Shown here one piece after another: positions 1 to 64,000 of a DNA stretch of 64,000 nt. Both the position numbers and the translations under genes were made by a program. Within the stretch, counting starts at the first letter, position 1; every line of letters begins with the position of its first letter. The notes under the pieces were generated by a model, which was not told the DNA's origin, did no database searches, and saw nothing but the letters and a program-made list of their open reading frames with translations. The stretch is from assembly GCF_020217425.1 (NCBI RefSeq), contig NZ_CP084090.1:3038001-3102000 (forward strand). The letters run 5' to 3'. Source of the DNA: Halomicrobium urmianum. Lineage in GTDB: Archaea > Halobacteriota > Halobacteria > Halobacteriales > Haloarculaceae.

Positions 1-1613
1 AAGCGGTGCCGGTCGGCGTTCGTCCCGAGGTGCTCGACGGATTCGACGCCCGGCTCCGTCCCGGCCGCTTCCCGGAACCGCTCGACCGGAGCGCCCGTGA
101 CGGTCACGTAGAACACGAAGTCGTCTCCGAAGGTCAGCACGCGGTCGAGTTCGATCCGGCAGTCGGCCCGCCCGGAGAGGGAGACGAACGTCAGGCCGCT
201 GTCGGTCGTCCCCAGCTCGAGCTCGGTCACCGCGTCGGCGTGCAGCAGCTCGCGCGTGACGGCGTTCTGGAGCGCGTCGCCGACCACCCGCCCCATCTCC
301 TCGAGGATCTCCCGCTCGCGCTCCGGGACGCCCTCTCCCCGCCGCGCGTAGACGCCCAGCACGCCGAAGGTGCGTTCGTCCGTGACCACGGGGACCGCCA
401 CGAGCCGATCGTACCCCTGCCGGTCGGCGTCGCGGTGCCAGGCGGGCTCTCCCGACTCCGTCGGGTCGATCACCTGAACGGCGCGCTCGTCGAGCGCTCG
501 CGCCGCTGGGGAGTCCGCGAGCGGTCGATCTCCCCCGGGCAACAGCGTCCGGAACCCCTCGACGTCGACGCCGTCGGCGGCCCACACCTCGAGGGCCTCC
601 CGGTCGGTGTCGAACCCGCCGACGGCCGCCCCGACGTAGGTGTCGGCGGCCGCGAGTCGCTCGCAGATCGCCTGTTCCATCTCCGAGCGGGTCGTCGCCT
701 CGATCAGCGCCTCGTCGACCGACCGGATGACGGCGTTGAGCGCGTTCAGCCGCTCCAGGCGTCGCTCCCGCCGGCGCCGTTCGGTGACGTCCCGGCTGAC
801 GCCCGTCAGCCCCACCACCTCGCCGTCGTCGTCCGTCAGCGGCGCTCCGGTGAACTCGAAGGGGATCCGCTCGCCGCCCTTCGTCACCAGATCGCCTTCC
901 GCCGTCGCGATACCCCCCGTCTCGAAGACCTCGATCAGCGACGAGACGACCTCGTCGCGGTCGTCCGCCGCGACGAAGTCGAGTGAGTGCATCGACGCCA
1001 CCTCCGCGTCGGAGTACCCCGTGACCGCCGTCAGGCGGTCGTTCCAGCGCAGGAACTGCCCCTCGCGGTCGAACGCGTACACCACGTCCGGGAGGGCGTC
1101 GAAGACGCTGTCGACGAACGCCCGCTCCGTGCTGAGTTCGTTCTCCCGCTCCACGCGGTCGGTGACGTCCCGCATGACGCCGACGAAGTACTGCCGGTCG
1201 TCGACCGCGAACTCGCGGACGGAGACGGACAGCGGGACCTCGATCCCGTTCCGCGCCAGCCCGGGGAACTCCACCTCCGTCCACTCGAACGTCTGCTCGC
1301 CGGTCCTGAGGTACCGCTGGAACCCGTCGAGGAAATCCGCCCGGAGCCGCTGGGGGATCAGCTCCGCGAGTCGCTCGCCGATCAGCTCGTCCGGCTCGTA
1401 GCGGAACACCCGGTCCACGGCGGGGTTCGCGAAGGCGATCCGTCCCTGATCGTCGATCACCAGCAGACACTCCGAAACGGCGTCGAGGAGGACGCCGACC
1501 AGCGGCGCCAGGTCCACCCGCTCCGCCAGTTCCTCGTGGACGGCGCACTCCTCGGACGCGAGCGCCTCCGTCCCCTCGACGAGCGGTCTGCTCCTGTCCT
1601 CGGTCACAGACAT
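1..1613 (-). CDS. PAS-PAS-GAF sensor, bacterioopsin-activator-like (partial, C-terminus outside window)
   Basis: The gene reads leftward from ATG at 1613 and is still open at base 1, so its C-terminus is missing. The translation shows a PAS domain at about residues 33-150 (SECLLVIDDQGRIAFANP), a second PAS at about 160-275 (DALPDVVYAFDREGQF, ending DVTERRRRE) and a GAF-type region at about 290-430 (LVAVPVVTDERTFGVLGVYA). The last visible part resembles the domain that follows GAF in haloarchaeal bacterioopsin-activator (Bat-like) regulators. Such proteins usually end in an HTH_10 DNA-binding domain, which would lie left of the window. No histidine-kinase motifs are visible. It is probably a cytoplasmic redox or light-responsive transcription regulator; the stimulus is unknown. 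A possible TATA-like AT stretch lies at about 1637-1645. Confidence 0.85.
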   Translation of the reverse strand, partial: MSVTEDRSRPLVEGTEALASEECAVHEELAERVDLAPLVGVLLDAVSECLLVIDDQGRIAFANPAVDRVFRYEPDELIGERLAELIPQRLRADFLDGFQRYLRTGEQTFEWTEVEFPGLARNGIEVPLSVSVREFAVDDRQYFVGVMRDVTDRVERENELSTERAFVDSVFDALPDVVYAFDREGQFLRWNDRLTAVTGYSDAEVASMHSLDFVAADDRDEVVSSLIEVFETGGIATAEGDLVTKGGERIPFEFTGAPLTDDDGEVVGLTGVSRDVTERRRRERRLERLNALNAVIRSVDEALIEATTRSEMEQAICERLAAADTYVGAAVGGFDTDREALEVWAADGVDVEGFRTLLPGGDRPLADSPAARALDERAVQVIDPTESGEPAWHRDADRQGYDRLVAVPVVTDERTFGVLGVYARRGEGVPEREREILEEMGRVVGDALQNAVTRELLHADAVTELELGTTDSGLTFVSLSGRADCRIELDRVLTFGDDFVFYVTVTGAPVERFREAAGTEPGVESVEHLGTNADRHR

Positions 1614-1926
1614 CCATACCGTCGTGGACCGATAGGCATTATTTCGGCCTGGAGACGTCCTGTGGACGTATGCTAACCGGTTGAATGCCTGTCGTCCATA
1701 CTTCTGGTTCAGTGACCCGACACGTTCGAACCGACTACGTCCCGAGACCGCGCAGAAACGCCCCCGTGCTCGGTCGGACGCGCACTTAGACGCGCGCTGC
1801 GCGCCGCTGTCCGATTCGAACGCTCGCAACCCTTCTCGCTCGTGACGCTGCCAGAACGACCCTCTGACGGACCTCTGGACCTCTCGTTCGGTTCTGAAAC
1901 GCCTGTGTCCGATCGGTAGCGGCCCT

Positions 1927-1970
1927 ATCGAGTCGACGACGAAGACCCGTCCTTTCAGCCCTCGTCTTCG
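1927..1970. repeat. Direct repeat, copy 1 (copy of the dnaK 3' end)
   Basis: These 44 bases match 2285-2328 at 40 of 44 positions, in the same orientation. The second copy contains the last codons and stop of dnaK plus 28 bases downstream, so this is a displaced copy of the dnaK 3' end. Together the two copies bracket the hairpin array. Confidence 0.8.
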
Positions 1971-2284
1971 CCAAACTCGAAAAGCTCGCTTCGATCGTCC
2001 TCGTCCAGCTTGAGAAGCTCACTCCGTTCGCTTCTCAGGACACCGGAAGACGTGCTCGCTCCGGAAGAGCAAACTCTTCCGTGCCCTCGTTCGCTTCGCT
2101 CACGAGAACTCCGCTACGCGCGTCTTCCGAGCCGACGAAGACGACTCCTCGCGTTACTCGTCGTCTTCGTCCACTTCAGAAAGCTCGCTGACGCTCGCTT
2201 TCTGAGACGCCGAGAGAGCTCTGCTCTCTCGGGCCCTGCCTCGCTTCGCTCGGCAGGACACCGATAGACTCGCTACGCTCGTCA
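1971..2284. repeat. Array of short GC-rich hairpins
   Basis: This stretch without a credible gene is built from consecutive inverted repeats. Clear units are 2011-2037 (tgagaag/cttctca), 2062-2080 (ggaagag/ctcttcc), about 2137-2172 (gacgaagacgac-type arms), 2177-2204 (cagaaagc/gctttctg), 2212-2230 (gagag-type arms) and 2235-2257 (cctgcc/ggcagg). Several loops share the pattern tcgctNcgctcg. ORFs across it are arginine-rich and look like chance. Bases 1614-1926 to the left hold the sensor promoter and no other feature I can support. The function is unknown; it could act as terminator-like structure after dnaK or be repeat-element debris. Confidence 0.75.
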
Positions 2285-2328
2285 ATCGAGCCGACGACGA
2301 AGACTCGTCCTTTCAGTCCTCGTCCTCG
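2285..2328. repeat. Direct repeat, copy 2 (spans the dnaK stop)
   Basis: This is the partner of the repeat at 1927-1970. It covers the dnaK stop codon (2313-2315), the last few Asp/Glu codons and 28 downstream bases. As it includes the real end of dnaK, it is presumably the source copy. Confidence 0.8.
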
Positions 2329-4226
2329 TCGTCGACGTCCTCGAAGTCGGCGTCCACGTACTCCTCGCCCTGGCCGGCCGCACCGGCGCCGGCAGCGCCG
2401 CCGGGACCGCCCGCGGCGCCGCCCATGCCGCCGGGACCTGCGCCAGCCGCACCGGCACCGGCGCCCGCGGCGCCCTCGGCGGCCTGCTCCTGGTACATCT
2501 GCTTGCCGATCTCCTGAAGCTGCTCGCTGAGGTTCTCGGTGACCTCCTCGTAGTCCTCCTTGGTGGCGTCCTCGTCCTGGAGGGTCTCCTCGACCTCGTC
2601 GATGGCGTCCTCGATGTCGGCGATGAGGTCGTCGTCGACCTCGTCCTCGTTCTCCTCGATGAGGGTCTCGGCGCGCTGGACGGCGGACTCGGCTTCGTTG
2701 CGGGCCTCGATCCGCTCGCGGCGCTGCTGGTCCTCTTCGGCGTGCTGCTCGGCCTCCTCCTGCATCTGCTCGATCTGCTCGTCGGAGAGGCCGGCGCCGC
2801 CCTCGATGGTGATCTCCTCGGAGTTACCGGAGCCCTGGTCCTCCGCGGAGACGTTGACGATGCCGTTCTCGTCGATCGAGAAGGTGACCTCGATCTGCGG
2901 GGTGCCGGCGGGGGCCGGCGGGATGCCGCTCAGCGCGAACTCGCCGAGCAGTTCGTTCTCCTCGGCGATCTCACGCTCGCCTTGGAAGACGCGGATCTGG
3001 ACCTGCGTCTGGTTGTCCGCGGCGGTCGTGAATATCTTCGACTCCTCGGTCGGGATGGTAGTGTTCTTCTCGATGAGGCGCTCGAAGAGCCCGCCCTTGA
3101 CCTCGACGCCGAGCGAGAGCGGCGTGACGTCCAGCAGGACGATGTCGTCGACGTCCCCCGAGAGGACGCCGCCCTGGATGGCCGCGCCGAGCGCGACGGC
3201 CTCGTCGGGGTTGACGTTCTTCTTGGGCTCCTGGCCGGTCATCTCCTCGACCTGCTCCTGGACCTGCGGCATCCGGGTGGACCCGCCGACGAGGATGACC
3301 TCGTCGATGTCTCCTTCGTCGTAGCCGGCGTCGTCGAGGGCCTGCTCCGTCGGGCCGACGGTGCGCTCGATGAGGTCCGAGGTGAGTGACTCGAACTTCG
3401 CGCGGGTGAGCTTCTCCTCGAGATCGAGGGGCCCGTCGTCGGTCGTCGCGATGAACGGCAGGTTGATCCGGGTCTCCTTCCGGCTGGAGAGTTCGATCTT
3501 GGCCTCCTCCGCCGCGTCCTTCAGGCGCTGGAGGGCCTGTCGGTCGTCGCGGAGGTCGATGCCGTGCTCGTCCTCGAACTCGTCGGCCAGGTAGTCGATG
3601 ATCGCCTGGTCCCAGTCGTCGCCGCCGAGGTCGTTGTCGCCGTTGGTGGCGACGACCTCGTAGACGCCGCCGCCGAGGTCGAGGATAGAGACGTCGAAGG
3701 TACCCCCACCGAGGTCGTAGACGAGGACGGTCTGGTCGGACTCGTCGTCGAGCCCGTAGGCCATCGCCGCGGCCGTCGGCTCGTTGACGATGCGCTCGAC
3801 CTCGAAGCCGGCCACCTCGCCGGCGTCCTTGGTCGCCTGGCGCTGTCGGTCGTTGAAGTACGCGGGGACCGTGATGACCGCCTTCTCGACCTCGTCGCCG
3901 AGGTACTCCTCGGCGTCGCGCTTGATCTTCTGGAGGATCATCGCCGAGACCTGCTCGGGCGTGTAGTCCTCGCCCTCCAGCTCGACGGTGTAGTCGTCCT
4001 CCCCCATGTGGCGCTTGATCGACTGGATCGTCTGTTCGGGGTTCTTGACTGCCTGGTTCTTCGCGGGCTTGCCCACCAGCCGTTCGCCGTCGTCGAAGGC
4101 AACGACGGACGGTGTCGTCCGCTCGCCCTCCGAGTTCACGATGATCTCGGGGTCGCCGCCCTCCATGACCGCGAACGCGCTGTTCGTGGTCCCGAGGTCG
4201 ATTCCGAGAATCTTGTTGCTCGCCAT
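2313..4226 (-). CDS. dnaK: Chaperone DnaK (Hsp70)
   Basis: Hsp70 ATPase that binds and releases unfolded proteins in the cytoplasm with GrpE and DnaJ. The 637-residue protein has the usual length. The N-terminal phosphate motif [16 protein letters not shown], the internal [18 protein letters not shown] and [12 protein letters not shown] define the nucleotide-binding domain (about 1-365). A substrate-binding domain, helical lid and Gly/Ala-rich tail ending in an acidic stretch follow. grpE lies upstream on the same strand, separated by one unrelated gene. No dnaJ follows directly; the 3' side is the hairpin array, and the 3' end itself has been duplicated. A TTTTAA box 29-34 bases before the ATG suggests its own promoter and a very short leader. 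Confidence 0.98.
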
Positions 4227-4254
4227 CTTGTCTGCCTATACCCGGTTCGGCCGG

Positions 4255-4260
4255 TTAAAA
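4255..4260 (-). promoter_or_regulatory. TATA-like box of dnaK
   Basis: On the minus strand this reads TTTTAA, 29-34 bases upstream of the dnaK ATG. That spacing fits the leaderless or short-leader transcripts common in haloarchaea. It is a motif match only. Confidence 0.45.
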
Positions 4261-4408
4261 GTTGCTAGACGGGACAGAACCTGATCGGTGGGAACGGGCC
4301 GCGTGCCCGCTGTTTGTAGGCCCTGCCGTCCGTCCGACCGGTGCTTATATGATGGCCCGCAAACAGACCGCTGGCCGCCGCCGTCGACGGTGGCAGCGAC
4401 GGCCGCCG

Positions 4409-5167
4409 TCACTCCCGGTCCGCCACCGCGAACCGCGCCATCACGGGCCAGTGATCCGAGGGCGCCAGCCAGTCGGGACCCAGGTCAGTCAGCACGCCGT
4501 GGGCCGTCGCCGTCAGCCCCTCGCCTGCGAAGACGTAGTCGATGCGCTTCGACGCCGCGCGGTCGTACCCGTGGTAGGTCTCGACCGGGCCGTGGGGCGA
4601 TTCGACGACTCTCCTGGCGTCGTCGACTGTCTCCGTGAGGATCTCGTAGGGCCGCGAGTCCGGACGGCTGTTGAAATCGCCGGTCAGAATCACCGGCGCG
4701 TCGTGACCCTCGGCGCGGTCCCGGAGGATCCGGGCGCTCTCGCGGCGCGCTTCTGGCCCGTCCACGTCGAGGTGGACGTTGTAGTGCTCGATCCGCCGGC
4801 CGCTCTCCCGCAGTTCGACGGTGGCGTGGGTAGCCAGCCGCGGGATGTTCGCGTCCCAGGCGCGGTGGCGGTCGGTGGGGTCCGGCGCCAGCCAGAAGGC
4901 CTCCCGGTCGACGATCCGCGCCCGCTCGCGCAGGACGCCGACCGGCGTGTGCTCGCCGACGTCGCGGTCCTCGCCGTACCACTCGTAGCCCGGTAGCGCC
5001 GCCCGGAGGTCGTCGGCCTGCCCGAGCCAGCACTCCTGCAGGCCGACGACGGTCGGCCGGTGAAAGCGGATCAGGGCGGCGACGTCGGCCGCCCGCTCGG
5101 ACCACGGTGCGGCCTCGTCTTCCAGGCCGTCGTAGAGGACGTTGTACGAGAGCGCGGAGACGGTCAC
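4409..5167 (-). CDS. Endonuclease/exonuclease/phosphatase family protein
   Basis: A metal-dependent hydrolase of the exonuclease III/DNase I/sphingomyelinase fold, 252 residues, starting with GTG at 5167. Visible family motifs are the N-terminal SYNVLYDG, the metal-binding Glu in VVGLQECWLG, the catalytic ILTGDFNSRPDS and the C-terminal PSDHWPVMARF. There is no signal peptide, so it is probably cytoplasmic. The substrate (nucleic acid, phospholipid or small phosphoester) cannot be told from sequence. It lies between grpE and dnaK on the same strand, but dnaK has its own promoter-like box, so a shared job is not implied. Confidence 0.85.
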   Translation of the reverse strand: MTVSALSYNVLYDGLEDEAAPWSERAADVAALIRFHRPTVVGLQECWLGQADDLRAALPGYEWYGEDRDVGEHTPVGVLRERARIVDREAFWLAPDPTDRHRAWDANIPRLATHATVELRESGRRIEHYNVHLDVDGPEARRESARILRDRAEGHDAPVILTGDFNSRPDSRPYEILTETVDDARRVVESPHGPVETYHGYDRAASKRIDYVFAGEGLTATAHGVLTDLGPDWLAPSDHWPVMARFAVADRE

Positions 5168-5212
5168 CGGCGACGATACGCGCCAGCGGCGTAAGAAAAC
5201 AGGGGCGAGTCG

Positions 5213-5866
5213 CTACTCCCCGCCCTCGCTGACGGTCACCTGCGCCTCGCGGAGGACGGCGTCGGCCATGAGGTAGCCGGGCCGGTGGACGTCGGCGATG
5301 GTGCCCTCGGGCTGGTCGCTGTCGACCCGGGCCAGCACCTGGTGGCGCTCGGGGTCGACCTCCGCGCCCGGTTCGGGCTCGACGACCTCGACGTCCTCCG
5401 CGTCGAGGACGTCGTCGAACTGCCGGAGGGTGGACTCGACGCCGTCGCGGATGTCGACGTCCTCGTCCTGGTCGAGCGCGCGCCGGAGGTTGTCGCGGAC
5501 GTCGAGCAGCCGCGAGACCAGGTCCTCGGTGGCGCGCTTCTTCTGCTGCTCCTGGCGCTTCTCCATCCGCTTCTTGAAGTTCTGGAAGTCGGCCTGCTTG
5601 CGCTTGAGCTTCGACTCCAGCTCCTCGACCTCCTCGTCGCGATCCGCGACGGTCGCCTCCAACTCATCGACGCGCGCCCGCAGGCCGGACAGCTCCCGGG
5701 CGATCGACTCCGCGTCGGAGCCCTCGATCCGCTCGACGAGCTCGTCGTCGACTTCGCCGTTGCTCTCCGCCTCGGCGGTCGATCCGGCGGCGCGCTCCTC
5801 CTCCGCGGCCCCGACTCCGTCCTCGTCGGCGTCCGTCTCGGCGTCTGCCGCGTCCTGCTCGGTCAT
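5213..5866 (-). CDS. grpE: Nucleotide exchange factor GrpE
   Basis: Exchange factor that releases ADP from DnaK. The 217-residue protein has a very acidic N-terminus (about 1-60), a long coiled coil (about 60-120, with KRKQADFQNFKKRMEKRQ, the usual GrpE signature of aligned Asp, Phe and Lys residues) and a C-terminal beta domain ending LREAQVTVSEGGE. It is on the same strand as dnaK, as expected for partners, with one intervening gene. The acidic N-terminal extension is typical of halophilic versions. Confidence 0.95.
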   Translation of the reverse strand: MTEQDAADAETDADEDGVGAAEEERAAGSTAEAESNGEVDDELVERIEGSDAESIARELSGLRARVDELEATVADRDEEVEELESKLKRKQADFQNFKKRMEKRQEQQKKRATEDLVSRLLDVRDNLRRALDQDEDVDIRDGVESTLRQFDDVLDAEDVEVVEPEPGAEVDPERHQVLARVDSDQPEGTIADVHRPGYLMADAVLREAQVTVSEGGE

Positions 5867-5994
5867 ACTCCCACCGTGGCGGCCAGCGGATAAAAGAATT
5901 CAGAAATCCGGCGTGGCGCGGGCCCGACCGCGACCGGACTCGTGGGTCCGACCGCGCGGGGAATCGAGAACGAGCCGATCGACCGTCGACGCCG

Positions 5995-7833
5995 TCAGGC
6001 GCTGTCGGAGCCGCGCTCCTCGACGCGCAGCGTGTACTCTCCGCTCCCCCGGCGGGCGTTGACCAGGATTCCCACCGCGCCGTCGATCGACGACAGGGTG
6101 ACCGATTCGGCGCTGCCGTCGCTCGCCGACAGGGCGTCGTAGTCGCTCCCGGACGGCGTCCGCCCGTCGGCCGTGACGTACAGGTCGAAGTCGGCGTCGT
6201 TTGGTCCCTCGAGCGTGACCGCGACCTCGCAGGTCGACGCCAGCCGCTGGTTCCACCGCCAGGGGTCGTCGTCCCACCAGCCGGACAGCGACGACTGGAC
6301 GCTCCCCGATACCGTCTGGTCGCACTGGGCGGCGGCCTCGACCGCGACGGTCACCGCGTCGGTCGCGGTCGCGCCGTCGCCGTCGGTGACGGTGAGCGTC
6401 GCCTCGTACTCGCCGGCCGCGTCGTAGGCGTGCTCGACGGTCGCGCCCGTCGCGGTCGACCCGTCGCCGAGGGCCCACTCGTAGCGCTCGACGGAGCCGT
6501 CGGGGTCGCCGGAACCGCTACCGTCGAAGGTGACGGTCTCGCCGACGGTCGCCTCGGCGGGACTCGCCGTCGCGTCGGCCGTCGGCGACTCGTTCGTCGA
6601 TCCGCCGGTCGTCGAGCCGGCCGACGCGACGATGGCGGCGGCGTCCACGCGGCCCGCGCCCTGCTCGTCGCTGGAGAGCCCGACGTCGACGGCCGTCTCC
6701 CGTAGCAGTCGCCTGAGCTCTTCGGCCCCGAGATCCGGGTTCGCCGCCTTGCCCAGTGCGGCCACGCCCGCGACGACCGGCGCGGCCATCGACGTGCCCG
6801 AGTAGTGACCGTATCCGTCGGACGGCATCGTCGAGAGGACGTTCACGCCAGGCGCCGCCAGCTCGACGGCGGAGCCGTAGTTCGAGAAGTCGGCCAGTTC
6901 CTCGTTCGGATCGACCGCCGAGACCGCGACGCACTCCTCGTAGCGGGCCGGGTAGGCGACCCCCGACTGGCCCGAGTTCCCCGCCGCACACACGACGAGG
7001 GCGTCGTGCTGGTCGGCGGCGTACTCGACGGCCCGCTTCATCGTCCGGGTGTCGCTGCCGCCGCCGAGAGACACGTTGATCACGTCGGCCCCCCGATCGG
7101 TCGCCCACTGGATGGCGTCCGCGATGTCCGACAGCGATCCCCGTCCTGTCTCGTCGAGGGCGCGGGCCACCAGCAGCCGCGAGTCGCTGGGGCCGGCGAC
7201 GCCGACGCCGTTGTCGGTATCCGCCGACGCGCAGCCCGCGACGTGGGTGCCGTGGGCCTCGTCGCTGGTGTCGGGCGCTGGATCCCCGTCGCTGTCGGCG
7301 AAGTCCCGACCGGGGTCCGATCCGAACCCGGACGCCAGGTCGGGGTGGTCGTAGGCGACGCCCGTGTCGACGACGGCGATCGTGACGTCAGCGTCCCCGA
7401 GCGTCTCGTCCCACGCGTCGTCGGCGTTGACCAGCTGGGGAGCGTACTGCTGATCGAAGCCCGGGTCGTTGGGCGCAAGCTGCGTCTCGAAGGCGACGTT
7501 GTCCTCGACGTACTCGACCTCGGTCCGATTCGCCATTGCGGACCGGACTGCCTCGCGAGCGCGCTCCGCTCCCGGGATCTGTAGCGCCACGTACCCGAGC
7601 GTCTGGTTGACGTGGACGACCGACGCGTCGGCGGGTGACGCTGACGACGCCATCGACGCCACGGTTCCGGCGTCAGCCTCGTCCGCGGCGCCGAGGATCA
7701 CCTCGTCGGGCTTCTCGCCCGAGCGACGGCGCGGCCGGGCGGCCGTCACGCCGCCGGCGGCGGCGAGGCCCAGCGAACCGAGTCCCTGCAGCACGCTTCT
7801 CCGGTTCCAACCGTCCGTACCACTTCGCTTCAT
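5995..7833 (-). CDS. Tat-exported subtilisin-like serine protease with PKD domain (halolysin type)
   Basis: Secreted S8 family endopeptidase, 612 residues. The N-terminus has a twin-arginine signal (NRRSVLQGLGSLGLAAAGG). A propeptide covers about 40-120. The catalytic residues are all visible: Asp156 in AVVDTGVA, His194 in EAHGTHVAG, oxyanion Asn286 in CAAGNSG and Ser348 in SGTSMAAP. A PKD domain follows (about 412-500), then a C-terminal region resembling the pre-peptidase C-terminal domain (about 505-605, with DFDLYVTADGRTPSGSDYD). This is the layout of haloarchaeal halolysins, which degrade protein outside the cell. Folding before export through the Tat route fits the TatA gene at the other end of the window. 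Confidence 0.95.
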   Translation of the reverse strand: MKRSGTDGWNRRSVLQGLGSLGLAAAGGVTAARPRRRSGEKPDEVILGAADEADAGTVASMASSASPADASVVHVNQTLGYVALQIPGAERAREAVRSAMANRTEVEYVEDNVAFETQLAPNDPGFDQQYAPQLVNADDAWDETLGDADVTIAVVDTGVAYDHPDLASGFGSDPGRDFADSDGDPAPDTSDEAHGTHVAGCASADTDNGVGVAGPSDSRLLVARALDETGRGSLSDIADAIQWATDRGADVINVSLGGGSDTRTMKRAVEYAADQHDALVVCAAGNSGQSGVAYPARYEECVAVSAVDPNEELADFSNYGSAVELAAPGVNVLSTMPSDGYGHYSGTSMAAPVVAGVAALGKAANPDLGAEELRRLLRETAVDVGLSSDEQGAGRVDAAAIVASAGSTTGGSTNESPTADATASPAEATVGETVTFDGSGSGDPDGSVERYEWALGDGSTATGATVEHAYDAAGEYEATLTVTDGDGATATDAVTVAVEAAAQCDQTVSGSVQSSLSGWWDDDPWRWNQRLASTCEVAVTLEGPNDADFDLYVTADGRTPSGSDYDALSASDGSAESVTLSSIDGAVGILVNARRGSGEYTLRVEERGSDSA

Positions 7834-7856
7834 GACACCCGTATCATATCGCGCAC

Positions 7857-7866
7857 CTACTTATCA
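7857..7866 (-). promoter_or_regulatory. TATA-like box of the subtilase gene
   Basis: The AT-rich stretch reads CATGATAAG-like on the minus strand, about 24-33 bases before the subtilase ATG. The rest of the 300-base gap to the helicase gene (to 8134) is AT-rich on its left half and holds no gene I can support. Confidence 0.4.
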
Positions 7867-8134
7867 TGTACGATAATAACGGGATAATATTACTGGCGCT
7901 AGAGTTTTTCCTGTCCCCATCTGGTGTTTCTATAACTCCAACGTAGTTATCAAATACTAACGCGGCGGGCATCGACCACCGGGACAGCCCAGCGGCCGCA
8001 CTCGGCGGCGCGGTCGCCGTCCCGGTGGATCGCCGCGAGAGCTGCCACGGGATACCGAGGCCTGGCGCGAAATCGGGCGGTGTGGACGACCAGACCCACC
8101 GCGATCCCACACGGTTATCCGGTCGAGACGCCCA

Positions 8135-9502
8135 ATGACGGACGTGGTCAGGCTCAGCTACGAGGAGGGGACGATCCGAATCGCGGGGTCGGTCCCGCCG
8201 GACCTGCCCGGCGTCGAGCGGGACGACCGCACCGAGACCGCCCGCGCGCCGGGCTACCGGTACGCGGACCTGCTGGCGGCGCTCGACGAGCGCGGGATCG
8301 ACTACGAGGACGGCGTTCTCGACGCCCCGGCGCTCGACCTGGCGTCGGACTACGAGCTCCGCGACTACCAGCGGGACGCCCTGGACGCCTGGCTGGACGC
8401 GAGCGCGGCCGGCGCGGCCCACGACCGCCGCGGCGTCCTCGAGCTCCCGACCGGGAGCGGCAAGACGGTAGTCGGCATCGCCGCGATGGAGGCCCTGGGA
8501 ACGCCGACGCTGGTCGTGGTGCCGACCATCGACCTGCTCGATCAGTGGCAGCGGGAACTTGAACGCGAGCTCGACGGCGGGCCGATCGGCCGCCTCGGCG
8601 GCGGCGACCAGCGCCTCGCGGACGTGACCGTCTCGACCTACGACTCGGCGTACCTCCGCGCCGACGAGATCGGCGGCCGGTTCGGACTGGTCGTCTTCGA
8701 CGAGGTCCACCACCTCGGCGGCGAGGGGTACCGCGACGTCGCGCGCCTGCTGGCCGCCCCCGCCCGACTCGGCCTGACGGCCACCTTCGAGCGCCCCGAC
8801 GGCGCCCACGAGGCCGTCGCCGACCTCGTCGGCCCGCTCGTCCACCGGATCGACGTGGACGAACTCGCCGGCGAGCACCTCGCCGACTACGACGTCAAGC
8901 GAATCGAGGTCGCGCTCACCGACGCCGAGCGCGAAACGTACGAGCGCCACCAGAGCACCTTCACGGACTACCTCGCCCAGTCGAACATCCAGATGCGCTC
9001 GGGCAGCGACTACCAGGAACTGGTCAAGCGCTCCGGCTCTGACCCGCGGGCGCGGGAGGCCCTGCTCGCCAAGCAGCGCGCACGCGAGGTGATGATGAAC
9101 GCCGACCGGAAGGTCGACCGGCTGGCCGGGATTCTCGACCGCCACGTCGACGACCGGATCATCGTCTTCACCGCCCACACCGACCTCGTCTACCGCCTCT
9201 CCGAGCGGTTCCTGCTGCCCGCCATCACCCACGAGACGCCGACCAGCGAGCGCCGCGAGATCCTGGAGCGGTTCCGCGACGGCACCTACTCCCGCATCGT
9301 GACGGCCAACGTCCTCGACGAGGGCGTCGACGTCCCCGACGCCAACGTCGCCGTCGTCCTCTCCGGCAGCGGCTCCGAGCGGGAGTTCACCCAGCGCCTC
9401 GGCCGCGTCCTCCGGCCGAAAGAGGACGGCGGCCGCGCGCTGCTGTACGAACTCGTCACCGAGGACACCGCGGAGGAGCGCGTGGCCCGACGGCGGCGAT
9501 AG
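8135..9502 (+). CDS. XPB/Rad25-type DNA helicase
   Basis: Superfamily 2 ATP-dependent helicase resembling archaeal XPB, 455 residues. An N-terminal damage-recognition-like region (about 1-80) precedes the helicase core. Motifs are LPTGSGKTVVG (Walker A), VVFDEVHHLGGEG (DEVH box), LGLTATFERPDG (motif III) and, in the second domain, FTQRLGRVLRPKEDGG (motif VI). In archaea XPB acts in DNA repair and its known partner is Bax1 (DUF790), with which it forms a helicase-nuclease pair. Here the Bax1-like gene is on the same strand about 4 kb downstream, separated by an oppositely oriented operon. The start at 8135 gives the usual short N-terminus. Confidence 0.9.
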   Translation: MTDVVRLSYEEGTIRIAGSVPPDLPGVERDDRTETARAPGYRYADLLAALDERGIDYEDGVLDAPALDLASDYELRDYQRDALDAWLDASAAGAAHDRRGVLELPTGSGKTVVGIAAMEALGTPTLVVVPTIDLLDQWQRELERELDGGPIGRLGGGDQRLADVTVSTYDSAYLRADEIGGRFGLVVFDEVHHLGGEGYRDVARLLAAPARLGLTATFERPDGAHEAVADLVGPLVHRIDVDELAGEHLADYDVKRIEVALTDAERETYERHQSTFTDYLAQSNIQMRSGSDYQELVKRSGSDPRAREALLAKQRAREVMMNADRKVDRLAGILDRHVDDRIIVFTAHTDLVYRLSERFLLPAITHETPTSERREILERFRDGTYSRIVTANVLDEGVDVPDANVAVVLSGSGSEREFTQRLGRVLRPKEDGGRALLYELVTEDTAEERVARRRR

Positions 9503-9514
9503 CGAGGCCGTTCC

Positions 9515-10201
9515 TCAGTTCCGCAGCGACAGGATCAGGACGAACGCCGCGGCCAGCAGCGCGACCAGCGCGGTCAGCGACAGGTCCGTGACGTCCAGCC
9601 GATAGACGCCAAGCGCGGCCAGCACCACGACCGCTCCGGCCAGAAGCGTCCCCCCCGAATGCGCCACGACCGCCCTCGCCGTCGCCGCCTGCCGGCCGAC
9701 CTGCCGCCCGAGGGAGACGGCCTGCTCCCCGGCGTCCCAGGCGACGACCGTCGCGACGCTCGCGGCGAGGAGCGCGAGCAGCGGCGACCCCTGGAAGACG
9801 CCGCTGGCGACGACGCCGACGAACAAAAGCGCCGTTCCGACCGTCACCAGCGTCCGCTCGCGGCCCGCGCGGATCGGGAGGAGCCCGGCCCCCAGTATCG
9901 CCAGCCCGAGCAGTCCGGGGAGCAGTTCGACGCGCTCCGTGGCCGTCTCCGGTCCGGTGACGGCCAGGAAGAACCCGGCGGCGAGCAGCGCGACGCCGGC
10001 GAGTGCGACCACCGCTCCCGGAACCAGCCCGTGGCGCTGCCACGCGGCGTAGCCGAGACCGCAGAGCGCGAGTCCGGCGAGTACCGCGAGGAGCGCCTGC
10101 CACTGCGCCGCCGCGTCGAGCAGGAGCGCGACCGCGGCGGCGCCGGAGAGGACCGCGAACACGGCACCGGGGACCGCCGGGCGATGGGTCGCGTGGCTCA
10201 T
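9515..10201 (-). CDS. Membrane protein of the DUF58 operon (DUF7519-like)
   Basis: A 228-residue protein made almost entirely of hydrophobic helices (about eight, e.g. VFAVLSGAAAVALLLDAAA and GLVPGAVVALAGVALLAAG) with very short loops. The ATG at 10201 overlaps the stop of the DUF58 gene (ATGA), so it is probably translated by coupling. Proteins of this kind end the DUF4129-DUF7269-DUF58 clusters of haloarchaea. The function is unknown; a membrane partner in envelope or protein-assembly work is a guess. A longer reading from 10774 is possible but lies inside the DUF58 gene and lacks support. Confidence 0.7.
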   Translation of the reverse strand: MSHATHRPAVPGAVFAVLSGAAAVALLLDAAAQWQALLAVLAGLALCGLGYAAWQRHGLVPGAVVALAGVALLAAGFFLAVTGPETATERVELLPGLLGLAILGAGLLPIRAGRERTLVTVGTALLFVGVVASGVFQGSPLLALLAASVATVVAWDAGEQAVSLGRQVGRQAATARAVVAHSGGTLLAGAVVVLAALGVYRLDVTDLSLTALVALLAAAFVLILSLRN

Positions 10202-11616
10202 CCGGACCGCCCCATCGTGAGTTCGATGGCGTTCTCCAGGTTCTCTCCGGGGGCCCAGTCGACGACCGGAATCCCGATCCGACGCAGCGTCCGGACCCGC
10301 GCGTCGCGCTCGACCGCCGCCAGCCGCGTCCCGACGGAGTCGGTCTCGCCGGGACCGGGGCTGACGACGGTCACGACGTTGCCCGCGGCCTCCAGCGTCC
10401 GGACGGAGTCGACGACGCCGTCGTCGGCCAGCGGCGAGAGCAGCAGGACCTGCGTCGTCGAATCGAGCCGCTCCCGGAGCGCACCGACCCCGCGCTCCCG
10501 GTCGGACGACTCGTCCTCCACCGGTCGGCCGCCGTCCGAGAGCGCGGCGGATGCCTCGGGGGACGTCCCGGTAGCGGACGCACTCGCGTCCGCGCGCGGC
10601 GACAGAATCCCGCCGGAGGGAACCTCCGTTCCGAGGGCGTCGCTGCCGTCCGCCGGCTCCGGAACGTCGGCGCTCCCGGCCGCCGATCCCGGGACGAAGG
10701 CCGGGTGCGAGTCGAGCGCCCGGCGCAACTGCGCGAGGTGAGCGCTCCCCGGCTTCGGGGGGAGCCAGTACCACGGCGACCCGTGGGACGCCAGGCCGAC
10801 CTCGTGGTTGGCGTCGACGAGGGCGCCGGCGAGCCGATCGGCCGCGCCGACGCAGCGAGCGACGGCCTCCGCGGCGGAGCGGTCCCCGGCTCCGGCGCCG
10901 ACGTCGACGCAGAGCGCCACCGAAGCGGACCGCTCCTCCGCGTACTCGATGGTTCCGAGTTCGCCGCTCTTGGCGAAGCGCCGCCAGTCCACCTGCCGCA
11001 TCGGATCGCCCTGGCGGTACTCGCGGGCGCGGTGGAACTCCAGGCCGCTCCCGCCGACGTCGGAGCGCAACTCGCCGGCGCGCTCGCTGGTCAGGTCCCT
11101 GAGCGCGGTGGCCGACACCGACGCGCCGCAGTCGAGGACGGTGGGCTCCGCCGCGGTCGCCCGCCGCTCGGCGGCGCCGGCGAGGTTTCGCGACAGGACG
11201 GTCACGGGCCGGAACCGGTGCTTCCCCTCCGACGCTTCCACGGCGTACTCCAGCGTCGTCTCCCCGCCGGGGGCGAGCGCGGTCGCGCGCCGCGGCGTGC
11301 CGTCGACGACGGGCAGCAGCGCCGGCACGCCGTCCACGATGCGCACGTCGGGCAGCCAGCGGTCCGCCTCGTTCCTAACGGTGACGGACACGTCCACGCG
11401 CTCCCCGGGGTCGGGGGACGCCGGCGAGACGGTCCGCTCGACCGCTACGACGGGCTCCGGCGGGGACGGGACGAGCCGCGGGTAGACGGCGTAGCCCGCG
11501 CCGACGGCGGCCAGCAGCAACACGGCGGGCCGCTGGGCGAGCAGGCCGACGGTCCCGGCGAACAGCGACAGCGCGACGACGCCGCGCCACCGCCCGGTGT
11601 CCGTGCGGTCCGTCAT
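10198..11616 (-). CDS. DUF58 domain protein
   Basis: A 472-residue protein with two N-terminal membrane helices (VVALSLFAGTVGLLA and AVLLLAAVGAGYAVY), a beta-rich middle, and the DUF58 signature REYRQGDPMRQVDWRRFAKS at about 198-217. A von Willebrand A-like end follows (QVLLLSPLADDGVVDSV). DUF58 proteins usually work with MoxR AAA+ ATPases in assembly or chaperone-like tasks at the membrane; no moxR is visible in this window. The start overlaps the preceding stop as ATGA, as does its own stop with the next start. A variable linker (about residues 310-375) is encoded by DNA containing two perfect hairpins, one of the odd repeats of this window. Confidence 0.85.
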   Translation of the reverse strand: MTDRTDTGRWRGVVALSLFAGTVGLLAQRPAVLLLAAVGAGYAVYPRLVPSPPEPVVAVERTVSPASPDPGERVDVSVTVRNEADRWLPDVRIVDGVPALLPVVDGTPRRATALAPGGETTLEYAVEASEGKHRFRPVTVLSRNLAGAAERRATAAEPTVLDCGASVSATALRDLTSERAGELRSDVGGSGLEFHRAREYRQGDPMRQVDWRRFAKSGELGTIEYAEERSASVALCVDVGAGAGDRSAAEAVARCVGAADRLAGALVDANHEVGLASHGSPWYWLPPKPGSAHLAQLRRALDSHPAFVPGSAAGSADVPEPADGSDALGTEVPSGGILSPRADASASATGTSPEASAALSDGGRPVEDESSDRERGVGALRERLDSTTQVLLLSPLADDGVVDSVRTLEAAGNVVTVVSPGPGETDSVGTRLAAVERDARVRTLRRIGIPVVDWAPGENLENAIELTMGRSG

Positions 11617-12200
11617 GTCCGGTCCTCCCGTCGCCGCTCCAGCGCGGCGACCGTCGCGTCGACCCGCCGGCGGAACCAGTGCTCTCCGCGGAATCCACTC
11701 AGGGCCCGGCGGACCAGCGACGGCGGTTCGAGTTCGTCGCTCGCGACGAAGGCCGCCGCCGTCTCGTCGTCGGTCCACTCGCCGCGGTCGACGCGCTCGC
11801 GGGCCTCGGCCCCGTCGCAGCGCGCGGTCTCGGCGACCGTCGCCACGGCGGCCGCCCGGAGCCGATCGTGAACGGCGCGCTCCCGCGCCGTCGTCCGGAC
11901 AGACGGCAGGCCGGCGAGCGTCGCGTCGAGTTCACGACCCGGCGTCCCGCGCTCGATCGCCTCGACGGCCGGCGGCCGGGCCTCCGTCACTCCGATCGCC
12001 GTCCGCAGCACCAGAACGCCGACCGTCCCGGCGATCGATATCACTCCGACCGCGGCGACCAGCAGGTAGTCGTTGCCGAGCCCCTCCACGGCGGCCTCGG
12101 TCGGGATCAACTGCTCGACGGCGGGCGAGACGAGCGCGAGAGCGGCGAGCGCGAGCAGGCCGAGCCCGACCGTCCGCGTCGCGGTCCGGTCGAGCGTCAT
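11613..12200 (-). CDS. Membrane protein of the DUF58 operon (DUF7269-like)
   Basis: A 195-residue protein with two N-terminal membrane helices (VGLGLLALAALALVS and YLLVAAVGVISIAGTVGVLV) followed by a soluble, charged domain (about 75-195) rich in Arg and Glu. Its start overlaps the stop of the DUF4129 gene (ATGA) and its stop overlaps the DUF58 start. Its place between DUF4129 and DUF58 genes matches the DUF7269 type of haloarchaeal cluster. The function is unknown; it probably forms a membrane complex with its neighbours. Confidence 0.7.
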   Translation of the reverse strand: MTLDRTATRTVGLGLLALAALALVSPAVEQLIPTEAAVEGLGNDYLLVAAVGVISIAGTVGVLVLRTAIGVTEARPPAVEAIERGTPGRELDATLAGLPSVRTTARERAVHDRLRAAAVATVAETARCDGAEARERVDRGEWTDDETAAAFVASDELEPPSLVRRALSGFRGEHWFRRRVDATVAALERRREDRT

Positions 12201-13063
12201 CGAGTCTCCCCTCCGTCGGTGACCTCGCGCCCGCCGTCGAACTGGCGCCGGACGCGGCTGGCGACTCGCTCGCGGTCCTCGGTCACGGGGCGGTCGCCGT
12301 AGCGGACCTCGACGAACGTCTCCGTCAGCGTCCGGACGGCGTCGGGATCGAACCCGGCGTCGACGGCCGCACGGGCGACTTCCTCGGGCGTCATGTGCCC
12401 GGTCCGGTCGACGTCCAGCCGCCGGAGCATCTCGGCCCAGACGCGCTCGACGGCGTTCGCCGGTGCCCGCTCGGGTGTCCCGGCGGCCTCGCTCTCCGCC
12501 GCCTCGGCCTCCGGTTCGTCCGCCGCCAGTCCGAGCGCGGCGAGCAGCCGGTCCCGGTAGCGGGCGACCGCTTCGGACGCGGCGAGCGCCAGTGCGAACG
12601 TCACCAGCGTCGGAAGCAGGTCCGTCAGCAGCGCGAGGAGCCGATCGAGGAGGTCCGGCGTCCCCGGGCTCGGTCCCTCCCCGGAGTCCGCCGACGTCTC
12701 CTGGTCGCTGTCGGCAGCGCTCTGCTCGCGCTGACTGCTAGCGTCGCTCTGCTGCCGATTCGAAGACTCGCTCTGCCGCTCACTCGCCTGGCTGGCGCTG
12801 GCCGACGACTCTGATTCGCTCCCGTCGGCGCGGTCCGTCCCGTCCGAGTCTGACGACCCGACGTCGCCGTCCTCGGCGGGCTTGGTTATCTCCCTCGAGA
12901 TCTCGGCTCCCTGCCCGCGGTCGATCGGCAATCGGTCGTAGTCGGGATCGATCACGTCGCTGGCCTCGGTCGTCACCGTGGACTGGATGGACGTGGCCGA
13001 CGCCCCCACGGCGACGATGGAGAGAACGGCGACGGCGATCCGGAATCCTGTCTCCCGCTTCAT
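12197..13063 (-). CDS. DUF4129 domain membrane protein
   Basis: First gene of the four-gene coupled operon, 288 residues. It starts with a signal or anchor helix (FRIAVAVLSIVAVGASAT), has a Ser/Gln/Asp-rich low-complexity region (about 75-135), a second membrane segment (about 155-180, LPTLVTFALALAASEAV) and a C-terminal DUF4129-type helical domain (about 205-265, ending EVRYGDRPVTEDRERVAS). DUF4129 often sits at the end of transglutaminase-like proteins encoded beside DUF58 and MoxR genes. I chose ATG 13063; an upstream ATG at 13093 would add ten residues before the hydrophobic segment. Confidence 0.8.
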   Translation of the reverse strand: MKRETGFRIAVAVLSIVAVGASATSIQSTVTTEASDVIDPDYDRLPIDRGQGAEISREITKPAEDGDVGSSDSDGTDRADGSESESSASASQASERQSESSNRQQSDASSQREQSAADSDQETSADSGEGPSPGTPDLLDRLLALLTDLLPTLVTFALALAASEAVARYRDRLLAALGLAADEPEAEAAESEAAGTPERAPANAVERVWAEMLRRLDVDRTGHMTPEEVARAAVDAGFDPDAVRTLTETFVEVRYGDRPVTEDRERVASRVRRQFDGGREVTDGGETR

Positions 13064-13344
13064 GGCAGCACTCCATCGACACTCATCTGTCATTTCGTCA
13101 GGGCCGGGTCCCGGTTAAGGCAGTCGAGTGTTCCGACAATTCTGCCACTTCCTGAGATACGAATGGAAAACAAATGGGTAGTAACGGTCGGGTTTCACCG
13201 AGTAACGGCAGAATACCAGTGGCCGCGACGGCGCGCGGGAACCGCGTCTGGTCGCTCGCCCGTCGAATCCCGGTAACGGGACCTTTCTACCGGGCAGGTC
13301 CGTCCGCGAAACGTGCCCTCGAAGGACACCGAACGGCGAGCGAG

Positions 13345-13490
13345 GCTCATCGAGCCCGCGCTCGTTCCACTCGCTCGGACGCCGACAGACTCACTCCGTT
13401 CGTCTCCCGAGCCCACCCTCGCTTCGCTCGGTTGGACGCCGATGAGCGAAGCTCATCGAGCCCGCGCTCGTTCCACTCGCTCGGACGCCG
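13345..13490. repeat. Exact 40-nt direct repeat with hairpins, upstream of the Bax1-like gene
   Basis: Bases 13345-13384 and 13451-13490 are identical (40 of 40). Between them are hairpin units with the loop pattern tcgcttcgctcg and the recurring linkers gagccc and gacgcc. The region is open in the Bax1 frame, which falsely lengthens that ORF to 13174. The rest of the gap 13094-13530 holds no gene I can support. Confidence 0.85.
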
Positions 13491-13530
13491 GCCCGTCGGG
13501 CTTTTGCCGCTCCCCCGCCGAGTGGTCACC

Positions 13531-15057
13531 GTGCTGACGAAGGACCTGCTCCGGGTCTCGCGGGCGGGCGGCGGGTATCACCCCCAGTTCGCGGGCGCGG
13601 ACGACGAGCGCCTGGCAGCGCGCGTGATCGGGATCTATCAGGGCCACGTCGGGGAGCCCCGTGAGGCGCTCGACGCGGCGCTGACCGATCTGGAGCGGGA
13701 GGCCGACGACTTCAAACTGGTCCGCGGGTTCGCCAAACTCGTCGACCGGGAGGCGACCTACGAGGCGCGGGCGCCGCTCCCGTCCGAGCGGGCCCGCAAG
13801 ACGGCCTTCGAGGCGGCCGAGGCGGTCGGCGTCGTCACGGCGGACGACCGGGCCGACGCGCTGGCGCGGGCAGCCGACCGACTGGGGAGCGACCCGGCGG
13901 CCGTCGAGGAGTCACTGTACGCCGACCGCGAGAAGCGACAGGTGCTGGCGAGTGTCGAACCCCGCTGGGACCCGGCAGAACTGGTCGGGCAGTACAACCT
14001 GTCGCTGGCTCAAACGGCCCTCTTCGACGCCACCGAGGTCCGCGTCCGCTCGGACGACCCGACGACGCTCGTCTCCGCGGTCAAGCGCCTGCGCCTGATG
14101 TACGAGGTCCGACGGACCGGAGGCGGCCGAGAGGTGGTCGTCACCGGCCCCGACGCGCTGTTCCGGTCAACCCGGCGCTACGGGACGCGGTTCGCCCGGC
14201 TCCTGCGATCCGTCGCCGCGAACGCGGGCGAGTGGCGGCTCGAAGCGACGATCGACGATCGCGGGACCGAGCGGGAGCTGGTGCTGACCGACGCGGACGT
14301 TTCGGTCCCCGGCGTCGAGCCGGTGGCTGAGGTGACCTTCGACAGCGGCGTCGAGGCGGACTTCGCCGCCCGCTTCGACGCGCTCGACCTCGACTGGGCG
14401 CTGACCCGGGAGCCGGAGCCGCTGGCGGCCGGCGAGGGCGTCGTCGTCCCCGACTTCGCCTTCGACTACGCCCCCGGCGGCGACCCGGACGCCGGCCCCG
14501 ACTACCGAATCTACTTCGAGATCATGGGCTTCTGGACGCCGGAGTACGTCGAGAAGAAGCTCTCGCGACTGGCCGACCTGGAGGACGTCGAGATGCTCGT
14601 CGCCGTCGACGAGAGCCTCGGCGTCGGCGAGGCCATCGAGGCCCGCGACCACCGCGCCATCCCCTACTCGGGTCGCGTCCGAGTGAAGGACGTCCGGGAC
14701 GCGCTGCGACGCTACGAGGAGCGACTGCGGGCGGACGCCGCTGCCGACCTCCCCGACGCGCTCCGCCCGGAGCCGGACGCGATCGCACTGGCCGATCTCG
14801 CGGCCGAGCTCGGCGTCAGCGAGGACGCCGTCGAAGACGTGGCGTTCCCGGAGCACGAACTGGTCGGCCGGACGCTCGTCAGGCCCGGCGTGCTCGAGGC
14901 CCTCGACGGCGAAATCGAGGCCGGGATGTCGCTGTCGGCGGCGGAGGATCGCCTGCGGGAACGCGGCATCGGCGACAGCAGCGCCGCCCTCTCGCGGCTG
15001 GGATATCGCGTCGAGTGGGAGGGGCTCGGCGGCGGCGTGCTCCGAGCGAGCGAGTAG
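13531..15057 (+). CDS. DUF790 family protein, Bax1-like nuclease partner of XPB
   Basis: DUF790 is the family of Bax1, the archaeal XPB-binding nuclease. From GTG 13531 the protein has 508 residues and begins LTKDLLRVSRAGGGYHPQFA, the conserved start of this family; the longer frame from 13174 runs through repeat DNA and is not credible. The N-terminal half is helical. The C-terminal half carries a restriction-endonuclease-like core with a conserved acidic and lysine pattern around YFEIMGFWTPEYVEKKLSRL (about 327-350). By family knowledge it would cut DNA together with XPB during repair. Its helicase partner lies at 8135-9502 rather than directly beside it. Confidence 0.88.
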   Translation: MLTKDLLRVSRAGGGYHPQFAGADDERLAARVIGIYQGHVGEPREALDAALTDLEREADDFKLVRGFAKLVDREATYEARAPLPSERARKTAFEAAEAVGVVTADDRADALARAADRLGSDPAAVEESLYADREKRQVLASVEPRWDPAELVGQYNLSLAQTALFDATEVRVRSDDPTTLVSAVKRLRLMYEVRRTGGGREVVVTGPDALFRSTRRYGTRFARLLRSVAANAGEWRLEATIDDRGTERELVLTDADVSVPGVEPVAEVTFDSGVEADFAARFDALDLDWALTREPEPLAAGEGVVVPDFAFDYAPGGDPDAGPDYRIYFEIMGFWTPEYVEKKLSRLADLEDVEMLVAVDESLGVGEAIEARDHRAIPYSGRVRVKDVRDALRRYEERLRADAAADLPDALRPEPDAIALADLAAELGVSEDAVEDVAFPEHELVGRTLVRPGVLEALDGEIEAGMSLSAAEDRLRERGIGDSSAALSRLGYRVEWEGLGGGVLRASE

Positions 15058-15140
15058 CGCCGTTCCACCGGCGACGCGCGTCCGGCCCCACACTGGCCAC
15101 TACGTCGCCGTCGTGACGTAACAGATCTGGGCCCAACTGG

Positions 15141-15148
15141 TATATAGA
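15141..15148 (+). promoter_or_regulatory. TATA box of the universal stress protein gene
   Basis: The sequence tatatag lies about 37-44 bases before the ATG at 15185, in an otherwise GC-rich gap. This is a good archaeal TATA match and implies a short leader. Confidence 0.5.
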
Positions 15149-15184
15149 CTATTTGATCACTCAGTGCAACTCCCGGACCGCCAC

Positions 15185-15598
15185 ATGTACGACACCATTC
15201 TCGTCCCGAGTGACGGCAGCGAGCGCGCCAGCGAGGCGCTCGACGTCGCGCTCGACACGGCCGAGCAGCACGGCGCCGACGTCCACGCCCTGTTCGTCGT
15301 CGACACGCAACTGTACGGGGAACCGGCGCTGAGCAGCTTCGAACTGTTCATCGACGAGATCGAGGACCAGAGCCGCGAGCTGCTCGACGAGATCGTCGAC
15401 CGCGGGGCGGAGCGAGGCGTGACCGTCACGCCGGAGATGCGACACGGCGCGCCGGCGGAGTCCATCATGGCGTACGCGGACGAAGTCGACGCGGACCTCG
15501 TCGTGATGGGGTACCAGGGGGAGACCCACCGTCGGCAGATGGGCAGCGTCGTCGAACAGGTCCTCGACGACACCGACAGACGCGTCCTCGTCGTCTGA
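15185..15598 (+). CDS. Universal stress protein, UspA family
   Basis: A 137-residue single Usp domain starting MYDTILVPSDGSERASEAL, with the internal ADLVVMGYQG and QMGSVVEQVLDD. The family binds ATP through a G-x2-G-x9-G-S/T loop; here the spacing between the second and third glycines is seven residues, slightly short. Such proteins are cytoplasmic dimers induced by stress; the exact role is unknown. The ORF also reads from 15164, but the M at 15185 matches family starts. It is transcribed alone from a clear TATA box. Confidence 0.92.
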   Translation: MYDTILVPSDGSERASEALDVALDTAEQHGADVHALFVVDTQLYGEPALSSFELFIDEIEDQSRELLDEIVDRGAERGVTVTPEMRHGAPAESIMAYADEVDADLVVMGYQGETHRRQMGSVVEQVLDDTDRRVLVV

Positions 15599-15674
15599 CG
15601 AGCTCCGAACGGGGTCCGGACGCGGTGCCAGCGAAGACGCAGTCGGGGCCGCTGCGGCGTCCCGACGGCCCCGT

Positions 15675-16187
15675 TTACAGCTCCCGCCGGCGCCCCTTCG
15701 GGATCTGCGATCTGAGCTCGTCGTGGAGGTACAGCCCCACCCCGAGCGGCTCTGGTTCGCCGGCGAGGTCGTGCGTGACGATCAGGTACCCCCAGTCGCC
15801 GTCCCACTCGGGGATCTCCTGATCCTCGCCGGCGACGAACGCGCTGGCCTGCTCGTCGTCGAGGTGGAGCACGCAGTCCGTCGCCTCACGGCCGAACCGC
15901 TGGACGGCGTCCGTCGTGGGCTTCCAGTGCTCCTGGCGCGTCCGAAGGAACGTCATCCCGAGGCCCTCGATGTCCACTGGCGAGGGCGCGTCGCCGCGGA
16001 AGATCCACAGCTTCCCCGAGCCGCGCTCCCAGAACGTGTGCTCCTCGAAGGTCTCCGGCGGGACGCCGTAGCGGTCGTCCCAGAAGGAGAGCACCTCCTC
16101 GCGCGTGGCGGCCTCGGGGTCGTCCAGTTCCTCGCGCTCGGCGTCGTCCGCGGGGATCCGATCGAAACGGGTGCTCTTGTCGCTCAT
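15675..16187 (-). CDS. PUA-like domain protein (DUF7122-like), coupled to an RNA m5C methyltransferase
   Basis: A 170-residue acidic protein starting MSDKSTRFDRIPADDAEREE. The middle (WERGSGKLWIFRGD, GLGMTFLRTRQEHWKPTTDA) resembles the Nip7/PUA-like extensions found in or beside NSUN-type RNA methyltransferases. Its ATG overlaps the stop of the upstream methyltransferase gene (ATGA), so the two are translationally coupled. It is probably an RNA-binding specificity subunit of that enzyme; this is inferred from linkage and fold resemblance, not from clear motifs. Confidence 0.65.
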   Translation of the reverse strand: MSDKSTRFDRIPADDAEREELDDPEAATREEVLSFWDDRYGVPPETFEEHTFWERGSGKLWIFRGDAPSPVDIEGLGMTFLRTRQEHWKPTTDAVQRFGREATDCVLHLDDEQASAFVAGEDQEIPEWDGDWGYLIVTHDLAGEPEPLGVGLYLHDELRSQIPKGRRREL

Positions 16188-17092
16188 CCCTCCACCTCCA
16201 GCTTCGCGCAGAAGAACCCGCCCGTGTCGTTGTGGTGCGGGTAGATCCGCCTGGCCTTCTCGACGCTGGGGTCGTACTCCTCGCCGTCCCACTCGGTGAC
16301 CCCGGGACGGGAGTCCAGCGGGATCTCGAAGTCGACCAGCCGGCAGTCCTCCTCGTCGAGCGCGTGGTCCAGCACGGCCTCGTTCTCCTCGGGGGCGAAC
16401 GTGCAGGTCGAATAGACGACCGTGCCGCCGGGCCGCGTGGCCTGGATCGCCCGCGTCAGGATGCCCTTCTGGACGCCGGAGATGCCCTGCACGTGGTCCA
16501 GCGTCCACTCGTCCAGCGTGTCCGGGTTCTTCCGAATCGTCCCCTCGCAGGAGCAGGGCACGTCCACGAGCGCGCGGTCGTACTCCTCGTCATCGAACGG
16601 CTTCAGCGAGTGGACGCGCGCGTCCTCGTGGGTGACCGCGACGTTCGTGATGCCCAGGCGCTCGGCGTTCGTCCGCAGCGCCGACAGCCGACCCAGGTTC
16701 GAGTCCGTCGCCACCACGACGCCCCGGTCGTCCATCAGCGCCGAAAGCTGGGAGGTCTTGCTCCCCGGCGCCGCCGCGGCGTCCCAGACCCGTTCGCCGG
16801 GCTCCGGGTCCAGCACGCGGGCGGGCACCGCCGACACCTCCTCCTGCCCGTAGATCCACCCGTGGAAGTACGGCCAGTTGGCGCCCGGCTGGTCGTCCGG
16901 CAGCCGAAACATGCCGGGATGCCAGTCCACCGGGTCGACGGCGATGCCCTCGTCTTCGAGGGCCCGCCGCGCCCGCTCGACGGACGCCTTGATCGTGTTC
17001 ACGCGGACGACGGCCGGGAGCGACCGCTCGCAGGCGGCCCGGAACGCCTCGACGTCGTCCACGATCGGTTCGTAGCGCGAGAGGACGTCCAT
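16184..17092 (-). CDS. RsmB/NOP2/NSUN-type RNA m5C methyltransferase
   Basis: SAM-dependent enzyme that makes 5-methylcytosine in tRNA or rRNA, 302 residues. Motifs in order are the SAM-binding WDAAAAPGSKTSQL (about 120-133), ATDSN, the general-base Cys in VDVPCSCEGTI and the nucleophilic Cys in VYSTCTFAPEENE. Both catalytic cysteines of the family are present. The start at 17092 (MDVLSRYEPIV) gives normal length; the longer ORF to 17479 runs into the PAC2 gene on the other strand. It is coupled to the PUA-like gene that follows, which may supply RNA recognition. Confidence 0.92.
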   Translation of the reverse strand: MDVLSRYEPIVDDVEAFRAACERSLPAVVRVNTIKASVERARRALEDEGIAVDPVDWHPGMFRLPDDQPGANWPYFHGWIYGQEEVSAVPARVLDPEPGERVWDAAAAPGSKTSQLSALMDDRGVVVATDSNLGRLSALRTNAERLGITNVAVTHEDARVHSLKPFDDEEYDRALVDVPCSCEGTIRKNPDTLDEWTLDHVQGISGVQKGILTRAIQATRPGGTVVYSTCTFAPEENEAVLDHALDEEDCRLVDFEIPLDSRPGVTEWDGEEYDPSVEKARRIYPHHNDTGGFFCAKLEVEG

Positions 17093-17332
17093 TGACGGAG
17101 TGGTTTCCGGGGCGCGCGCTTGTGGGTTTCGGACCCAGGCGATCGGCGGCTCGAACAGCTGATTCACACAGTGACGTGAACGGGCAGCAAACCGCCCGTT
17201 TCGGCTGGTGGATCGGCCACCACTGAGTGGGGCTTTCGGGCCGTTGTCGATACGCCTCCCGACAGCGATCGCCAGATCGACCACAATTCCTGGGCCCCGA
17301 CCGTTAAGCCGCGGGCGTTCTACGTCCCGCTT

Positions 17333-18070
17333 ATGGCGGACATTCAGGTCACGCGCGACGACGTGGAACTGGACGTACCGACGCTCGTTGAGGGGCTCCC
17401 GGGCGTGGGCCTGGTGGGCAAGATCGCGGCGGACCACCTCGTCGGGGCGTTCGACATGACCGAGTACGCGACGGTCCACTGCGAGGGGCTGCCGGAGATC
17501 GCCGTCTATCGGGAGGGCGAGCCGGCGGTCCGGCCGCCGGTGCGACTCTACGCCGACGAGGAGCGGGACCTGGTCGTGCTCCAGAGCGACGCGCCGGTCT
17601 CGACGAACGCGGCGGAGGAGTTCGCCGGGTGCGTGGCGGGGTGGATCGAGGCCAACGACGCGACCCCGATCTTCCTGAGCGGCCGGCCGGCCGACAAGGA
17701 CGGCGTGCCCTCGCTGTACGGGATCGCGACCGGCGACGGCGAGGCGCTGCTCCGCGAGGCCGACGTCGACTCGCCGACGGAGAACGGCGGCGTGACGGGA
17801 CCGACGGGCGCGCTGCTGTACGAGGCCCAGCGGGCGGGGATCGACGGCGTCGGACTGGTCGTCGAGGCCGACCGGCGGTTCCCCGACCCCGAGGCGGCGC
17901 GGGTGCTCCTCACGCAGGGGATCGAGCCGCTCGCGGGCGTCGACGTGTCGACCGACAGACTGGTCGAGCAGGCCGAGGAGATCAGCGAGGCCCGGGCGGC
18001 GCTGGCCGAGCAGATGGGGGAGGCCGAGGACGAGAGCACGAGCGCGCGGCCGCTGGGGATGTTCCAGTAA
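17333..18070 (+). CDS. PAC2 family protein (archaeal proteasome-assembly chaperone family)
   Basis: A 245-residue protein with the PAC2 fold signature VPTLVEGLPGVGLVGKIAAD near the N-terminus and GVPSLYGIATGDGEALLREA in the middle. The C-terminus is a short coiled coil (LVEQAEEISEARAALAEQM). In archaea PAC2 proteins (PbaA/PbaB types) are related to proteasome assembly chaperones, though not all act that way. The stop codon overlaps the start of sppA (taATG), so the two are probably co-translated. A gttaag box about 25-30 bases before the ATG may be its promoter. Confidence 0.88.
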   Translation: MADIQVTRDDVELDVPTLVEGLPGVGLVGKIAADHLVGAFDMTEYATVHCEGLPEIAVYREGEPAVRPPVRLYADEERDLVVLQSDAPVSTNAAEEFAGCVAGWIEANDATPIFLSGRPADKDGVPSLYGIATGDGEALLREADVDSPTENGGVTGPTGALLYEAQRAGIDGVGLVVEADRRFPDPEAARVLLTQGIEPLAGVDVSTDRLVEQAEEISEARAALAEQMGEAEDESTSARPLGMFQ

Positions 18071-19068
18071 TGGCGGGGACGGGCAGACGCGTCGCGAACG
18101 TCGCGTTCGCCGTGATCGGGGCGCTGCTCGCGGTCGCCGTCGGGTGGGTGCTGTTCGTGCGGATCCCCGGCGACCTCGCCGAGTTGCTGGGCGTCCTGCT
18201 GGCGGTCGCCGTCGGCCTGCTCGGGCTGCGGATCGCCGGCAACCTCGCCGACAGCGTCGCGCCGACCCACAACGTCGCCGAGGTGGCCGTCGAGGGGCCC
18301 ATCTCCCGCGACGGCGGGGGTGGCCTGACCAGCCCGCCGATGGGCGCCGAGGCCGACGACGTCGTCGAGCAGATCGAGCAGGCCGACGCCGACGGCGGCA
18401 GCGAGGCGCTGCTGCTGAAGCTCAACACGCCCGGCGGCGAGATCGTCCCGAGCGAGGACATCCGGATCGCCGCCGAGCGCTTCGACGGGCCGACGGTTGC
18501 GTACGCCACCGACGTCTGCGCCTCCGGCGGCTACGACATCGCCGCGGGCTGCGACGAGCTGTGGGCACGTGAGGGGACGCTCGTCGGGTCGATCGGCGTC
18601 ATCGGGTCCCGCGTGAACGCGGCCGACCTCGCCGACCGGCTGGGGCTGTCCTACGAGCAGTTCACCGCCGGCGAGTACAAGGACGCGGGGACGCCGCTGC
18701 AGGAACTGGACCCCGACGAGCGGGCCTACCTCCAGGGGCTCGTCGACGACTACTACGAGCAGTTCGTCGAGACGGTCGCCGAGGGGCGTGACCTCTCGCC
18801 CGAGGCCATCGAGGACACCGAGGCCCGGGTCTACCTCGGCGAGGAGGCCCACGAGATTGGACTGGTCGACGAGATCGGCACCCGCCGGGACGTCGAGGAG
18901 CGACTGGAGGAACAGATCGGAGAGCCCGTCGAAGTCCGGGAGTACGAACCGGAGCGCGGTCTCGCGGGTCGTCTCCGCGGCGGTGCTCAGCGGGTGGCGT
19001 TCGCGCTCGGCGCGGGCGTCGCAGCGGCCGTCAGCGGCGACGTGGACGGACTCTCTTTCCGCCGCTGA
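18070..19068 (+). CDS. sppA: Signal peptide peptidase SppA-type protease (S49)
   Basis: Membrane-anchored serine protease of the S49 family, 332 residues, thought to degrade leftover signal peptides. Two N-terminal membrane helices (FAVIGALLAVAVGWVLFV and LLGVLLAVAVGLLGLRIA) precede the protease domain (about 75-280). The nucleophilic Ser lies in VCASGGYDIAAGCDE and the general-base Lys in AGEYKDAGTPLQ, matching the Ser-Lys dyad. It starts within the stop of the PAC2 gene. The C-terminal 40 residues form another hydrophobic segment (VAFALGAGVAAAVS). Confidence 0.93.
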   Translation: MAGTGRRVANVAFAVIGALLAVAVGWVLFVRIPGDLAELLGVLLAVAVGLLGLRIAGNLADSVAPTHNVAEVAVEGPISRDGGGGLTSPPMGAEADDVVEQIEQADADGGSEALLLKLNTPGGEIVPSEDIRIAAERFDGPTVAYATDVCASGGYDIAAGCDELWAREGTLVGSIGVIGSRVNAADLADRLGLSYEQFTAGEYKDAGTPLQELDPDERAYLQGLVDDYYEQFVETVAEGRDLSPEAIEDTEARVYLGEEAHEIGLVDEIGTRRDVEERLEEQIGEPVEVREYEPERGLAGRLRGGAQRVAFALGAGVAAAVSGDVDGLSFRR

Positions 19069-19127
19069 CTGCCGCGCTGCCCCTCGATAAGCCGAGCTTA
19101 CGCCGCGACCGATCGGGGTAGCGAACG

Positions 19128-19135
19128 TTTTTATC
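19128..19135 (+). promoter_or_regulatory. TATA-like box of the DUF373 gene
   Basis: The sequence tttttatc is 23-30 bases before the GTG start at 19158, which fits a leaderless haloarchaeal transcript. Confidence 0.45.
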
Positions 19136-19157
19136 CCGCGCACGTCACGTGCCACTC

Positions 19158-20288
19158 GTGAGCACGCTGGTGGTGTGCATCGACCGCGGCGGGGACTTCC
19201 CGGCAGCGGCGTCGCTGCCCGTCGCCGGCCGCGATGCCGTCGAGTCGCTGGTCACCGAGGTCGGCATCGACGACCCCGAGGATAGCCGGGTCAACACGAT
19301 GCTGGAGGGCCTCCGCGTCGCGCGCGACCTGGAGGCCGACGGCGACGAGGCCATCGTGGCGGTCGTCGGCGACACCGGCGAGGGCGTCAGCGCCGACCGC
19401 AACGTCGCCCGGCAGGCCGACGACCTCGTCGACGAGTACGACCCCGACTCCGCCGTCGTCGTCGTGGACAGCGCCGAGGACGAGCGGCTGGTCCCCATCA
19501 TCGAGAGCCGCCTGCAGGTCGACGCCGTCGACCGCGTCGTCGTCCGCCAGGCCCGCGACATCGAGTCGACCTACTACCTGCTCAAGCAGTTCCTGGCCGA
19601 CGAGGAGTTGCGCAAGACCGTCCTCGTCCCGCTGGGCATCACCCTCATCGCGTTCCCCGCGCTGCTGTTCGTCGCCGAGAGTCCCTCCTTCGCGGTGGGC
19701 GTCATCGCCGCCGCCGTCGGCGCGTTCCTCCTGTACAAGGGCTTGGGCATCGACGAGTACCTCGCCCGCCTGCCCGGACAGGTCCAGGAGGCGCTGTACT
19801 CCGGGCAGGTGTCGCTGGTCACCTACGTCGTCGCCGCCGGCCTGTCGCTCGTGGGCGTGTTCGTCGGCGCGCTGCAGGCCCGGGAGACCAGCGACGCCAG
19901 CACGTTCATCCTCGCGATGGCGTTCGCCTACGCCAGCGTCCCGTGGCTGACGATGGCCGCGCTGGCGGCCGCCACGGGCCGCCTGCTCGACGAGCTCATC
20001 CAGGAGGACAGCGTCCGCCCGGCCTACGTGAACCTCCCGTTCGGCGCCGTCGCCGTCGGCCTCGTCGTCCGCGGATTCTCCGTGTTCTTCCTCGAGCGCG
20101 CCGACATCCTCCAGCAGTTCCACTTCGCCGGGTACGAGTACGGCCCCATCACCATCGAGCCGTTCGTCCTCGACGGCGGCGCCCGCCTCGCCGTCTTCAT
20201 CCTCGCCGGCATCCTGGTCAGCCTGGCCGGCGTCCAGTTCGCGACGTACTTCACCAAGACGAACCTCCAGGAAGAACTGGTGGAGTGA
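19158..20288 (+). CDS. DUF373 family membrane protein
   Basis: A 376-residue protein of a family nearly confined to archaea. The soluble N-terminal domain (about 1-140) starts STLVVCIDRGGDF and contains ALVAVVGDTGEG-like and VVVRQARDIESTYYLLKQFL elements. The C-terminal half has about six membrane helices (e.g. TVLVPLGITLIAFPALLFV and LVTYVVAAGLSLVGVFVGAL). GTG 19158 places the conserved start at residue 1; another GTG at 19149 would add three residues. The function is unknown. Confidence 0.88.
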   Translation: MSTLVVCIDRGGDFPAAASLPVAGRDAVESLVTEVGIDDPEDSRVNTMLEGLRVARDLEADGDEAIVAVVGDTGEGVSADRNVARQADDLVDEYDPDSAVVVVDSAEDERLVPIIESRLQVDAVDRVVVRQARDIESTYYLLKQFLADEELRKTVLVPLGITLIAFPALLFVAESPSFAVGVIAAAVGAFLLYKGLGIDEYLARLPGQVQEALYSGQVSLVTYVVAAGLSLVGVFVGALQARETSDASTFILAMAFAYASVPWLTMAALAAATGRLLDELIQEDSVRPAYVNLPFGAVAVGLVVRGFSVFFLERADILQQFHFAGYEYGPITIEPFVLDGGARLAVFILAGILVSLAGVQFATYFTKTNLQEELVE

Positions 20289-20322
20289 GGCCGCTCAGGC
20301 CGCTCTCCGCGCCGACGGTGCG

Positions 20323-21345
20323 TCACAGCGTCACGTACGCGATTCCCGCCGCGCCCACGAACGCGAGCGCCGCCGCGAGGTGCAGCGCTCGACCGGTCGC
20401 GTACCGCAGCGAGCTCGCCACCTGCTCGTAGTCGCCGCGGGCCACGAACGCGTCGTCGCGGTCGCACGTCACGCGTGTCTCGCCGAACGCCCGGCCCGCT
20501 TCCGCCTCGCCGACGGCGACGACCGCCTCGCCCGGTTCGACGGCGTTCTCCTTGAACCGGAGCGGCCGCTCGGCCCGCCCCTCGCCGTCGACGGGGAGCG
20601 GGCGGTCGAACGGTCCGTCCGCTCCGCGGAGGTGGTCGGGCACCCGCTCGCCCTCGCCGACGACCACCTCGCGCTCGGCGATACCGCCCGTCGCCGCGCC
20701 CTCGAAGTCCACCCGGCGGTTGGTCGGACTGCCCGGCGCCAGGCTTAGCCAGCCATCGGTCGGGTCGACGACGACGCGGTCCTCGTAGCCGCCGACCTCG
20801 AACCGCGTCCGGTCCGTCGCGTAGTCCGTCGTGAAGTGGGTCCCCGCGTTTCGCATCGGCTGCTCCCTGTACTGGGCGACCCAGGCGCTGTAGCAGACCG
20901 CCTCGCTGCCAGTGACCGGCGTCTCCAGCACGTCACCGCCGTCCGGGGGTCGCGCCGGTCCGGCGACGACGCAGGGGCCGTCGGCGGGTAGCTCGCCCGG
21001 GCCCCTGGCCGATTCGAGCAGTTTCGCGCGCGGCCGGTTCGCGACGGCGATGGCGCCGAGCACCAGTCCGCCGCCGTAGAGTCCGGTCGCCAGCGCCCAG
21101 CCGATCCCGACCGCGTCGACGCCGCCCGCGACGACCGGCGCGAGCGCGAGGGCCCCGAGCGCCAGCGCCGGCGCGACGTGACGACGCGTGACCCCGCTCT
21201 GGTAGGCGTGGAACCTGTACGGCGTCGTCACTCCGCCGTCGGGCACCCAGCGGGCGAGCACCCACCAGACCACACCGCCGACGATCAGGCTGCCGATCAG
21301 ATAGGCGACGAGGTCGACCGCGTTCAGGAACACGCTCGATCGCAC
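20323..21345 (-). CDS. Membrane protein with GIDE-like domain
   Basis: A 340-residue protein starting with GTG 21345. It has an N-terminal helix (LVAYLIGSLIVGGVVWWVL), two further helices (about 63-110), a large extramembrane domain (about 130-310) and a C-terminal helix (LAAALAFVGAAGIAYVTL). The domain begins VLETPVTGSEAVCYSAWV, which recalls the GIDE/MULAN domain found between membrane helices in several prokaryotic families. The function is unknown. It is convergent with the DUF373 gene and divergent from the diphthine ligase gene. Confidence 0.65.
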   Translation of the reverse strand: MRSSVFLNAVDLVAYLIGSLIVGGVVWWVLARWVPDGGVTTPYRFHAYQSGVTRRHVAPALALGALALAPVVAGGVDAVGIGWALATGLYGGGLVLGAIAVANRPRAKLLESARGPGELPADGPCVVAGPARPPDGGDVLETPVTGSEAVCYSAWVAQYREQPMRNAGTHFTTDYATDRTRFEVGGYEDRVVVDPTDGWLSLAPGSPTNRRVDFEGAATGGIAEREVVVGEGERVPDHLRGADGPFDRPLPVDGEGRAERPLRFKENAVEPGEAVVAVGEAEAGRAFGETRVTCDRDDAFVARGDYEQVASSLRYATGRALHLAAALAFVGAAGIAYVTL

Positions 21346-21495
21346 CTCCGGGACCGACGTGAGCAGGGTTCTCGCATGGTTCGGGAGCTATCCGATTCCT
21401 CTCCGCTTGCCCCTCAGTTCTTTCGGCTCCCACACCGCGTCGAACGGTCGCTCTCGATCCGCATAGCTTACCACGGCGCGTCGCCACCCACCGGT

Positions 21496-22221
21496 ATGAC
21501 TGACGACTCCGGGGCCTGGGTGAGCCTCTTCTCCGGCGGCAAGGACTCCTCGTGGGCGCTCTACCGCGCGCTCGAGGAGGGCCTCGACGTCCGCCGACTC
21601 GTCACGGTCCACCCCGAGGGCGACTCCTACATGTACCACGTCCCGGCGACGTCGCTCGCGAGCCTCGCGGCCGAGAGCGTCGGGGTCGACCTCGTGGAGG
21701 TAGCGCCCGACGACTTCGAGGCGGCCGACGCGACCGACTCCGGCGTCCAGGGCGACGCCGAACTGGAACCGCTGGAGGCCGCGCTGCGGGGCCTCGACGA
21801 CGAGTTCCCGGACGGGCTGGCCGGCGTCACCGCCGGCGCCGTCGAGAGCGAGTATCAGACCAGCCGCATCGAGGCGATGGCCGACCGCCTCGACGCCGAG
21901 GTGTTCGCGCCGCTGTGGCAGGAGGACCCCCGGGAACTGGCCGAGGCCATGCTCGACGCGGGCTTCGAGATCAGGATCATCCGGGTGGCCGCCTACGGCC
22001 TCGACGAGTCGTGGCTCGGACGGACGCTCGACGCCGACGCGCTGGTCGAACTGGAGGAACTGAACGAGGAATACGGCGTCCACGTCCTGGGCGAGGGCGG
22101 CGAGTTCGAGACGCTCGTCACCGACGGGCCGCACATGGACCGGCCGATCGAACTCGAGTACGAGACGGAGTGGGACGGGACGCGCGGGCAGATAGTGATC
22201 GAGGACGCGCGGCTGGGGTAG
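21496..22221 (+). CDS. Diphthine-ammonia ligase (Dph6 type, MJ0570 family)
   Basis: ATP-dependent ligase for the last step of diphthamide synthesis on elongation factor aEF2. The 241-residue protein opens with the PP-loop WVSLFSGGKDSSWALYRALE and ends with the family region YGVHVLGEGGEFETLVTDGP, which closely matches Dph6/MJ0570 proteins. The PP-loop forms the adenylate intermediate. The ORF reads open from 21178, but ATG 21496 gives the conserved start and length. No other diphthamide genes are nearby. Confidence 0.92.
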   Translation: MTDDSGAWVSLFSGGKDSSWALYRALEEGLDVRRLVTVHPEGDSYMYHVPATSLASLAAESVGVDLVEVAPDDFEAADATDSGVQGDAELEPLEAALRGLDDEFPDGLAGVTAGAVESEYQTSRIEAMADRLDAEVFAPLWQEDPRELAEAMLDAGFEIRIIRVAAYGLDESWLGRTLDADALVELEELNEEYGVHVLGEGGEFETLVTDGPHMDRPIELEYETEWDGTRGQIVIEDARLG

Positions 22222-22224
22222 CGA

Positions 22225-23196
22225 TCAGTCCTGGCCGTTGCCGATCTGGGTGTGCGCGCCGATGAGCGCGCCGGCCAGGTTCAGGTCCTCGATGTGCGTC
22301 TCGCGGTCGATGATGGACTCGCGGACGTCGCTGTCGCGGACGGTGGCCTCCGGGAAGACGACGGAGTGATCCACGTTGGAATCGACCACCGTCGCGTCCT
22401 CGAGGACGTGGACGTTCTCGCCGATGGTGGTGTTCTCGAGCGTCGCGGAGTCGGCGACGTGGTTGCCGCCGTCGAGCGCCCAGGCGACCGCCTCGAGGTA
22501 GCTCTCGGGCGTGCCGATGTCGTACCAGGCCTCGTCGAAGGTGAAGGCACAGACCTCGGTACGGTCGACGAGCCACTGGATGAACCAGCCGGGCTCGTCG
22601 GGGTTGTTGTCGCCCGCGAGGTACTCGTCGAAGCTGACGTGCTCGGCGGGGAAGGCGTAGCAGGCGATGGAGACGAGCGTGCTCCTGGGGTCGTCGGGCT
22701 TCTCCTGGAAGTCGACGACGCGGTCGCCGTCCAGTTCCACGAGCCCGTAGGAGCTCGCCTTGTCGCGGGAGCCGACGTCGTAGGCGGCCAGCGTCGGCGT
22801 CCCGTTCTCCTCGAAGGTGTCGAGGAAGTCGGCGACGTCGAAGCTGATCAGGTTGTCGCCGGCGATGACCAGCAGGTCCTCGTCGGCGATGCCCTCGCGT
22901 TCGACCAGTTGCGCGAGCGCCCCGATGACGCCGAACTTCTCCTTCTCCTCGGTGGTCTGCTCGACGCTCAGCCGGGGCTTCTCGAAGCCGGTCTCCTCGA
23001 CGTGGGCCTCGAAGTCGGGCGCGAACCGCTCGTTCGTGCTGACGAACACGTCGTCGATGCGGTCGTCGCGCTCCAGCTCCTCGAGGATGCGATCGATGAC
23101 CGTCGATTCCCCCACCGGGAGGAGCATCTTCGGACGGTGCTTGGTGACCGGCCAGAGCCGCGTGGCGTATCCCCCGGCGAGGACGACTGCTTTCAT
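22225..23196 (-). CDS. Sugar nucleotidyltransferase with left-handed beta-helix
   Basis: A 323-residue NDP-sugar pyrophosphorylase that joins a sugar 1-phosphate to an NTP, probably for glycan or S-layer glycosylation precursors. The N-terminus MKAVVLAGGYATRLWPVTKH holds the nucleotide-binding loop, and KMLLPVGESTVIDRILEEL and the metal-site VIAGDNLISFDVADF follow. The C-terminus (about 245-320) has hexapeptide-like repeats (TTIGENVHVLEDATVVDSNV) that form a beta-helix. The base and sugar specificity cannot be told. The stop lies 3 bases from the Dph6 stop (convergent). Confidence 0.9.
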   Translation of the reverse strand: MKAVVLAGGYATRLWPVTKHRPKMLLPVGESTVIDRILEELERDDRIDDVFVSTNERFAPDFEAHVEETGFEKPRLSVEQTTEEKEKFGVIGALAQLVEREGIADEDLLVIAGDNLISFDVADFLDTFEENGTPTLAAYDVGSRDKASSYGLVELDGDRVVDFQEKPDDPRSTLVSIACYAFPAEHVSFDEYLAGDNNPDEPGWFIQWLVDRTEVCAFTFDEAWYDIGTPESYLEAVAWALDGGNHVADSATLENTTIGENVHVLEDATVVDSNVDHSVVFPEATVRDSDVRESIIDRETHIEDLNLAGALIGAHTQIGNGQD

Positions 23197-23281
23197 ACCA
23201 ATCCCGTGCAGGGCGGGGAGTAAGACGTTTTTGTATCAGCGGGCGACAACGTCAGATGGTTTATAAGTGTGGCGGCGGGCG

Positions 23282-23671
23282 TCAGTGCTCGACGAACTCG
23301 ATCAGGACGCCGCCCGTCGAGGCCGGGTGGAGGAAGGCGACGTCGTGGCCCCACGCTCCCGGCCGGGGCGACTCGTCGACGAGGTCGACGCCGGCTGCCC
23401 GCGCCCGGGAAAGCGCCGCCTCGACGTCGTCGGTCGCCAGCGCCAGGTGGTGGATGCCCGGGCCCTCGCGGTCGAGGTAGTCCGGGACGGGGCCCTCGGC
23501 GTCCGGGAGCGGTTCGAGCAGTTCGAAGTAGCCGTTTCCGAGGTCGAGGAACGTCACCGAGAGGTCCCCGAACTCCTCCTCGTGGGCCACCGTCGCGTCC
23601 AGTAGCTCCCCGAAGGTCGCGGCCAGCGCCGCGGCGTCGTCCGTGGCGACGCCGGCGTGGTCGAAGCGCAT
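23282..23671 (-). CDS. mce: Methylmalonyl-CoA epimerase
   Basis: A glyoxalase-fold enzyme, 129 residues, interconverting (R)- and (S)-methylmalonyl-CoA. Family marks are the start FDHAGVATDDAAALAATF with its metal-binding His, the Glu in YFELLEPL, the His in GIHHLALATDDVE and the C-terminal Glu in GGVLIEFVEH. It lies 53 bases downstream of the methylmalonyl-CoA mutase gene on the same strand, so the two form an operon. In haloarchaea these enzymes serve propionate use and the methylaspartate cycle. Confidence 0.94.
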   Translation of the reverse strand: MRFDHAGVATDDAAALAATFGELLDATVAHEEEFGDLSVTFLDLGNGYFELLEPLPDAEGPVPDYLDREGPGIHHLALATDDVEAALSRARAAGVDLVDESPRPGAWGHDVAFLHPASTGGVLIEFVEH

Positions 23672-23724
23672 GGTGGCGACGTCGCGCCGACGGGACAAAG
23701 GCTCTGGGCGAGACTGCCGGCCGG

Positions 23725-25407
23725 CTACAGCGCCGCTCCGGGCTCGTACTCGCCGTAGACGTCCCGCAGCGCGTCGCAGATCTCGCCGGTCGTGGCGTAG
23801 GCCTTCACGGCGTCGATCAGCGGCGGCATGAGGTTCGCGTCGCCCCCGGCGGCCTCGCGGACCGCGGCAAGCGCGTCCTCGACGGCCGCGTCGTCGCGCT
23901 CCTCGCGGACCCGGTCGAGTCGCTCCTGCTGGCGGCGCTGGACGGTCTCGTCGACCTCCGCGACGTCGACCGGCTCCTCCTCGTCGACGGTGTACTCGTT
24001 GACGCCGACGACGATCCGCTCGCCGTCCTCCTGCTCGCGCTGGCGCTCGTAGGCGACGTCCTGAATTTCCCGCTGGACCCACTGCTCCTCGATAGCGCCG
24101 AGCATGCCGCCCCGCTCGTCGACCTCGTCGAGGATCCCGCGGGCCTCCTGCTCTAGCTCGTCGGTCAGCGACTCGACGTAGTAGCTCCCGCCGAGCGGGT
24201 CGATGGTGTCCGCGACGCCGGACTCGTGGGCGAGGATCTGCTGGGTCCGCAGCGCGGTGCGGACCGACTCCTCGGTCGGCAGGCCGACGGCCTCGTCCTT
24301 GCCGTTGGTGTGGAGGCTCTGGGTGCCGCCCAGCACCGCGGCCAGCGCCTGGTAGGCGACCCGGACGACGTTGTTCTCGACCTGCTGGGCGGTCAGCGTC
24401 GACCCCGCGGTCTGGGTGTGGAACTTTAGCTGCTTCGAGGCCGGCTTCTCCGCGTCGAAGCGCTCCTCCATGACGTCGGCCCACAGCCTACGGGCCGCGC
24501 GGAACTTGGCGACCTCCTCGAGGACGTTGTTGTACGACGCGAAGAAAAAGGAGAGCTGCGGCGCGAACTCGTCGACGTCGAGCCCCGCGTCGACGGCCGC
24601 CTCGACGTACTCGATGCCGTCACCGAGGGTGAACGCGATCTCCTGGGCCGCCGTCGCGCCGGCCTCGCGGATGTGGTATCCGGAAATGGAGATGGTGTTG
24701 AAGTTCGGGACCTCCGCGGCGCAGAACTCGAAGACGTCGGTGATGATCCGCATCGACGGCTCGGGCGGGTAGATGTAGGTGTTGCGCGCGACGTACTCCT
24801 TCAGGACGTCGTTCTGGATGGTCCCACGCAGTTCCTCGCGGTCGACGCCCTGCCGGTCGCCGATGGCGACGTACATCGCCAGCAGCACCGACGCGGGCGC
24901 GTTGATCGTCATGGAGGTGCTGACCTCGTCCAGCGGGATGCCGTCGAACACTGTCTCCATGTCCCGCAGCGAGTCGATGGCCACGCCGGTCTTGCCCACC
25001 TCGCCGGCCGCCATGCGGTCGTCCGAGTCGTAGCCCATCTGCGTCGGCAGGTCGAAGGCCATCGAGAGGCCGGTCTGGCCCTCGTCGAGCAGGTAGTGGA
25101 ACCGCTCGTTGGTCTCCTCGGCCGTCCCCATGCCGGCGTACTGGCGCATCGTCCACAGCCGGCCGCGGTACATCGTCGAGTAGACCCCGCGGGTGTACGG
25201 CTCTTCTCCGGGATACCCCAGGTCCTCCTCGTAGTCCAGGTCGGCGACGTCGGCGGGCGTGTACAGCCGGTCGACCGCTCGCCCCTCCGTGTCCGTCTCG
25301 AAGCCGTCCCTCCGCTCCCCGAAGCGATCGAGCGTCGGCTGGACGGTCTCCGCCTCCCACCGCTCCTTCCCCGAGCGGATCTCGTCCAGCTCGTCCGGGT
25401 CGAACAT
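23725..25407 (-). CDS. Methylmalonyl-CoA mutase, large (catalytic) subunit
   Basis: Adenosylcobalamin-dependent enzyme converting methylmalonyl-CoA to succinyl-CoA. The 560-residue protein contains only the TIM-barrel substrate domain ([60 protein letters not shown]); the cobalamin-binding small subunit is not in this window. A separate small subunit is normal in archaea. I chose ATG 25407 ([18 protein letters not shown]); an upstream ATG at 25434 would add nine residues. The epimerase gene follows and a CARF-like regulator gene precedes it in the same direction. Confidence 0.95.
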
Positions 25408-25467
25408 ACCACCGACTTCGATACGGTCCCACATACCATTGGTGCCGGCCCCGTCCGCTGGCGGGGC

Positions 25468-26202
25468 TCACCCCGACCCTTCGACCAGGTACCGGAACGC
25501 CCGCAGCGTGTTCCGGCCCGCCTCGGTGAGTTCCACGAGCTTGGAGCGGCCCCGTTCGGTGACCTCGACGTAGCCCGTCTCGGAGAGTGGGTCGAGGACG
25601 TGGCTGTCCAGCAGGCGGTATTCGCTCTTGCGGTTCGCGGCCTCGTGGTCGGCGATGAAGGGCAGGCCGGCCTCGCGGCCGTACTCGATCAACGCCCGCT
25701 TGGTCGCGCCGTCCTCCTCGGCGAGGTAGTCCATGACCGCGACCTGCTCGGGCTCGGGGTGGTCCATCGGGTAGGTCGGCAGCTCCGTCACGTCCCGGAT
25801 CCCCTCGGCCACGTCGCCGTCGGTCTCCGCCGCGTAGCGCTCCGCGCGGACGTAGTAGGGGGTCGCGCCGGTGGCCATGCAGGCGATCATCCCGCCGATG
25901 GCGGTGACCTTCGATCCAGAGGCGAGGTTGACGTACACCTCGTGGTCGGCGAATCGCGTGGCCAGCTCCGCGACGGTCCCGATCGAGTCGTAGAAGTCGA
26001 AGATGTTGCACGGAACCGTCTCGTGGTCGATTCCGGCCGCTTCGAGGCGCTCGCGCACCGTCTCGCCGTACGAGGGGTGGTCCGTCTCGTCCTCGTAGTC
26101 CAGCAGGACGACGCGGTCGGCGCGCAGTCGCTGGGCCGGCAGCACGATCCGATCGTTCTCGTAGCCGACCGGCATCAGGTGGACTCGCTCGGGGACGTCC
26201 AT
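25468..26202 (-). CDS. CARF-like winged-helix regulator (HFX_2341/DUF6293 type)
   Basis: A 244-residue protein. The N-terminal Rossmann-like domain (about 1-130) has the pattern HEVYVNLASGSKVTAIGGM, which resembles the ligand loop of CARF domains in Csa3-type regulators. The C-terminal part (about 160-244) looks like a winged helix (RKSEYRLLDSHVLDPLSETG, YVEVTERGRSKLVELTEAG). It is probably a DNA-binding regulator that senses a nucleotide ligand. No CRISPR array or cas gene is in the window. It ends 60 bases before the methylmalonyl-CoA mutase start on the same strand, so it may control or be co-transcribed with that operon. ATG 26202 matches family starts (MDVPERVHLMPVGYENDR). Confidence 0.8.
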   Translation of the reverse strand: MDVPERVHLMPVGYENDRIVLPAQRLRADRVVLLDYEDETDHPSYGETVRERLEAAGIDHETVPCNIFDFYDSIGTVAELATRFADHEVYVNLASGSKVTAIGGMIACMATGATPYYVRAERYAAETDGDVAEGIRDVTELPTYPMDHPEPEQVAVMDYLAEEDGATKRALIEYGREAGLPFIADHEAANRKSEYRLLDSHVLDPLSETGYVEVTERGRSKLVELTEAGRNTLRAFRYLVEGSG

Positions 26203-26401
26203 GTCCCGACGGACGGAACCGGCTCGGAAAACTACTGTGATGACACTGTAGACAATTTCCTCGTGGATAGCTCTCGGAGGGGTTTCGTCGCTCCCGCCGT
26301 TCACTTGCAGCCACCCGCTGGCGATCGTGGGTACCGACCGGATCGTCGTGTAACAGCTGTCACTGTGTCGACGGTGACGGACCTGTCTTCCCTGTCGTGA
26401 T

Positions 26402-26412
26402 AGAATACTTAT
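26402..26412 (+). promoter_or_regulatory. TATA-like box of the acetyltransferase gene
   Basis: The stretch agaatacttat is 24-34 bases before the ATG at 26436, consistent with a leaderless transcript. Confidence 0.45.
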
Positions 26413-26435
26413 CACTTCCGCCGATCGATCCGCAC

Positions 26436-26972
26436 ATGCCGACGACGACCACCGCCCTCACCGTCCGCCACGTCCGCCCCGGCGACGGCTCGGCCGTCCG
26501 CGATCTGAACGAGCGCGCCATGGCCGAGACGCCGGAGTGGGTCCCCGACGCGCCCGGCGCGGACCTCGAACGGCTGCCCGACAGCTACGCCGACGGCGAG
26601 TTCCTGGTCGGGACGGTCGGCGGAGAGATCGTCGCGACGGGCGCGTATATCCCGCTCGGTAGCGGCGAACACTCGGGCTGGATGCGGAACGAGGTCGACG
26701 TGGACGGCCGCGCCGCCGAAGTCACGCGTATGCGCGTTGACCCCGACCGCCAGCGCCGCGGCCACGGCCGCCGGATCTACCGCGCCCTCGAGCGGCGGGC
26801 CGCCGGCGACGGCTACCGGAGGCTGGTCCTCAACACCGGCGCCGAGAACGAGCCCGCGCGGGCGTTCTACGAGGACGTCGGATTCGGCCTGGAGACGGAG
26901 GTGACCGTCGAGTTCGAGGACGTGGCGCTCGATCTCGCGCTGTACCGGAAGCGAATCGGCGAGCGGTCCTGA
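26436..26972 (+). CDS. GNAT family N-acetyltransferase
   Basis: A 178-residue single GNAT domain. The acetyl-CoA-binding motif A reads VTRMRVDPDRQRRGHGRRIY (about 96-115) and motif B NEPARAFYEDVGFGLETEV near the C-terminus. The start at 26436 (MPTTTTALTVRHVRPGDG) is favoured by the TATA box just upstream. The substrate is unknown. It is divergent from the CARF-like regulator. Confidence 0.9.
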   Translation: MPTTTTALTVRHVRPGDGSAVRDLNERAMAETPEWVPDAPGADLERLPDSYADGEFLVGTVGGEIVATGAYIPLGSGEHSGWMRNEVDVDGRAAEVTRMRVDPDRQRRGHGRRIYRALERRAAGDGYRRLVLNTGAENEPARAFYEDVGFGLETEVTVEFEDVALDLALYRKRIGERS

Positions 26973-27112
26973 CGGTCCCGCCCGAATCCCCTCTCTTGCA
27001 AGCGCAGGGTCCACTTTTAGCGGAGCGCTGGCCGTAGCGGTGAGCACACGATGATCCCCACGGGTAGCGAGTTCTCCGAACCGAAGCGCACCGACGGAGG
27101 CGGGGCACACCG

Positions 27113-28282
27113 ATGAGAGCGCTCACCTGGCACGGCGAGAAGGACGTCCGGATCGAGGACGTCCCCCGGCCGGAGATCGTCAACCCGCACGACGCCGTCA
27201 TCGAGATCACGTCCACGGCGCTCTGTGGCTCAGACCTGCACCTGTACAACGGCCACATGCCGGGCATGCGCGAGGGCGACGTCCTCGGCCACGAGCCCAT
27301 GGGCGAGGTGATCGAGGTCGGCGAGGACGTCGAGACCCTCGAGGCGGGCGACCGCGTCGTCGTCCCCTTCCCCATCGCCTGCGGCCACTGCTGGTTCTGC
27401 GAGAACGAGCTGTACTCGCTGTGCGACAACTCCAACCCGAACGCCGAACTGGCGCGCAAGGCCATGGGCCACTCGCCGGCGGGGCTGTTCGGCTACTCGC
27501 ACGTGCTGGGCGGCTACGCCGGCGGCCAGGCGGAGTACCTGCGGGTGCCCTACGCCGACGTCGGTCCCATCGTCATCGACTCGGACCTCCCCGACGAGGA
27601 GGTGCTCTTCCTCTCGGACGTCTTCCCGACGGGCTACATGGCCGCGGAGAACGCCGAGATAGAGGCGGGCGATACGGTCGCGGTCTGGGGCTGCGGCCCC
27701 GTCGGCCAGTTCGCCATCCAGAGCGCCTGGCTGCTCGGCGCCGAGCGCGTTATCGCCATCGACCGCGTTCAGGAGCGACTTGACATGGCCCGGGAACACG
27801 GCGACGCCGAGATAATCGACTTCGAGGAGGACGACGTCTACGACCGGCTGATGGAGATGACCGGGAACCGCGGTCCCGACCGCTGCATCGACGCCGTGGG
27901 GACGGAGGCCCACGGCACGGGCCTGGCCGGCGTGACCGACCGCGCCAAGCAGGCCGCGAAACTGGAGACCGATCGCCCGCACGTGCTCCGCCAGGCGATC
28001 AAGTCCTGCCGGAAGGGCGGCACGCTGTCGATCCCCGGCGTCTACATCGGCGACGCGGACAACATCCCCGTCGGCGCCATGATGAACAAGGCCCTGACGG
28101 TCAAGACCGGTCAGACCCACGTCCAGCGCTACCTCGATCCCCTCCTGCAGCGCATCGAGGACGGCGACGTCGATCCCTCGTTCGTCGTCACCCATCAGGT
28201 CGACCTCGAGGACGGCCCCGAGATGTACCGGACGTTCAACCGGAAGGAGGACGACTGCATCAAGGTCGTCATGACGCCCTGA
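27113..28282 (+). CDS. Zinc-dependent alcohol dehydrogenase (MDR family)
   Basis: A 389-residue NAD(P)-dependent medium-chain dehydrogenase. The catalytic zinc ligands are in [16 protein letters not shown] and LGHEPMGEV, and the structural zinc site is the four-cysteine lobe [15 protein letters not shown] (about 84-98). The Rossmann motif [19 protein letters not shown] follows. The closest known relatives by pattern are formaldehyde-dehydrogenase-like enzymes that do not need glutathione; the true substrate is unknown. It stands alone between an acetyltransferase and a cold-shock gene. Confidence 0.9.
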
Positions 28283-28385
28283 AGATTCCCGAACGGCTGA
28301 CGGCGCGCACTCCCCGCCTCGGGCCGGTCGTGGTACCACGACTCTCGGAACAGTTATCCCCGCATCCGCTCTACGTCTGTTTGCA

Positions 28386-28580
28386 ATGGCAAACGGAACG
28401 GTTGATTTCTTCAACGACACTGGCGGCTACGGTTTCATTTCGACTGAGGACGCGGACGACGACGTTTTCTTCCACATGGAGGACGTTGGTGGCCCGGACC
28501 TCGAGGAAGGACAGGATCTCGATTTCGACATCGAGCAGGCCCCCAAGGGCCCCCGCGCGACGAACGTCGTCCGCAACTAG
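28386..28580 (+). CDS. Cold-shock domain protein (CspA family)
   Basis: A 64-residue single cold-shock domain that binds single-stranded RNA or DNA. Both RNP motifs are visible: GTVDFFNDTGGYGFI (RNP1 region) and DVFFHMEDV (RNP2 region). Compared with bacterial CspA the usual KWFN is VDFFN, and the protein is strongly acidic, as in other haloarchaeal copies. A cagttatcc box about 30 bases before the ATG suggests a leaderless transcript. Confidence 0.95.
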   Translation: MANGTVDFFNDTGGYGFISTEDADDDVFFHMEDVGGPDLEEGQDLDFDIEQAPKGPRATNVVRN

Positions 28581-28646
28581 GTCGGCTGCGTCGCCGCGAC
28601 GCGCGAGACTGCTATTTTCGACGCTGTCGTACCCGTGATCGAGTGC

Positions 28647-29102
28647 CTACTTCGGCGGGAGGCGGGCCATCCGGAGCCAGAAGTCCTCGATGACCTGCGC
28701 GAGCTCGTCGAACGCCTCGGAACTGGTCGGCTTCCGCAGGTACGCGTTCGCGTTGAGTCCGTACGACCGAGCGACGTCTTCGGCCGCGTCGGACGCCGTG
28801 AACACGAGCACGGGGACCGATCGCAGTTCGGCACAGTCGTCGAGTTCCGCGAGGAACTGCCCTCCGTCCGCGCCCGGCACGTCCGGGTCGAGGATGATGA
28901 GGTCCGGTCGCGGGACCGATGCGTAGTCACCGTGGCCGTGGACGTAGTCCAGGGCCTCCGCGCCGTCGGTGACGACGTGGACCTCCTCGGTCGCCTCGGC
29001 GGCCCTGAACGAGTCGATGAACGGTGAGACGGCGTCCGGGTCGCTCTCGACGAGGAGGACGTCGAAGGCGCGGCCGTCGCCGTGTGAATGGTTCCCAGTC
29101 AC
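28647..29102 (-). CDS. Response regulator receiver protein (CheY-like, single domain)
   Basis: A 151-residue receiver domain with no output domain. Acidic residues are in VLLVESDPDAV, the phospho-acceptor Asp in LIILDPDVPGADGGQF, the Thr in VLVFTASD and the Lys in AYLRKPTSSEAF. It starts with GTG 29102, and a His-rich leader (about ten residues) precedes the fold. Haloarchaea have many such stand-alone receivers of the Rcp1-like type that relay signals from PAS histidine kinases; the partner is not in view. Confidence 0.9.
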   Translation of the reverse strand: MTGNHSHGDGRAFDVLLVESDPDAVSPFIDSFRAAEATEEVHVVTDGAEALDYVHGHGDYASVPRPDLIILDPDVPGADGGQFLAELDDCAELRSVPVLVFTASDAAEDVARSYGLNANAYLRKPTSSEAFDELAQVIEDFWLRMARLPPK

Positions 29103-29296
29103 GTGTTTGTCCAGCGGTTTTGATTACGCAATGAACTGATTACGATACTCTACCAATATATTTGGTGGTATTACGAAAGATGAAATAAAACCGGATGACA
29201 TATACTGGTGTGCCACCGGCGACGCTACGCCCGTCACGTCGAGAGAAGACAATCGGTCGCGGTACCGTCGAGCCGCCCGAAACGGCGGGCAGCCGC

Positions 29297-30250
29297 TCAC
29301 TCCAGCCGCTCGGCCGCGTCCCGCTTCACGAGCGGCGCCGCGTTCTCCTCGGGCAGCGTGACGACGTCGTCGGTCGAGAGGTCGTACTCCCGCTGGTCGA
29401 CGCCGAAGATTTCCCCGACGTCGTCCGTGATCCGGACCGTCGTGCGCTCGACGTCGGGGCCCGCGTCGCTGCCGGCGTCCGCGTCGACTCCCGTGGCCGA
29501 ATCGCCGCCCGCGTCGCCGGCTCCGGGCGTCGGATCGCTCCCGGCGTCCGGCGGTGCCGACTCGTCGGTCGCGTTGGCGACCTCCGCCCGGGGGGACGCG
29601 TCTTCGGGCGGCTCTTCCGGCGGCGGTGGCGGAATCTCGTCGGCGCTCCGCTCCTGATCGGCCCCCATCACGTCCGCGGCGTCGACGCCGGTCCCCTCGG
29701 CCGTCTGTTCCGGGTCGCTCTCCGCGGTCGGTCCCCCCTCTGACGCCGGATCCGCTGCCGGGGCCGGCTCAGCCGGGGCTGACTCTTCCGGCTCGGTCGG
29801 TCCCGGCGTCGGGTTCGACGCGGTCGCGTCGCCGCTGCCGCTCGCCACCGCGCCCGTCGCCGTCTCGCCCGCCAGCACGTCGAGGACGTGGTCGCGGTTG
29901 TCCTCGATGGCGCCGACGAGCGTCTCGAAGAGGTCCCGCTCCTCGCGGGTCAGCCCTTCCTCCTCGGCGGGCATGTCCGCGGCCGCCAGCGAGGCCATCT
30001 TGACGATCTTGCCGACGCGGCGCTCGTAGATGGCCTCGACGGTCTGCTCGGCCGTCTTGATGTCGTCGGTCAGGCGGTTGACCTCGGGGGCGTCGAAGGG
30101 GTCGTCCGCGCGCTCGGCGGCGTGGTCGCGCTCCTCTCGCAGCCCCTGGATGAACTCGCCCGCGTCGGCGTAGAACGACTCCCGGAGCTGCTGGAGGCTG
30201 TCGGTCTGGCGCTCCCGCGATTGCACGGACTGGAGTTCGTCGAGGTTCAT
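29297..30250 (-). CDS. GINS complex protein (Gins51/Gins15 type)
   Basis: Subunit of the GINS complex that joins MCM helicase and primase at the replication fork. The 317-residue protein has an N-terminal helical A domain (about 1-130, with EGLTREERDLFETLVGAIED), a long acidic Pro/Ala/Asp linker (about 135-262) and a C-terminal B domain (about 265-317, VRITDDVGEIFGVDQREYDL). The A-B order is that of Gins51. The long acidic linker is typical of haloarchaeal versions. Its ATG overlaps the stop of priS (ATGA), the known archaeal primase-GINS operon. Confidence 0.9.
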   Translation of the reverse strand: MNLDELQSVQSRERQTDSLQQLRESFYADAGEFIQGLREERDHAAERADDPFDAPEVNRLTDDIKTAEQTVEAIYERRVGKIVKMASLAAADMPAEEEGLTREERDLFETLVGAIEDNRDHVLDVLAGETATGAVASGSGDATASNPTPGPTEPEESAPAEPAPAADPASEGGPTAESDPEQTAEGTGVDAADVMGADQERSADEIPPPPPEEPPEDASPRAEVANATDESAPPDAGSDPTPGAGDAGGDSATGVDADAGSDAGPDVERTTVRITDDVGEIFGVDQREYDLSTDDVVTLPEENAAPLVKRDAAERLE

Positions 30251-31431
30251 TCTTCACCTTTCTCGGCGCGGCCGCGGGCCATCAGGAAGACGCCCACGTG
30301 CTCAGGGAGAGTTGTGTTGCCGGGCTCCACCGTAAAGCTGTCGTCCCCGAGCTCGACCGGCCCGGCCCCGTCCTCGCTCACCTCGACGGCGATCTCGTGA
30401 TTTCGGAACGTCTCCGGGACGGCGTCGACCAGCGGGTCGAACTCGTCGATGGCGTCCCGGTCGATCCGCCGCACCGCGAGCCCGGACCCGCCGTGGAGGC
30501 TGCCCGGCAACCGGATGAGCCGGTTCGTGTCCGTCGTCACCGGCTCGTCGATGGGGGCGTTGTCCTCGGCGACCACCTCTGCCATCAGTATCTTCGCGAT
30601 CTCGTAGAAGGCCGGGTGGACGTCGATGTTGCCCGCGGCGAGCTGGTCGTAGTTGTTGCGGGCGGCGGTCAGCGCCGCCGTGGCCTTGCCTTCTCCGATG
30701 CCCTCGTAGGACTGCAACTCTTCGAGCGCGTCGTCCTCGTCCAGCTCCAGCAGGTCGTCGACGAACGAGAGGACGTGTCGGTGCGCGCGCCCGCTCCACC
30801 CGCCCTCCGTCGAGAGCGTGCGCTTCTGCGCGGGGCTCGACCGGCCCGCGGTGCCCGCGACGGCCTCCTCGTCGATCAGCTGATCGAACTCGAGGCCGAT
30901 GCCGCGGACGTAGTCGACGACCTCGCGGCGCGCGTCCCGCTCCAGGTGCTGGATCCCGTCGTCGCGGACGTGGACGTGGTATCCCCGCCCGCCTGAGAAG
31001 ACCACGGTCAGGTCCTCGAATCCGAAGTCGTTCTCGAGGAAGTCCAGCAGGCGCAGGAGGGCGTCCTTGCAGGCGGCGAGCATCTCGGCGTAGCTGTCCT
31101 CGCCGGGCCGCACGGAGGGCAGGTGGTCGGCGTCCAGGTCGAACACGAGGTCCGAGGACTGCCACTCCTTCTCGCCCATCGAGGACGCGCTGGGCTCCTC
31201 GTAGCGCCCCGCGGAGAAGTAGACGTGCCTGGGGCGCTTGCGCTGGAGGAAGTCGGAGAGGTCGCCCAGGTCCAGCAGCGAGCGGTGACGCACCATCGTC
31301 TCGCCCGGGCCGTCGGTCCACGGAATGAAGCCCCACTCGCGCCGATCGGCGTCCGGGGGCGGCGTCAGCTCGGCCCGGCGGTAGTAGTCGCCGAACCGAC
31401 CGCGCAGGTACGCCCGGGTGCGCTCGTCCAT
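30247..31431 (-). CDS. priS: DNA primase small (catalytic) subunit PriS
   Basis: Makes RNA primers for replication with PriL (not in window). The 394-residue protein starts MDERTRAYLRGRFGDYYRRA. The catalytic metal-binding acidic pair is in DLVFDLDADHLPS (about 109-121), and the nucleotide-binding motif is VVFSGGRGYHVHVRDDG. The C-terminal third has DTNRLIRLPGSLHGGSGLAV, a conserved eukaryotic/archaeal primase block. It is coupled to gins51 by an ATGA overlap and preceded on the same strand by an acetyltransferase gene 38 bases away. The ORF to 31635 overlaps that gene; ATG 31431 is the right start. Confidence 0.96.
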   Translation of the reverse strand: MDERTRAYLRGRFGDYYRRAELTPPPDADRREWGFIPWTDGPGETMVRHRSLLDLGDLSDFLQRKRPRHVYFSAGRYEEPSASSMGEKEWQSSDLVFDLDADHLPSVRPGEDSYAEMLAACKDALLRLLDFLENDFGFEDLTVVFSGGRGYHVHVRDDGIQHLERDARREVVDYVRGIGLEFDQLIDEEAVAGTAGRSSPAQKRTLSTEGGWSGRAHRHVLSFVDDLLELDEDDALEELQSYEGIGEGKATAALTAARNNYDQLAAGNIDVHPAFYEIAKILMAEVVAEDNAPIDEPVTTDTNRLIRLPGSLHGGSGLAVRRIDRDAIDEFDPLVDAVPETFRNHEIAVEVSEDGAGPVELGDDSFTVEPGNTTLPEHVGVFLMARGRAEKGEE

Positions 31432-31469
31432 CGGCCCGGTGTTTCCGGCGGGTCGATAAAGGCGTTGCG

Positions 31470-31946
31470 CTACCGCAGGAACTTCGAGAGCTTGTCGCGG
31501 ATGGTGTCGTCGCCGAGTTTGAGGTAGAGGGCGTCGCCGCCGTCCTCGTAGTAGTTGTCGATGCGACGGCGCACCTCGAACCCGAGGTGCTCGTAGAAGC
31601 CGATGGCCGACTCGTTGGTCGCACGAGCGTGGCATGTGACCGACCCGTAGTCGTCCGCCACGCGGGCGATCAGCCGCTTGCCGAACCCGTGGCCGCGGTA
31701 GTCCCGGTCGACGGCCAGAAAGAGGACGTAGCCGTCGTTCCGCACGGCCGCGAAACCGACGAGCCGGTCCTTGGAGCGGTCGACGTAGACGTAGACCTTC
31801 GATCGCCGGTAGGCGCTCCGGAAGAAACCCCGCCGCTGTCGGAGGACGCCTTCCTCCTCGCGGATCCGCTCCTTGAGTTGCCAGGCGGCGTCCACGTAGT
31901 CGTCGTCGCCCCGCTCGACGATCCGCGATTCGACGTTGACGCTCAC
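31470..31946 (-). CDS. GNAT family N-acetyltransferase (RimI-like)
   Basis: A 158-residue protein with GNAT motif A in LFLAVDRDYRGHGFGKRLIA and motif B in ATNESAIGFYEHLGFEVRRR, starting with GTG 31946. It lies 38 bases upstream of priS on the same strand and is probably the first gene of a three-gene operon with priS and gins51. The substrate is unknown; the linkage raises the possibility that a replication or ribosomal protein is the target, but this is a guess. Confidence 0.88.
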   Translation of the reverse strand: MSVNVESRIVERGDDDYVDAAWQLKERIREEEGVLRQRRGFFRSAYRRSKVYVYVDRSKDRLVGFAAVRNDGYVLFLAVDRDYRGHGFGKRLIARVADDYGSVTCHARATNESAIGFYEHLGFEVRRRIDNYYEDGGDALYLKLGDDTIRDKLSKFLR

Positions 31947-32101
31947 TATCCGCGTTTAGGCCGTAGGTGACTATAATTCCACCGGCACCGGGCGGTCCCC
32001 GACGGTCGGCGGGCCCGCCCGACTGTCTCGTTCAGGGCGATTCGACGGCTCGTTCGTTCCCAAACGGCCAGGTTCAGGTACCCCTGGTTCCTAGCGCGGC
32101 C

Positions 32102-33193
32102 ATGGTCAGACGAACGCTCGCTACCGTCGTCGCGGCGCTCTGTCTCCCGCTGCTCGCGCGCCCCGCGCTCGCGCACGTGGACTACGTGACCGACCCGGTC
32201 GGCCGGACCGTCGACGCAGTGGCGTTCGTCCGCGAGGTGCTGTCGGACCCGGTCAACGCCGCGCTGTTCGCCGGCGCGACCGCCGTCAGCGTCGCCGCGC
32301 TCGCGGCCTACCTCCGCTACAGGCCGACGCTCACCGACCTCGCGGTACTCCGGGAGGCCCTGGCGAGCTACGACGACCTGATCCCGTGGATGCTCCGGCT
32401 GAGCCTCGGGCTCCCGCTGGTCGGCGCGGGCTTCCAGGGCTACCTGTTCGCGCCGACCGTCTCGTTCGACCCGTCGACCAACCCGCTGCTCCGCCTGACG
32501 CTGATCGCCGTCGGCTTCTTCATCCTCTTTGGCCTCGCGACGCGGGTCGTCACGCTCGCCGGTCTGGCGCTGTACGCGGGTGCGCTGGTCCTCGACCCCG
32601 GCGTCGTCCTGGCGATGGAGTACGTCCCCGGCTTCCTCGCGCTGCTGATCGTCGGCGGCGGCCGCCCCAGCGCCGACGACATCCTCCAGCGCGTCGCCGC
32701 CACGGAGGGGACGGTGTACGGCCGCGTCGACCGCGTCCACTACCTCAAGCGGTGGCTCGACGAGCGGACGGATCCCTACCGCGCCGTCGTCCCGACCGTC
32801 CTGCGCGTCGGGATGGGCGTCACCTTCGTCTACCTCGGCGTGGTCCAGAAGCTCGGCGACCCGGGCCGCTCGCTGCGGGTCGTCGAGAAGTACGATCTGA
32901 CCGCGGTGATCCCCGTCGACGCCGGGATGTGGGTGCTCGGCGCGGGCCTGCTGGAGGCCGTCGTCGGCCTCTTCCTGATCGCCGGCCTGCTCACCCGCTT
33001 CGGCGCCGCCGTCGCCTTCCTGCTGTTCACGACGACGCTGTTCGGCCTCCCCGACGACCCCGTGCTCGCGCACGTCACCCTCTTCGGGATGGCCTCCGCC
33101 GTGTTCACGCTCGGCGCCGGCCCGCTCTCGCTGGACCGCTGGCTCGGCGACGCGCCCGCGGGGGACCGGGACGTCGTCCCGGCGGACGACTGA
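32102..33193 (+). CDS. DoxX-like membrane protein
   Basis: A 363-residue membrane protein. It has an N-terminal signal-like segment (LATVVAALCLPLLARPALA) and about nine membrane helices in two similar halves. The second half (about 225-345) begins VLRVGMGVTFVYLGVVQKLG and continues AGLLEAVVGLFLIAGLLTRF, as in DoxX/DoxD quinone-oxidoreductase-related membrane proteins. Whether it takes part in thiosulfate or redox chemistry is not known. I chose ATG 32102; the ORF is open upstream without a family match. Confidence 0.75.
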   Translation: MVRRTLATVVAALCLPLLARPALAHVDYVTDPVGRTVDAVAFVREVLSDPVNAALFAGATAVSVAALAAYLRYRPTLTDLAVLREALASYDDLIPWMLRLSLGLPLVGAGFQGYLFAPTVSFDPSTNPLLRLTLIAVGFFILFGLATRVVTLAGLALYAGALVLDPGVVLAMEYVPGFLALLIVGGGRPSADDILQRVAATEGTVYGRVDRVHYLKRWLDERTDPYRAVVPTVLRVGMGVTFVYLGVVQKLGDPGRSLRVVEKYDLTAVIPVDAGMWVLGAGLLEAVVGLFLIAGLLTRFGAAVAFLLFTTTLFGLPDDPVLAHVTLFGMASAVFTLGAGPLSLDRWLGDAPAGDRDVVPADD

Positions 33194-33260
33194 CGCCCTG
33201 CGAGCGGTGTTTCCGCCAGACACCGCACCACATTTGACCGTTCCGCCCGGAGCCTCCCGT

Positions 33261-36149
33261 ATGACCACCTACGACGCGGGCGAGTTCACCCTGGAGAAGG
33301 TCAGGGACTACGTGTGGGAGATCCCCCAGGAAGGGGCGATGAACGCGCCGGCGCGCGTCCTCGCCAGCGAGGCGCTGCTCGACGAGATCAGCGAGGACGA
33401 GACCCTCCAGCAGCTGCGCAACGCCACGCACCTCCCCGGGGTGCAGAAGCACGCCCTCTGCATGCCCGACGGCCACCAGGGGTACGGCTTCCCCGTCGGC
33501 GGGGTGGCCGGCATCGACGCCCGAAACGGCTGTATTTCGCCCGGAGCGGTCGGCTACGACATCAACTGCCTTCCGGGCGACGCTAATGTCCGCCTGTCGT
33601 TCGGCCGCCGAGCGCCGATCGAATCGCTCCGAGCCCGCTTTGAGGACGAGGAAGCGATGGTCGCCGGCGACGACTTCGTTCCCTCTGGGATCCGGCTGTT
33701 CACAGAGTCTGGCGAGAAGACGGTCTACGAGGTCGAAACCGCGACGGGCGAGCGGATCGAGGCCACGGCCGATCACTCCTTCCTGACGCCTGACGGGATG
33801 GTCGACCTCGCGGACCTGAAGCCCGGCGACTCGGTGTTCGTCCAGCCTTTCGAGGGGATCGAGGACGAACGACCGGAGGAGGCGACGCTCCTCACCGAGG
33901 AGGACTTCTCGGAGTACAACTGGCAGATCCAGCGCGTTCTCGAGGAACGGGACCTCCTCCCGCTGCGAACCACCGACGAGGCGTTCAACCACCTGCTGAA
34001 GATCCTCGGATTCTTCACAGGTGACGGCTCGTTCGGCGGCGAGGGACAGGTCTGGTTCTACGGCGAACCTGAAGACCTCGAAACGGTCCGCGAGGACGTT
34101 CGCGCCGTCGGATTCAAACCGTCGAAGGTCTACGCCCGTGAGCGCGACCACCAGATCGATGGCAATTCCTCCCAGACCATCGAGCATAGCTTCGAAACGA
34201 CCTCGAAGGCGTTCCGGCTCCTGATTCGCAAGCTCGGTGTCCCGGTCGGTGAGAAGATCGCGTCCGGGTTCACGACGCCCGGGTACTTCGGGCGCCTCGC
34301 CGACTGGCAGAAGGCGCTCTACTACAGCGCGTACTTCGGCGCGGAGATGAACGCGCCCGCCCCGCAGCACGACAAGCACCTCTACTGCCCCAAGGTTTCC
34401 CAGACCCGGACCGTCGACACGGCCGACGCCGGCGAGTCGTTCCTGAAAGACCTGGCCGACTTCCTCGCCGATCTCGGTATCGAGACCAATGCCATCGAGC
34501 GGTTCGACGACGACTCCAACAGCGAGCGCGACGTCGTTCGTCTCCGACTCGGCGTCAAGAACGACTCTGAGAACCTGATCCGCTTCTTCTCGCGAGTCGG
34601 GTTTCGGTACAACCGGGAGAAGCGGGAGAAGGCCGTCGCAGCGATCCAGTACCTCAAGACGAAGGAGCGGGAGATCGAACGCCGCGAGTCCATCGCGACC
34701 GAGGCGAGGACGATGGCCGACGGCGGTGCATCAGCCGACGAGGTCAAGGACGAGTTCGAGATCAACGGCCGGTTCGTCGAACGGAGTATCTGGAGCGGTC
34801 GTTCGGGGCGGCCGAGGCCGGGCGACGACTTCCCGAACTTCGAGGAGTCCCTCGAGTCCGTCGAAGTTCGCGACGACCTGACCGTCGAGACGGAAATCGC
34901 GTCGATCAGGGAGGCCCGCGAGAAACCCGTCTACGACATCGGCGTCGAACACGAGGCGCACAACTTCGTCGCCGACGGGTTCGTCGTCTCTAACTGCGGA
35001 GTGAGAATGGTAAAAACGAACCTCCGCTACGACGACGTCCAGGGGCGCGAGGAGGAACTCGTGGACGCGCTGTTCGACGCGGTCCCCTCGGGCCTGGGCG
35101 GCGGCGGGATTCACGACAGCTCCGACGGCGACGTCGAGGCGGTGCTGGACCGCGGCGTCGACTGGGCGCTGGAGGAGGGCTACGCCGTTGAGTCGGACCT
35201 CGCGCACTGCGAGGACGAGGGCCGCCGGCCGGACGCCGATCCGGACGCAGTCTCGCAGAAGGCGAAGGACCGCGGGAGAAACCAGCTCGGGTCGCTGGGC
35301 TCGGGCAACCACTTCCTGGAGGTCCAGCGCGTGACGGACGTCTACCGCGACGACGTGGCCGCGGAGTTCGGGCTCGACGAGGATCAGGTCGTCGTCCTGA
35401 TCCACTGCGGGTCGCGGGGACTGGGTCATCAGGTCTGTACGGACTACCTGCGCGACATCGAGCAGGCGCATCAGGGGCTGCTGAACCAGTTGCCGGACAA
35501 GGAGCTGGCGGCCGCACCGGCCGGCTCGCACCTCGCGGAGGAGTACTACGGGGCGATGTGCGCGGCGATCAACTTCGCGTGGGTCAACCGCCAGCTGATC
35601 ATGCACCGGACCCGCGAGGTGTTCGCGGACGTGTTCGACCGCGACTGGCGCGAGATGGAGATGGAGCTGCTGTACGACGTGGCCCACAACATCGCGAAGA
35701 AGGAGGTTCACGACGTGGAGGGAGAAGAGAAGGAACTCTTCGTTCACCGCAAGGGCGCGACGCGGGCCTTCCCGGCGGGTCGGCCGGAGCTGCCGCCGGC
35801 CTACGCCGACGTGGGCCAGCCGATCATCATCCCGGGGAGCATGGGCGCGGGCAGTTACGTCCTCCGGGGAGGCGAGAACAGCCTCTCGGAGACGTTCGGC
35901 TCGACGGCCCACGGCGCGGGCCGGCTGATGAGCCGCACCGAGGCCAAGAGCAAGTACTGGGGCGGCGACGTGCAGGACGACCTGCGCGACCAGCAGCGGA
36001 TCTACGTGAAGGCCCAGGACGGTGCCACAATCGCGGAGGAGGCCCCCGGCGTCTACAAGGACGTCGACGAGGTGGTCCGCGTCTCGGACGCGCTGGGCAT
36101 CGGCGACAGAGTCGCCCGGACGTTCCCGATCTGCAACATCAAAGGATAG
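33261..36149 (+). CDS. rtcB: RNA-splicing ligase RtcB with in-frame intein
   Basis: GTP- and Mn-dependent RNA ligase that joins 2',3'-cyclic phosphate and 5'-OH ends, needed for tRNA exon ligation in archaea. The precursor has 962 residues from ATG 33261. Residues 1-102 and 579-962 are RtcB (486 residues after splicing, normal length); residues 103-578 are an intein. The intein sits inside the metal-site motif GYDIN|CGVRM, directly before the conserved Mn-ligand Cys, which serves as the +1 extein residue. Other RtcB marks are LIHCGSRGLGHQV, GSMGAGSYVLRGG and the guanylylated His in STAHGAGRLMSR. An upstream in-frame start at 33207 adds 18 unlike residues. Confidence 0.95.
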   Translation: MTTYDAGEFTLEKVRDYVWEIPQEGAMNAPARVLASEALLDEISEDETLQQLRNATHLPGVQKHALCMPDGHQGYGFPVGGVAGIDARNGCISPGAVGYDINCLPGDANVRLSFGRRAPIESLRARFEDEEAMVAGDDFVPSGIRLFTESGEKTVYEVETATGERIEATADHSFLTPDGMVDLADLKPGDSVFVQPFEGIEDERPEEATLLTEEDFSEYNWQIQRVLEERDLLPLRTTDEAFNHLLKILGFFTGDGSFGGEGQVWFYGEPEDLETVREDVRAVGFKPSKVYARERDHQIDGNSSQTIEHSFETTSKAFRLLIRKLGVPVGEKIASGFTTPGYFGRLADWQKALYYSAYFGAEMNAPAPQHDKHLYCPKVSQTRTVDTADAGESFLKDLADFLADLGIETNAIERFDDDSNSERDVVRLRLGVKNDSENLIRFFSRVGFRYNREKREKAVAAIQYLKTKEREIERRESIATEARTMADGGASADEVKDEFEINGRFVERSIWSGRSGRPRPGDDFPNFEESLESVEVRDDLTVETEIASIREAREKPVYDIGVEHEAHNFVADGFVVSNCGVRMVKTNLRYDDVQGREEELVDALFDAVPSGLGGGGIHDSSDGDVEAVLDRGVDWALEEGYAVESDLAHCEDEGRRPDADPDAVSQKAKDRGRNQLGSLGSGNHFLEVQRVTDVYRDDVAAEFGLDEDQVVVLIHCGSRGLGHQVCTDYLRDIEQAHQGLLNQLPDKELAAAPAGSHLAEEYYGAMCAAINFAWVNRQLIMHRTREVFADVFDRDWREMEMELLYDVAHNIAKKEVHDVEGEEKELFVHRKGATRAFPAGRPELPPAYADVGQPIIIPGSMGAGSYVLRGGENSLSETFGSTAHGAGRLMSRTEAKSKYWGGDVQDDLRDQQRIYVKAQDGATIAEEAPGVYKDVDEVVRVSDALGIGDRVARTFPICNIKG
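33567..34994 (+). other. Intein with LAGLIDADG-type homing endonuclease, within rtcB
   Basis: The 476-residue insertion begins with Cys (CLPGDANVRLSFGR) and ends Asn followed by Cys (FVADGFVVSN|C). Splicing block B is seen as ATADHSFLTPDG. Two LAGLIDADG-like helices are LLKILGFFTGDGSFGGEG (about residue 245) and KALYYSAYFGAEMNAPA (about 351). The C-terminal block F is EHEAHNFVADGF. The penultimate residue is Ser where most inteins have His. Inteins at this protein are known in other archaea. It should excise itself to leave active ligase. Confidence 0.93.
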
Positions 36150-36203
36150 GCGGCCGCCGGGCCGGGGACCGTCGCTCTCGCTCCCGCTGCAGTCGGTCGA
36201 CGG

Positions 36204-36635
36204 TCAGGCCCCGTCCCACTCGTCGATCTTCGTCGCGTTGCCCTCCCGGACGAGGTAGACCTCGACCTGATCGTCGCCGCCGACGGATTTGCCCCACTCG
36301 TTGCCGGCGCTGAGCGGGACGGCGTCGCCCCGGGTGACGGTCGCCGATTCGTTGACGCCGGCCAGCGCCGCCCAGGCGACCCCGTGGTCGGAGTCGTTGA
36401 TCGTGACCTCCCCGGCGGGGAGCTCGTCGCCCTCCTCGTGGGCGACGATGAGCGTGCCCGCGCTCTCGACGTAGTCGTAGGTGAAGTTGGCGTTCGGCGG
36501 CCCCGTGTCTTGGTCCTGGACGACCAGGACGTGGACGCCGACGGTGCCGGTGACGACGACGGTCATCCCGACGAGGATGACGACGCTGGCGACCTCCGAC
36601 AGCGCTCTCGTCTCCTCCGACAGCTCGGCGGCCAT
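36204..36635 (-). CDS. Type IV pilin-like protein (archaeal PilA family)
   Basis: A 143-residue protein with the haloarchaeal pilin start ETRALSEVASVVILVGMTVV: a short charged leader, a likely PibD cleavage site before the hydrophobic segment, and one membrane helix (about 14-38). The rest is a beta-rich extracellular domain (NANFTYDYVESAGTLIVAHE, then VTRGDAVPLSAG). It is probably a minor pilin for adhesion or a surface subunit. No pilus assembly genes are nearby. It is convergent with rtcB. Confidence 0.85.
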   Translation of the reverse strand: MAAELSEETRALSEVASVVILVGMTVVVTGTVGVHVLVVQDQDTGPPNANFTYDYVESAGTLIVAHEEGDELPAGEVTINDSDHGVAWAALAGVNESATVTRGDAVPLSAGNEWGKSVGGDDQVEVYLVREGNATKIDEWDGA

Positions 36636-36742
36636 GCACTCCGATAGTGGGGAGGTCCTTAATATGCTGTTCGGCCGGGATCGGAGAACGCGGCGTCGGG
36701 GACGGCGGAAAGCCCTTGTCGCCTCGCCTCGCAGTCCCGGAC

Positions 36743-37594
36743 ATGATCGACGAGACCGTCGACGAGATCGAGGAGATGCAGACTCACAGCTCTTCGGTGG
36801 TCGCTGTGAAGGCCGCCCGCGCGCTGCGGACGCTCACGGAGCGGGAGTTCCCGTCGGTCGACGAGTACCTGCGCGGGCTGGAGCGCAACAGCAACGCGCT
36901 CCGGCGGGCCAACCCCTCCCACGCGTCGCTGCACACGACCCAGCGGGCCATCGTCGAGACGGTCCGGGAGGCGGAGCCGGCGGACCTCGAGACGGCGAGG
37001 GAACTGACCGAGGACGCGGTCGACGACGTCGTCGATCAGGTGGAGTCGGCGAAGCGGAAGGCCGCCGACCGCTGTGTCGACCTGATCGCCGACGAGGAGA
37101 CGCTGCTGACCCACGACTACTCGACGACCGTCCTCCAGTCCATCGAGGCGGCCGTCGCCGACGGCGCCTCCTTCGACGTCTACGTGACCGAGGCTCGCCC
37201 GCGGTTTCTGGGGCGGCGGATGACGCGTCGCCTCGCCGCGATGGAGGGCGTGGAAGTGACGCTGATCGTGGACGGCGCCGCCGGCCACTACGTCAGGGAG
37301 TGCGACAGGGTGCTGGTGGGGATGGACTGCATTGTCGACGGGACGCTGTACAACCGCGTCGGGACCTACCCGATCGCGGCGGTGGCCGCCGACAGCGGCG
37401 TCCCGACGACCGTCGTCGGGTCGCACGCGAAGCTCATCGAAGGGGGGTTCGCCTTCGAGAACGAGTTCCGCTCCAGCGCTGAGGTCATGCGCGAACCCGC
37501 CGAGAGCTTCGAGATAGCGAACCCGGCCTACGACGCGACGCCGGCCGGGCTCCTCGACTCGGTCGTGACCGATCGTGAGACGCTGACGTACTAA
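36743..37594 (+). CDS. eIF2B-alpha-like / ribose-1,5-bisphosphate isomerase family protein
   Basis: A 283-residue member of the IF-2B/MtnA/R15P isomerase family. The helical N-terminal domain starts MIDETVDEIEEMQTHSSSVV; the Rossmann-like C-terminal domain contains VYVTEARPRFLGRRMTRRLA and VLVGMDCIVDGTLYNRVGTY, with the conserved Asp present. The catalytic Cys expected after THC in the sugar-phosphate isomerases is replaced by Asp (LLTHDYSTTVLQ), so isomerase activity is doubtful and an eIF2B-like regulatory role is more likely. Just past the stop codon the last 24 bases are tandemly repeated. Confidence 0.85.
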   Translation: MIDETVDEIEEMQTHSSSVVAVKAARALRTLTEREFPSVDEYLRGLERNSNALRRANPSHASLHTTQRAIVETVREAEPADLETARELTEDAVDDVVDQVESAKRKAADRCVDLIADEETLLTHDYSTTVLQSIEAAVADGASFDVYVTEARPRFLGRRMTRRLAAMEGVEVTLIVDGAAGHYVRECDRVLVGMDCIVDGTLYNRVGTYPIAAVAADSGVPTTVVGSHAKLIEGGFAFENEFRSSAEVMREPAESFEIANPAYDATPAGLLDSVVTDRETLTY

Positions 37595-37619
37595 AATCGT
37601 GAGACGCTGATGTACTAAA
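37572..37619. repeat. 24-nt tandem duplication spanning a stop codon
   Basis: Bases 37572-37595 and 37596-37619 match at 23 of 24 positions. The unit covers the last codons and stop of the eIF2B-like gene. It is a recent-looking duplication of a gene 3' end, without a hairpin between the copies. Confidence 0.9.
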
Positions 37620-37639
37620 AGTAGACTTCGAACGGGTAG

Positions 37640-37837
37640 TTACCGCCGTGCGACGACGGACTCGCAGTCGGGACAGACGTAGGCCGTCCCCTCCGCGTCG
37701 GACACGTGGTCCCAGTCCTCCTCGGCGTCGCCCTCGAACCCGCAGGCCGGGCAGAACAGCCGCGACTTCCGGCGGGCGGTGTCCGGCGGTCGGCTCCGAT
37801 CGGACGCCTTCTTCGGTCGGTATTTGATACTGGTCAT
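37640..37837 (-). CDS. Small zinc-ribbon protein
   Basis: A 65-residue protein with two CPxC-type knuckles, FCPACGFEGD and VCPDCESVVARR, spaced to bind one zinc (rubredoxin-like ribbon). The N-terminal half is basic (IKYRPKKASDRSRPPD), which suggests nucleic-acid binding. Small zinc-finger proteins of this type are numerous in haloarchaea, mostly of unknown role. It is convergent with the eIF2B-like gene. Confidence 0.85.
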   Translation of the reverse strand: MTSIKYRPKKASDRSRPPDTARRKSRLFCPACGFEGDAEEDWDHVSDAEGTAYVCPDCESVVARR

Positions 37838-38057
37838 CGTCTCTAGATGGCGGTCGAGCGGGCAAAAGTCTGTTGCGTAATCGTTCGATTATACCACGGT
37901 ATCGTTTCACGTCCGTCGGAAAATTGCTGATGGATAGGCGAAGAAGATGACAGATGTCGTTCCGTGGCGGTCCCGCCGGACGTCCGGCGATCCGCCCGCC
38001 CGGACGAGTCCGGCCCGCGACGCAACCCTTTAGGCCGCCGCGCGAAGCGACCATTGC

Positions 38058-39197
38058 ATGGCAGTCCGGGGAACGCGGCCGACGGTCGTCGGTCGGGACG
38101 TGGTCGCGCAGGCGACCCCGTCGCCGACGGAGACGCCGACACCGTCGCCGACGGAGACGCCGACGTCCGAGATCCCGATGGAACTGTTCCCGCAGTGGGT
38201 GCCGGATCCGGTGATCCAGGCCGGCGCGACCGTGCTCGTGCTCGTCGTGGCCTACGGCGTCTCGCGACTCCTCGTGCGCCTGTTCGGCCGCCGGATCGCC
38301 CGGCGGTACCGCAGGCCCAGCCTCACGCGGACGATCCTCCGCGGGTTGAAGCTCGGCGTGTTCCTGCTGGCCTTCCTCACCATCCTACGCATCTACGGGA
38401 TGGAGCTGTCGGACATCGCCCTCTCGGTGACCGTGTTCACGGCGGTGCTGGGCGTGATCCTCGCGCCGATCGTCGGGTCGATCATCAGCGGCGTCTTCCT
38501 GCTGGCCGACCAGCCCTACGAGATTGGGGACATGATCGAACTCGTCGACCAGGATCGGCGCGGGTTCGTCGAGGACATCACGCTCCGGTACACGAAGATA
38601 TTCACGATGGACAACACTTTCCTCGTGATCCCCAACGGGACGATGCGCGAGCGGGACGTGATCAACTACTCCGCGGAGGACCCGCGGACGCGGCTCACGC
38701 TGTCGATCACGGTCACCTACGAGAGCGACGTCCCGCGTGCGCGACAGATCGTCGAGTCGGCCGCGCGGTCGACCGACGGGGTGATCGAGGGCGGGCCGAA
38801 CATCCGCGTCGGCGCGGAGCGGTACCCCTCCGCGCCCACCTGTTACATCGACGAGTACGGCGACCACGGCATCCTGCTGACGCTGCGTTACTGGGTCACC
38901 GAACCGTATCGGCTCCTTGCGACCCGGTCGCGGATCTACACGTCGGTCCTGGAGGCCATTCAGGACGAGGACGTCGAGATCGCCTACCCCCACTCGCACC
39001 TGTTCTTCGACGACACCAGCGGCGAACTTCAGGTGTCGGCCGACAGGCGCGACGCGGTGTCGGACGCCCGGACCGACGTGAATCCCGACGCCCCGAGAGA
39101 CCCGCGATCGGATGCACCGGCGGATTCGCAACCGGACGCTCCGACGGACGACCCGGACGGCCCCCGTCGCCGGGACGACGCCGACGGGGACTCCTGA
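38058..39197 (+). CDS. Mechanosensitive ion channel, MscS family
   Basis: A 379-residue channel that opens under membrane tension on osmotic downshock. The N-terminus carries a tandem PSPTETPT repeat encoded by a DNA direct repeat, then membrane helices (AGATVLVLVVAYGVSRLLV, LKLGVFLLAFLTILRIYG, and the pore-type VTVFTAVLGVILAPIVGSII). The MscS beta domain follows (PYEIGDMIELVDQDRRGFVE, then FLVIPNGTMRERDVINYS). The C-terminal 50 residues are an acidic, disordered tail (SDAPADSQPDAPTDDPD). Intact, unlike the small MscS pseudogene at 42350. Confidence 0.92.
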   Translation: MAVRGTRPTVVGRDVVAQATPSPTETPTPSPTETPTSEIPMELFPQWVPDPVIQAGATVLVLVVAYGVSRLLVRLFGRRIARRYRRPSLTRTILRGLKLGVFLLAFLTILRIYGMELSDIALSVTVFTAVLGVILAPIVGSIISGVFLLADQPYEIGDMIELVDQDRRGFVEDITLRYTKIFTMDNTFLVIPNGTMRERDVINYSAEDPRTRLTLSITVTYESDVPRARQIVESAARSTDGVIEGGPNIRVGAERYPSAPTCYIDEYGDHGILLTLRYWVTEPYRLLATRSRIYTSVLEAIQDEDVEIAYPHSHLFFDDTSGELQVSADRRDAVSDARTDVNPDAPRDPRSDAPADSQPDAPTDDPDGPRRRDDADGDS

Positions 39198-39234
39198 TCG
39201 CACGCTCCGTGGCGGCAGGCGCGGTCCGCCGCAG

Positions 39235-39645
39235 TCAGGAGTCGCCGACCGACGCGGTGACGACGTCGCAGTCCAGTTCGTCGCGCAGGAAGCGCTCGAC
39301 GTCGGGGTCGTCGACGAGCCGGCGGACCATCGATCGCCAGCGGCTGACCTGCTTGCGCCCGATGACGACCGCGTCCGCGGCCTGCGAGGCGGCCTCCTCG
39401 AGGATTGTCTCTTCGACGAGCAGCCCCGACCGGACGACGTAGCGCGCGTTCGGAACGTGGCCGAACGCCGACTCGACGGCCCGCTTGAGGTCGCTCCGGC
39501 GAACCCGCTCGCTCGACTGGTAGAGGTTGACGTGCAGGACCGACAGGTCGGCGTCGCGCGCCTCGGCCTCGCGGATCGCCTTCGACAGCGTCGCCCGGGA
39601 GTGCTCCGAGAGGGGGTACCTGACCGGGACCAGAACCAGTGCCAT
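39235..39645 (-). CDS. Universal stress protein-like protein
   Basis: A 136-residue Usp-fold protein starting MALVLVPVRYPLSEHSRATL, with DADLSVLHVNLYQSSER and AADAVVIGRKQVSRWRSMVR. The glycine loop for ATP binding is not conserved, so it may belong to the non-nucleotide-binding branch. The longer ORF upstream (to 39804) lacks family similarity. It is convergent with the MscS gene. Confidence 0.8.
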   Translation of the reverse strand: MALVLVPVRYPLSEHSRATLSKAIREAEARDADLSVLHVNLYQSSERVRRSDLKRAVESAFGHVPNARYVVRSGLLVEETILEEAASQAADAVVIGRKQVSRWRSMVRRLVDDPDVERFLRDELDCDVVTASVGDS

Positions 39646-39817
39646 CAGATCAGCGTTCGACCCCGTCCCCCTCAATCGTTCCGCTTGCGGTGTGGGGATT
39701 GCCCGGCAGATACCAGTCACGTCCATCTGCTGTCGTTTCCTGTCGAGAAAGTATATACAATACCAACAGATGGTGGCCGAGACCTCGGCCGCGAGCGGAC
39801 GCACTCGCCGACGAACG

Positions 39818-41305
39818 CTATCCCTCCCGTTCCCCGCCGCGCCCCCGACGGACGATCCGGCCCTCGATCTCGGGATCGATCCCCTCGGAGCGGGCGTAGT
39901 CCGCGAGAGCGTCGTACTGCCGGCCGACGGAGTCGACGTGGTGGGCCGGAGTCAGCGTCGGGTACTCGTGGTCGGTCCCGAGGAGGTACTCCGTGGTGAC
40001 GACAGTGTAGGTCGCGTCGTCGTCGACCGGTTCGCCACCCACGCGGAGCCGCTCTATCTCGCGGTCGTCGTCGTTCCAGACCACGGACAGCCCGCTGAAG
40101 TGGCCGTTCCACATGCCGTCGGGCAGGGCCTCGACGACGTCGCCGCTGGCCTCGCGGACAACCCGTCGTAGCTCCGCCCCGGTCACCGAAAGCAGCGCCA
40201 GTTCCTCCTCGAAGGGGACGACGGAGACCAGGTCGGCGACGGTGACGTCGCCGCCGAGCGGCGGTCCGGTCCGGATCCCGCCGCTGTTCTGGAGCCCGAC
40301 GTCGGCACCAGAGGACCACCGGTAGGCGTCGGCCACGAGGTTGCCGACGCGCGTCTCGCCGGCGGCGATCAGTTCGTCGGAGCGTTCGATGGGATCCGCG
40401 ACGTGCGCGACGACCTCGTCGAGGTCCGCGGCGACGAGGCGATCCCGGAGCGCTTCGGCCACGGGCTCGTAGACGGGCGCGTCGTCGATGGAGTACCGGC
40501 GGGCGCGCACTGTCTCGCCCAGTTCGACCGCGAAGACGACCTCGCCGTTGACGCCCGGCCGCGTCAGGACGGTCCCGTCGATCCGCTCCGCGGTCACGTC
40601 GTGGACGTGCCCGCCCAGGACCACGTCGACGTCCGTCTCGCGCGCCAGGTGCTCGTCCTCGCGGCCGAGGTGCGCGAGGACCACCACGTCGTCGACCTCG
40701 CGTTCGCGGAGAGTCGCGACGCCCTCCCGGACGGCCGGGACGGGGTCCTCGAAGGAGAGCGGCCCGGCGCCGGGATTGTACCGGGCGCTTCGCGTGGTGA
40801 CGCCGACGAAGCCGAGCCGTCGGCCGTCCACTTCACGGACCGCGACCGAGACGGTCTCCTCGGGGAGGAACCGCTCGCCGGGAGGGTCGCTCCGCTCGAC
40901 TCCCGAGCCCCGCTTCACCTCGTTCGACGGGACGCCGGGCGGCTCACTTCGTTCATCGCTCGAGCCCGACCTCGCTCCGCTCGGCCGAACCCCGTCCTGT
41001 TCGACGTTGGCCGTCAGCCACGTCTGCGGAGAGTCCCGTACGACGGCGGCGGTCGCGTCGATCCCGTGATCGAAGTCGTGGTTCCCGAACGTCTCGAAGT
41101 CCGTCCCGACGGCCTCGAAGAAGGGCAGCGCCTGTCGGCCCTCGGTCACCAGCGAGAGCACGCCCGGGGCCGTGTTGTCGCCGGTGCCACAGACTACCGC
41201 GGTCCCGTCGCGCAGGCCACGCAGTCGGCCGGCGAGGCGTCCGATCCTGTCGGGGTCGTCGTAGGCGTTCTCCACGTCGGAGTAGTGGAGCAGCGTGGGC
41301 GGCAT
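39818..41305 (-). CDS. 5'-nucleotidase / metallophosphatase family protein
   Basis: A 495-residue member of the UshA-type 5'-nucleotidase/2',3'-cyclic phosphodiesterase family. The metallophosphatase domain has LLHYSDVENAYDD, VVCGTGDN, FETFGNHDFDHGID, VVVLAHLGREDE and VVLGGHVHDVTAE. The C-terminal nucleotidase domain has GETRVGNLVADAYRWSSGAD and LQNSGGIRTGPPLGGDV. No signal peptide is seen, so it may act in the cytoplasm. Residues about 104-142 (Ser/Glu/Arg/Pro-rich, SSDERSEPPGVPS) are encoded by inserted hairpin repeats that do not belong to the family fold. Confidence 0.9.
   Translation of the reverse strand: MPPTLLHYSDVENAYDDPDRIGRLAGRLRGLRDGTAVVCGTGDNTAPGVLSLVTEGRQALPFFEAVGTDFETFGNHDFDHGIDATAAVVRDSPQTWLTANVEQDGVRPSGARSGSSDERSEPPGVPSNEVKRGSGVERSDPPGERFLPEETVSVAVREVDGRRLGFVGVTTRSARYNPGAGPLSFEDPVPAVREGVATLREREVDDVVVLAHLGREDEHLARETDVDVVLGGHVHDVTAERIDGTVLTRPGVNGEVVFAVELGETVRARRYSIDDAPVYEPVAEALRDRLVAADLDEVVAHVADPIERSDELIAAGETRVGNLVADAYRWSSGADVGLQNSGGIRTGPPLGGDVTVADLVSVVPFEEELALLSVTGAELRRVVREASGDVVEALPDGMWNGHFSGLSVVWNDDDREIERLRVGGEPVDDDATYTVVTTEYLLGTDHEYPTLTPAHHVDSVGRQYDALADYARSEGIDPEIEGRIVRRGRGGEREG
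40881..40995. repeat. Hairpin-repeat insertion inside the 5'-nucleotidase gene
   Basis: The segment contains units with loops tcgctccgctcg, ttcacctcgttcg and the linkers gagccc and gacgcc, as in the repeats upstream of the Bax1-like gene and after dnaK. It keeps the reading frame and codes for about 38 low-complexity residues between conserved metallophosphatase blocks. Confidence 0.8.
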
Positions 41306-41425
41306 TCACCGGACGAAGGACCGGGCGCGACTAATACTCTCGGCCCGCGAGCGAGCACACCGAGAGCGCCGGCAGAACGCGCGCCGGTCCAAATTGGTAA
41401 ACCGCTCGGACGACCACGGAGGAAC

Positions 41426-41665
41426 ATGGAGCGACGCGACGGACCGGACGGCCGGGAGCTGTACGTGGATCGAGAGCGACGGGAACGCGGTTCGAAGGGA
41501 CCCTTCTTCGTCGTCTACTCCGACCCCGAGCGGGACGCCCGGTGGGGATACTTCTGCGGTAACTGCGAGACGTTCAACAACGCCATGGACGCGATGGGCC
41601 GGATCCAGTGCAACGAGTGCAGCAACGTCCGCAAGCCCGACGAGTGGGACGCCGCCCACGAGTGA
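41426..41665 (+). CDS. Small zinc-ribbon protein (DUF5816-like)
   Basis: A 79-residue protein with a four-cysteine ribbon: YFCGNCETFNNAMD and IQCNECSNVRKPDEWD. The N-terminus is charged (ELYVDRERRERGSKGPFFVV). The pattern fits the haloarchaeal DUF5816 family of unknown function. It is divergent from the nucleotidase gene. Confidence 0.85.
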   Translation: MERRDGPDGRELYVDRERRERGSKGPFFVVYSDPERDARWGYFCGNCETFNNAMDAMGRIQCNECSNVRKPDEWDAAHE

Positions 41666-41823
41666 GCGCGACGGTCGCGGGCTGACCACAATCGGGACCG
41701 CTGGTCGCCCGTGACGCCGCCGGCCGGTCGGTTCCGTGACGCGACCGCTCGATCCGGCGCAGAAGTATCACTGTCGTTCAACGTGGAAACGCTTAAGATG
41801 TGGCGTGTGGTAAACTCTCTCAG

Positions 41824-42132
41824 ATGGGGGCCGTTACCACATCACTGGCCGAGCAGGCCGAGTCGATCTTCGACGATCTCGGGTACAGCGTGTCCCGCGA
41901 CGGCACCGACATCCGGGCCGAGCGCAAGTGGCGCACCGTCAGCGTCAAGCTCGATCCGGACCCGGACCCGTCGGCCGTCCCGACCGACGGACGCTTTCGG
42001 TGCTTCGTAACGCAATCGGACGCCGCCGCGGGGACGTATCGCTCCGTCGCACTGGCCGATCCCGACTACGAGTGGGCGGTCATCGGTGTCGACGACGACG
42101 GCGATTACGAGGTCTATCGAAGAACGTCGTGA
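41824..42132 (+). CDS. Conserved haloarchaeal protein (DUF7116-like)
   Basis: A 102-residue acidic protein (LAEQAESIFDDLGYSVSRDG, KWRTVSVKLDPDPDP, YEWAVIGVDDDGDYEVYR). It has no membrane segment or cysteine motif. It resembles a small haloarchaeal family without assigned function. An AT-rich aagatgtgg-type stretch about 25-30 bases upstream may be the promoter. A structured inverted repeat begins 4 bases after its stop. Confidence 0.7.
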   Translation: MGAVTTSLAEQAESIFDDLGYSVSRDGTDIRAERKWRTVSVKLDPDPDPSAVPTDGRFRCFVTQSDAAAGTYRSVALADPDYEWAVIGVDDDGDYEVYRRTS

Positions 42133-42135
42133 GCC

Positions 42136-42216
42136 GCCTCGGGGTCAAGTGGTTCGAGAGAGCGAAGCTCTCCCGTCATCACGAGACGGCTCCGCCGTCT
42201 TGGACGACCCCGAGGC
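42136..42216. repeat. Three-way-junction inverted repeat
   Basis: An 11-bp perfect outer stem (42136-42146 gcctcggggtc with 42206-42216) encloses two 6-bp hairpins at 42158-42172 (gagagc/gctctc) and 42185-42199 (gacggc/gccgtc). As RNA it would fold into a compact cloverleaf-like shape. It follows the DUF7116-like stop by 4 bases and could be a terminator or part of a small RNA. The rest of the gap to 42349 holds no gene I can support. Confidence 0.65.
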
Positions 42217-42349
42217 AATCGCTTGTTTCCTCCGTAGATCGCCCGTCGCCCCGACCGTGCGGATCGGCCGCACGTCGTCTCTGCTGTATCTTTACACCCC
42301 GATCACGGGGGCGGTCCGCGCCCCGACTCTTTAGGGCGGTTCTGCCCTC

Positions 42350-42976
42350 GTGGGTTCCACGCTCCGGATCGGCGTCGTCGAGCACGCCGTCGAACAGTTC
42401 GTCGCCGACGTGGCCGTCGCCGTCCCGCGAGTCCTGACCGGCCTCGTCTTTCTCGCCATCGCCGCGGTGACGATCACGGCGATCATGGTCGTCGTCCGGT
42501 GGTTGCTCGCCCGGGCGCTCCCGGGCGACTCGCCGGTGTGCCGTCAGTTTCTCCCCACGGTCGTCGCCGCGTTCCTGTGGTTCGCGGCCGCGCTCTCTTC
42601 CTCTCGCTCGTCGGGTTGAGCCTGATCGCCGCCTTGCTCGGCACCGCCACGGGCTTTCTCGTGCTGGGGGTCTCCTACGCCCTCTCCGGGATGATCGCCG
42701 ACGCCGTCGCCGGCGTCTCCCTCCTGCGGGATCCCGACTTCGACGTCGGCGACACCGTCACGGCGGGCGACCTGACCGGCGAGGTGGCGGCCATCGAACT
42801 CCGGAGGACCCGCCTGCGGGTCGACGGCGACGTCGTCGTCCGGGCTATAGTAGCAATTGCACGCACTGACACACTCGAGATGTGTAAATAGTTTCAATTG
42901 CTACTATAACGCGGCCATCGAGGAGGAGTGGCGCCGTCACGACCTCGGAGCCGAGCGAACCGACGCTTCGGACTGA
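42350..42976 (+). pseudogene. Small MscS-like channel, broken by a frameshift and a 59-bp insertion
   Basis: The first part (42350-42600, start GTG) reads EHAVEQFVADVAVAVPRVLT with membrane helices and shifts frame at about 42593. The second frame continues SLIAALLGTATGFLVLGVSY and FDVGDTVTAGDLTGEVAAIE, the MscS pore and beta domain, to VDGDVVVR. There a 59-bp inverted-repeat element is inserted. Removing the element and one TA copy restores RANAAIEEEWRRHDLGAERT and a stop at 42974-42976. The ancestral protein was a small MscS of about 190 residues. Two lesions make it inactive. Confidence 0.88.
42848..42906. mobile_element. Miniature inverted-repeat element, 59 bp, copy 1
   Basis: Perfect terminal inverted repeats tagtagcaattg and caattgctacta are flanked by a duplicated TA (42846-42847 and 42907-42908). 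It lies within the MscS pseudogene, whose frame is restored when the element and one TA are removed. It encodes nothing. The TA duplication suggests an IS630/Tc1-type transposase acting in trans, which is an inference. Confidence 0.85.
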
Positions 42977-43097
42977 GCGACCGGGAACGAAGCGACCCGG
43001 AGCCCCGACGCCACCGAGTGAGCGGCGCTGTGATACCGCTCGACGCGCGTAGCGCCGGCACGAACGCCTTATACGTTCTCCCGGCCAAGCCCGGCCT

Positions 43098-44063
43098 ATG
43101 TTCGTCGGCCACGGGCTCCTGGCCTTCGCGCTCGTCGCGGCGGGAGCGCGGTGGCTGGGCAGCGACCGGCGTGCGGCGCTGTACGCCGGCCTGCTGGCCG
43201 GTCTCTTCGCGACCCTGCCCGACCTCGACATCCTCTATGGCCCGGTGGGGCTGCTCGGAGGCGTCTCCGGCGCCTTCGACGCCGCGGCGGCCTTCTGGGA
43301 GACGGGCAACGTCGTCCACCGCGGTCCGACACACTCCCTGCCGGTCAGCGCGGCCGTGGTGGCCGGCGTCGCTCTCTGGCACGCCGCGTCTGCGCCGATC
43401 CACGCGTTCGGGGACGTCGAGACGACGTCGCGGGTCAGGGCCCGCCAGGCCGTGCTCGGCTGCCTGCTGATCGGGGGGCTCGCCGCGGCAGTGGCCCTGC
43501 GCAGCGGCGGGCTGGCCGGAGTGATCACCGCCGTCTACGCCGCCGGCGGAATCGGCATCGCGCTGTTCGCCCGCCGGCTCGGACGCTCGCCGACGACCGT
43601 GCTCGCGACGGGCCTCGTCGGAACCGTCACGCACCCCTTCGGCGACCTGTTCACCGGCGAGCCGCCGGGCTTTCTCTACCCGCTGGACGCGACGCTCGTC
43701 GCGGAGCGGATCGTCCTCCATCCGGACCCGACGCTACACCTGCTGGCCGCCTTCGCGATCGAACTGACGACGGTGTGGCTGGCGCTCGCGGTCTACTTCT
43801 GGCTCACGGAGTGGCGGCTCCGCGAGCACATCGACCGCCGGGCACTGCTCGGCGTCGGGTACGGCGCCGCCGCGCTGCTGCTCCCCGCGCCGACGCTGGG
43901 GACGTCGTACCACTTCGTGTTCACCGTCATCGCCGTCGGCGTCGTCGGCCTGACGCCCCACTCGTACTGGAAACTCCACTGGCGGCGGACCGCCGCGACC
44001 GGGCTGGCGACGGTCACCGTCGCGTGGGCCGCGTACTTCGCGGCGCACCTCGCCGTGGGCTGA
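43098..44063 (+). CDS. Membrane-bound metal-dependent hydrolase (YdjM/DUF457 type)
   Basis: A 321-residue membrane protein. Metal-ligand motifs of the family are MFVGHGLLAFAL (His5), FATLPDLDILYGPVG (two Asp) and VVHRGPTHSLPVSA (HRGxTHS). About seven to eight membrane helices follow. The reaction is unknown; bacterial YdjM is described as LexA-regulated. It is a single gene preceded by a gap (42977-43097) without other features. Confidence 0.88.
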   Translation: MFVGHGLLAFALVAAGARWLGSDRRAALYAGLLAGLFATLPDLDILYGPVGLLGGVSGAFDAAAAFWETGNVVHRGPTHSLPVSAAVVAGVALWHAASAPIHAFGDVETTSRVRARQAVLGCLLIGGLAAAVALRSGGLAGVITAVYAAGGIGIALFARRLGRSPTTVLATGLVGTVTHPFGDLFTGEPPGFLYPLDATLVAERIVLHPDPTLHLLAAFAIELTTVWLALAVYFWLTEWRLREHIDRRALLGVGYGAAALLLPAPTLGTSYHFVFTVIAVGVVGLTPHSYWKLHWRRTAATGLATVTVAWAAYFAAHLAVG

Positions 44064-44133
44064 CCTGTCCGCGGCGGTCGCGTCCCCCACCGTCCCGGTA
44101 AGCTTTCGGCGGTCGAACCGCAACGAATTCGCC

Positions 44134-44760
44134 ATGAGTCGCGAGATCGGGGACCTCATGCGGGGTGCGCGGACCAACGCCGCGCTCTCGTGGGCGCTGA
44201 TCGCCCTCGTAGCCGTCGCCGCCGGGACCAGCATCTACCGGGGGGACGTGCTGTGGGCTGGTTTCGCGCTCGTCGTCGCCGGACTGGCCGTCCTGCCGCC
44301 GGTCGCGCTGCGGGAGCCGCTGGCGATGCTCCCCTGGGAGGTGACCGCGCTGGCGGCGCTGCCGGTGCTGGGCGGAGCCGTGACCCGGGTGGACATGATG
44401 GGACAGATCGCCACGTACCTCGCCGTCGCGGCGGTGGCGCTGATCATCGCCGTCGAACTGCACGTGTTCACGACCGTGCGGATGTCGGACTCGTTCGCCG
44501 TCGTCTTCGTCGTCGTGGCGACGACGGCTGCCGCCGGCGTCTGGGCGGTCGCCAGGTGGGGCATCGATCAGTTGCTGGGGACGACGTTTATGCTCGATCC
44601 CGAACTGAGCGAACACGCCATCAAGACGGCGCTCATGTGGGAGTTCGTCGCCTCGACCGCCGCCGGGGTCGTCGCCGGTCTGGTGTTCACGCTGTACGTC
44701 CGCCGGTACGCCCACCCGAGCGATCGGGTCCCCACCGAGGTCCCGGAGGTGCGGTCGTGA
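44134..44760 (+). CDS. Hypothetical membrane protein, coupled to the next gene
   Basis: A 208-residue protein with about six membrane helices (e.g. AALSWALIALVAVAAGTSIY, IATYLAVAAVALIIAVELHV, FVASTAAGVVAGLVFTLYV). I do not recognise a family. The stop overlaps the GTG start of the next membrane gene (GTGA), so both are probably made together and may interact. The C-terminal tail is short and charged. Confidence 0.75.
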   Translation: MSREIGDLMRGARTNAALSWALIALVAVAAGTSIYRGDVLWAGFALVVAGLAVLPPVALREPLAMLPWEVTALAALPVLGGAVTRVDMMGQIATYLAVAAVALIIAVELHVFTTVRMSDSFAVVFVVVATTAAAGVWAVARWGIDQLLGTTFMLDPELSEHAIKTALMWEFVASTAAGVVAGLVFTLYVRRYAHPSDRVPTEVPEVRS

Positions 44761-45416
44761 GAGTCCGCGACCGGCTCGGGATCGGCCCGGAGTGGCAGGT
44801 CCGGATCACGTACGTCATGGAGCTGTCGCTGGTCGGGATGCTGTTCATCGGTCTGGAACGAGGGAACTTCGGTATCGTCCTCAACACGGCCATCGCGCTG
44901 GCGGTCGCCCAGCTCCCGCCGCTGCTGGAGCGCGACTACGACGTGCCGCTGGACCCGGCGCTGACGCTGTGGATCACCGCCGCCGTCTGGCTCCACGCGC
45001 TGGGCACCGTCGGCCTGCCGGGCGCGGAGCAGAACTTCTACCGGACGGTCACGGGGTACGACCACGTCACCCACGCGCTCTCGTCGTCCATCGTCGCCGC
45101 GGCCGGGTACATCACGGTCCGCGCACTGGACCGCCACTCCGACGTGGTCCAGCTCCCGCGTCGCTTCGTGTTCGTGTTCGTCCTGCTGTTCGTCGCCGCC
45201 TTCGGCGTCCTCTGGGAGGTCATCGAGTTCGCCGTGGGCGGACTGGCGTCGATGACCGGCGGCCAGGCGGTGCTGACCCAGTACGGCCTCGAGGACACGA
45301 TGCTCGATCTGGTGTTCGACCTGGTCGGCGCCGTCATCGTCGCGACGTGGGGCACGGCCCACCTCTCGGACGTAGTCGGCGCGGTCACTGAGCGACTGGC
45401 GGAGCGGGACGACTGA
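44757..45416 (+). CDS. Hypothetical membrane protein (DUF2238/YjdF-like)
   Basis: A 219-residue protein with about six membrane helices. The pattern YDHVTHALSSSIVAAAGYIT and, later, GVLWEVIEFAVGGLA with EDTMLDLVFDLVGAVIVATW resembles YjdF/DUF2238 membrane proteins, which share a His and Glu/Asp set within helices. It starts at GTG 44757, overlapping the previous stop. The function is unknown. Confidence 0.75.
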   Translation: MRVRDRLGIGPEWQVRITYVMELSLVGMLFIGLERGNFGIVLNTAIALAVAQLPPLLERDYDVPLDPALTLWITAAVWLHALGTVGLPGAEQNFYRTVTGYDHVTHALSSSIVAAAGYITVRALDRHSDVVQLPRRFVFVFVLLFVAAFGVLWEVIEFAVGGLASMTGGQAVLTQYGLEDTMLDLVFDLVGAVIVATWGTAHLSDVVGAVTERLAERDD

Positions 45417-45491
45417 CGGGAGATCCCGGCCGACGGCCGCAGTCGACAGTATGAAGGCCCGTGCAGCCGCTTTCTCCGATACGTCCGACGC

Positions 45492-47033
45492 ATGAGTCGC
45501 TCCCCCTACGTCGATTATCGATCGGCGCTCCACTTCGTCGGCAGTCTCCTCCTGCTGCTGATGGTCCCGTTGACGGTCCCGGTGGTCCTCGCCGTCCTCT
45601 ACGGCGAGTCGCCCGTCCCATTCCTTGCGACGATGGCGGTCTCGGGCGGACTGGGGGTCGTCCTCAGGCGCATGGGTCCCGATCCGGACCTGGGGCACCG
45701 CGAGGGCTTCCTCGTCGTCGCGCTCTCGTGGCTGGCCGTCCCGCTCGTCGGCACGCTCCCGTACCTGATCGCCGGTGAGGGGAGCATCGCGTCGTTCCCC
45801 AACGCGCTGTTCGAGTCGATGTCCGGGTTCACGACCACCGGCGCGACGGTGATGGACAGCATCTCCGTCGACACGCACGGCCACGCGATGATGCTGTGGC
45901 GACAGCTCACCCAGTGGCTCGGCGGGATGGGCATCGTCGTCCTCATGGTCGCCATCCTGCCCGACCTCTCGGTCGGTGGCGCCCAGCTGATCCGCGAGGA
46001 GTCGCCGGGGCTGGACGTCGAGAAGCTCACGCCGCGGATCCGCGAGACCGCCGCGGCGCTGTGGAAGATCTACGCCGCGCTGACCCTGCTCGCGGCTGCC
46101 GTCTACTACGCGCTGCACCTGGCCGGCCTGGCCCCGAACATGGGGCTGTACAACGCCGTCGCTCACGCGCTGACGACGCTGCCGACGGGCGGGTTCTCCC
46201 CCGAGGCACGCAGCGTCGAGGCGTTCACGCCGGCGATACAGTGGGCCGTCGTCCCCTTCATGATCGTCGCCGGGACCAACTTCGCGCTGTTCTGGTACGT
46301 CCTCCAGAACCGGCCGCGCCGACTCGCCGAGAACACCGAGTTCCGCTGGTACGTCGCGTCGATGGCGGTCGTCTCCGCGCTGGTCGCCGCGATGCTGTAC
46401 GTCGGCGTCGGGATGGACGTCGTACCCGACCGGATCGACGCGGTCGTCGGTAACGCCGAGAACGCCCTCCGGCAGGCCGTCTTCCAGACCGTCGCCATCG
46501 TCACTACGACCGGGTACGCCAGCATGGACTTCAACACCTGGAGCGACCTCGGGAAGGTGACGCTGTTCTTCGCCATGTTCCTGGGCGGCTCCGCCGGGTC
46601 CGCCGCCGGGTCGATCAAGATCATCCGCTGGGTCGCCATCTCGAAGGCCGGCCGGCGAGAGCTGTTCACGACGGTCCACCCCGAGGCGGTCAGGCCGATT
46701 CGCTTCGGCGATCGGGTGATCGACGAGGACACGGTCCGGGGCGTGTTCTCGTTCGTGTTGATCTTCCTCGGCATCTTCGCCGTCTCGACCGTCCTGATCT
46801 TCCTCGACGCCCAGCGCGTCGACGAATTCTCGCTGTCCGCGCTGGAGGCCGCCAGCGTCGCGCTGGCGACGCTGGGGAACATCGGACCGGGCTTCGGCGA
46901 GGTCGGGCCGATGGGCAGCTACGAGCGGTTCACGCCGGCGACCAAGTTCTATCTCGTCTTCCTCATGTGGATCGGTCGCCTGGAAATCATCTCGGTGCTC
47001 GTCGTCCTGACGCCGAGCTACTGGCGATCCTGA
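45492..47033 (+). CDS. Potassium uptake protein TrkH
   Basis: Membrane subunit of a Trk/Ktr-type K+ transporter, 513 residues, about ten to twelve helices. The four pore loops with selectivity-filter glycines are visible, e.g. [51 protein letters not shown] and [19 protein letters not shown]. High internal K+ is essential in haloarchaea. The regulatory NAD-binding TrkA subunit is not in this window. A stand-alone transcription unit. Confidence 0.95.
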
Positions 47034-47121
47034 CGCCGCCGCCTTCGATCGCGGCGCGACGTCCCGCTCCTCACCGCTCACCGCCAAAAGTGTTAATTAT
47101 CGTAGCGTTTCAATGTCGTGT

Positions 47122-47322
47122 ATGGTATTCAAGAAGATCACGCTGATCGGCACGAGCGAGGAGAGCTTCGAGGAGGCCGTCGACGACGCCATCGACCGCG
47201 CCCAGGAGACGCTGGACAACCTCATGTGGGCGGAGGTCGAGGACCGCGGCGTCGAACTGGCCAGCGTCGAGGACCGGGAGTACCAGGCGGAGGTCGTCGT
47301 CGCGTTCGAGCTAGAGGAGTAG
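47122..47322 (+). CDS. Dodecin (flavin-binding)
   Basis: A 66-residue subunit of a dodecameric flavin-storage protein, well known from Halobacterium. The start [20 protein letters not shown] matches the family closely. The flavin-stacking Trp (NLMWAEVED) and the Gln ([11 protein letters not shown]) are both present. I chose ATG 47122; an earlier ATG at 47113 adds three residues. A gtgttaattatcg stretch upstream is a good promoter candidate. Confidence 0.95.
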
Positions 47323-47341
47323 AGCGGGCGTCTCGGCGGCG

Positions 47342-47713
47342 CTACGTCCGGAACGACTCGCCGCAGCCGCACTCGCTCTCGACGTTGGGGTTCCGGACGT
47401 GGAACCCCTCGCCCTGCAGCCCGCCCTCGAAGTCCAGCACCGAGCCCTCGACGTAGTTCAGGCTCGCGGGGTCGACGAACACGCGCAGCTCGTGGCGCTC
47501 GAAGATCCGGTCCTCGTCGTCGGGCTCGTGCTCGAACCGCATCCCGTAGGAGAGGCCGGCGCAGCCGCCCTGCTTGACGAACAGCCGCAGGCCCGCCTCC
47601 TCGAGGTCCATGTCCTCCCCGTCCATGAGGTCGACCGCCTCGCCGGCGGCCGCCTCGGTGACGTCGATCCCGTCCGCGCCCGCCTCGGGGTCGGGGTCCG
47701 CTGTCTCGCTCAT
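47342..47713 (-). CDS. Iron-sulfur cluster assembly protein, HesB/IscA/ErpA family
   Basis: A 123-residue A-type carrier for Fe-S clusters. The three conserved cysteines are in KQGGCAGLSYGM and the C-terminal SECGCGESF. The N-terminus adds an acidic leader (about 20 residues). It delivers clusters to target proteins in the cytoplasm. It is convergent with the dodecin gene. Confidence 0.93.
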   Translation of the reverse strand: MSETADPDPEAGADGIDVTEAAAGEAVDLMDGEDMDLEEAGLRLFVKQGGCAGLSYGMRFEHEPDDEDRIFERHELRVFVDPASLNYVEGSVLDFEGGLQGEGFHVRNPNVESECGCGESFRT

Positions 47714-47747
47714 AGGTCCACCCAGGCGACCCGCAGTGTTAACGGTG

Positions 47748-47860
47748 ACGCCGACGGACTCGCTCTGCTCGTCCCTCGAGCCGCTGCTCGCTCCACTCGT
47801 CTTCCGAGCCCGCGCTCACTGTGTTCGCGTGGACGCCGGTTGCCCGAACCAGTTCGGGCG
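47748..47860. repeat. Hairpin repeats between the acetyltransferase and IscA-type genes
   Basis: The gap contains units of the window's hairpin family (ctcgctctgctcg, gctcgctccactcg, linker gagccc, gacgcc) and a perfect hairpin at about 47841-47859 (gcccgaac/gttcgggc). It lies downstream of the acetyltransferase gene and upstream of the IscA-type start. The function is unknown. Confidence 0.65.
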
Positions 47861-47913
47861 TCTCCCCTTGCCAGTCCCGGTTCGGCCGCCCCGTTGCCGG
47901 TCGAGGTCGCCGA

Positions 47914-48414
47914 CTACAGCTCCTCGCGGAAGACCCGCTCCTCGATCTCGTGGTAGGCCAGCCGCGTCGTCGTGGTGTCGACCTCGCGAAAGCCCCGGTC
48001 GCGATAGAACTCGATCGCTCGCTCGTTGTCCGCGAGGACGGTCAGTTCGAGCCACTCGCGGTCGTCGGCGCGGTCCTCGACGGTCGACAGGAGGTGCGAT
48101 CCCACGCCCTGGCCCCAGACGCCGGGTTCGACGTACAGCCGCGAGAGGAAGGCACCCTCGGGGTCGTCGGGGTGGTCGACGACGTCGGCGAACCCGCGGA
48201 CTCGCCGGCCCAGTCGGGCCACCACGAAGGCGATGCCCGGGTCGCGGACCTGCTCGCGCACGCGCTCGGTGACGTACCAGTCGGCGAGGACGGCGTCGAC
48301 GAGGCTCTCGCCCAGCAGGTCGTCGTAGGCGGCGTGGAAGCTCCGGCGGGCGACCCGCTGGATGGCGGGCACGTCGAGCACCCGCGCGTCGGCCACGCCG
48401 TCGCCGCTCGGCAT
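47914..48414 (-). CDS. GNAT family N-acetyltransferase
   Basis: A 166-residue GNAT protein. Motif A is LSRLYVEPGVWGQGVGSHLL (about 92-111) and motif B NERAIEFYRDRGFREVDTTT. It follows hisD on the same strand with almost no gap (hisD stop at 48416), so it is probably transcribed with it. The substrate is unknown. Confidence 0.9.
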   Translation of the reverse strand: MPSGDGVADARVLDVPAIQRVARRSFHAAYDDLLGESLVDAVLADWYVTERVREQVRDPGIAFVVARLGRRVRGFADVVDHPDDPEGAFLSRLYVEPGVWGQGVGSHLLSTVEDRADDREWLELTVLADNERAIEFYRDRGFREVDTTTTRLAYHEIEERVFREEL

Positions 48415-48415
48415 C

Positions 48416-49687
48416 TCAGTCGTCCAGACGCCGCCGGACGCTCTCGGCGTGGGCCTCCAGTCCCTCGGCCTCCGCGAGCGTGGTGATCGTCTCGCCGAGG
48501 TCGGCCAGGCCGTCCTCCGAGACGCGCTGGACCGTCGTCGACCGGAGGAACGTGTCGACCGAGAGCCCGCCGACGAGCCGTGCTGCGCCACCGGTCGGCA
48601 GCACGTGGTTCGGCCCGCTGGCGTAGTCGCCGGCCGCGACCGGGCTGTAGGGCCCGAGGAACGCCGACCCCGCAGAGGGGATCCGCTCCAGCAGGTCCTC
48701 GTCGTTCTCGGCCTGGATCGAGAGGTGCTCGGCGGCGTACTCCTCGGCGAAGAGGACGGCCTCGCTCATCGAGCGCGCCAGGAAGACGCCGGAGGCGTCG
48801 CTGGAAAGCGCGCCGCGGACGACGTCCTCGCGCTCCCGGCCGCTGGCCTGCTCCTCGACGGCCGCCGCGACGGCCTTGGCGGTGTCCTCGTCGTCTGTCA
48901 CCGCGACGACAGAGGCGTTCTCGTCGTGCTCGGCCTGGGCGACCAGATCCGCCGCGACGTACTCGGGGTCGGCCGTCTCGTCGGCCACGACGAGGATCTC
49001 CGACGGGCCGGCGAGGAAGTCGATGGCCACGTCGCCGCGCACCTCGGCCTTCGCCGCGGTCACCCAGCGGTTGCCCGGCCCGACGACCTTGTCGACGGCG
49101 TCCACCGTCTCGGTCCCGTAGGCCAGCGCCGCGACGGCCTGCGCGCCGCCGATCTGGTAGACTGCGTCGGCGCCGGCGGCGTGGATGGCCGCCAGCGTCA
49201 CGGGGTTGATCTCGTCGGCCGGCGGCGTGGCGACGGCGACGTGCTCGACGCCGGCCACCTTCGCCGGGACGACGCCCATCAGCGCGCTGGAGGGGTACGC
49301 CGCCGTACCGCCGGGCGCGTACACGCCGGCGCTCTCGATGGGTCGGAAGCGCCGCCCCAGCGAGCGCCCGCCGAAGTCCTCGCGCCAGTCCTCGGGCAGC
49401 TGGGCCTCGTGGAACTCGCGGATGTTCGCCGCCGCGGCCTCGATGGCCTCGCGGGTCTCGTCGTCTATCTCATCGTAGGCCCGCTCGATCTGGTCCGTTA
49501 TCTCGACGTTGCCCACGGTGACGCCGTCGAACTCCTCGGCGAACTCTCGGACTGCGACGTCGCCCTCCTCGCGGACGCGGCCGACGATGTCGGCCACGTC
49601 GTCGCGCACAGCCTCGACGCCGGCGTCGCGTTCGAACAGCGCCCGCCGCTCCCCCGGTCCGAGGTTCTCGACCCGTCGAACGTTCAT
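48416..49687 (-). CDS. hisD: Histidinol dehydrogenase
   Basis: NAD-dependent enzyme for the last two steps of histidine synthesis (histidinol to histidine), 423 residues. Recognisable blocks are YAPGGTAAYPSSALMGVVPA, IGGAQAVAALAYGTETVDAV, ADLVAQAEHDENAS (with the catalytic Glu-His pair region), AEHLSIQAENDEDLL and PTGGAARLVGGLSVDTFLR. The zinc-binding Gln, His and Asp residues of the family are present. No other his genes are nearby, so the pathway is scattered. Confidence 0.96.
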   Translation of the reverse strand: MNVRRVENLGPGERRALFERDAGVEAVRDDVADIVGRVREEGDVAVREFAEEFDGVTVGNVEITDQIERAYDEIDDETREAIEAAAANIREFHEAQLPEDWREDFGGRSLGRRFRPIESAGVYAPGGTAAYPSSALMGVVPAKVAGVEHVAVATPPADEINPVTLAAIHAAGADAVYQIGGAQAVAALAYGTETVDAVDKVVGPGNRWVTAAKAEVRGDVAIDFLAGPSEILVVADETADPEYVAADLVAQAEHDENASVVAVTDDEDTAKAVAAAVEEQASGREREDVVRGALSSDASGVFLARSMSEAVLFAEEYAAEHLSIQAENDEDLLERIPSAGSAFLGPYSPVAAGDYASGPNHVLPTGGAARLVGGLSVDTFLRSTTVQRVSEDGLADLGETITTLAEAEGLEAHAESVRRRLDD

Positions 49688-49806
49688 ACCCGTGATTGGG
49701 GCCGCCGGAAAAAACGGTTTGCTATCCGTCGCGGCCGTCCCCGTCGGGCGAGACCCTCGAACCCCGCTCCGCCAGCCTGAAACGACCCCGCCGACTATCT
49801 CCGTCC

Positions 49807-50355
49807 ATGGCCGACGACATCGACGACTGGGCCGAGCGTCTCAGGGAGAACCGACGGGAGAAGGACCGCTTCTTCGCCGAGCACCGCCAGTCGCCCATCC
49901 CGCCCGACGAGCGCGAGGCCTTCGACGGCCTGGACTACTACGACCCCGACCCCGACTACCGCGTCGCGGCGACCGTCACCGTCCACGACGACCCCGACCC
50001 TGTCGAGATGGACACCAGCGACGGGCGAGCGGTCCGGTACCTCCGGGTCGTCACCTTCGAGTTCGAACTCGACGGCGAGCGTCGGCGACTTCACGGCTAC
50101 CGTCAGGATACCGACGACAGCGAGTCCGTCTTCGTCCCCATCCGGGACAAGACGACCGGCCAGGAGACCTACGAGGGCGGCCGCTACATGGAACTGGAAC
50201 CCGAGGGAGAACTGGCGGACGGCGACGAGGTGACCCTCGACTTCAACCTCGCGTACACCCCGTTCTGTGCGTTCAGCGAGACGTTCTCCTGCCCGTTCCC
50301 GCCCGAGGAGAACTGGCTGGAGACGACCGTGGAGGCCGGCGAGCGGGAGACCTGA
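49807..50355 (+). CDS. DUF1684 family protein
   Basis: A 182-residue protein. The family marks are the start WAERLRENRREKDRFFAEH with SPIPPDEREAFDGLDYYDP, the beta-rich middle (RYMELEPEGELADGDEVTLD) and the conserved end FNLAYTPFCAFSETFSCPFP. The two cysteines at this end are typical. The function is unknown. It starts at ATG 49807, divergent from hisD. Confidence 0.88.
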   Translation: MADDIDDWAERLRENRREKDRFFAEHRQSPIPPDEREAFDGLDYYDPDPDYRVAATVTVHDDPDPVEMDTSDGRAVRYLRVVTFEFELDGERRRLHGYRQDTDDSESVFVPIRDKTTGQETYEGGRYMELEPEGELADGDEVTLDFNLAYTPFCAFSETFSCPFPPEENWLETTVEAGERET

Positions 50356-50386
50356 CGCCGGCCGGCGCTCGCTGTACGGAACGCTC

Positions 50387-51142
50387 TCACACCCTCCCGT
50401 CCCCGGTATTTCCGTCCGTCATTGCACCGTCGGCGGCGTCCTCCGCACGGTCCGCCTCCTCCCGGGCCGCCTCGTCGAGGGTGAGACCCGTCGACATGAT
50501 GGCCTCCATCCCCTCCTCCACGGTGAGGTCGACGTCGTGGACGCGGTCGGCCGGCATCGAGACGAGGTTGCCGCCCATCACCGGGTTGGGCGCCATCGGG
50601 ACGAAGACAGTCTCCATGTCCCCGTGGCCGGCGACCGTCTGGATCACCTCGGGCGTGTCCGCGGTCAGGAAGGCGATGGCGTAGCTGCCCTCGTGCGGGA
50701 ACTCGACGAGTTTCACCTCCTGAAAGCTCTCCGTGTCCCCCTCGACGAGAACGGCGCTCATCCGCTCGACGCTGCTGTAGATGGATCCGACGCCCGGGAG
50801 GTCCTCCATCACCGCGTCGACCCGGTCCCCGACGTGGGTCTCGGGGCCGTGCCGGGCCGCCAGACCGACGAGCAGTATCGATCCCAGAACGAGACCGGCA
50901 GCGATCGACTCGACGATCAACCGCCCGAGCCCGTCGAACGGCCCGAGCATGCCGATCGCGTCGGCCAGCGGAGCCAGCGCGTTCGTTACCGCGTTCAGCG
51001 CCCACAGCAGCACGAGGACCGTAATCAGGAACGGGACGGTCAACACGAGCCCCGAGATGAACGTCTGTCGGAGGTCGGACGCGACCTCCTTCTCCTCTCG
51101 GGCGGCCATCCGGATGACGTCGTCCACGTCGGGCCGTGACAT
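50387..51142 (-). CDS. DUF502 family membrane protein
   Basis: A 251-residue protein with two membrane helices (TFISGLVLTVPFLITVLVLL and ESIAAGLVLGSILLVGLAA) and an extramembrane domain with the DUF502 hallmarks PGVGSIYSSVERMSAVL, EFPHEGSYAIAFLT and VFVPMAPNPVMGGNLVSMP. The C-terminus is acidic. The family is widespread with no firm function. ATG 51142 is the normal start. The gene is downstream of and parallel to the YihY-type gene. Confidence 0.9.
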   Translation of the reverse strand: MSRPDVDDVIRMAAREEKEVASDLRQTFISGLVLTVPFLITVLVLLWALNAVTNALAPLADAIGMLGPFDGLGRLIVESIAAGLVLGSILLVGLAARHGPETHVGDRVDAVMEDLPGVGSIYSSVERMSAVLVEGDTESFQEVKLVEFPHEGSYAIAFLTADTPEVIQTVAGHGDMETVFVPMAPNPVMGGNLVSMPADRVHDVDLTVEEGMEAIMSTGLTLDEAAREEADRAEDAADGAMTDGNTGDGRV

Positions 51143-51240
51143 AGGCGATATACGGCCCGGAGGCCGAAATGTTTTGTTTCCTAACAGGTATGCGGTCGCG
51201 GTGACGGCCGTCCGCCGTGGCTGTGGACGGCCCGGAACGG

Positions 51241-52050
51241 TCATCGCTCGGCCGGCACCGCCTCGCCGTCGGCCGCGACGGCGTTGACGACGACGCCGGT
51301 CATCAGGACCAGCGAGCCCATGTAGAGCCCGGTGAGGACGATGATGATCCCGCTGAGGACGCCGTAGAGGGCGTACTGGGTCGCGTTCACGGCGTAGAAT
51401 CGGATCCCGGTGAGCAGGGCCGTCCAGCCGACCGCCGCGACCACCGCGCCCGGGAGCGCCTGGCGCGCCGAGGTCACGACGTGCGAGGAGACGTAGTACA
51501 GCGGCAGGAAGGCGACCGTCAGCGCCACGAGCAGCGCGAACGACCACCCGAACGCCGCGCCGGGAATCTCCGCCAGCGGGATGGACAGGGCCCCGGCGAG
51601 AACGATCGAAGCCACGGGCAGTCCCATCAGGATCAGTATCTCCACGGCGTCGCGGAGCTGCTCGGTCAGCGGCACCTCCTCCCAGCCCTCGACGCGCTCG
51701 ACCACAGTCTGGAAGTCGACCGCCACGTTGGCGCCCGCCCACGCAAGCGCCAGCACGGCCAGCGCCGTCGCGCCGGCCCGCCCCGACGCCGTCGTCAGCG
51801 ACTCGCGGACCAGCTCCTGGGCCGCCGGCGTCAGCAGGCGCGGCGTCACCGACTGGAGCTGCGCCGTCGCCGCCTCGCCGAGGAGTGCCACCGCCAGTAC
51901 CAGCAGCGGCAGAAAGGAGACGAACGCGTAGTACGCGAACGCCGCCGCCGGATACCGTAGCTCGTGGTCGTTGACGCTACGGACGACGGTCAGCCCGAAC
52001 TCGACCGCGTCGCCGAGGCGTCCCGACTGACTGGTGCGACCCGGGAGCAT
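51241..52050 (-). CDS. YihY/virulence factor BrkB family membrane protein
   Basis: A 269-residue inner-membrane protein with six helices. The family start is LRYPAAAFAYYAFVSFLPLL, followed by GANVAVDFQTVVERVEGWEE, and helix pairs such as AVVAAVGWTALLTGIRFYAV and GIIIVLTGLYMGSLVLMTG. It is often named ribonuclease BN in error; its real role is unknown. It is probably transcribed with the DUF502 gene, 98 bases downstream. Confidence 0.9.
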   Translation of the reverse strand: MLPGRTSQSGRLGDAVEFGLTVVRSVNDHELRYPAAAFAYYAFVSFLPLLVLAVALLGEAATAQLQSVTPRLLTPAAQELVRESLTTASGRAGATALAVLALAWAGANVAVDFQTVVERVEGWEEVPLTEQLRDAVEILILMGLPVASIVLAGALSIPLAEIPGAAFGWSFALLVALTVAFLPLYYVSSHVVTSARQALPGAVVAAVGWTALLTGIRFYAVNATQYALYGVLSGIIIVLTGLYMGSLVLMTGVVVNAVAADGEAVPAER

Positions 52051-52601
52051 CTGATCGAATCAGTCCGGTCAGTTCCGGGACGATTTCGCGCTCGCGATTC
52101 CTGACCACGGCGCACCCCGGCGAACGGTCGCTGCTTCGGGGCCGGTCCCTCGCACGGGCGATCGCTCGCCGCGAGTCGCCACTTCGTCGCCACCGGCGTT
52201 CTCCATGTCGCGTGATTCGTCTCTCGGATTGTTAGCGGTAGTGACCAGTTAGATACGCGTCGCTGCCACTGTTCAGACGTCGCCGCGCCAGGAACGCCCC
52301 TCAGAGCTCGAAGCGCGTCGTGTCTGCGTCGTCGTCTCGCCAGAGACGCGTCTCAGGGCGGTGGAAAATGTCGCCCGAAACACTAACGACCGGCGTCATC
52401 CGCGGCGGCGTGCCGTGTCGGCCGGGAAACCCTCGTGCCGGGCGGGTGGCGAGGCCACCACAGTCACTTCGACTATCGCGTGCCCGGGTTCGCCGCGCTG
52501 TCATCGTCCCGTAGACGGGCCTCGGGCGGGGACTAGAGGCACGCAGTCGTTCGAAGGCGTCGCCGGCAGTAAGCCCTTGCGGTGCGGCGAACGCCCCGTG
52601 G
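52051..52601. other. 551-base intergenic region without a supported gene
   Basis: Nothing in this gap can be assigned with confidence. A minus-strand reading from about 52399 to 52301 gives a 32-residue peptide (VVSVSGDIFHRPETRLWRDD), which might be a small real protein but has no supporting signal. Small local inverted repeats are present (e.g. cctctagt-free GC-rich arms near 52505-52530). Confidence 0.4.
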
Positions 52602-53957
52602 TCAGCGGATCGAGTACTCGTCCTCGCTGATCTGGGCGAGGCCGTTCTTCCGGTAGCCGCGCTTGGCCCACCTGTACGAACCGACCACTTTCAGCCCGTG
52701 GAGGCCGGCGGCGAGTCCCTGCCGCCACTGCGAGCCGTCGACCTCCAGCATCCGCCGAACGGTCGCGAAGGTCCGGTCCCAGTCGTCCGGGCCGAAGTCC
52801 TCTACCACGTCGGCCATCGCGACGTTCCGCAGGATCTCCTCGCCGATGGCCGCCTTCCAGCGGGGGTTGTACTCGCCCAGGGCGTCCTCGGCAGCCAGTC
52901 GGCCGGCGATCTTTCCGGTCCGGACGGCCACGTGGTCGCCGCCCTCGTGGAACGCCGAGGTCGTCCCCATCGCGCCGCCGACGACGGCGACGCCCGCCGC
53001 CGTCGGCGAGTCGATCGGCCGGGTCGAGGAGATGGAGTACGTCTCCGTGCCGTCGGACTTCCCGCGGTCCTCGACTAGCGGGAAGTCCTCCAGGTCGTAG
53101 GCCGGGAACTCCCGCTCCAGCAGCCGCTCGACGTACTCCGCTCCGCGGGGGATCCGGTCGTCGTCCTCGCGCAGCAGCGCCCACTCGCTGGCGTCGTAGT
53201 CGTCGACGTCGAGGCCGATGGGCATCGTCAGCCCGATCCGCGCGACGTTGTCGTCGTTCGGGAAGATCCACGGGTAGGCGGTGTGGCCCGGCATGACCCC
53301 CCACCAGAACTTGATGTACTCGGGCTCGAACAGCTCCTCGGGCATCCGGCGGTGCTCCTGGTAGGCGATGTGGTTGACCTCCGTCGAGGCCATCCGATCC
53401 GAGAACGAGTCCGAGAGGAACCGATCGAGGACCCGGCCCGTGATCGTCCGCTGGGGACCGTCCGCCAGGATCAGGTAGTCGGCGACGACGTCCTCCTCGC
53501 CGGCGATCTCGACGGCGTGCTCGTGGCCGCCCGAGAGGTCCGTCTCGACGCCCGTGACGCTCGCGCCGACGCGGTACTCCGCGCCGGCGTCCTCTGCCCG
53601 CTCGCGGAGCCAGTCGTCGAACTTCGCCCGGTCGAAGGTGAGTCCGAAGTTCTCGTATTCGGCGTCGATGCCCGTGTTCGAGAGCAGCACCGACTCCTCG
53701 GGACCGAGGAACTCCGCCCCGTCGAGTTCGCTGAGGACGACCTCCTCGGGGAACTCGTCGGGATCGAACTCCATCAGATCGATCCAGTAGTCCAGCAGCC
53801 CGGCGGCGTCCGTCGAGTCGGGGCCCAGCCCGTCCCGATCGGACCGTGGCACCCCCTTCTCGAGGACGACCGCGTCGGCCCCGGCCGATGCGGCCGCGCG
53901 AGCCGCCGAGCTCCCGGCCGGACCGCCGCCCACGATCGCGACGTCAACGCGCTCCAT
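52602..53957 (-). CDS. Geranylgeranyl reductase family FAD-dependent oxidoreductase
   Basis: A 451-residue flavoprotein. It has the FAD-binding motif VDVAIVGGGPAGSSAARAAA at the N-terminus, ADYLILADGPQRTITGRVLD in the middle, and GVAVVGGAMGTTSAFHEGGD, the second FAD block. The family saturates isoprenoid chains, for example in archaeal ether lipids, carotenoids or quinones; the substrate of this copy is not known. The region KFWWGVMPGHTAYPWIFPND resembles the substrate-cavity block of the family. It is a single gene with ATG 53957. Confidence 0.9.
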   Translation of the reverse strand: MERVDVAIVGGGPAGSSAARAAASAGADAVVLEKGVPRSDRDGLGPDSTDAAGLLDYWIDLMEFDPDEFPEEVVLSELDGAEFLGPEESVLLSNTGIDAEYENFGLTFDRAKFDDWLRERAEDAGAEYRVGASVTGVETDLSGGHEHAVEIAGEEDVVADYLILADGPQRTITGRVLDRFLSDSFSDRMASTEVNHIAYQEHRRMPEELFEPEYIKFWWGVMPGHTAYPWIFPNDDNVARIGLTMPIGLDVDDYDASEWALLREDDDRIPRGAEYVERLLEREFPAYDLEDFPLVEDRGKSDGTETYSISSTRPIDSPTAAGVAVVGGAMGTTSAFHEGGDHVAVRTGKIAGRLAAEDALGEYNPRWKAAIGEEILRNVAMADVVEDFGPDDWDRTFATVRRMLEVDGSQWRQGLAAGLHGLKVVGSYRWAKRGYRKNGLAQISEDEYSIR

Positions 53958-54113
53958 ACCCCTCCCCTATCGCCCTCCGGCTTAAAATCCCCTCTCTGCG
54001 GCCCGGCGATGGCGGCATCAGCCGAGGACCTCGGACGGTGACGCGCGGCCACCTGCGCCATCGCGCCCGTCCACGCCATCAGCGTTTTCTCCGTGCCCGC
54101 GAATGCCACCCAC

Positions 54114-55094
54114 ATGCCCGGGACGCACGACGGCGAGTCGACGGACGTCCTCGTCCTCCGACAGAAGGTCCACGGCATCGACGTCGGCGAGTACGCCGCG
54201 GCCCTCCGCGAGCGCCTCCCCGACGAATCGATCACGGTCGCCCGGACGCCCGCAGAGGAGCGGGCGGCCATCCGCGACGCGCCGGTCGCCACCGGCGTCG
54301 TCTTCGACGAGCAACTTCTGGAGTACGCCGACGATCTGGAACTGTTCGCCGGTGTCTACGCCGGGTACGATCACCTCCCGCTTTCGGCCTTCGCCGAGCG
54401 CGACGTCGCCGTCACCACCGCCTCCGGCGTCCACGGCCCGAACGTCGCCGAGCACGTCGTCGGCGCCTTCCTCGCGTTCGCCCGCCGCTTCTTCGAGGCG
54501 CGCCGCCGACAGGAGAAGCGGGAGTGGCGCCACCTGCGCTCGCACGAACTCGCGGGCTCGACCGTCGCCGTCGTCGGCCTCGGCGCTATCGGCCGGTCCA
54601 TCGTCGAGCGCCTCGACGGCTTCGACGTCGACACCGTCGGCGTCCGCTACACGCCGGAGAAGGGCGGCCCGACCGACGAGGTCCACGGCTTCGACGATAT
54701 TCACGAGGCCGTCCGCGACGCGGAGTACGTCGCCCTCGCCTGCCCGCTCACCGACGAAACTGAGGGCCTCGTCGACGCGCCGGTCCTCCGCACGATGCGC
54801 CCCGACGCCGTCCTCGTCAACGTCGCCCGCGGCCCCGTCGTCGACACCGACGCCCTCGTCGACGCCGTCCGGAGCAACCACATCCGGGGCGCGCAGCTCG
54901 ACGTCACCGACCCCGAACCCCTGCCTGAGGACCACCCGCTGTGGAACCTCGAGAACGTCTTCGTCACGCCCCACTGCTCCGGCCACACCCCCGAGTACTA
55001 CCAGCGGACCGCCGACATCGTCGCCGAGAACGTCCGCCAGGCCAGGGAGACCGGCGAGTGGAACGACCTCCGGAACCAGATCGACCTCTCCTGA
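54114..55094 (+). CDS. D-2-hydroxyacid dehydrogenase
   Basis: A 326-residue NAD-dependent dehydrogenase. The nucleotide-binding motif is STVAVVGLGAIGRSIVERLD (about 151-170). Catalytic residues are the Arg in VNVARGPVVDTDAL, the Glu in DVTDPEPLPEDHPLW and the His in VFVTPHCSGHTPEY. Haloarchaeal enzymes of this type reduce 2-oxoacids. ATG 54114 is preferred; a GTG at 54093 would add seven residues. The stop is directly beside the stop of the next, convergent gene. Confidence 0.93.
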   Translation: MPGTHDGESTDVLVLRQKVHGIDVGEYAAALRERLPDESITVARTPAEERAAIRDAPVATGVVFDEQLLEYADDLELFAGVYAGYDHLPLSAFAERDVAVTTASGVHGPNVAEHVVGAFLAFARRFFEARRRQEKREWRHLRSHELAGSTVAVVGLGAIGRSIVERLDGFDVDTVGVRYTPEKGGPTDEVHGFDDIHEAVRDAEYVALACPLTDETEGLVDAPVLRTMRPDAVLVNVARGPVVDTDALVDAVRSNHIRGAQLDVTDPEPLPEDHPLWNLENVFVTPHCSGHTPEYYQRTADIVAENVRQARETGEWNDLRNQIDLS

Positions 55095-55484
55095 TCAGGG
55101 CCGTGTATCGCGGTACGCGGCGACTCCCTCGGTGACGAAGTAGGCTACCGTCACCGCGCCCATCGCCCAGAACATCACGCTTCGCAGTGTGCCAGTCACG
55201 GCCGTTAGCCTATCGGCCAGTCCAGCCGTAGTACCCAGTACCAGGATGGCGGCGAGGTAGGTCAGAAACCGCCACCGAGACGCCACCGGTACTGCGTCGT
55301 TCTCGCCCCTGAGTGCCAGGTACAGGTGCGCGCCTCCGAGGAGGAGTCCGTACGCAGCGGCCGCTAAGGCCGCGTCGAGCCACCAAGGCGTCACGGAGAG
55401 AACACCTGAAGCGTCGACCGCGACCGCCAGCGCGAGCGTACCGATCGCCACGCTGACTTGGACTTGCGTCTCTCGGGAAACCAT
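55095..55484 (-). CDS. Small hypothetical membrane protein
   Basis: A 129-residue protein with four predicted membrane helices (VAIGTLALAVAVDASGVLSV, DAALAAAAYGLLLGGAHLYL, FLTYLAAILVLGTTAGLADR, SVMFWAMGAVTVAYFVTEGV). I do not recognise a family. It is convergent with the dehydrogenase gene with no gap. Confidence 0.7.
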   Translation of the reverse strand: MVSRETQVQVSVAIGTLALAVAVDASGVLSVTPWWLDAALAAAAYGLLLGGAHLYLALRGENDAVPVASRWRFLTYLAAILVLGTTAGLADRLTAVTGTLRSVMFWAMGAVTVAYFVTEGVAAYRDTRP

Positions 55485-55530
55485 CGAACTGAAACCGTGA
55501 ACGAAACGCCGAAAGAAAAAGCCGCCGGTC

Positions 55531-56568
55531 CTACAGGTAACCCTGGTCCAGCAGCAGCTCGCCGTTCAGCACCGACGCGCCCGCGGCGCCGCGCATCGTG
55601 TTGTGCGCGAGGCAGTTGAACTGGACGCCGTCGGTCGTCTCCTGCACGCCGCCCGTCGCGACCCCCATGCCGTCCTCGACGTTCCGGTCGAGGCGTGGCT
55701 GGGGACGGTCGGGTTCGTCGAAGACCTTGATCAGCTGCTCGGGCGAGGACGGCAGGTCGACGCCCGTCATCGAGCGGAACGCCTCCTCCGCCGCCTCGAC
55801 GGTGACGTCCGCTTCGGTGTCGGTCCAGACGTTCTCGAGGTGGCCGTCCAGCGTCGGGATCCGGTTACACGACGCCGCGACGTCCATCTCGTGGTGGTGG
55901 ACCTCCGCGCCGTCGAAGGAACCCAGCAGCTTCCGGGACTCCGTCTCCATCTTCTTCTCCTCGCCGCCGATGTGCGGGATGGCGTTGTCGATGATCTCCA
56001 TCGACGAGACGCCGGAGTAGCCCGCGCCCGAGACGGCCTGCAGCGTCGAGACCGTGACGTCGGTCAGCGTGAACTCGTCGTCCAGCGCCTTCAGCGGCGG
56101 CACCATCGTGATCGTCGAGCAGTTCGGGTTCTTCACCATGGCGCCGTCCCACCCGCGCTCGTCGCGCTGGACCTCCAGCAGATCCAGGTGGTCCGGATTG
56201 ACCTCGGGAATCGTCAGCGGGATGTCGTCGTCCATCCGACCGTTCGAGGAGTTCGACGAGACCACGTAGCCCGCCTCGCAGAACCCGGGCTCGACGCGCT
56301 CGCCGACGCTCGACGGCAGCGACGAGAAGATCAGGTCGACGTCGTTCGGCACCTCGCCCGGATCTGTCGCCGCGACTTCCATCTCCGCGACGTCTTCCGG
56401 AATCGGTGCGTCGACGCGCCACTTGGCCGCCTCGCGGTAGGTCTTCCCCGCGCTCGACTCGCTCGCCGTCAGCGCCGCCAGTTCGAAGTCCGGATGGGGA
56501 TCAAGCAGCTGGATGAGCCGCTGCCCGACCGCACCGGTCGCCCCCAGAACGCCAACTCGTACAGTCAT
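55531..56568 (-). CDS. asd: Aspartate-semialdehyde dehydrogenase
   Basis: NADPH-dependent enzyme making aspartate semialdehyde for lysine, threonine and methionine synthesis, 345 residues. The NADP motif is RVGVLGATGAVGQRLIQLLD, the catalytic Cys is in VKNPNCSTITMVPPLKALDD, and the catalytic His region is EVHHHEMDVAASCNRIP-type. The sequence is of the archaeal/fungal type. The upstream side borders the AT-rich island. Confidence 0.95.
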   Translation of the reverse strand: MTVRVGVLGATGAVGQRLIQLLDPHPDFELAALTASESSAGKTYREAAKWRVDAPIPEDVAEMEVAATDPGEVPNDVDLIFSSLPSSVGERVEPGFCEAGYVVSSNSSNGRMDDDIPLTIPEVNPDHLDLLEVQRDERGWDGAMVKNPNCSTITMVPPLKALDDEFTLTDVTVSTLQAVSGAGYSGVSSMEIIDNAIPHIGGEEKKMETESRKLLGSFDGAEVHHHEMDVAASCNRIPTLDGHLENVWTDTEADVTVEAAEEAFRSMTGVDLPSSPEQLIKVFDEPDRPQPRLDRNVEDGMGVATGGVQETTDGVQFNCLAHNTMRGAAGASVLNGELLLDQGYL

Positions 56569-56646
56569 CGTCCGAACGACGGTGAGGAGAACTCAAAACA
56601 GTTTGGATAGCGTTTGTTCGACCGCCATTTGCTAATCCTCATAAAA

Positions 56647-57355
56647 TTAGCTCCCTGCGTATTCAGGATGAGCTGGTCCAATTTTTGTGGTGTTATAATA
56701 TTTGAGAGCATAGGCAGTCCCGTCATTAACTTTAGATGTATCCCACCCCGAACCTAGTTTCAATTCATATGCCCATTCATATTCACATATCCGCTACGAT
56801 AGACCTCACCTTTTGGCGTGACTGCATTTACATTGACGTATTTTGGAACCAGTCCTCATCAAAATAACTAGAATTATCCGTAGTATGGTATGACTCAGCT
56901 ACATTTGCGTACCCTACTATAATATATAATTCTGGATTATTTGTAGGATTTTCACCAGTATTTACAATATAGGAGAGGCTCATTGACTTATTTTTAGGGT
57001 GTATTTTTAAACTATGGATGCTAACATTGTCGCTTATCGCATTTATGTAGTTCTGTTCGAAATTTTTGTACCTTCTTTTTCTTGATCAGTTTGCCGGACT
57101 GGTTTGTGTAGCTGTCTCCGTCGTACCATTGTGTTCAATAACGTTCTCAGTGGTTCTTATCGAAGATCTTGTCTGCTCCTCAGTGGGTGTGTTGGAACCT
57201 CCACTTTTCTCGGTAAATTGGACATCCTCTGTCTTAGTCAGGGTTTCTTCTTGATTCTGCTCGGTTGTATCTATATTATTAATTGGCTCAGCACATCCCG
57301 CCAATAACAATAATGCGATAGCAGCTAGGGCTGGCCAAGTACACAAATCACTCAT
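56647..57355 (-). pseudogene. Lipoprotein gene, broken (AT-rich island)
   Basis: The first 89 codons (57355 to 57086) encode a lipoprotein start (ALAAIALLLLAGCAEP, lipobox Cys at residue 21) and a Thr/Glu-rich linker ending at an in-frame TGA. The same frame continues past it for about 80 codons (FEQNYINAISDNVSIHSLKI, SYIVNTGENPTNNPELYIIV). It then needs two shifts to read VPKYVNVNAVTPKGEVYRSG and EYEWAYELKLGSGWDTSKVN, ending with TAA at 56649-56647. The original was a secreted lipoprotein of about 235 residues. The DNA is far more AT-rich than its neighbours. Its start overlaps the stop of the upstream gene. Confidence 0.8.
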
Positions 57356-58717
57356 GGTGAAAGCCCCCGATATTCAGCGTATCTATCTACAACTCTACCC
57401 CTGTTATCCTGAACATTATATTGAGAACTATCATTTACAGAATATGATTCTTGGTCATTATCACTAGAATTACTGCTTGTAGCAGAACTAGTACGAGTAC
57501 CACTTGTAGAACTGGTGATCGAGGGTGTCTCTATTCGAGTATTATCATCAGCATTGCTTATTGAGCTCTCTAACCTATCTATACTTAATACATCCTCATT
57601 TGGACCTTCACCAGTAAATTCACCTAATTCATCATTGGTCATATTAATCCTATTACCATCTAGACCCATTTGGAGACCCTCTTGACCATTGTTGAGAAAC
57701 ACCACATCCCCAAGTACAGCATCCGACCGCATACCGTCCTCCTCTGGATTATGACACTCCTGACCATCCAAGCCGAAGTTCACGTACGTACCCTCACAGT
57801 TACCGCCGGACCCGCCTCTACCGTCGCCGTCGACAGTGACTGCAACTGTGACGCTGGCCGTCTTCCCGTATTCGTCGACGGCTTCGGCACGGAGTTCCTG
57901 TTCGCCGCCACTGGCGAAGGTCAGGTTCCCCTCAACCGACGAGCTGGACGATGAGAGTACCTCGTCGTCGCCACGAACGAGTTGCACTTCCTCGATGGGA
58001 TAATCACCCGGCGTCGCGTTGACGGCGTATCGCTCCACGACGCCGACGGACGTCTCGTTGGGACCGTCGACAGTGATTCTGGACTGGTCCGGTTCGGAGA
58101 CTCACACTGAGAGTGTCTTCACCGACGTTACCGTACGTATCCCAGGCGACGGCGCGGAGTTCGGTCGTTCCGGTTTCGTTGAGTTGCTCGTCGTGTTCGA
58201 CCGTCGTCGTCCGGGCACCGAGATCTCGGGTCGATTCCGCTGTCCCGTCGCGGTAGAACGTCACGTTCCGGAGTCCGCCGTCACGGGCGTCCATCGACAC
58301 GTTATAGCCCCTGGTCTTCCCGGCGACCACGGTCGACGGGCCGGTGACGTTCACTTCGGGTGCCCGCGCGGCCCGGACGTTGACGAACGCCACGTCGGAT
58401 CGGCTCGCCCCGTCGTCGTCGGTGACAGTCAGGGTCACCTCGTATTCGCCGGGCCCGCCGGGCGTGAACTGTGTCTGTTCGCCCGAAGCGTTCGGTGCCA
58501 CGGCACTCCCGTTTGGACCGGTAATTTCCCACTCGTACGTGGTGAGATTCCCGTCCGGGTCGCGTGACCCGCCGGCGTCGAGGTAGACGGTGGCCCCCTC
58601 GACGACGGTCTGGTCGAGGCCGGCGGCGGCTTCGGGCGGTGCGTTGCCCTGGGCCGCAGCGACGCCGCTGAGCGCCACGAGTACAGCTAACGCCATCGCG
58701 GCCACGAACCGTTCCAT
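57352..58717 (-). pseudogene. Secreted PKD-domain protein, frameshifted
   Basis: From ATG 58717 the first frame gives a signal peptide (MERFVAAMALAVLVALSGVA), a PKD domain (about 25-115, ETTYEWEITGPNGSAV-like to ASRSDVAFVNV) and a second Ig-like domain up to GEDTLSVSLRTGP. At about 58090 the frame shifts by one, and the next frame continues ITVDGPNETSVGVVERYAVN with a third Ig-like domain and a Ser-rich, AT-rich end (TSSTSGTRTSSATSSNSSD) to a stop at 57352. The shift means either a pseudogene or a sequencing error. The 3' part from about 57780 is much richer in AT than the 5' part. Confidence 0.8.
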
Positions 58718-58878
58718 CCTGAGTCGTTGCGCTCCCTCTTCTATTTAAAATTTTCCAGTCATGGGAGGAAAGTACACTTCTGATCGCCTGGGGATGTTCC
58801 GGAAGTGGACGACTAGAGGACGAGGTTGTCCGCACTGGCTGCGACGCTGGGAACGGGGTCGCGTTCGGGGAAAGGAAC

Positions 58879-58886
58879 GTTTTAAT
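58879..58886 (+). promoter_or_regulatory. TATA-like box of tyrS
   Basis: The sequence gttttaat lies 24-31 bases before the tyrS ATG (58910), as expected for a leaderless haloarchaeal transcript. Confidence 0.5.
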
Positions 58887-58909
58887 CGGCGGCGGCGGGA
58901 ATCGGGAGT

Positions 58910-59950
58910 ATGGACACCGCCGAGCGGCTCGATCTGGTGACGCGCCACACGGAGGAGGTCGTCACCGAGGACGAGCTGGAGACGCTGCTCGAGGGCGACG
59001 ACCCGTCGGCGTACATCGGCTACGCGCCGACCGGCGAGATGCACATCGGCCACTTCACGACGATGCGGAAGCTCGCGGACTTCCTGCAGGCGGGCGTGGA
59101 CGTGACCGTGCTGATCGCCGACCTGCACGCCCACCTCGACGACGAGAAGAGCCCCTTCGACCTGCTGGACGCGCGGTCGGAGTACTACCGCGTCGCCATC
59201 GAGGGGATGATCGACGCGGCCGGGGCCGACCCCGACGACGTCGAGTTCGTCCGCGGAACGGACTTCCAGCTAGACGAGGACTACACGCTGGAGATGTACC
59301 GCATGGCCGCAGAGACGACCATCGCCCGGACCCAGCGGGCCGCCAGCGAGGTCGTCCGCGAGTCGGAGTCGCCGAACCTCGGCGGGCTCATCTACCCGCT
59401 GATGCAGACGCTGGACGTCGACGCGCTGGACGCCGACATCGCCTACGGCGGCGTCGACCAGCGGGGCATCTACATGCTCTCCCGCGAGATCCTGCCCGAC
59501 CACGGCGGCGAGGCGCCGGTCTGTCTGTTCGCACCGCTGCTGTCGGGACTGACGGGCGGCAAGATGAGCGCCTCCGACGAGTCCTCGAAGGTGAACCTCA
59601 CGGACGACCGCGACGCCGTCGTCGAGAAGATTCAGGAGGCCTACTGCCCGATGGGCGAGGTCGAGGACAACGGCGTCCTCGAGTACCTCGACCACCTCGT
59701 GTTCCCGGTCCTCGAGCAGCGCGGCGAGACGTTCGTCGTCGAGCGACCCGAGGAGTACGGCGGCGACCTCACCTACGAGGACTACGAGTCCCTGGAGGCG
59801 GACTTCGTCAGCGAGGAGCTCCACCCCGCGGACCTCAAGCCGGCGGCGGGCGAGTGCATCTCAGAGGTCATCGACCCCGTCCGCGAGCGACTGGCCGACC
59901 GCGAGGACCTGCTGGCCGAGGCCTACCCCGAGAAGTACGGCGACGAGTAG
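58910..59950 (+). CDS. tyrS: Tyrosyl-tRNA synthetase
   Basis: Class I enzyme charging tRNA-Tyr, 346 residues, of the short archaeal type without the bacterial C-terminal domain. The HIGH motif is GEMHIGHFTTM, followed by VTVLIADLHAHL; the tyrosine pocket region is YPLMQTLDVDALDADIAYGG; the KMSKS motif is GKMSASDESSKVNL. The archaeal FQLDEDYTLEMYRMA block is present. A Trm9-like methyltransferase gene starts 4 bases after its stop, so they form an operon. Confidence 0.96.
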   Translation: MDTAERLDLVTRHTEEVVTEDELETLLEGDDPSAYIGYAPTGEMHIGHFTTMRKLADFLQAGVDVTVLIADLHAHLDDEKSPFDLLDARSEYYRVAIEGMIDAAGADPDDVEFVRGTDFQLDEDYTLEMYRMAAETTIARTQRAASEVVRESESPNLGGLIYPLMQTLDVDALDADIAYGGVDQRGIYMLSREILPDHGGEAPVCLFAPLLSGLTGGKMSASDESSKVNLTDDRDAVVEKIQEAYCPMGEVEDNGVLEYLDHLVFPVLEQRGETFVVERPEEYGGDLTYEDYESLEADFVSEELHPADLKPAAGECISEVIDPVRERLADREDLLAEAYPEKYGDE

Positions 59951-59954
59951 CGGG

Positions 59955-60650
59955 ATGGCCGACCAGCCGACGCGGGGGGACGTCCGGCGGACCTACGAGA
60001 CCATCGCGGCGCACTTCTCGAAGACCCGCGAGTACGCCTGGCCCGAAGTCGAGGCGTTCGTCGACGACGTCGCTGAGGAGTTGGGGACGGAATCTGGGCC
60101 GACCGTCGGGCTCGACGTCGGCTGTGGAAACGGCCGCCACGCGGAGACGCTCGCGGCGGCCGTCGATCGCGTGCTCGCACTGGACGCCAGCCGCGGCCTC
60201 CTCGTCGAGGCCCGAGATCGTCTGTCGGACGCCGATCCGGCGACGCGGTTCGACCTGCTCGCCGGCGACGCGTCGCGGCTCCCTGTCGCTGACGGCGCGG
60301 TCGACGCTGCGGTCTACGTCGCTACGCTCCACCACCTCCCGACGCACAGCGAGCGCGTCGCGAGCCTGTCCGAGCTGGCGCGCGTCCTCGCATCCGGCGG
60401 CCGTGCGCTGGTGAGCGCCTGGAGCACGGCCCACGACCGATTCGACGCGTCGGCCGACGACGAACGGGGATTCGACACGACGATCGACTGGACGCTACCG
60501 GACGGCGACGTCGTCCCCCGGTACTATCACGTCTACGCTCCGGCGGAGTTCGAGCGGGACTTGCGGGAGGGCGGACTGGCCGTCGTCGACGCCCGGGTGT
60601 CCAGCGGGAACTGCTACGCCGTCGTTCGTCCCGAAGGGAAACGCCCTTAA
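59955..60650 (+). CDS. SAM-dependent methyltransferase, Trm9-like
   Basis: A 231-residue class I methyltransferase. The start RRTYETIAAHFSKTREYAWP and the SAM loop VGLDVGCGNGRHAETLAAAV match Trm9/ALKBH8-type enzymes, which methylate the wobble uridine of tRNA; YVATLHHLPTHSERVASLSE is the substrate-side block. It starts 4 bases after tyrS and ends about 50 bases before tRNA-Gly(UCC). The wobble-uridine role is inferred from similarity and context. Confidence 0.85.
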   Translation: MADQPTRGDVRRTYETIAAHFSKTREYAWPEVEAFVDDVAEELGTESGPTVGLDVGCGNGRHAETLAAAVDRVLALDASRGLLVEARDRLSDADPATRFDLLAGDASRLPVADGAVDAAVYVATLHHLPTHSERVASLSELARVLASGGRALVSAWSTAHDRFDASADDERGFDTTIDWTLPDGDVVPRYYHVYAPAEFERDLREGGLAVVDARVSSGNCYAVVRPEGKRP

Positions 60651-60698
60651 TCGACCGCCTGTAATCGACGGATGCCGCTGAACGCGGCGCGACACTGC

Positions 60699-60769
60699 GC
60701 GGCGATGGTCTAGTGGTAGGACCTGAGCCTTCCAAGCTCATGGCCCGGGTTCAAATCCCGGTCGCCGCA
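60699..60769 (+). tRNA. tRNA-Gly (anticodon UCC)
   Basis: A 71-nt cloverleaf: acceptor gcggcga pairs with tcgccgc, the anticodon arm tgagc-cttccaa-gctca carries TCC in a 7-nt loop, the T-arm is cccggttcaaatcc-like (gggttcaaatccc), and the discriminator is A. No CCA is encoded. A T-rich tract (tttta) follows and may end transcription. An element with copies of this tRNA's T-arm and 3' end lies 42 bases downstream. Confidence 0.95.
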
Positions 60770-60811
60770 TTTTATTGCGAGCAATCCGCGAGCAGTAACT
60801 GCCGTACGGAT

Positions 60812-60890
60812 GGATTTGAAGTAGAGAAGACGCAGCGGCCGAGCGAAGCGAGGCCGACCGTCTTCGCGTGGTCCAAATCCCGATCGCCGC
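60812..60890 (+). repeat. tRNA-tail hairpin element (after tRNA-Gly)
   Basis: A 79-nt unit with three parts: an inverted copy of the tRNA-Gly T-arm (ggatttgaa, 60812-60820), a GC-rich hairpin core (60832-60863), and a direct copy of the tRNA 3' end (60870-60890, 19 of 21 bases like the tRNA). A second stem gaagac/gtcttc lies between. The core matches that at 63829-63860 at 31 of 32 bases, with the same spacings on each side (11 and 6 bases). Confidence 0.85.
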
Positions 60891-61235
60891 GTTCTACGCG
60901 GTTGTCGCGAACGAAGCGAACGACTGTCCGGAGCGGAAAAGGCGTCCCTGCCATCTCGACTCGATTGCTTCCCAGAAGGGCAGATTCCGTCGCGAGGTCC
61001 AGCGTCTCGACCGATTTTTCGCGTCTTAAATAGCCTCGAACGCGGGCTTAAAGACGGAGTACTACGACAGGGGCTATCAAAACCGGGGGCTAACGATGTA
61101 TTTCAAGCGGTGCATTCTGGGAGTAGGCGGAAGCGTGTGCCAGGCGAGAAGGGGAAAGGGAGACGGAGTCGGGGTGAGCGGTAACGGCGGCTTGTGACGC
61201 CGCGTCGACGACACTCGCACGCACTGCCGTGGCGA
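60891..61235. other. Gap after the tRNA-tail element, no supported gene
   Basis: The first part contains one more small hairpin (about 60900-60930, gcgaacgaagcgaac). The rest is mixed sequence with no ORF I can support. Together with the inverted-repeat element and its right flank it separates tRNA-Gly from the next gene (start 61763). Confidence 0.5.
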
Positions 61236-61315
61236 TAGTAGAAATTGAACGCACTGACACACCCGAAGGGCACCCGGGGTGCCCCTCGATGTGTAAATAG
61301 TTTCAATTTCTACTA
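61236..61315. mobile_element. Miniature inverted-repeat element, 80 bp, copy 2
   Basis: Terminal inverted repeats tagtagaaattgaa and ttcaatttctacta. The ends and the inner parts (cgcactgacacac, atgtgtaaatagttt) match the copy at 42848-42906. This copy has 21 extra bases in the middle that include a perfect palindrome (gggcacc/ggtgccc). The flanks are GA on both sides, a possible 2-bp duplication. Confidence 0.8.
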
Positions 61316-61382
61316 GAAACCGGACGGGTGGACTACGGCATCGTCCGGGCGGTCGAACCCCGTCGGTCGCTCGCGGGACCGC

Positions 61383-61763
61383 TCATCGATCGACGGTCGT
61401 CCAGACATCGCTCGTGATGACCGCGTCGGGATTCTCGGGGACGGAGAGCCTGAGCCCCTCCTCGGTTTCGAGGGCGACCACGTCGGGGCTGTTGGTCCCG
61501 ACCCGGTCGCGCACCGGGAACGTCAGCGGGTAGTCGCGGTCGGGGTAGTCGTCCATCGAGGGCGATCCGGGGGGTTCCTCGAGGAGCGCGGCCGAGGCGG
61601 GGTCGACGTCGTCGCTCGTCACGAAACTCGAGATGGCCGATCGGACGCGGTCGAACAGCGACGCGCCTGCGTCGCCGACGCGGGTACGGATGCTCGTCTC
61701 GTTCGGATCCGGGGGGTCGGACTCCGGGGAGTGACGGGGGCCGTCAGCCGGTGACACACTCAT
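61383..61763 (-). CDS. Conserved-looking hypothetical protein
   Basis: A 126-residue acidic protein with no membrane segment (RTRVGDAGASLFDRVRSAIS, DDYPDRDYPLTFPVRDRVGT, VVALETEEGLRLSVPENPDA). I do not recognise a family. ATG 61763 is favoured over the longer frame to 61796. It is a single gene between tRNA-Gly and the HD gene. Confidence 0.65.
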   Translation of the reverse strand: MSVSPADGPRHSPESDPPDPNETSIRTRVGDAGASLFDRVRSAISSFVTSDDVDPASAALLEEPPGSPSMDDYPDRDYPLTFPVRDRVGTNSPDVVALETEEGLRLSVPENPDAVITSDVWTTVDR

Positions 61764-61863
61764 GACTACACGTGTGCGGTATACGGTCAAAGTCATTCAG
61801 GCGATAACGTGCAGTAGAGTCCTCTGAAAGGACGATAATCCCGACCTTAGATCCACCCCGGGG

Positions 61864-62688
61864 TCACAGCTCGATGCGCTCGACGATCCGTTCGTCGTTG
61901 TCCTCGAGGTTGAGGGCGACGATCCGAACCTGGTCCTCGATCCCGGAACCCCGGAGCTTCGCCTTGAGGAGGTTGTCGACCTGATAGACGCCGGCGGCGT
62001 TGGTCATCCGAATCTCGACGAGGACGGGGTGGTCGTCGCCGGGCTGGAGCGAGACGCGCTCGATGGCCTGACTGGAGACGGTGTTGATGCCGCGGCCGCC
62101 CTGGTGGTAGGGGATCCGCGAGCGGCCGGCCTCCATGTCCAGCGCGTCGGAGACCCGGACGACGCCGGCCTCGGTGGTCAGCGGCTCCTCGGAGGTGTGG
62201 TGACAGAGGATCGCGTGTAGGACCTCGCCCTTCATCCGGACGGCGTCGGCGACGTCGTAGAACTCCGGCAGGATCTCGTCGAGCAGGTCGGCGGCCAGCG
62301 GGATCGAGTAGTACGCGTGCTCGTCGCGGTGGACGACGTGGCCGATGTCGTGGAGGGTCGCCGCCAGCGCGACGATGACGGCCTCGTCGGCCTCGGCGAG
62401 GCCCTGGTCGCTCGCGCCGTTGAACGGGACGTCGCCTCGCTTGAGGAGGTCGTAGAGACACATCGCCCGGTTGCGGACGATCGAGATGTGCTTGGCCCCG
62501 TGATCGTTGTACCGCTTGCGGGTCACCGGGTTGACGTTCTGGGCCTCCAGGTAGGCCTGGACTTGCTCGTCGTTTTTGACGTACTCGAGGACCTCGTTGA
62601 CTCGCTCGTCGGGGAACGAGTGCTCGTCGTCGGGATCGTAGACACGCCACCGCTCCGCAGCCTGCTCTCGCTCGGCGCTATCGCTCAT
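61864..62688 (-). CDS. HD domain phosphohydrolase
   Basis: A 274-residue metal-dependent phosphohydrolase. The HD motif set is YNDHGAKHISIVRNRA, the doublet in LAATLHDIGHVVHRDEHAYY, LHAILCHHTSEEPLTTEAGV and VRVSDALDMEAGRSR. The C-terminal part (about 195-274) is beta-rich. The substrate is unknown; similar haloarchaeal proteins are common. ATG 62688 gives the usual start. Confidence 0.88.
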   Translation of the reverse strand: MSDSAEREQAAERWRVYDPDDEHSFPDERVNEVLEYVKNDEQVQAYLEAQNVNPVTRKRYNDHGAKHISIVRNRAMCLYDLLKRGDVPFNGASDQGLAEADEAVIVALAATLHDIGHVVHRDEHAYYSIPLAADLLDEILPEFYDVADAVRMKGEVLHAILCHHTSEEPLTTEAGVVRVSDALDMEAGRSRIPYHQGGRGINTVSSQAIERVSLQPGDDHPVLVEIRMTNAAGVYQVDNLLKAKLRGSGIEDQVRIVALNLEDNDERIVERIEL

Positions 62689-62725
62689 GAAACACGGTTG
62701 ACGGCCGACCGAGAAAAGCCCTCGC

Positions 62726-63199
62726 CTACTCGGCGTGGACGGCGCCGAGGACCTCGTCGTAGTCGGGTTCGACGCCGGGGTCGTCGCTGACCCAGGAGTA
62801 AGTGATCTCGCCGTCGCCGTTGACGACGAACACCGACCGCTTGGCGACGTTGTCGACGCCGAGTTCGTCGAAGTCCATGGTCAGGTCCCACTCCTCGACG
62901 ACGTCTCGGTTGGTGTCGCTGATCAGGCCGAAGGAGAGGTCGAGCTCGTCGCGGAACGCGTTCTGGCTGAAGGGCGTGTCGACGCTGACGCCGTAGACGG
63001 ACGCGCCCGCGTCCTCGAACTCTCCGAGGCGGTCGTCGAAGGTGTTCATCTCGTGGCTGCAGACGCTGGTGAACGCGCCGGGGAAGAAGGCCAGCACCAG
63101 CGGTGCCTCGTCGAGGCGCTCCGAGAGAGTGAACGAATCGACGTCGCCGTTGGCGAGCGGTGCCGAAAAGTCCGGAGCTTCGTCGCCGGTCGTTGGCAT
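62726..63199 (-). CDS. Peroxiredoxin, one-cysteine type (AhpC/TSA family)
   Basis: Thiol peroxidase of 157 residues. The peroxidatic Cys lies in FFPGAFTSVCSHEMNTFDDR, and the Arg and Thr of the active site are present in the family pattern (PGAFTSVC; FRDELDLSFGLISD). It is the only cysteine of the protein, so there is no internal resolving Cys. It protects against peroxides in the cytoplasm. The ORF also reads from a GTG at 63202; ATG 63199 is used. It is upstream of the HD gene on the same strand, 37 bases apart. Confidence 0.93.
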   Translation of the reverse strand: MPTTGDEAPDFSAPLANGDVDSFTLSERLDEAPLVLAFFPGAFTSVCSHEMNTFDDRLGEFEDAGASVYGVSVDTPFSQNAFRDELDLSFGLISDTNRDVVEEWDLTMDFDELGVDNVAKRSVFVVNGDGEITYSWVSDDPGVEPDYDEVLGAVHAE

Positions 63200-63329
63200 C
63201 ACGCCCGTGATTCTGGCGGCACGGGCAAGTGCGTTCCGTCTTCGACCGACTCCAGTCCTCAGGGGCGGTAACGTCCTATTTCAACTGAGCAAAAAGCCTA
63301 TAATAGCCACCACGTTAAGTCCTGCTACG

Positions 63330-63608
63330 ATGGTAGTATCCGTACTTCAGATCGGACTGCCGGGGACCCAGGAGATGATGATCATCCTCCTGATCGCGGT
63401 CCTCCTGTTCGGTGCAAACAAGATCCCCAAGCTCGCCCGGTCGACGGGTCAGGCAATGGGTGAATTCCAGAAGGGTCGCGAGGAAGTCGAGCAGGAGCTC
63501 GAGGAGATCAAGGACGGCGGCACCGGTTCCGGTAGTACCGCCTCCACCGACGACGTCGGTACGGACGTCGACGCCACGGAGTCGACCACCGAAACGACCG
63601 AGCGGTAA
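63330..63608 (+). CDS. tatA: Twin-arginine translocase subunit TatA
   Basis: Pore subunit of the Tat export system, 92 residues. After a short N-terminus, a single helix (EMMIILLIAVLLFGANKI) is followed by the amphipathic helix KLARSTGQAMGEFQKGRE and an acidic, Thr/Ser/Asp-rich tail. It exports folded proteins, the main route in haloarchaea; the subtilase at 5995-7833 is a likely client. ATG 63330 is used; the ORF is open upstream from 63042. No tatC is in the window. Confidence 0.93.
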   Translation: MVVSVLQIGLPGTQEMMIILLIAVLLFGANKIPKLARSTGQAMGEFQKGREEVEQELEEIKDGGTGSGSTASTDDVGTDVDATESTTETTER

Positions 63609-63689
63609 TCCTTCCCCGGTTTTCCCACTCTTTCCCGACCGACAGTGGAACGCAAAGCGTTTTTCGCAGGCGCACGCTATCGGCCGGTA

Positions 63690-63762
63690 GGGCGTGTGGC
63701 CTAGCGGACAGGGCGAGGGGTTCCTAACCCCTCGATCGCGGGTTCGAATCCCGCCACGCCCG
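63690..63762 (+). tRNA. tRNA-Arg (anticodon CCU)
   Basis: A 73-nt cloverleaf: acceptor gggcgtg pairs with cacgccc, the anticodon arm agggg-ttcctaa-cccct carries CCT in a 7-nt loop, the T-arm is gcgggttcgaatcccgc, and the discriminator is G. No CCA is encoded. Two further copies of its last 21-22 bases lie downstream within the window. Confidence 0.95.
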
Positions 63763-63770
63763 TGCAAGGA

Positions 63771-63793
63771 ACCGACGAGCGTAGCGAGTCGGT
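63771..63793. repeat. Hairpin between tRNA-Arg and its first tail copy
   Basis: Perfect arms accgac and gtcggt with the loop gagcgtagcga, of the window's hairpin family. It separates the tRNA from the first tail element. Confidence 0.7.
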
Positions 63794-63807
63794 GACTGAA
63801 CCGGAAC

Positions 63808-63888
63808 GGGATTCGAACCCTGCCAGTCGCAGCGGCCGAGCGGAGCGAGGCCGACCGTCTGGCTCCGGTTCGAATCCCGCCACGCCCG
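63808..63888 (+). repeat. tRNA-tail hairpin element 1 (after tRNA-Arg)
   Basis: An inverted copy of the tRNA-Arg T-arm (gggattcgaaccc, 63808-63820), a hairpin core at 63829-63860 and an exact copy of the last 22 bases of the tRNA (63867-63888). The middle stem reads gccag/ctggc. Spacing to the core is the same as in the element after tRNA-Gly (11 and 6 bases). Confidence 0.88.
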
Positions 63889-63919
63889 TTTTCCGGCGAA
63901 CGAAGTGAGCCGTGAAAAC
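63889..63919. repeat. Hairpin between tail elements 1 and 2
   Basis: Arms gttttc/gaaaac and ggc/gcc, loop gaacgaagtga. It separates the two tail elements and belongs to the hairpin family. Confidence 0.7.
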
Positions 63920-63927
63920 GGCACGGT

Positions 63928-64000
63928 GGGATTCCGAAGCAGGGAGGTCGCGCGCAGCGTAGCAAGCACGTCCGACCGTGGTTCGAATCCCGCCACGCCC
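63928..64000 (+). repeat. tRNA-tail hairpin element 2 (after tRNA-Arg, cut by window end)
   Basis: An inverted T-arm copy (gggattccgaa, 63928-63938), a diverged hairpin core (about 63941-63979, ending gtccgaccgt) and a direct copy of the tRNA 3' end (63980-64000, 21 of 21 bases as far as visible). The core is shorter and less similar than the other two, and the array may continue beyond the window. Confidence 0.8.

Follow-up and report, generated by a model that had tools for sequence, protein, structure and literature searches.

REP/BIME sequences, which are moved by RAYT (IS200/IS605-type) transposases, are short imperfect palindromes recognised as folded single strands, and casposons are able to use tRNA 3' ends as insertion sites, duplicating the target. 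The tRNA 3' end is the usual attB of archaea (PMC8371274), and tyrosine-recombinase elements, such as the SNJ2 and pNOB8 types and a Haloquadratum prophage with a 22-nt tRNA duplication (PMC3119063), duplicate that end and leave the gene intact, as do the units described here. Haloquadratum also harbours PATEs and SMRs, the latter mostly targeting other mobile elements, which insert without target duplication (PMC3119063); like our units they are transposase-free, about 80-110 bp long or palindromic, haloarchaeal and present in many copies. With integrons, finally, our units share an array behind a fixed first site, shuffled units and a site folding into an imperfect hairpin whose stems vary and whose unpaired bases are fixed; the searched portion of text on published archaeal integrons (PMC9668308) makes no mention of Halobacteria.

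The locus examined here lies in a window of 64,000 nucleotides, the whole stretch of DNA that was analysed, from Halomicrobium urmianum. A preliminary description, made from the letters alone, had noted behind tRNA-Gly(UCC) a 42-base gap, an inverted piece of the T-arm, a hairpin and a copy of the tRNA 3' end, and this layout was borne out (Table 1). The single rod that it had proposed, with an outer stem from the T-arm pair, a middle stem gaagac/gtcttc and an apical hairpin, is likewise the predicted fold (-33.5 kcal/mol). Its bounds, 60812-60890, enclose a real feature, but since the spacer repeats along with the rest, 60770-60891 describes the full unit better. From the outside inwards, the rod consists of an inner loop GTAGA/GCGTG (form A), the stem gaagac/gtcttc (60826-60831/60860-60865), an inner loop CGCAG..GACC, a tandem GA/GA and the apical GCGAAGC, with a GNA triloop at 60845-60847. 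R1, a covariance model built mainly from units of the host genome and giving rough E-values, matches the unit at 60809-60894 with 80.9 bits. Its folding energy differs modestly, and not exceptionally, from that of dinucleotide shuffles (z -1.57); since the energy of this single sequence barely beats shuffles, the case rests on comparison. The original observation was thus correct, and the phenomenon is far larger than first reported.

Table 1. Features of the two tRNA loci in the window (window coordinates)
Feature	Position	Strand	Basis or remarks
tRNA-Gly(UCC), host/target gene	60699..60769	+	ARAGORN, Rfam RF00005; its 22-nt tail, 60748-60769, is the repeated piece
Spacer module X	60770..60811	+	42 bp, TTTT start, weak hairpin
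Inverted T-arm piece GGATTTGAA	60812..60820	+	Reverse complement of TTCAAATCC
Rod	60821..60869	+	Predicted fold, R1 covariance model match, covariation, tips
tRNA-Gly 3'-end copy GGTCCAAATCCCGATCGCCGCG	60870..60891	+	19/22 identical; forms the rod's right arm and closes the unit
tRNA-Arg(CCU), second host gene in the window	63690..63762	+	ARAGORN, Rfam RF00005
tRNA-Arg unit 1	63763..63888	+	Spacer, inverted T-arm 63807-63819, rod, perfect tail copy 63867-63888
tRNA-Arg unit 2	63889..64000	+	Tail copy from 63980, extends beyond the window end

Two further units follow tRNA-Arg(CCU). R1 matches the first at 63806-63891 (85.6 bits) and the second at 63926-64000, the latter being complete in the genome at C1:3101926-3102004. 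Near-matches to CGAGCGAAGCGAG number eight in the window against 0.8 expected. GNA tips are not specific to the units, because GNA palindromes are common elsewhere in the host genome; composite GNA-tipped palindromes that do not adjoin tRNAs occur in the window at 1970-2330 and 13338-13495, one of them with a 49-bp direct repeat, 106 bp apart. A direct-repeat search over the window returned a few weak, chance-level repeats and a single strong one, at 13338-13386, within a composite palindrome away from tRNAs.

To survey the host genome (G000), we located the tRNA genes and read the DNA downstream of them, using the stretches around tRNAs together with model matches. At 21 of the 48 tRNAs, a copy of the gene's own 22-nt tail (at least 17/22 within 700 bp) was present, whereas the tail of another tRNA was found under the same criteria in only 4.3% of trials; tails are therefore far more frequent than chance, a point on which the preliminary description had staked its reading. 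Spacer, inverted T-arm and rod lie between tRNA and tail copy in these units. Variant units occur at tRNA-Ala(CGC), at tRNA-Ala(GGC) and as a third repeat behind tRNA-Arg(CCU), where only the 3' part of the acceptor/T-stem is repeated and inverted around a GCGAAGCC..GGCTTCGC hairpin. A rod core of the same kind is also found on contig C2 (193130-193185, L210), with no tRNA found adjoining it.

The units extend throughout the class. R1 matched 37 of 40 relatives, 288 of 292 genomes of Halobacteria, all but G032, G049, G081 and G292, and, in a sample of the phylum, 5/5 Halobacteria and 1/36 others, the last marginally; most of the genomes compared are single representatives of their species, and several loci were picked as best-scoring. 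A specific DNA pattern gave at least 120 matches in named prokaryotic genomes, and all 80 of the matches listed were haloarchaeal. The preliminary description had also staked its reading on an association of genome-wide matches with tRNA genes, and this association held: 107 of 122 pattern matches lie behind a complete same-strand tRNA, with a median of 64 bp from tRNA end to core, and several of the remaining 15 are cut by the end of the locus. Nearly all examined model matches in genomes G012 and G034 likewise follow a tRNA, whose tail is in most cases repeated. Units are found directly behind tRNAs of almost all isotypes, in numbers of 0-4 per tRNA and at times as tandem arrays, and their presence and sequence vary between congeners. 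The same specific pattern gave no match in 2.9 million viral contigs; a looser one gave 120 chance matches there, and none of the 80 checked fitted the covariance model. In the Rfam search the tRNA alone matched and no other family did, and the open-access literature searched yielded no description of the layout. At L354 we observed an orphan unit without a nearby tRNA, apparently carrying a full inverted tRNA-Glu tail.

The extent of the copied tail is sharply defined. Among 107 pattern-selected units, identity to the tRNA stays high between G52/53 and base 73 and past the tRNA end declines first to about 0.5 and then to 0.35-0.4, the left edge of this profile being partly set by the search pattern. 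In pattern-selected units, the tail was 95% identical to that of the own tRNA and 68% identical to those of other isoacceptors. In a larger set of 325 units, selected by at least 16 tail matches, the 22 tail positions were 0.87-0.98 identical and 178 copies were perfect; every unit of this set is bounded by the 22-nt duplication, a direct repeat of the tRNA 3' end that keeps the gene intact. CCA follows only 2/107 copies. Since the copies end at base 73 without CCA, their source is DNA or an unprocessed precursor and not mature tRNA, and we rejected retro-copying of the latter. The suggestion that the element copies tRNA 3' ends thus stands as regards the tail copy itself, but as a descriptive wording, the source not being the mature tRNA. 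Of the arrays with more than one copy, 39 have a first copy that resembles the tRNA more than the last does, and 6 show the opposite (p 2e-6).

An inverted T-arm (at least 9/12) was present in 256 of 319 units from the collected loci, compared with 3% in shuffled spacers, after a spacer of median 42 bp (quartiles 39-59 across units). In a class-wide set, it was nearer to its own tRNA than to other tRNAs in 92 of 106 cases; it differs between loci, so that no fixed terminal inverted repeats are common to all copies. Where tail copy and tRNA differ, the inverted arm agrees with the former 27 times and with the latter 23 times, which suggests copying from the local tRNA rather than maintenance by pairing; strict selection for pairing of the arm is unsupported. 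At L349 (approximately 7580-7720, minus strand; assembly G343), a rod and inverted T-arm lie inside a tRNA-Asp gene, just before GGTTC, without a second tail; a pattern search of this assembly revealed no other tRNA-Asp, and the arrangement could reflect a deletion, a misassembly or a tRNA gene that is truly interrupted.

Rods were compared in an alignment of 17 sequences (A1), 15 of them from the host genome, and in one of 70 units. The typical motif is NNAGTCGCAG...GAMCGTCTNN, with NN pairs that are variable on both sides. Across the 70 units, 98.9% of pair cells are standard. Covariation scores 0.331, compared with 0.124 after shuffling of columns and 0.035-0.073 when partners are slid, the observed value leaning toward the model because this alignment was fitted to it. 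The inner loops are conserved while the stems vary, making the rod an imperfect hairpin with fixed unpaired positions, which goes beyond what palindrome correction alone would produce. Of 93 core tips, 68 are GNA triloops (12.8 in shuffles), three are GNRA and none is UNCG; the tips are thus DNA-type GNA triloops and not RNA-type GNRA. GNA mini-hairpins are extraordinarily stable as DNA, according to a passage in PMC4686876 that cites Hirao and Yoshizawa. From the GNA tips, the covarying stems with conserved loops and the locally copied inverted arm, we infer that the rod acts via a single-stranded DNA route.

We then compared orthologous loci between species, the direction of single events (gain or loss) being inferred. 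At the locus orthologous to that of the window in G003, of the same genus, tRNA-Gly is followed by tagcgaggttcg..., and G001 has nearly the same sequence, preceded precisely at the tRNA end by an extra 98 bp plus GGTTCAAATCCCGGTCGCCGCA; the two thus differ by one extra 120-bp unit at the end of tRNA-Gly. At this locus, G002 carries only a unit resembling the extra one of G001, the unit in G000 differs from these, and G004, G005 and G006 lack units altogether. In Halorubrum, 26 readable tRNA-Leu(tag) loci carry 0-3 units each, and their arrays draw on a few spacer and rod modules, which appear in differing orders and combinations. The Halorubrum rod core AGGGAACGGAGCGAAGCGGAGTGAC is found at tRNA-Leu, -Met, -Gln and -Lys, and in every case the inverted arm and tail around it are those of the local tRNA, with two T-arm mismatches at Met. 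Nine 25-mers are common to units at different tRNAs, one of them identical at Lys(ctt) and Arg(ccg). A core can thus be common to several tRNA genes, whereas the arms and tails belong to the individual gene. The comparisons show gain or loss of units at orthologous tRNAs together with exchange of modules. A separate Halorubrum repeat of about 120-140 bp (query 279-416 of L065:900-2600), 81-93% identical and present in many places per genome, lies upstream of tRNA-Leu.

The preliminary description had left the choice between a small mobile element and a structured RNA that mimics a tRNA. Gain and loss, cores common to several tRNAs and shuffled arrays favour the mobile element, and the RNA is the less favoured of the two. 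The family exists, is tied to tRNA 3' ends and turns over; that its members are mobile as cassettes is the explanation that best fits the sequence comparisons. We consider it somewhat probable that the unit behind tRNA-Gly belongs to an undescribed, class-wide family of gene-less mobile cassettes of about 70-150 bp at haloarchaeal tRNA 3' ends. Insertion would take place by recombination at the T-loop, with the enzyme supplied in trans. The rod would probably be the folded form of the tRNA-sense strand in single-stranded DNA; pairing of the inverted T-arm with the T-arm copy would there recreate a T-arm site that is double-stranded but for fixed bulges, similar to the folded attC of integrons. 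The tail of the incoming unit would restore the tRNA, displacing the old tail downstream, and slippage or recombination between tail repeats could then delete or multiply units, although tail identity could equally be kept by gene conversion or selection. Because the tail must match its host tRNA, a complete unit that moved between isoacceptors would damage the acceptor stem; exchange of cores alone would need an extra step. More tentatively, the analogy can be carried further, to an integron-like system of the whole class with T-arms as fixed sites, folded single strands acting like attC and a putative host recombinase inserting, shuffling and removing the gene-less cassettes.

Two live rivals to the mobile-cassette reading are a functional RNA and an enzyme-free mutational process. 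According to the first, which we regard as unlikely, the rod is formed by the tRNA trailer or by a transcript of its own and serves tRNA processing or regulation, the arrays changing by ordinary recombination. Covarying stems and fixed inner loops would be expected of such an RNA, as would the sense-strand orientation, a copy ending exactly at the tRNA 3' processing point and near-universal presence in the class (288/292). However, the tips are GNA triloops and not GNRA or UNCG, no Rfam family matches, and pairing is not strictly kept, as seen in the 27 versus 23 agreements of the arm. Moreover, unit number (0-4), sequence and presence vary freely between congeners, about half of the tRNAs have no units, and T-runs often directly follow the tRNA.

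The second rival is about equally improbable and holds that the near-palindromic T-arm and hairpins provoke template switching or slippage in polyploid cells, by which the tail is copied both directly and inverted and the number of units grows. Direct repeats about 90-110 bp apart favour slippage, perfect tandem units occur (L071), the inverted piece is local, and Haloquadratum is documented to undergo repeat-mediated deletion between tRNA duplications (PMC3119063). This process nevertheless leaves unexplained a core with conserved loops that is common to many tRNAs across the class, as well as the restriction to Halobacteria and the sharp 22-nt block.

Integrated elements at the same tRNAs bear on a third possibility. 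A small element with a 338-aa tyrosine recombinase (PF00589) lies between tRNA-Val(CAC) and its unit in the host genome (C1, approximately 447000-449270; L209 1500-3770), with the distal tail copy 2146 bp from the tRNA; it duplicates more than 22 nt of the tRNA (about 32 bp by eye), has no rod, and the unit stands past its far end. Halorubrum elements of about 15-17 kb at tRNA-Leu duplicate about 50 nt, again without a rod, and appear, by our reading of the DNA adjoining the tRNA, to carry integrases. A unit array likewise lies beyond the far duplication of an integrated element at L446. Among the elements examined at tRNA-Val and tRNA-Leu, none that bears an integrase has a rod at its end, and no integrase lies within a unit. 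The Haloquadratum prophage duplication, equal in length to the unit tail, indicates that recombinases with such a block length exist in the class, with no link to the units implied. Thus, although tRNA 3' ends are the customary archaeal attB and that prophage block has the right length, it is very improbable that the units are scars (att remnants) left by ordinary integrases of decayed proviruses or plasmids, and we rejected this reading because the resident elements at tRNA-Val and tRNA-Leu have longer duplications and no rod; nor was the unit found in any viral contig by the pattern used.

Returning to the cassettes, we compared them with the systems introduced above. In contrast to integron cassettes, they have no genes, no integron integrase was found in the unit, and tRNA tails take the place of R boxes. 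Unlike PATEs and SMRs, they duplicate 22 nt behind tRNA genes, and this duplication, seen at every unit, also departs from the absence of target duplication in IS605-type elements; the fixed terminal inverted repeats of SMRs and MITEs are lacking as well, since the arm tends to follow the local tRNA. Tyrosine-recombinase elements differ in that our units are gene-less and carry a rod and inverted T-arm, the resident elements having longer att blocks. REP/BIME are neither tied to tRNA genes nor bounded by tRNA copies, and casposons, none of which was seen here, span several kb and carry Cas1 and terminal inverted repeats. The preliminary description knew of no named element with this layout and, in agreement, we found no described family that fits all tested features; an undescribed family is the best reading of the sequence features compared.

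If this is true, nearly all haloarchaea carry hidden cassette arrays at their tRNA genes, moved without damage to the tRNA, and the units would be among the smallest mobile units known. Site-specific or single-strand recombination in Archaea could be studied in them as a natural model, the many incomplete tRNA 3' ends that follow haloarchaeal tRNA genes would be accounted for, and their rapid change would make them useful as strain markers. They also bear on why tRNA genes attract mobile DNA, as the unit encodes nothing and holds only its target's own end and a hairpin. At one tRNA-Val(CAC) locus (L302), 688 bp separate the tRNA from a rod with a perfect tail copy; by eye, this stretch contains a short opposite-strand reading frame, and it may represent a cargo-bearing unit.
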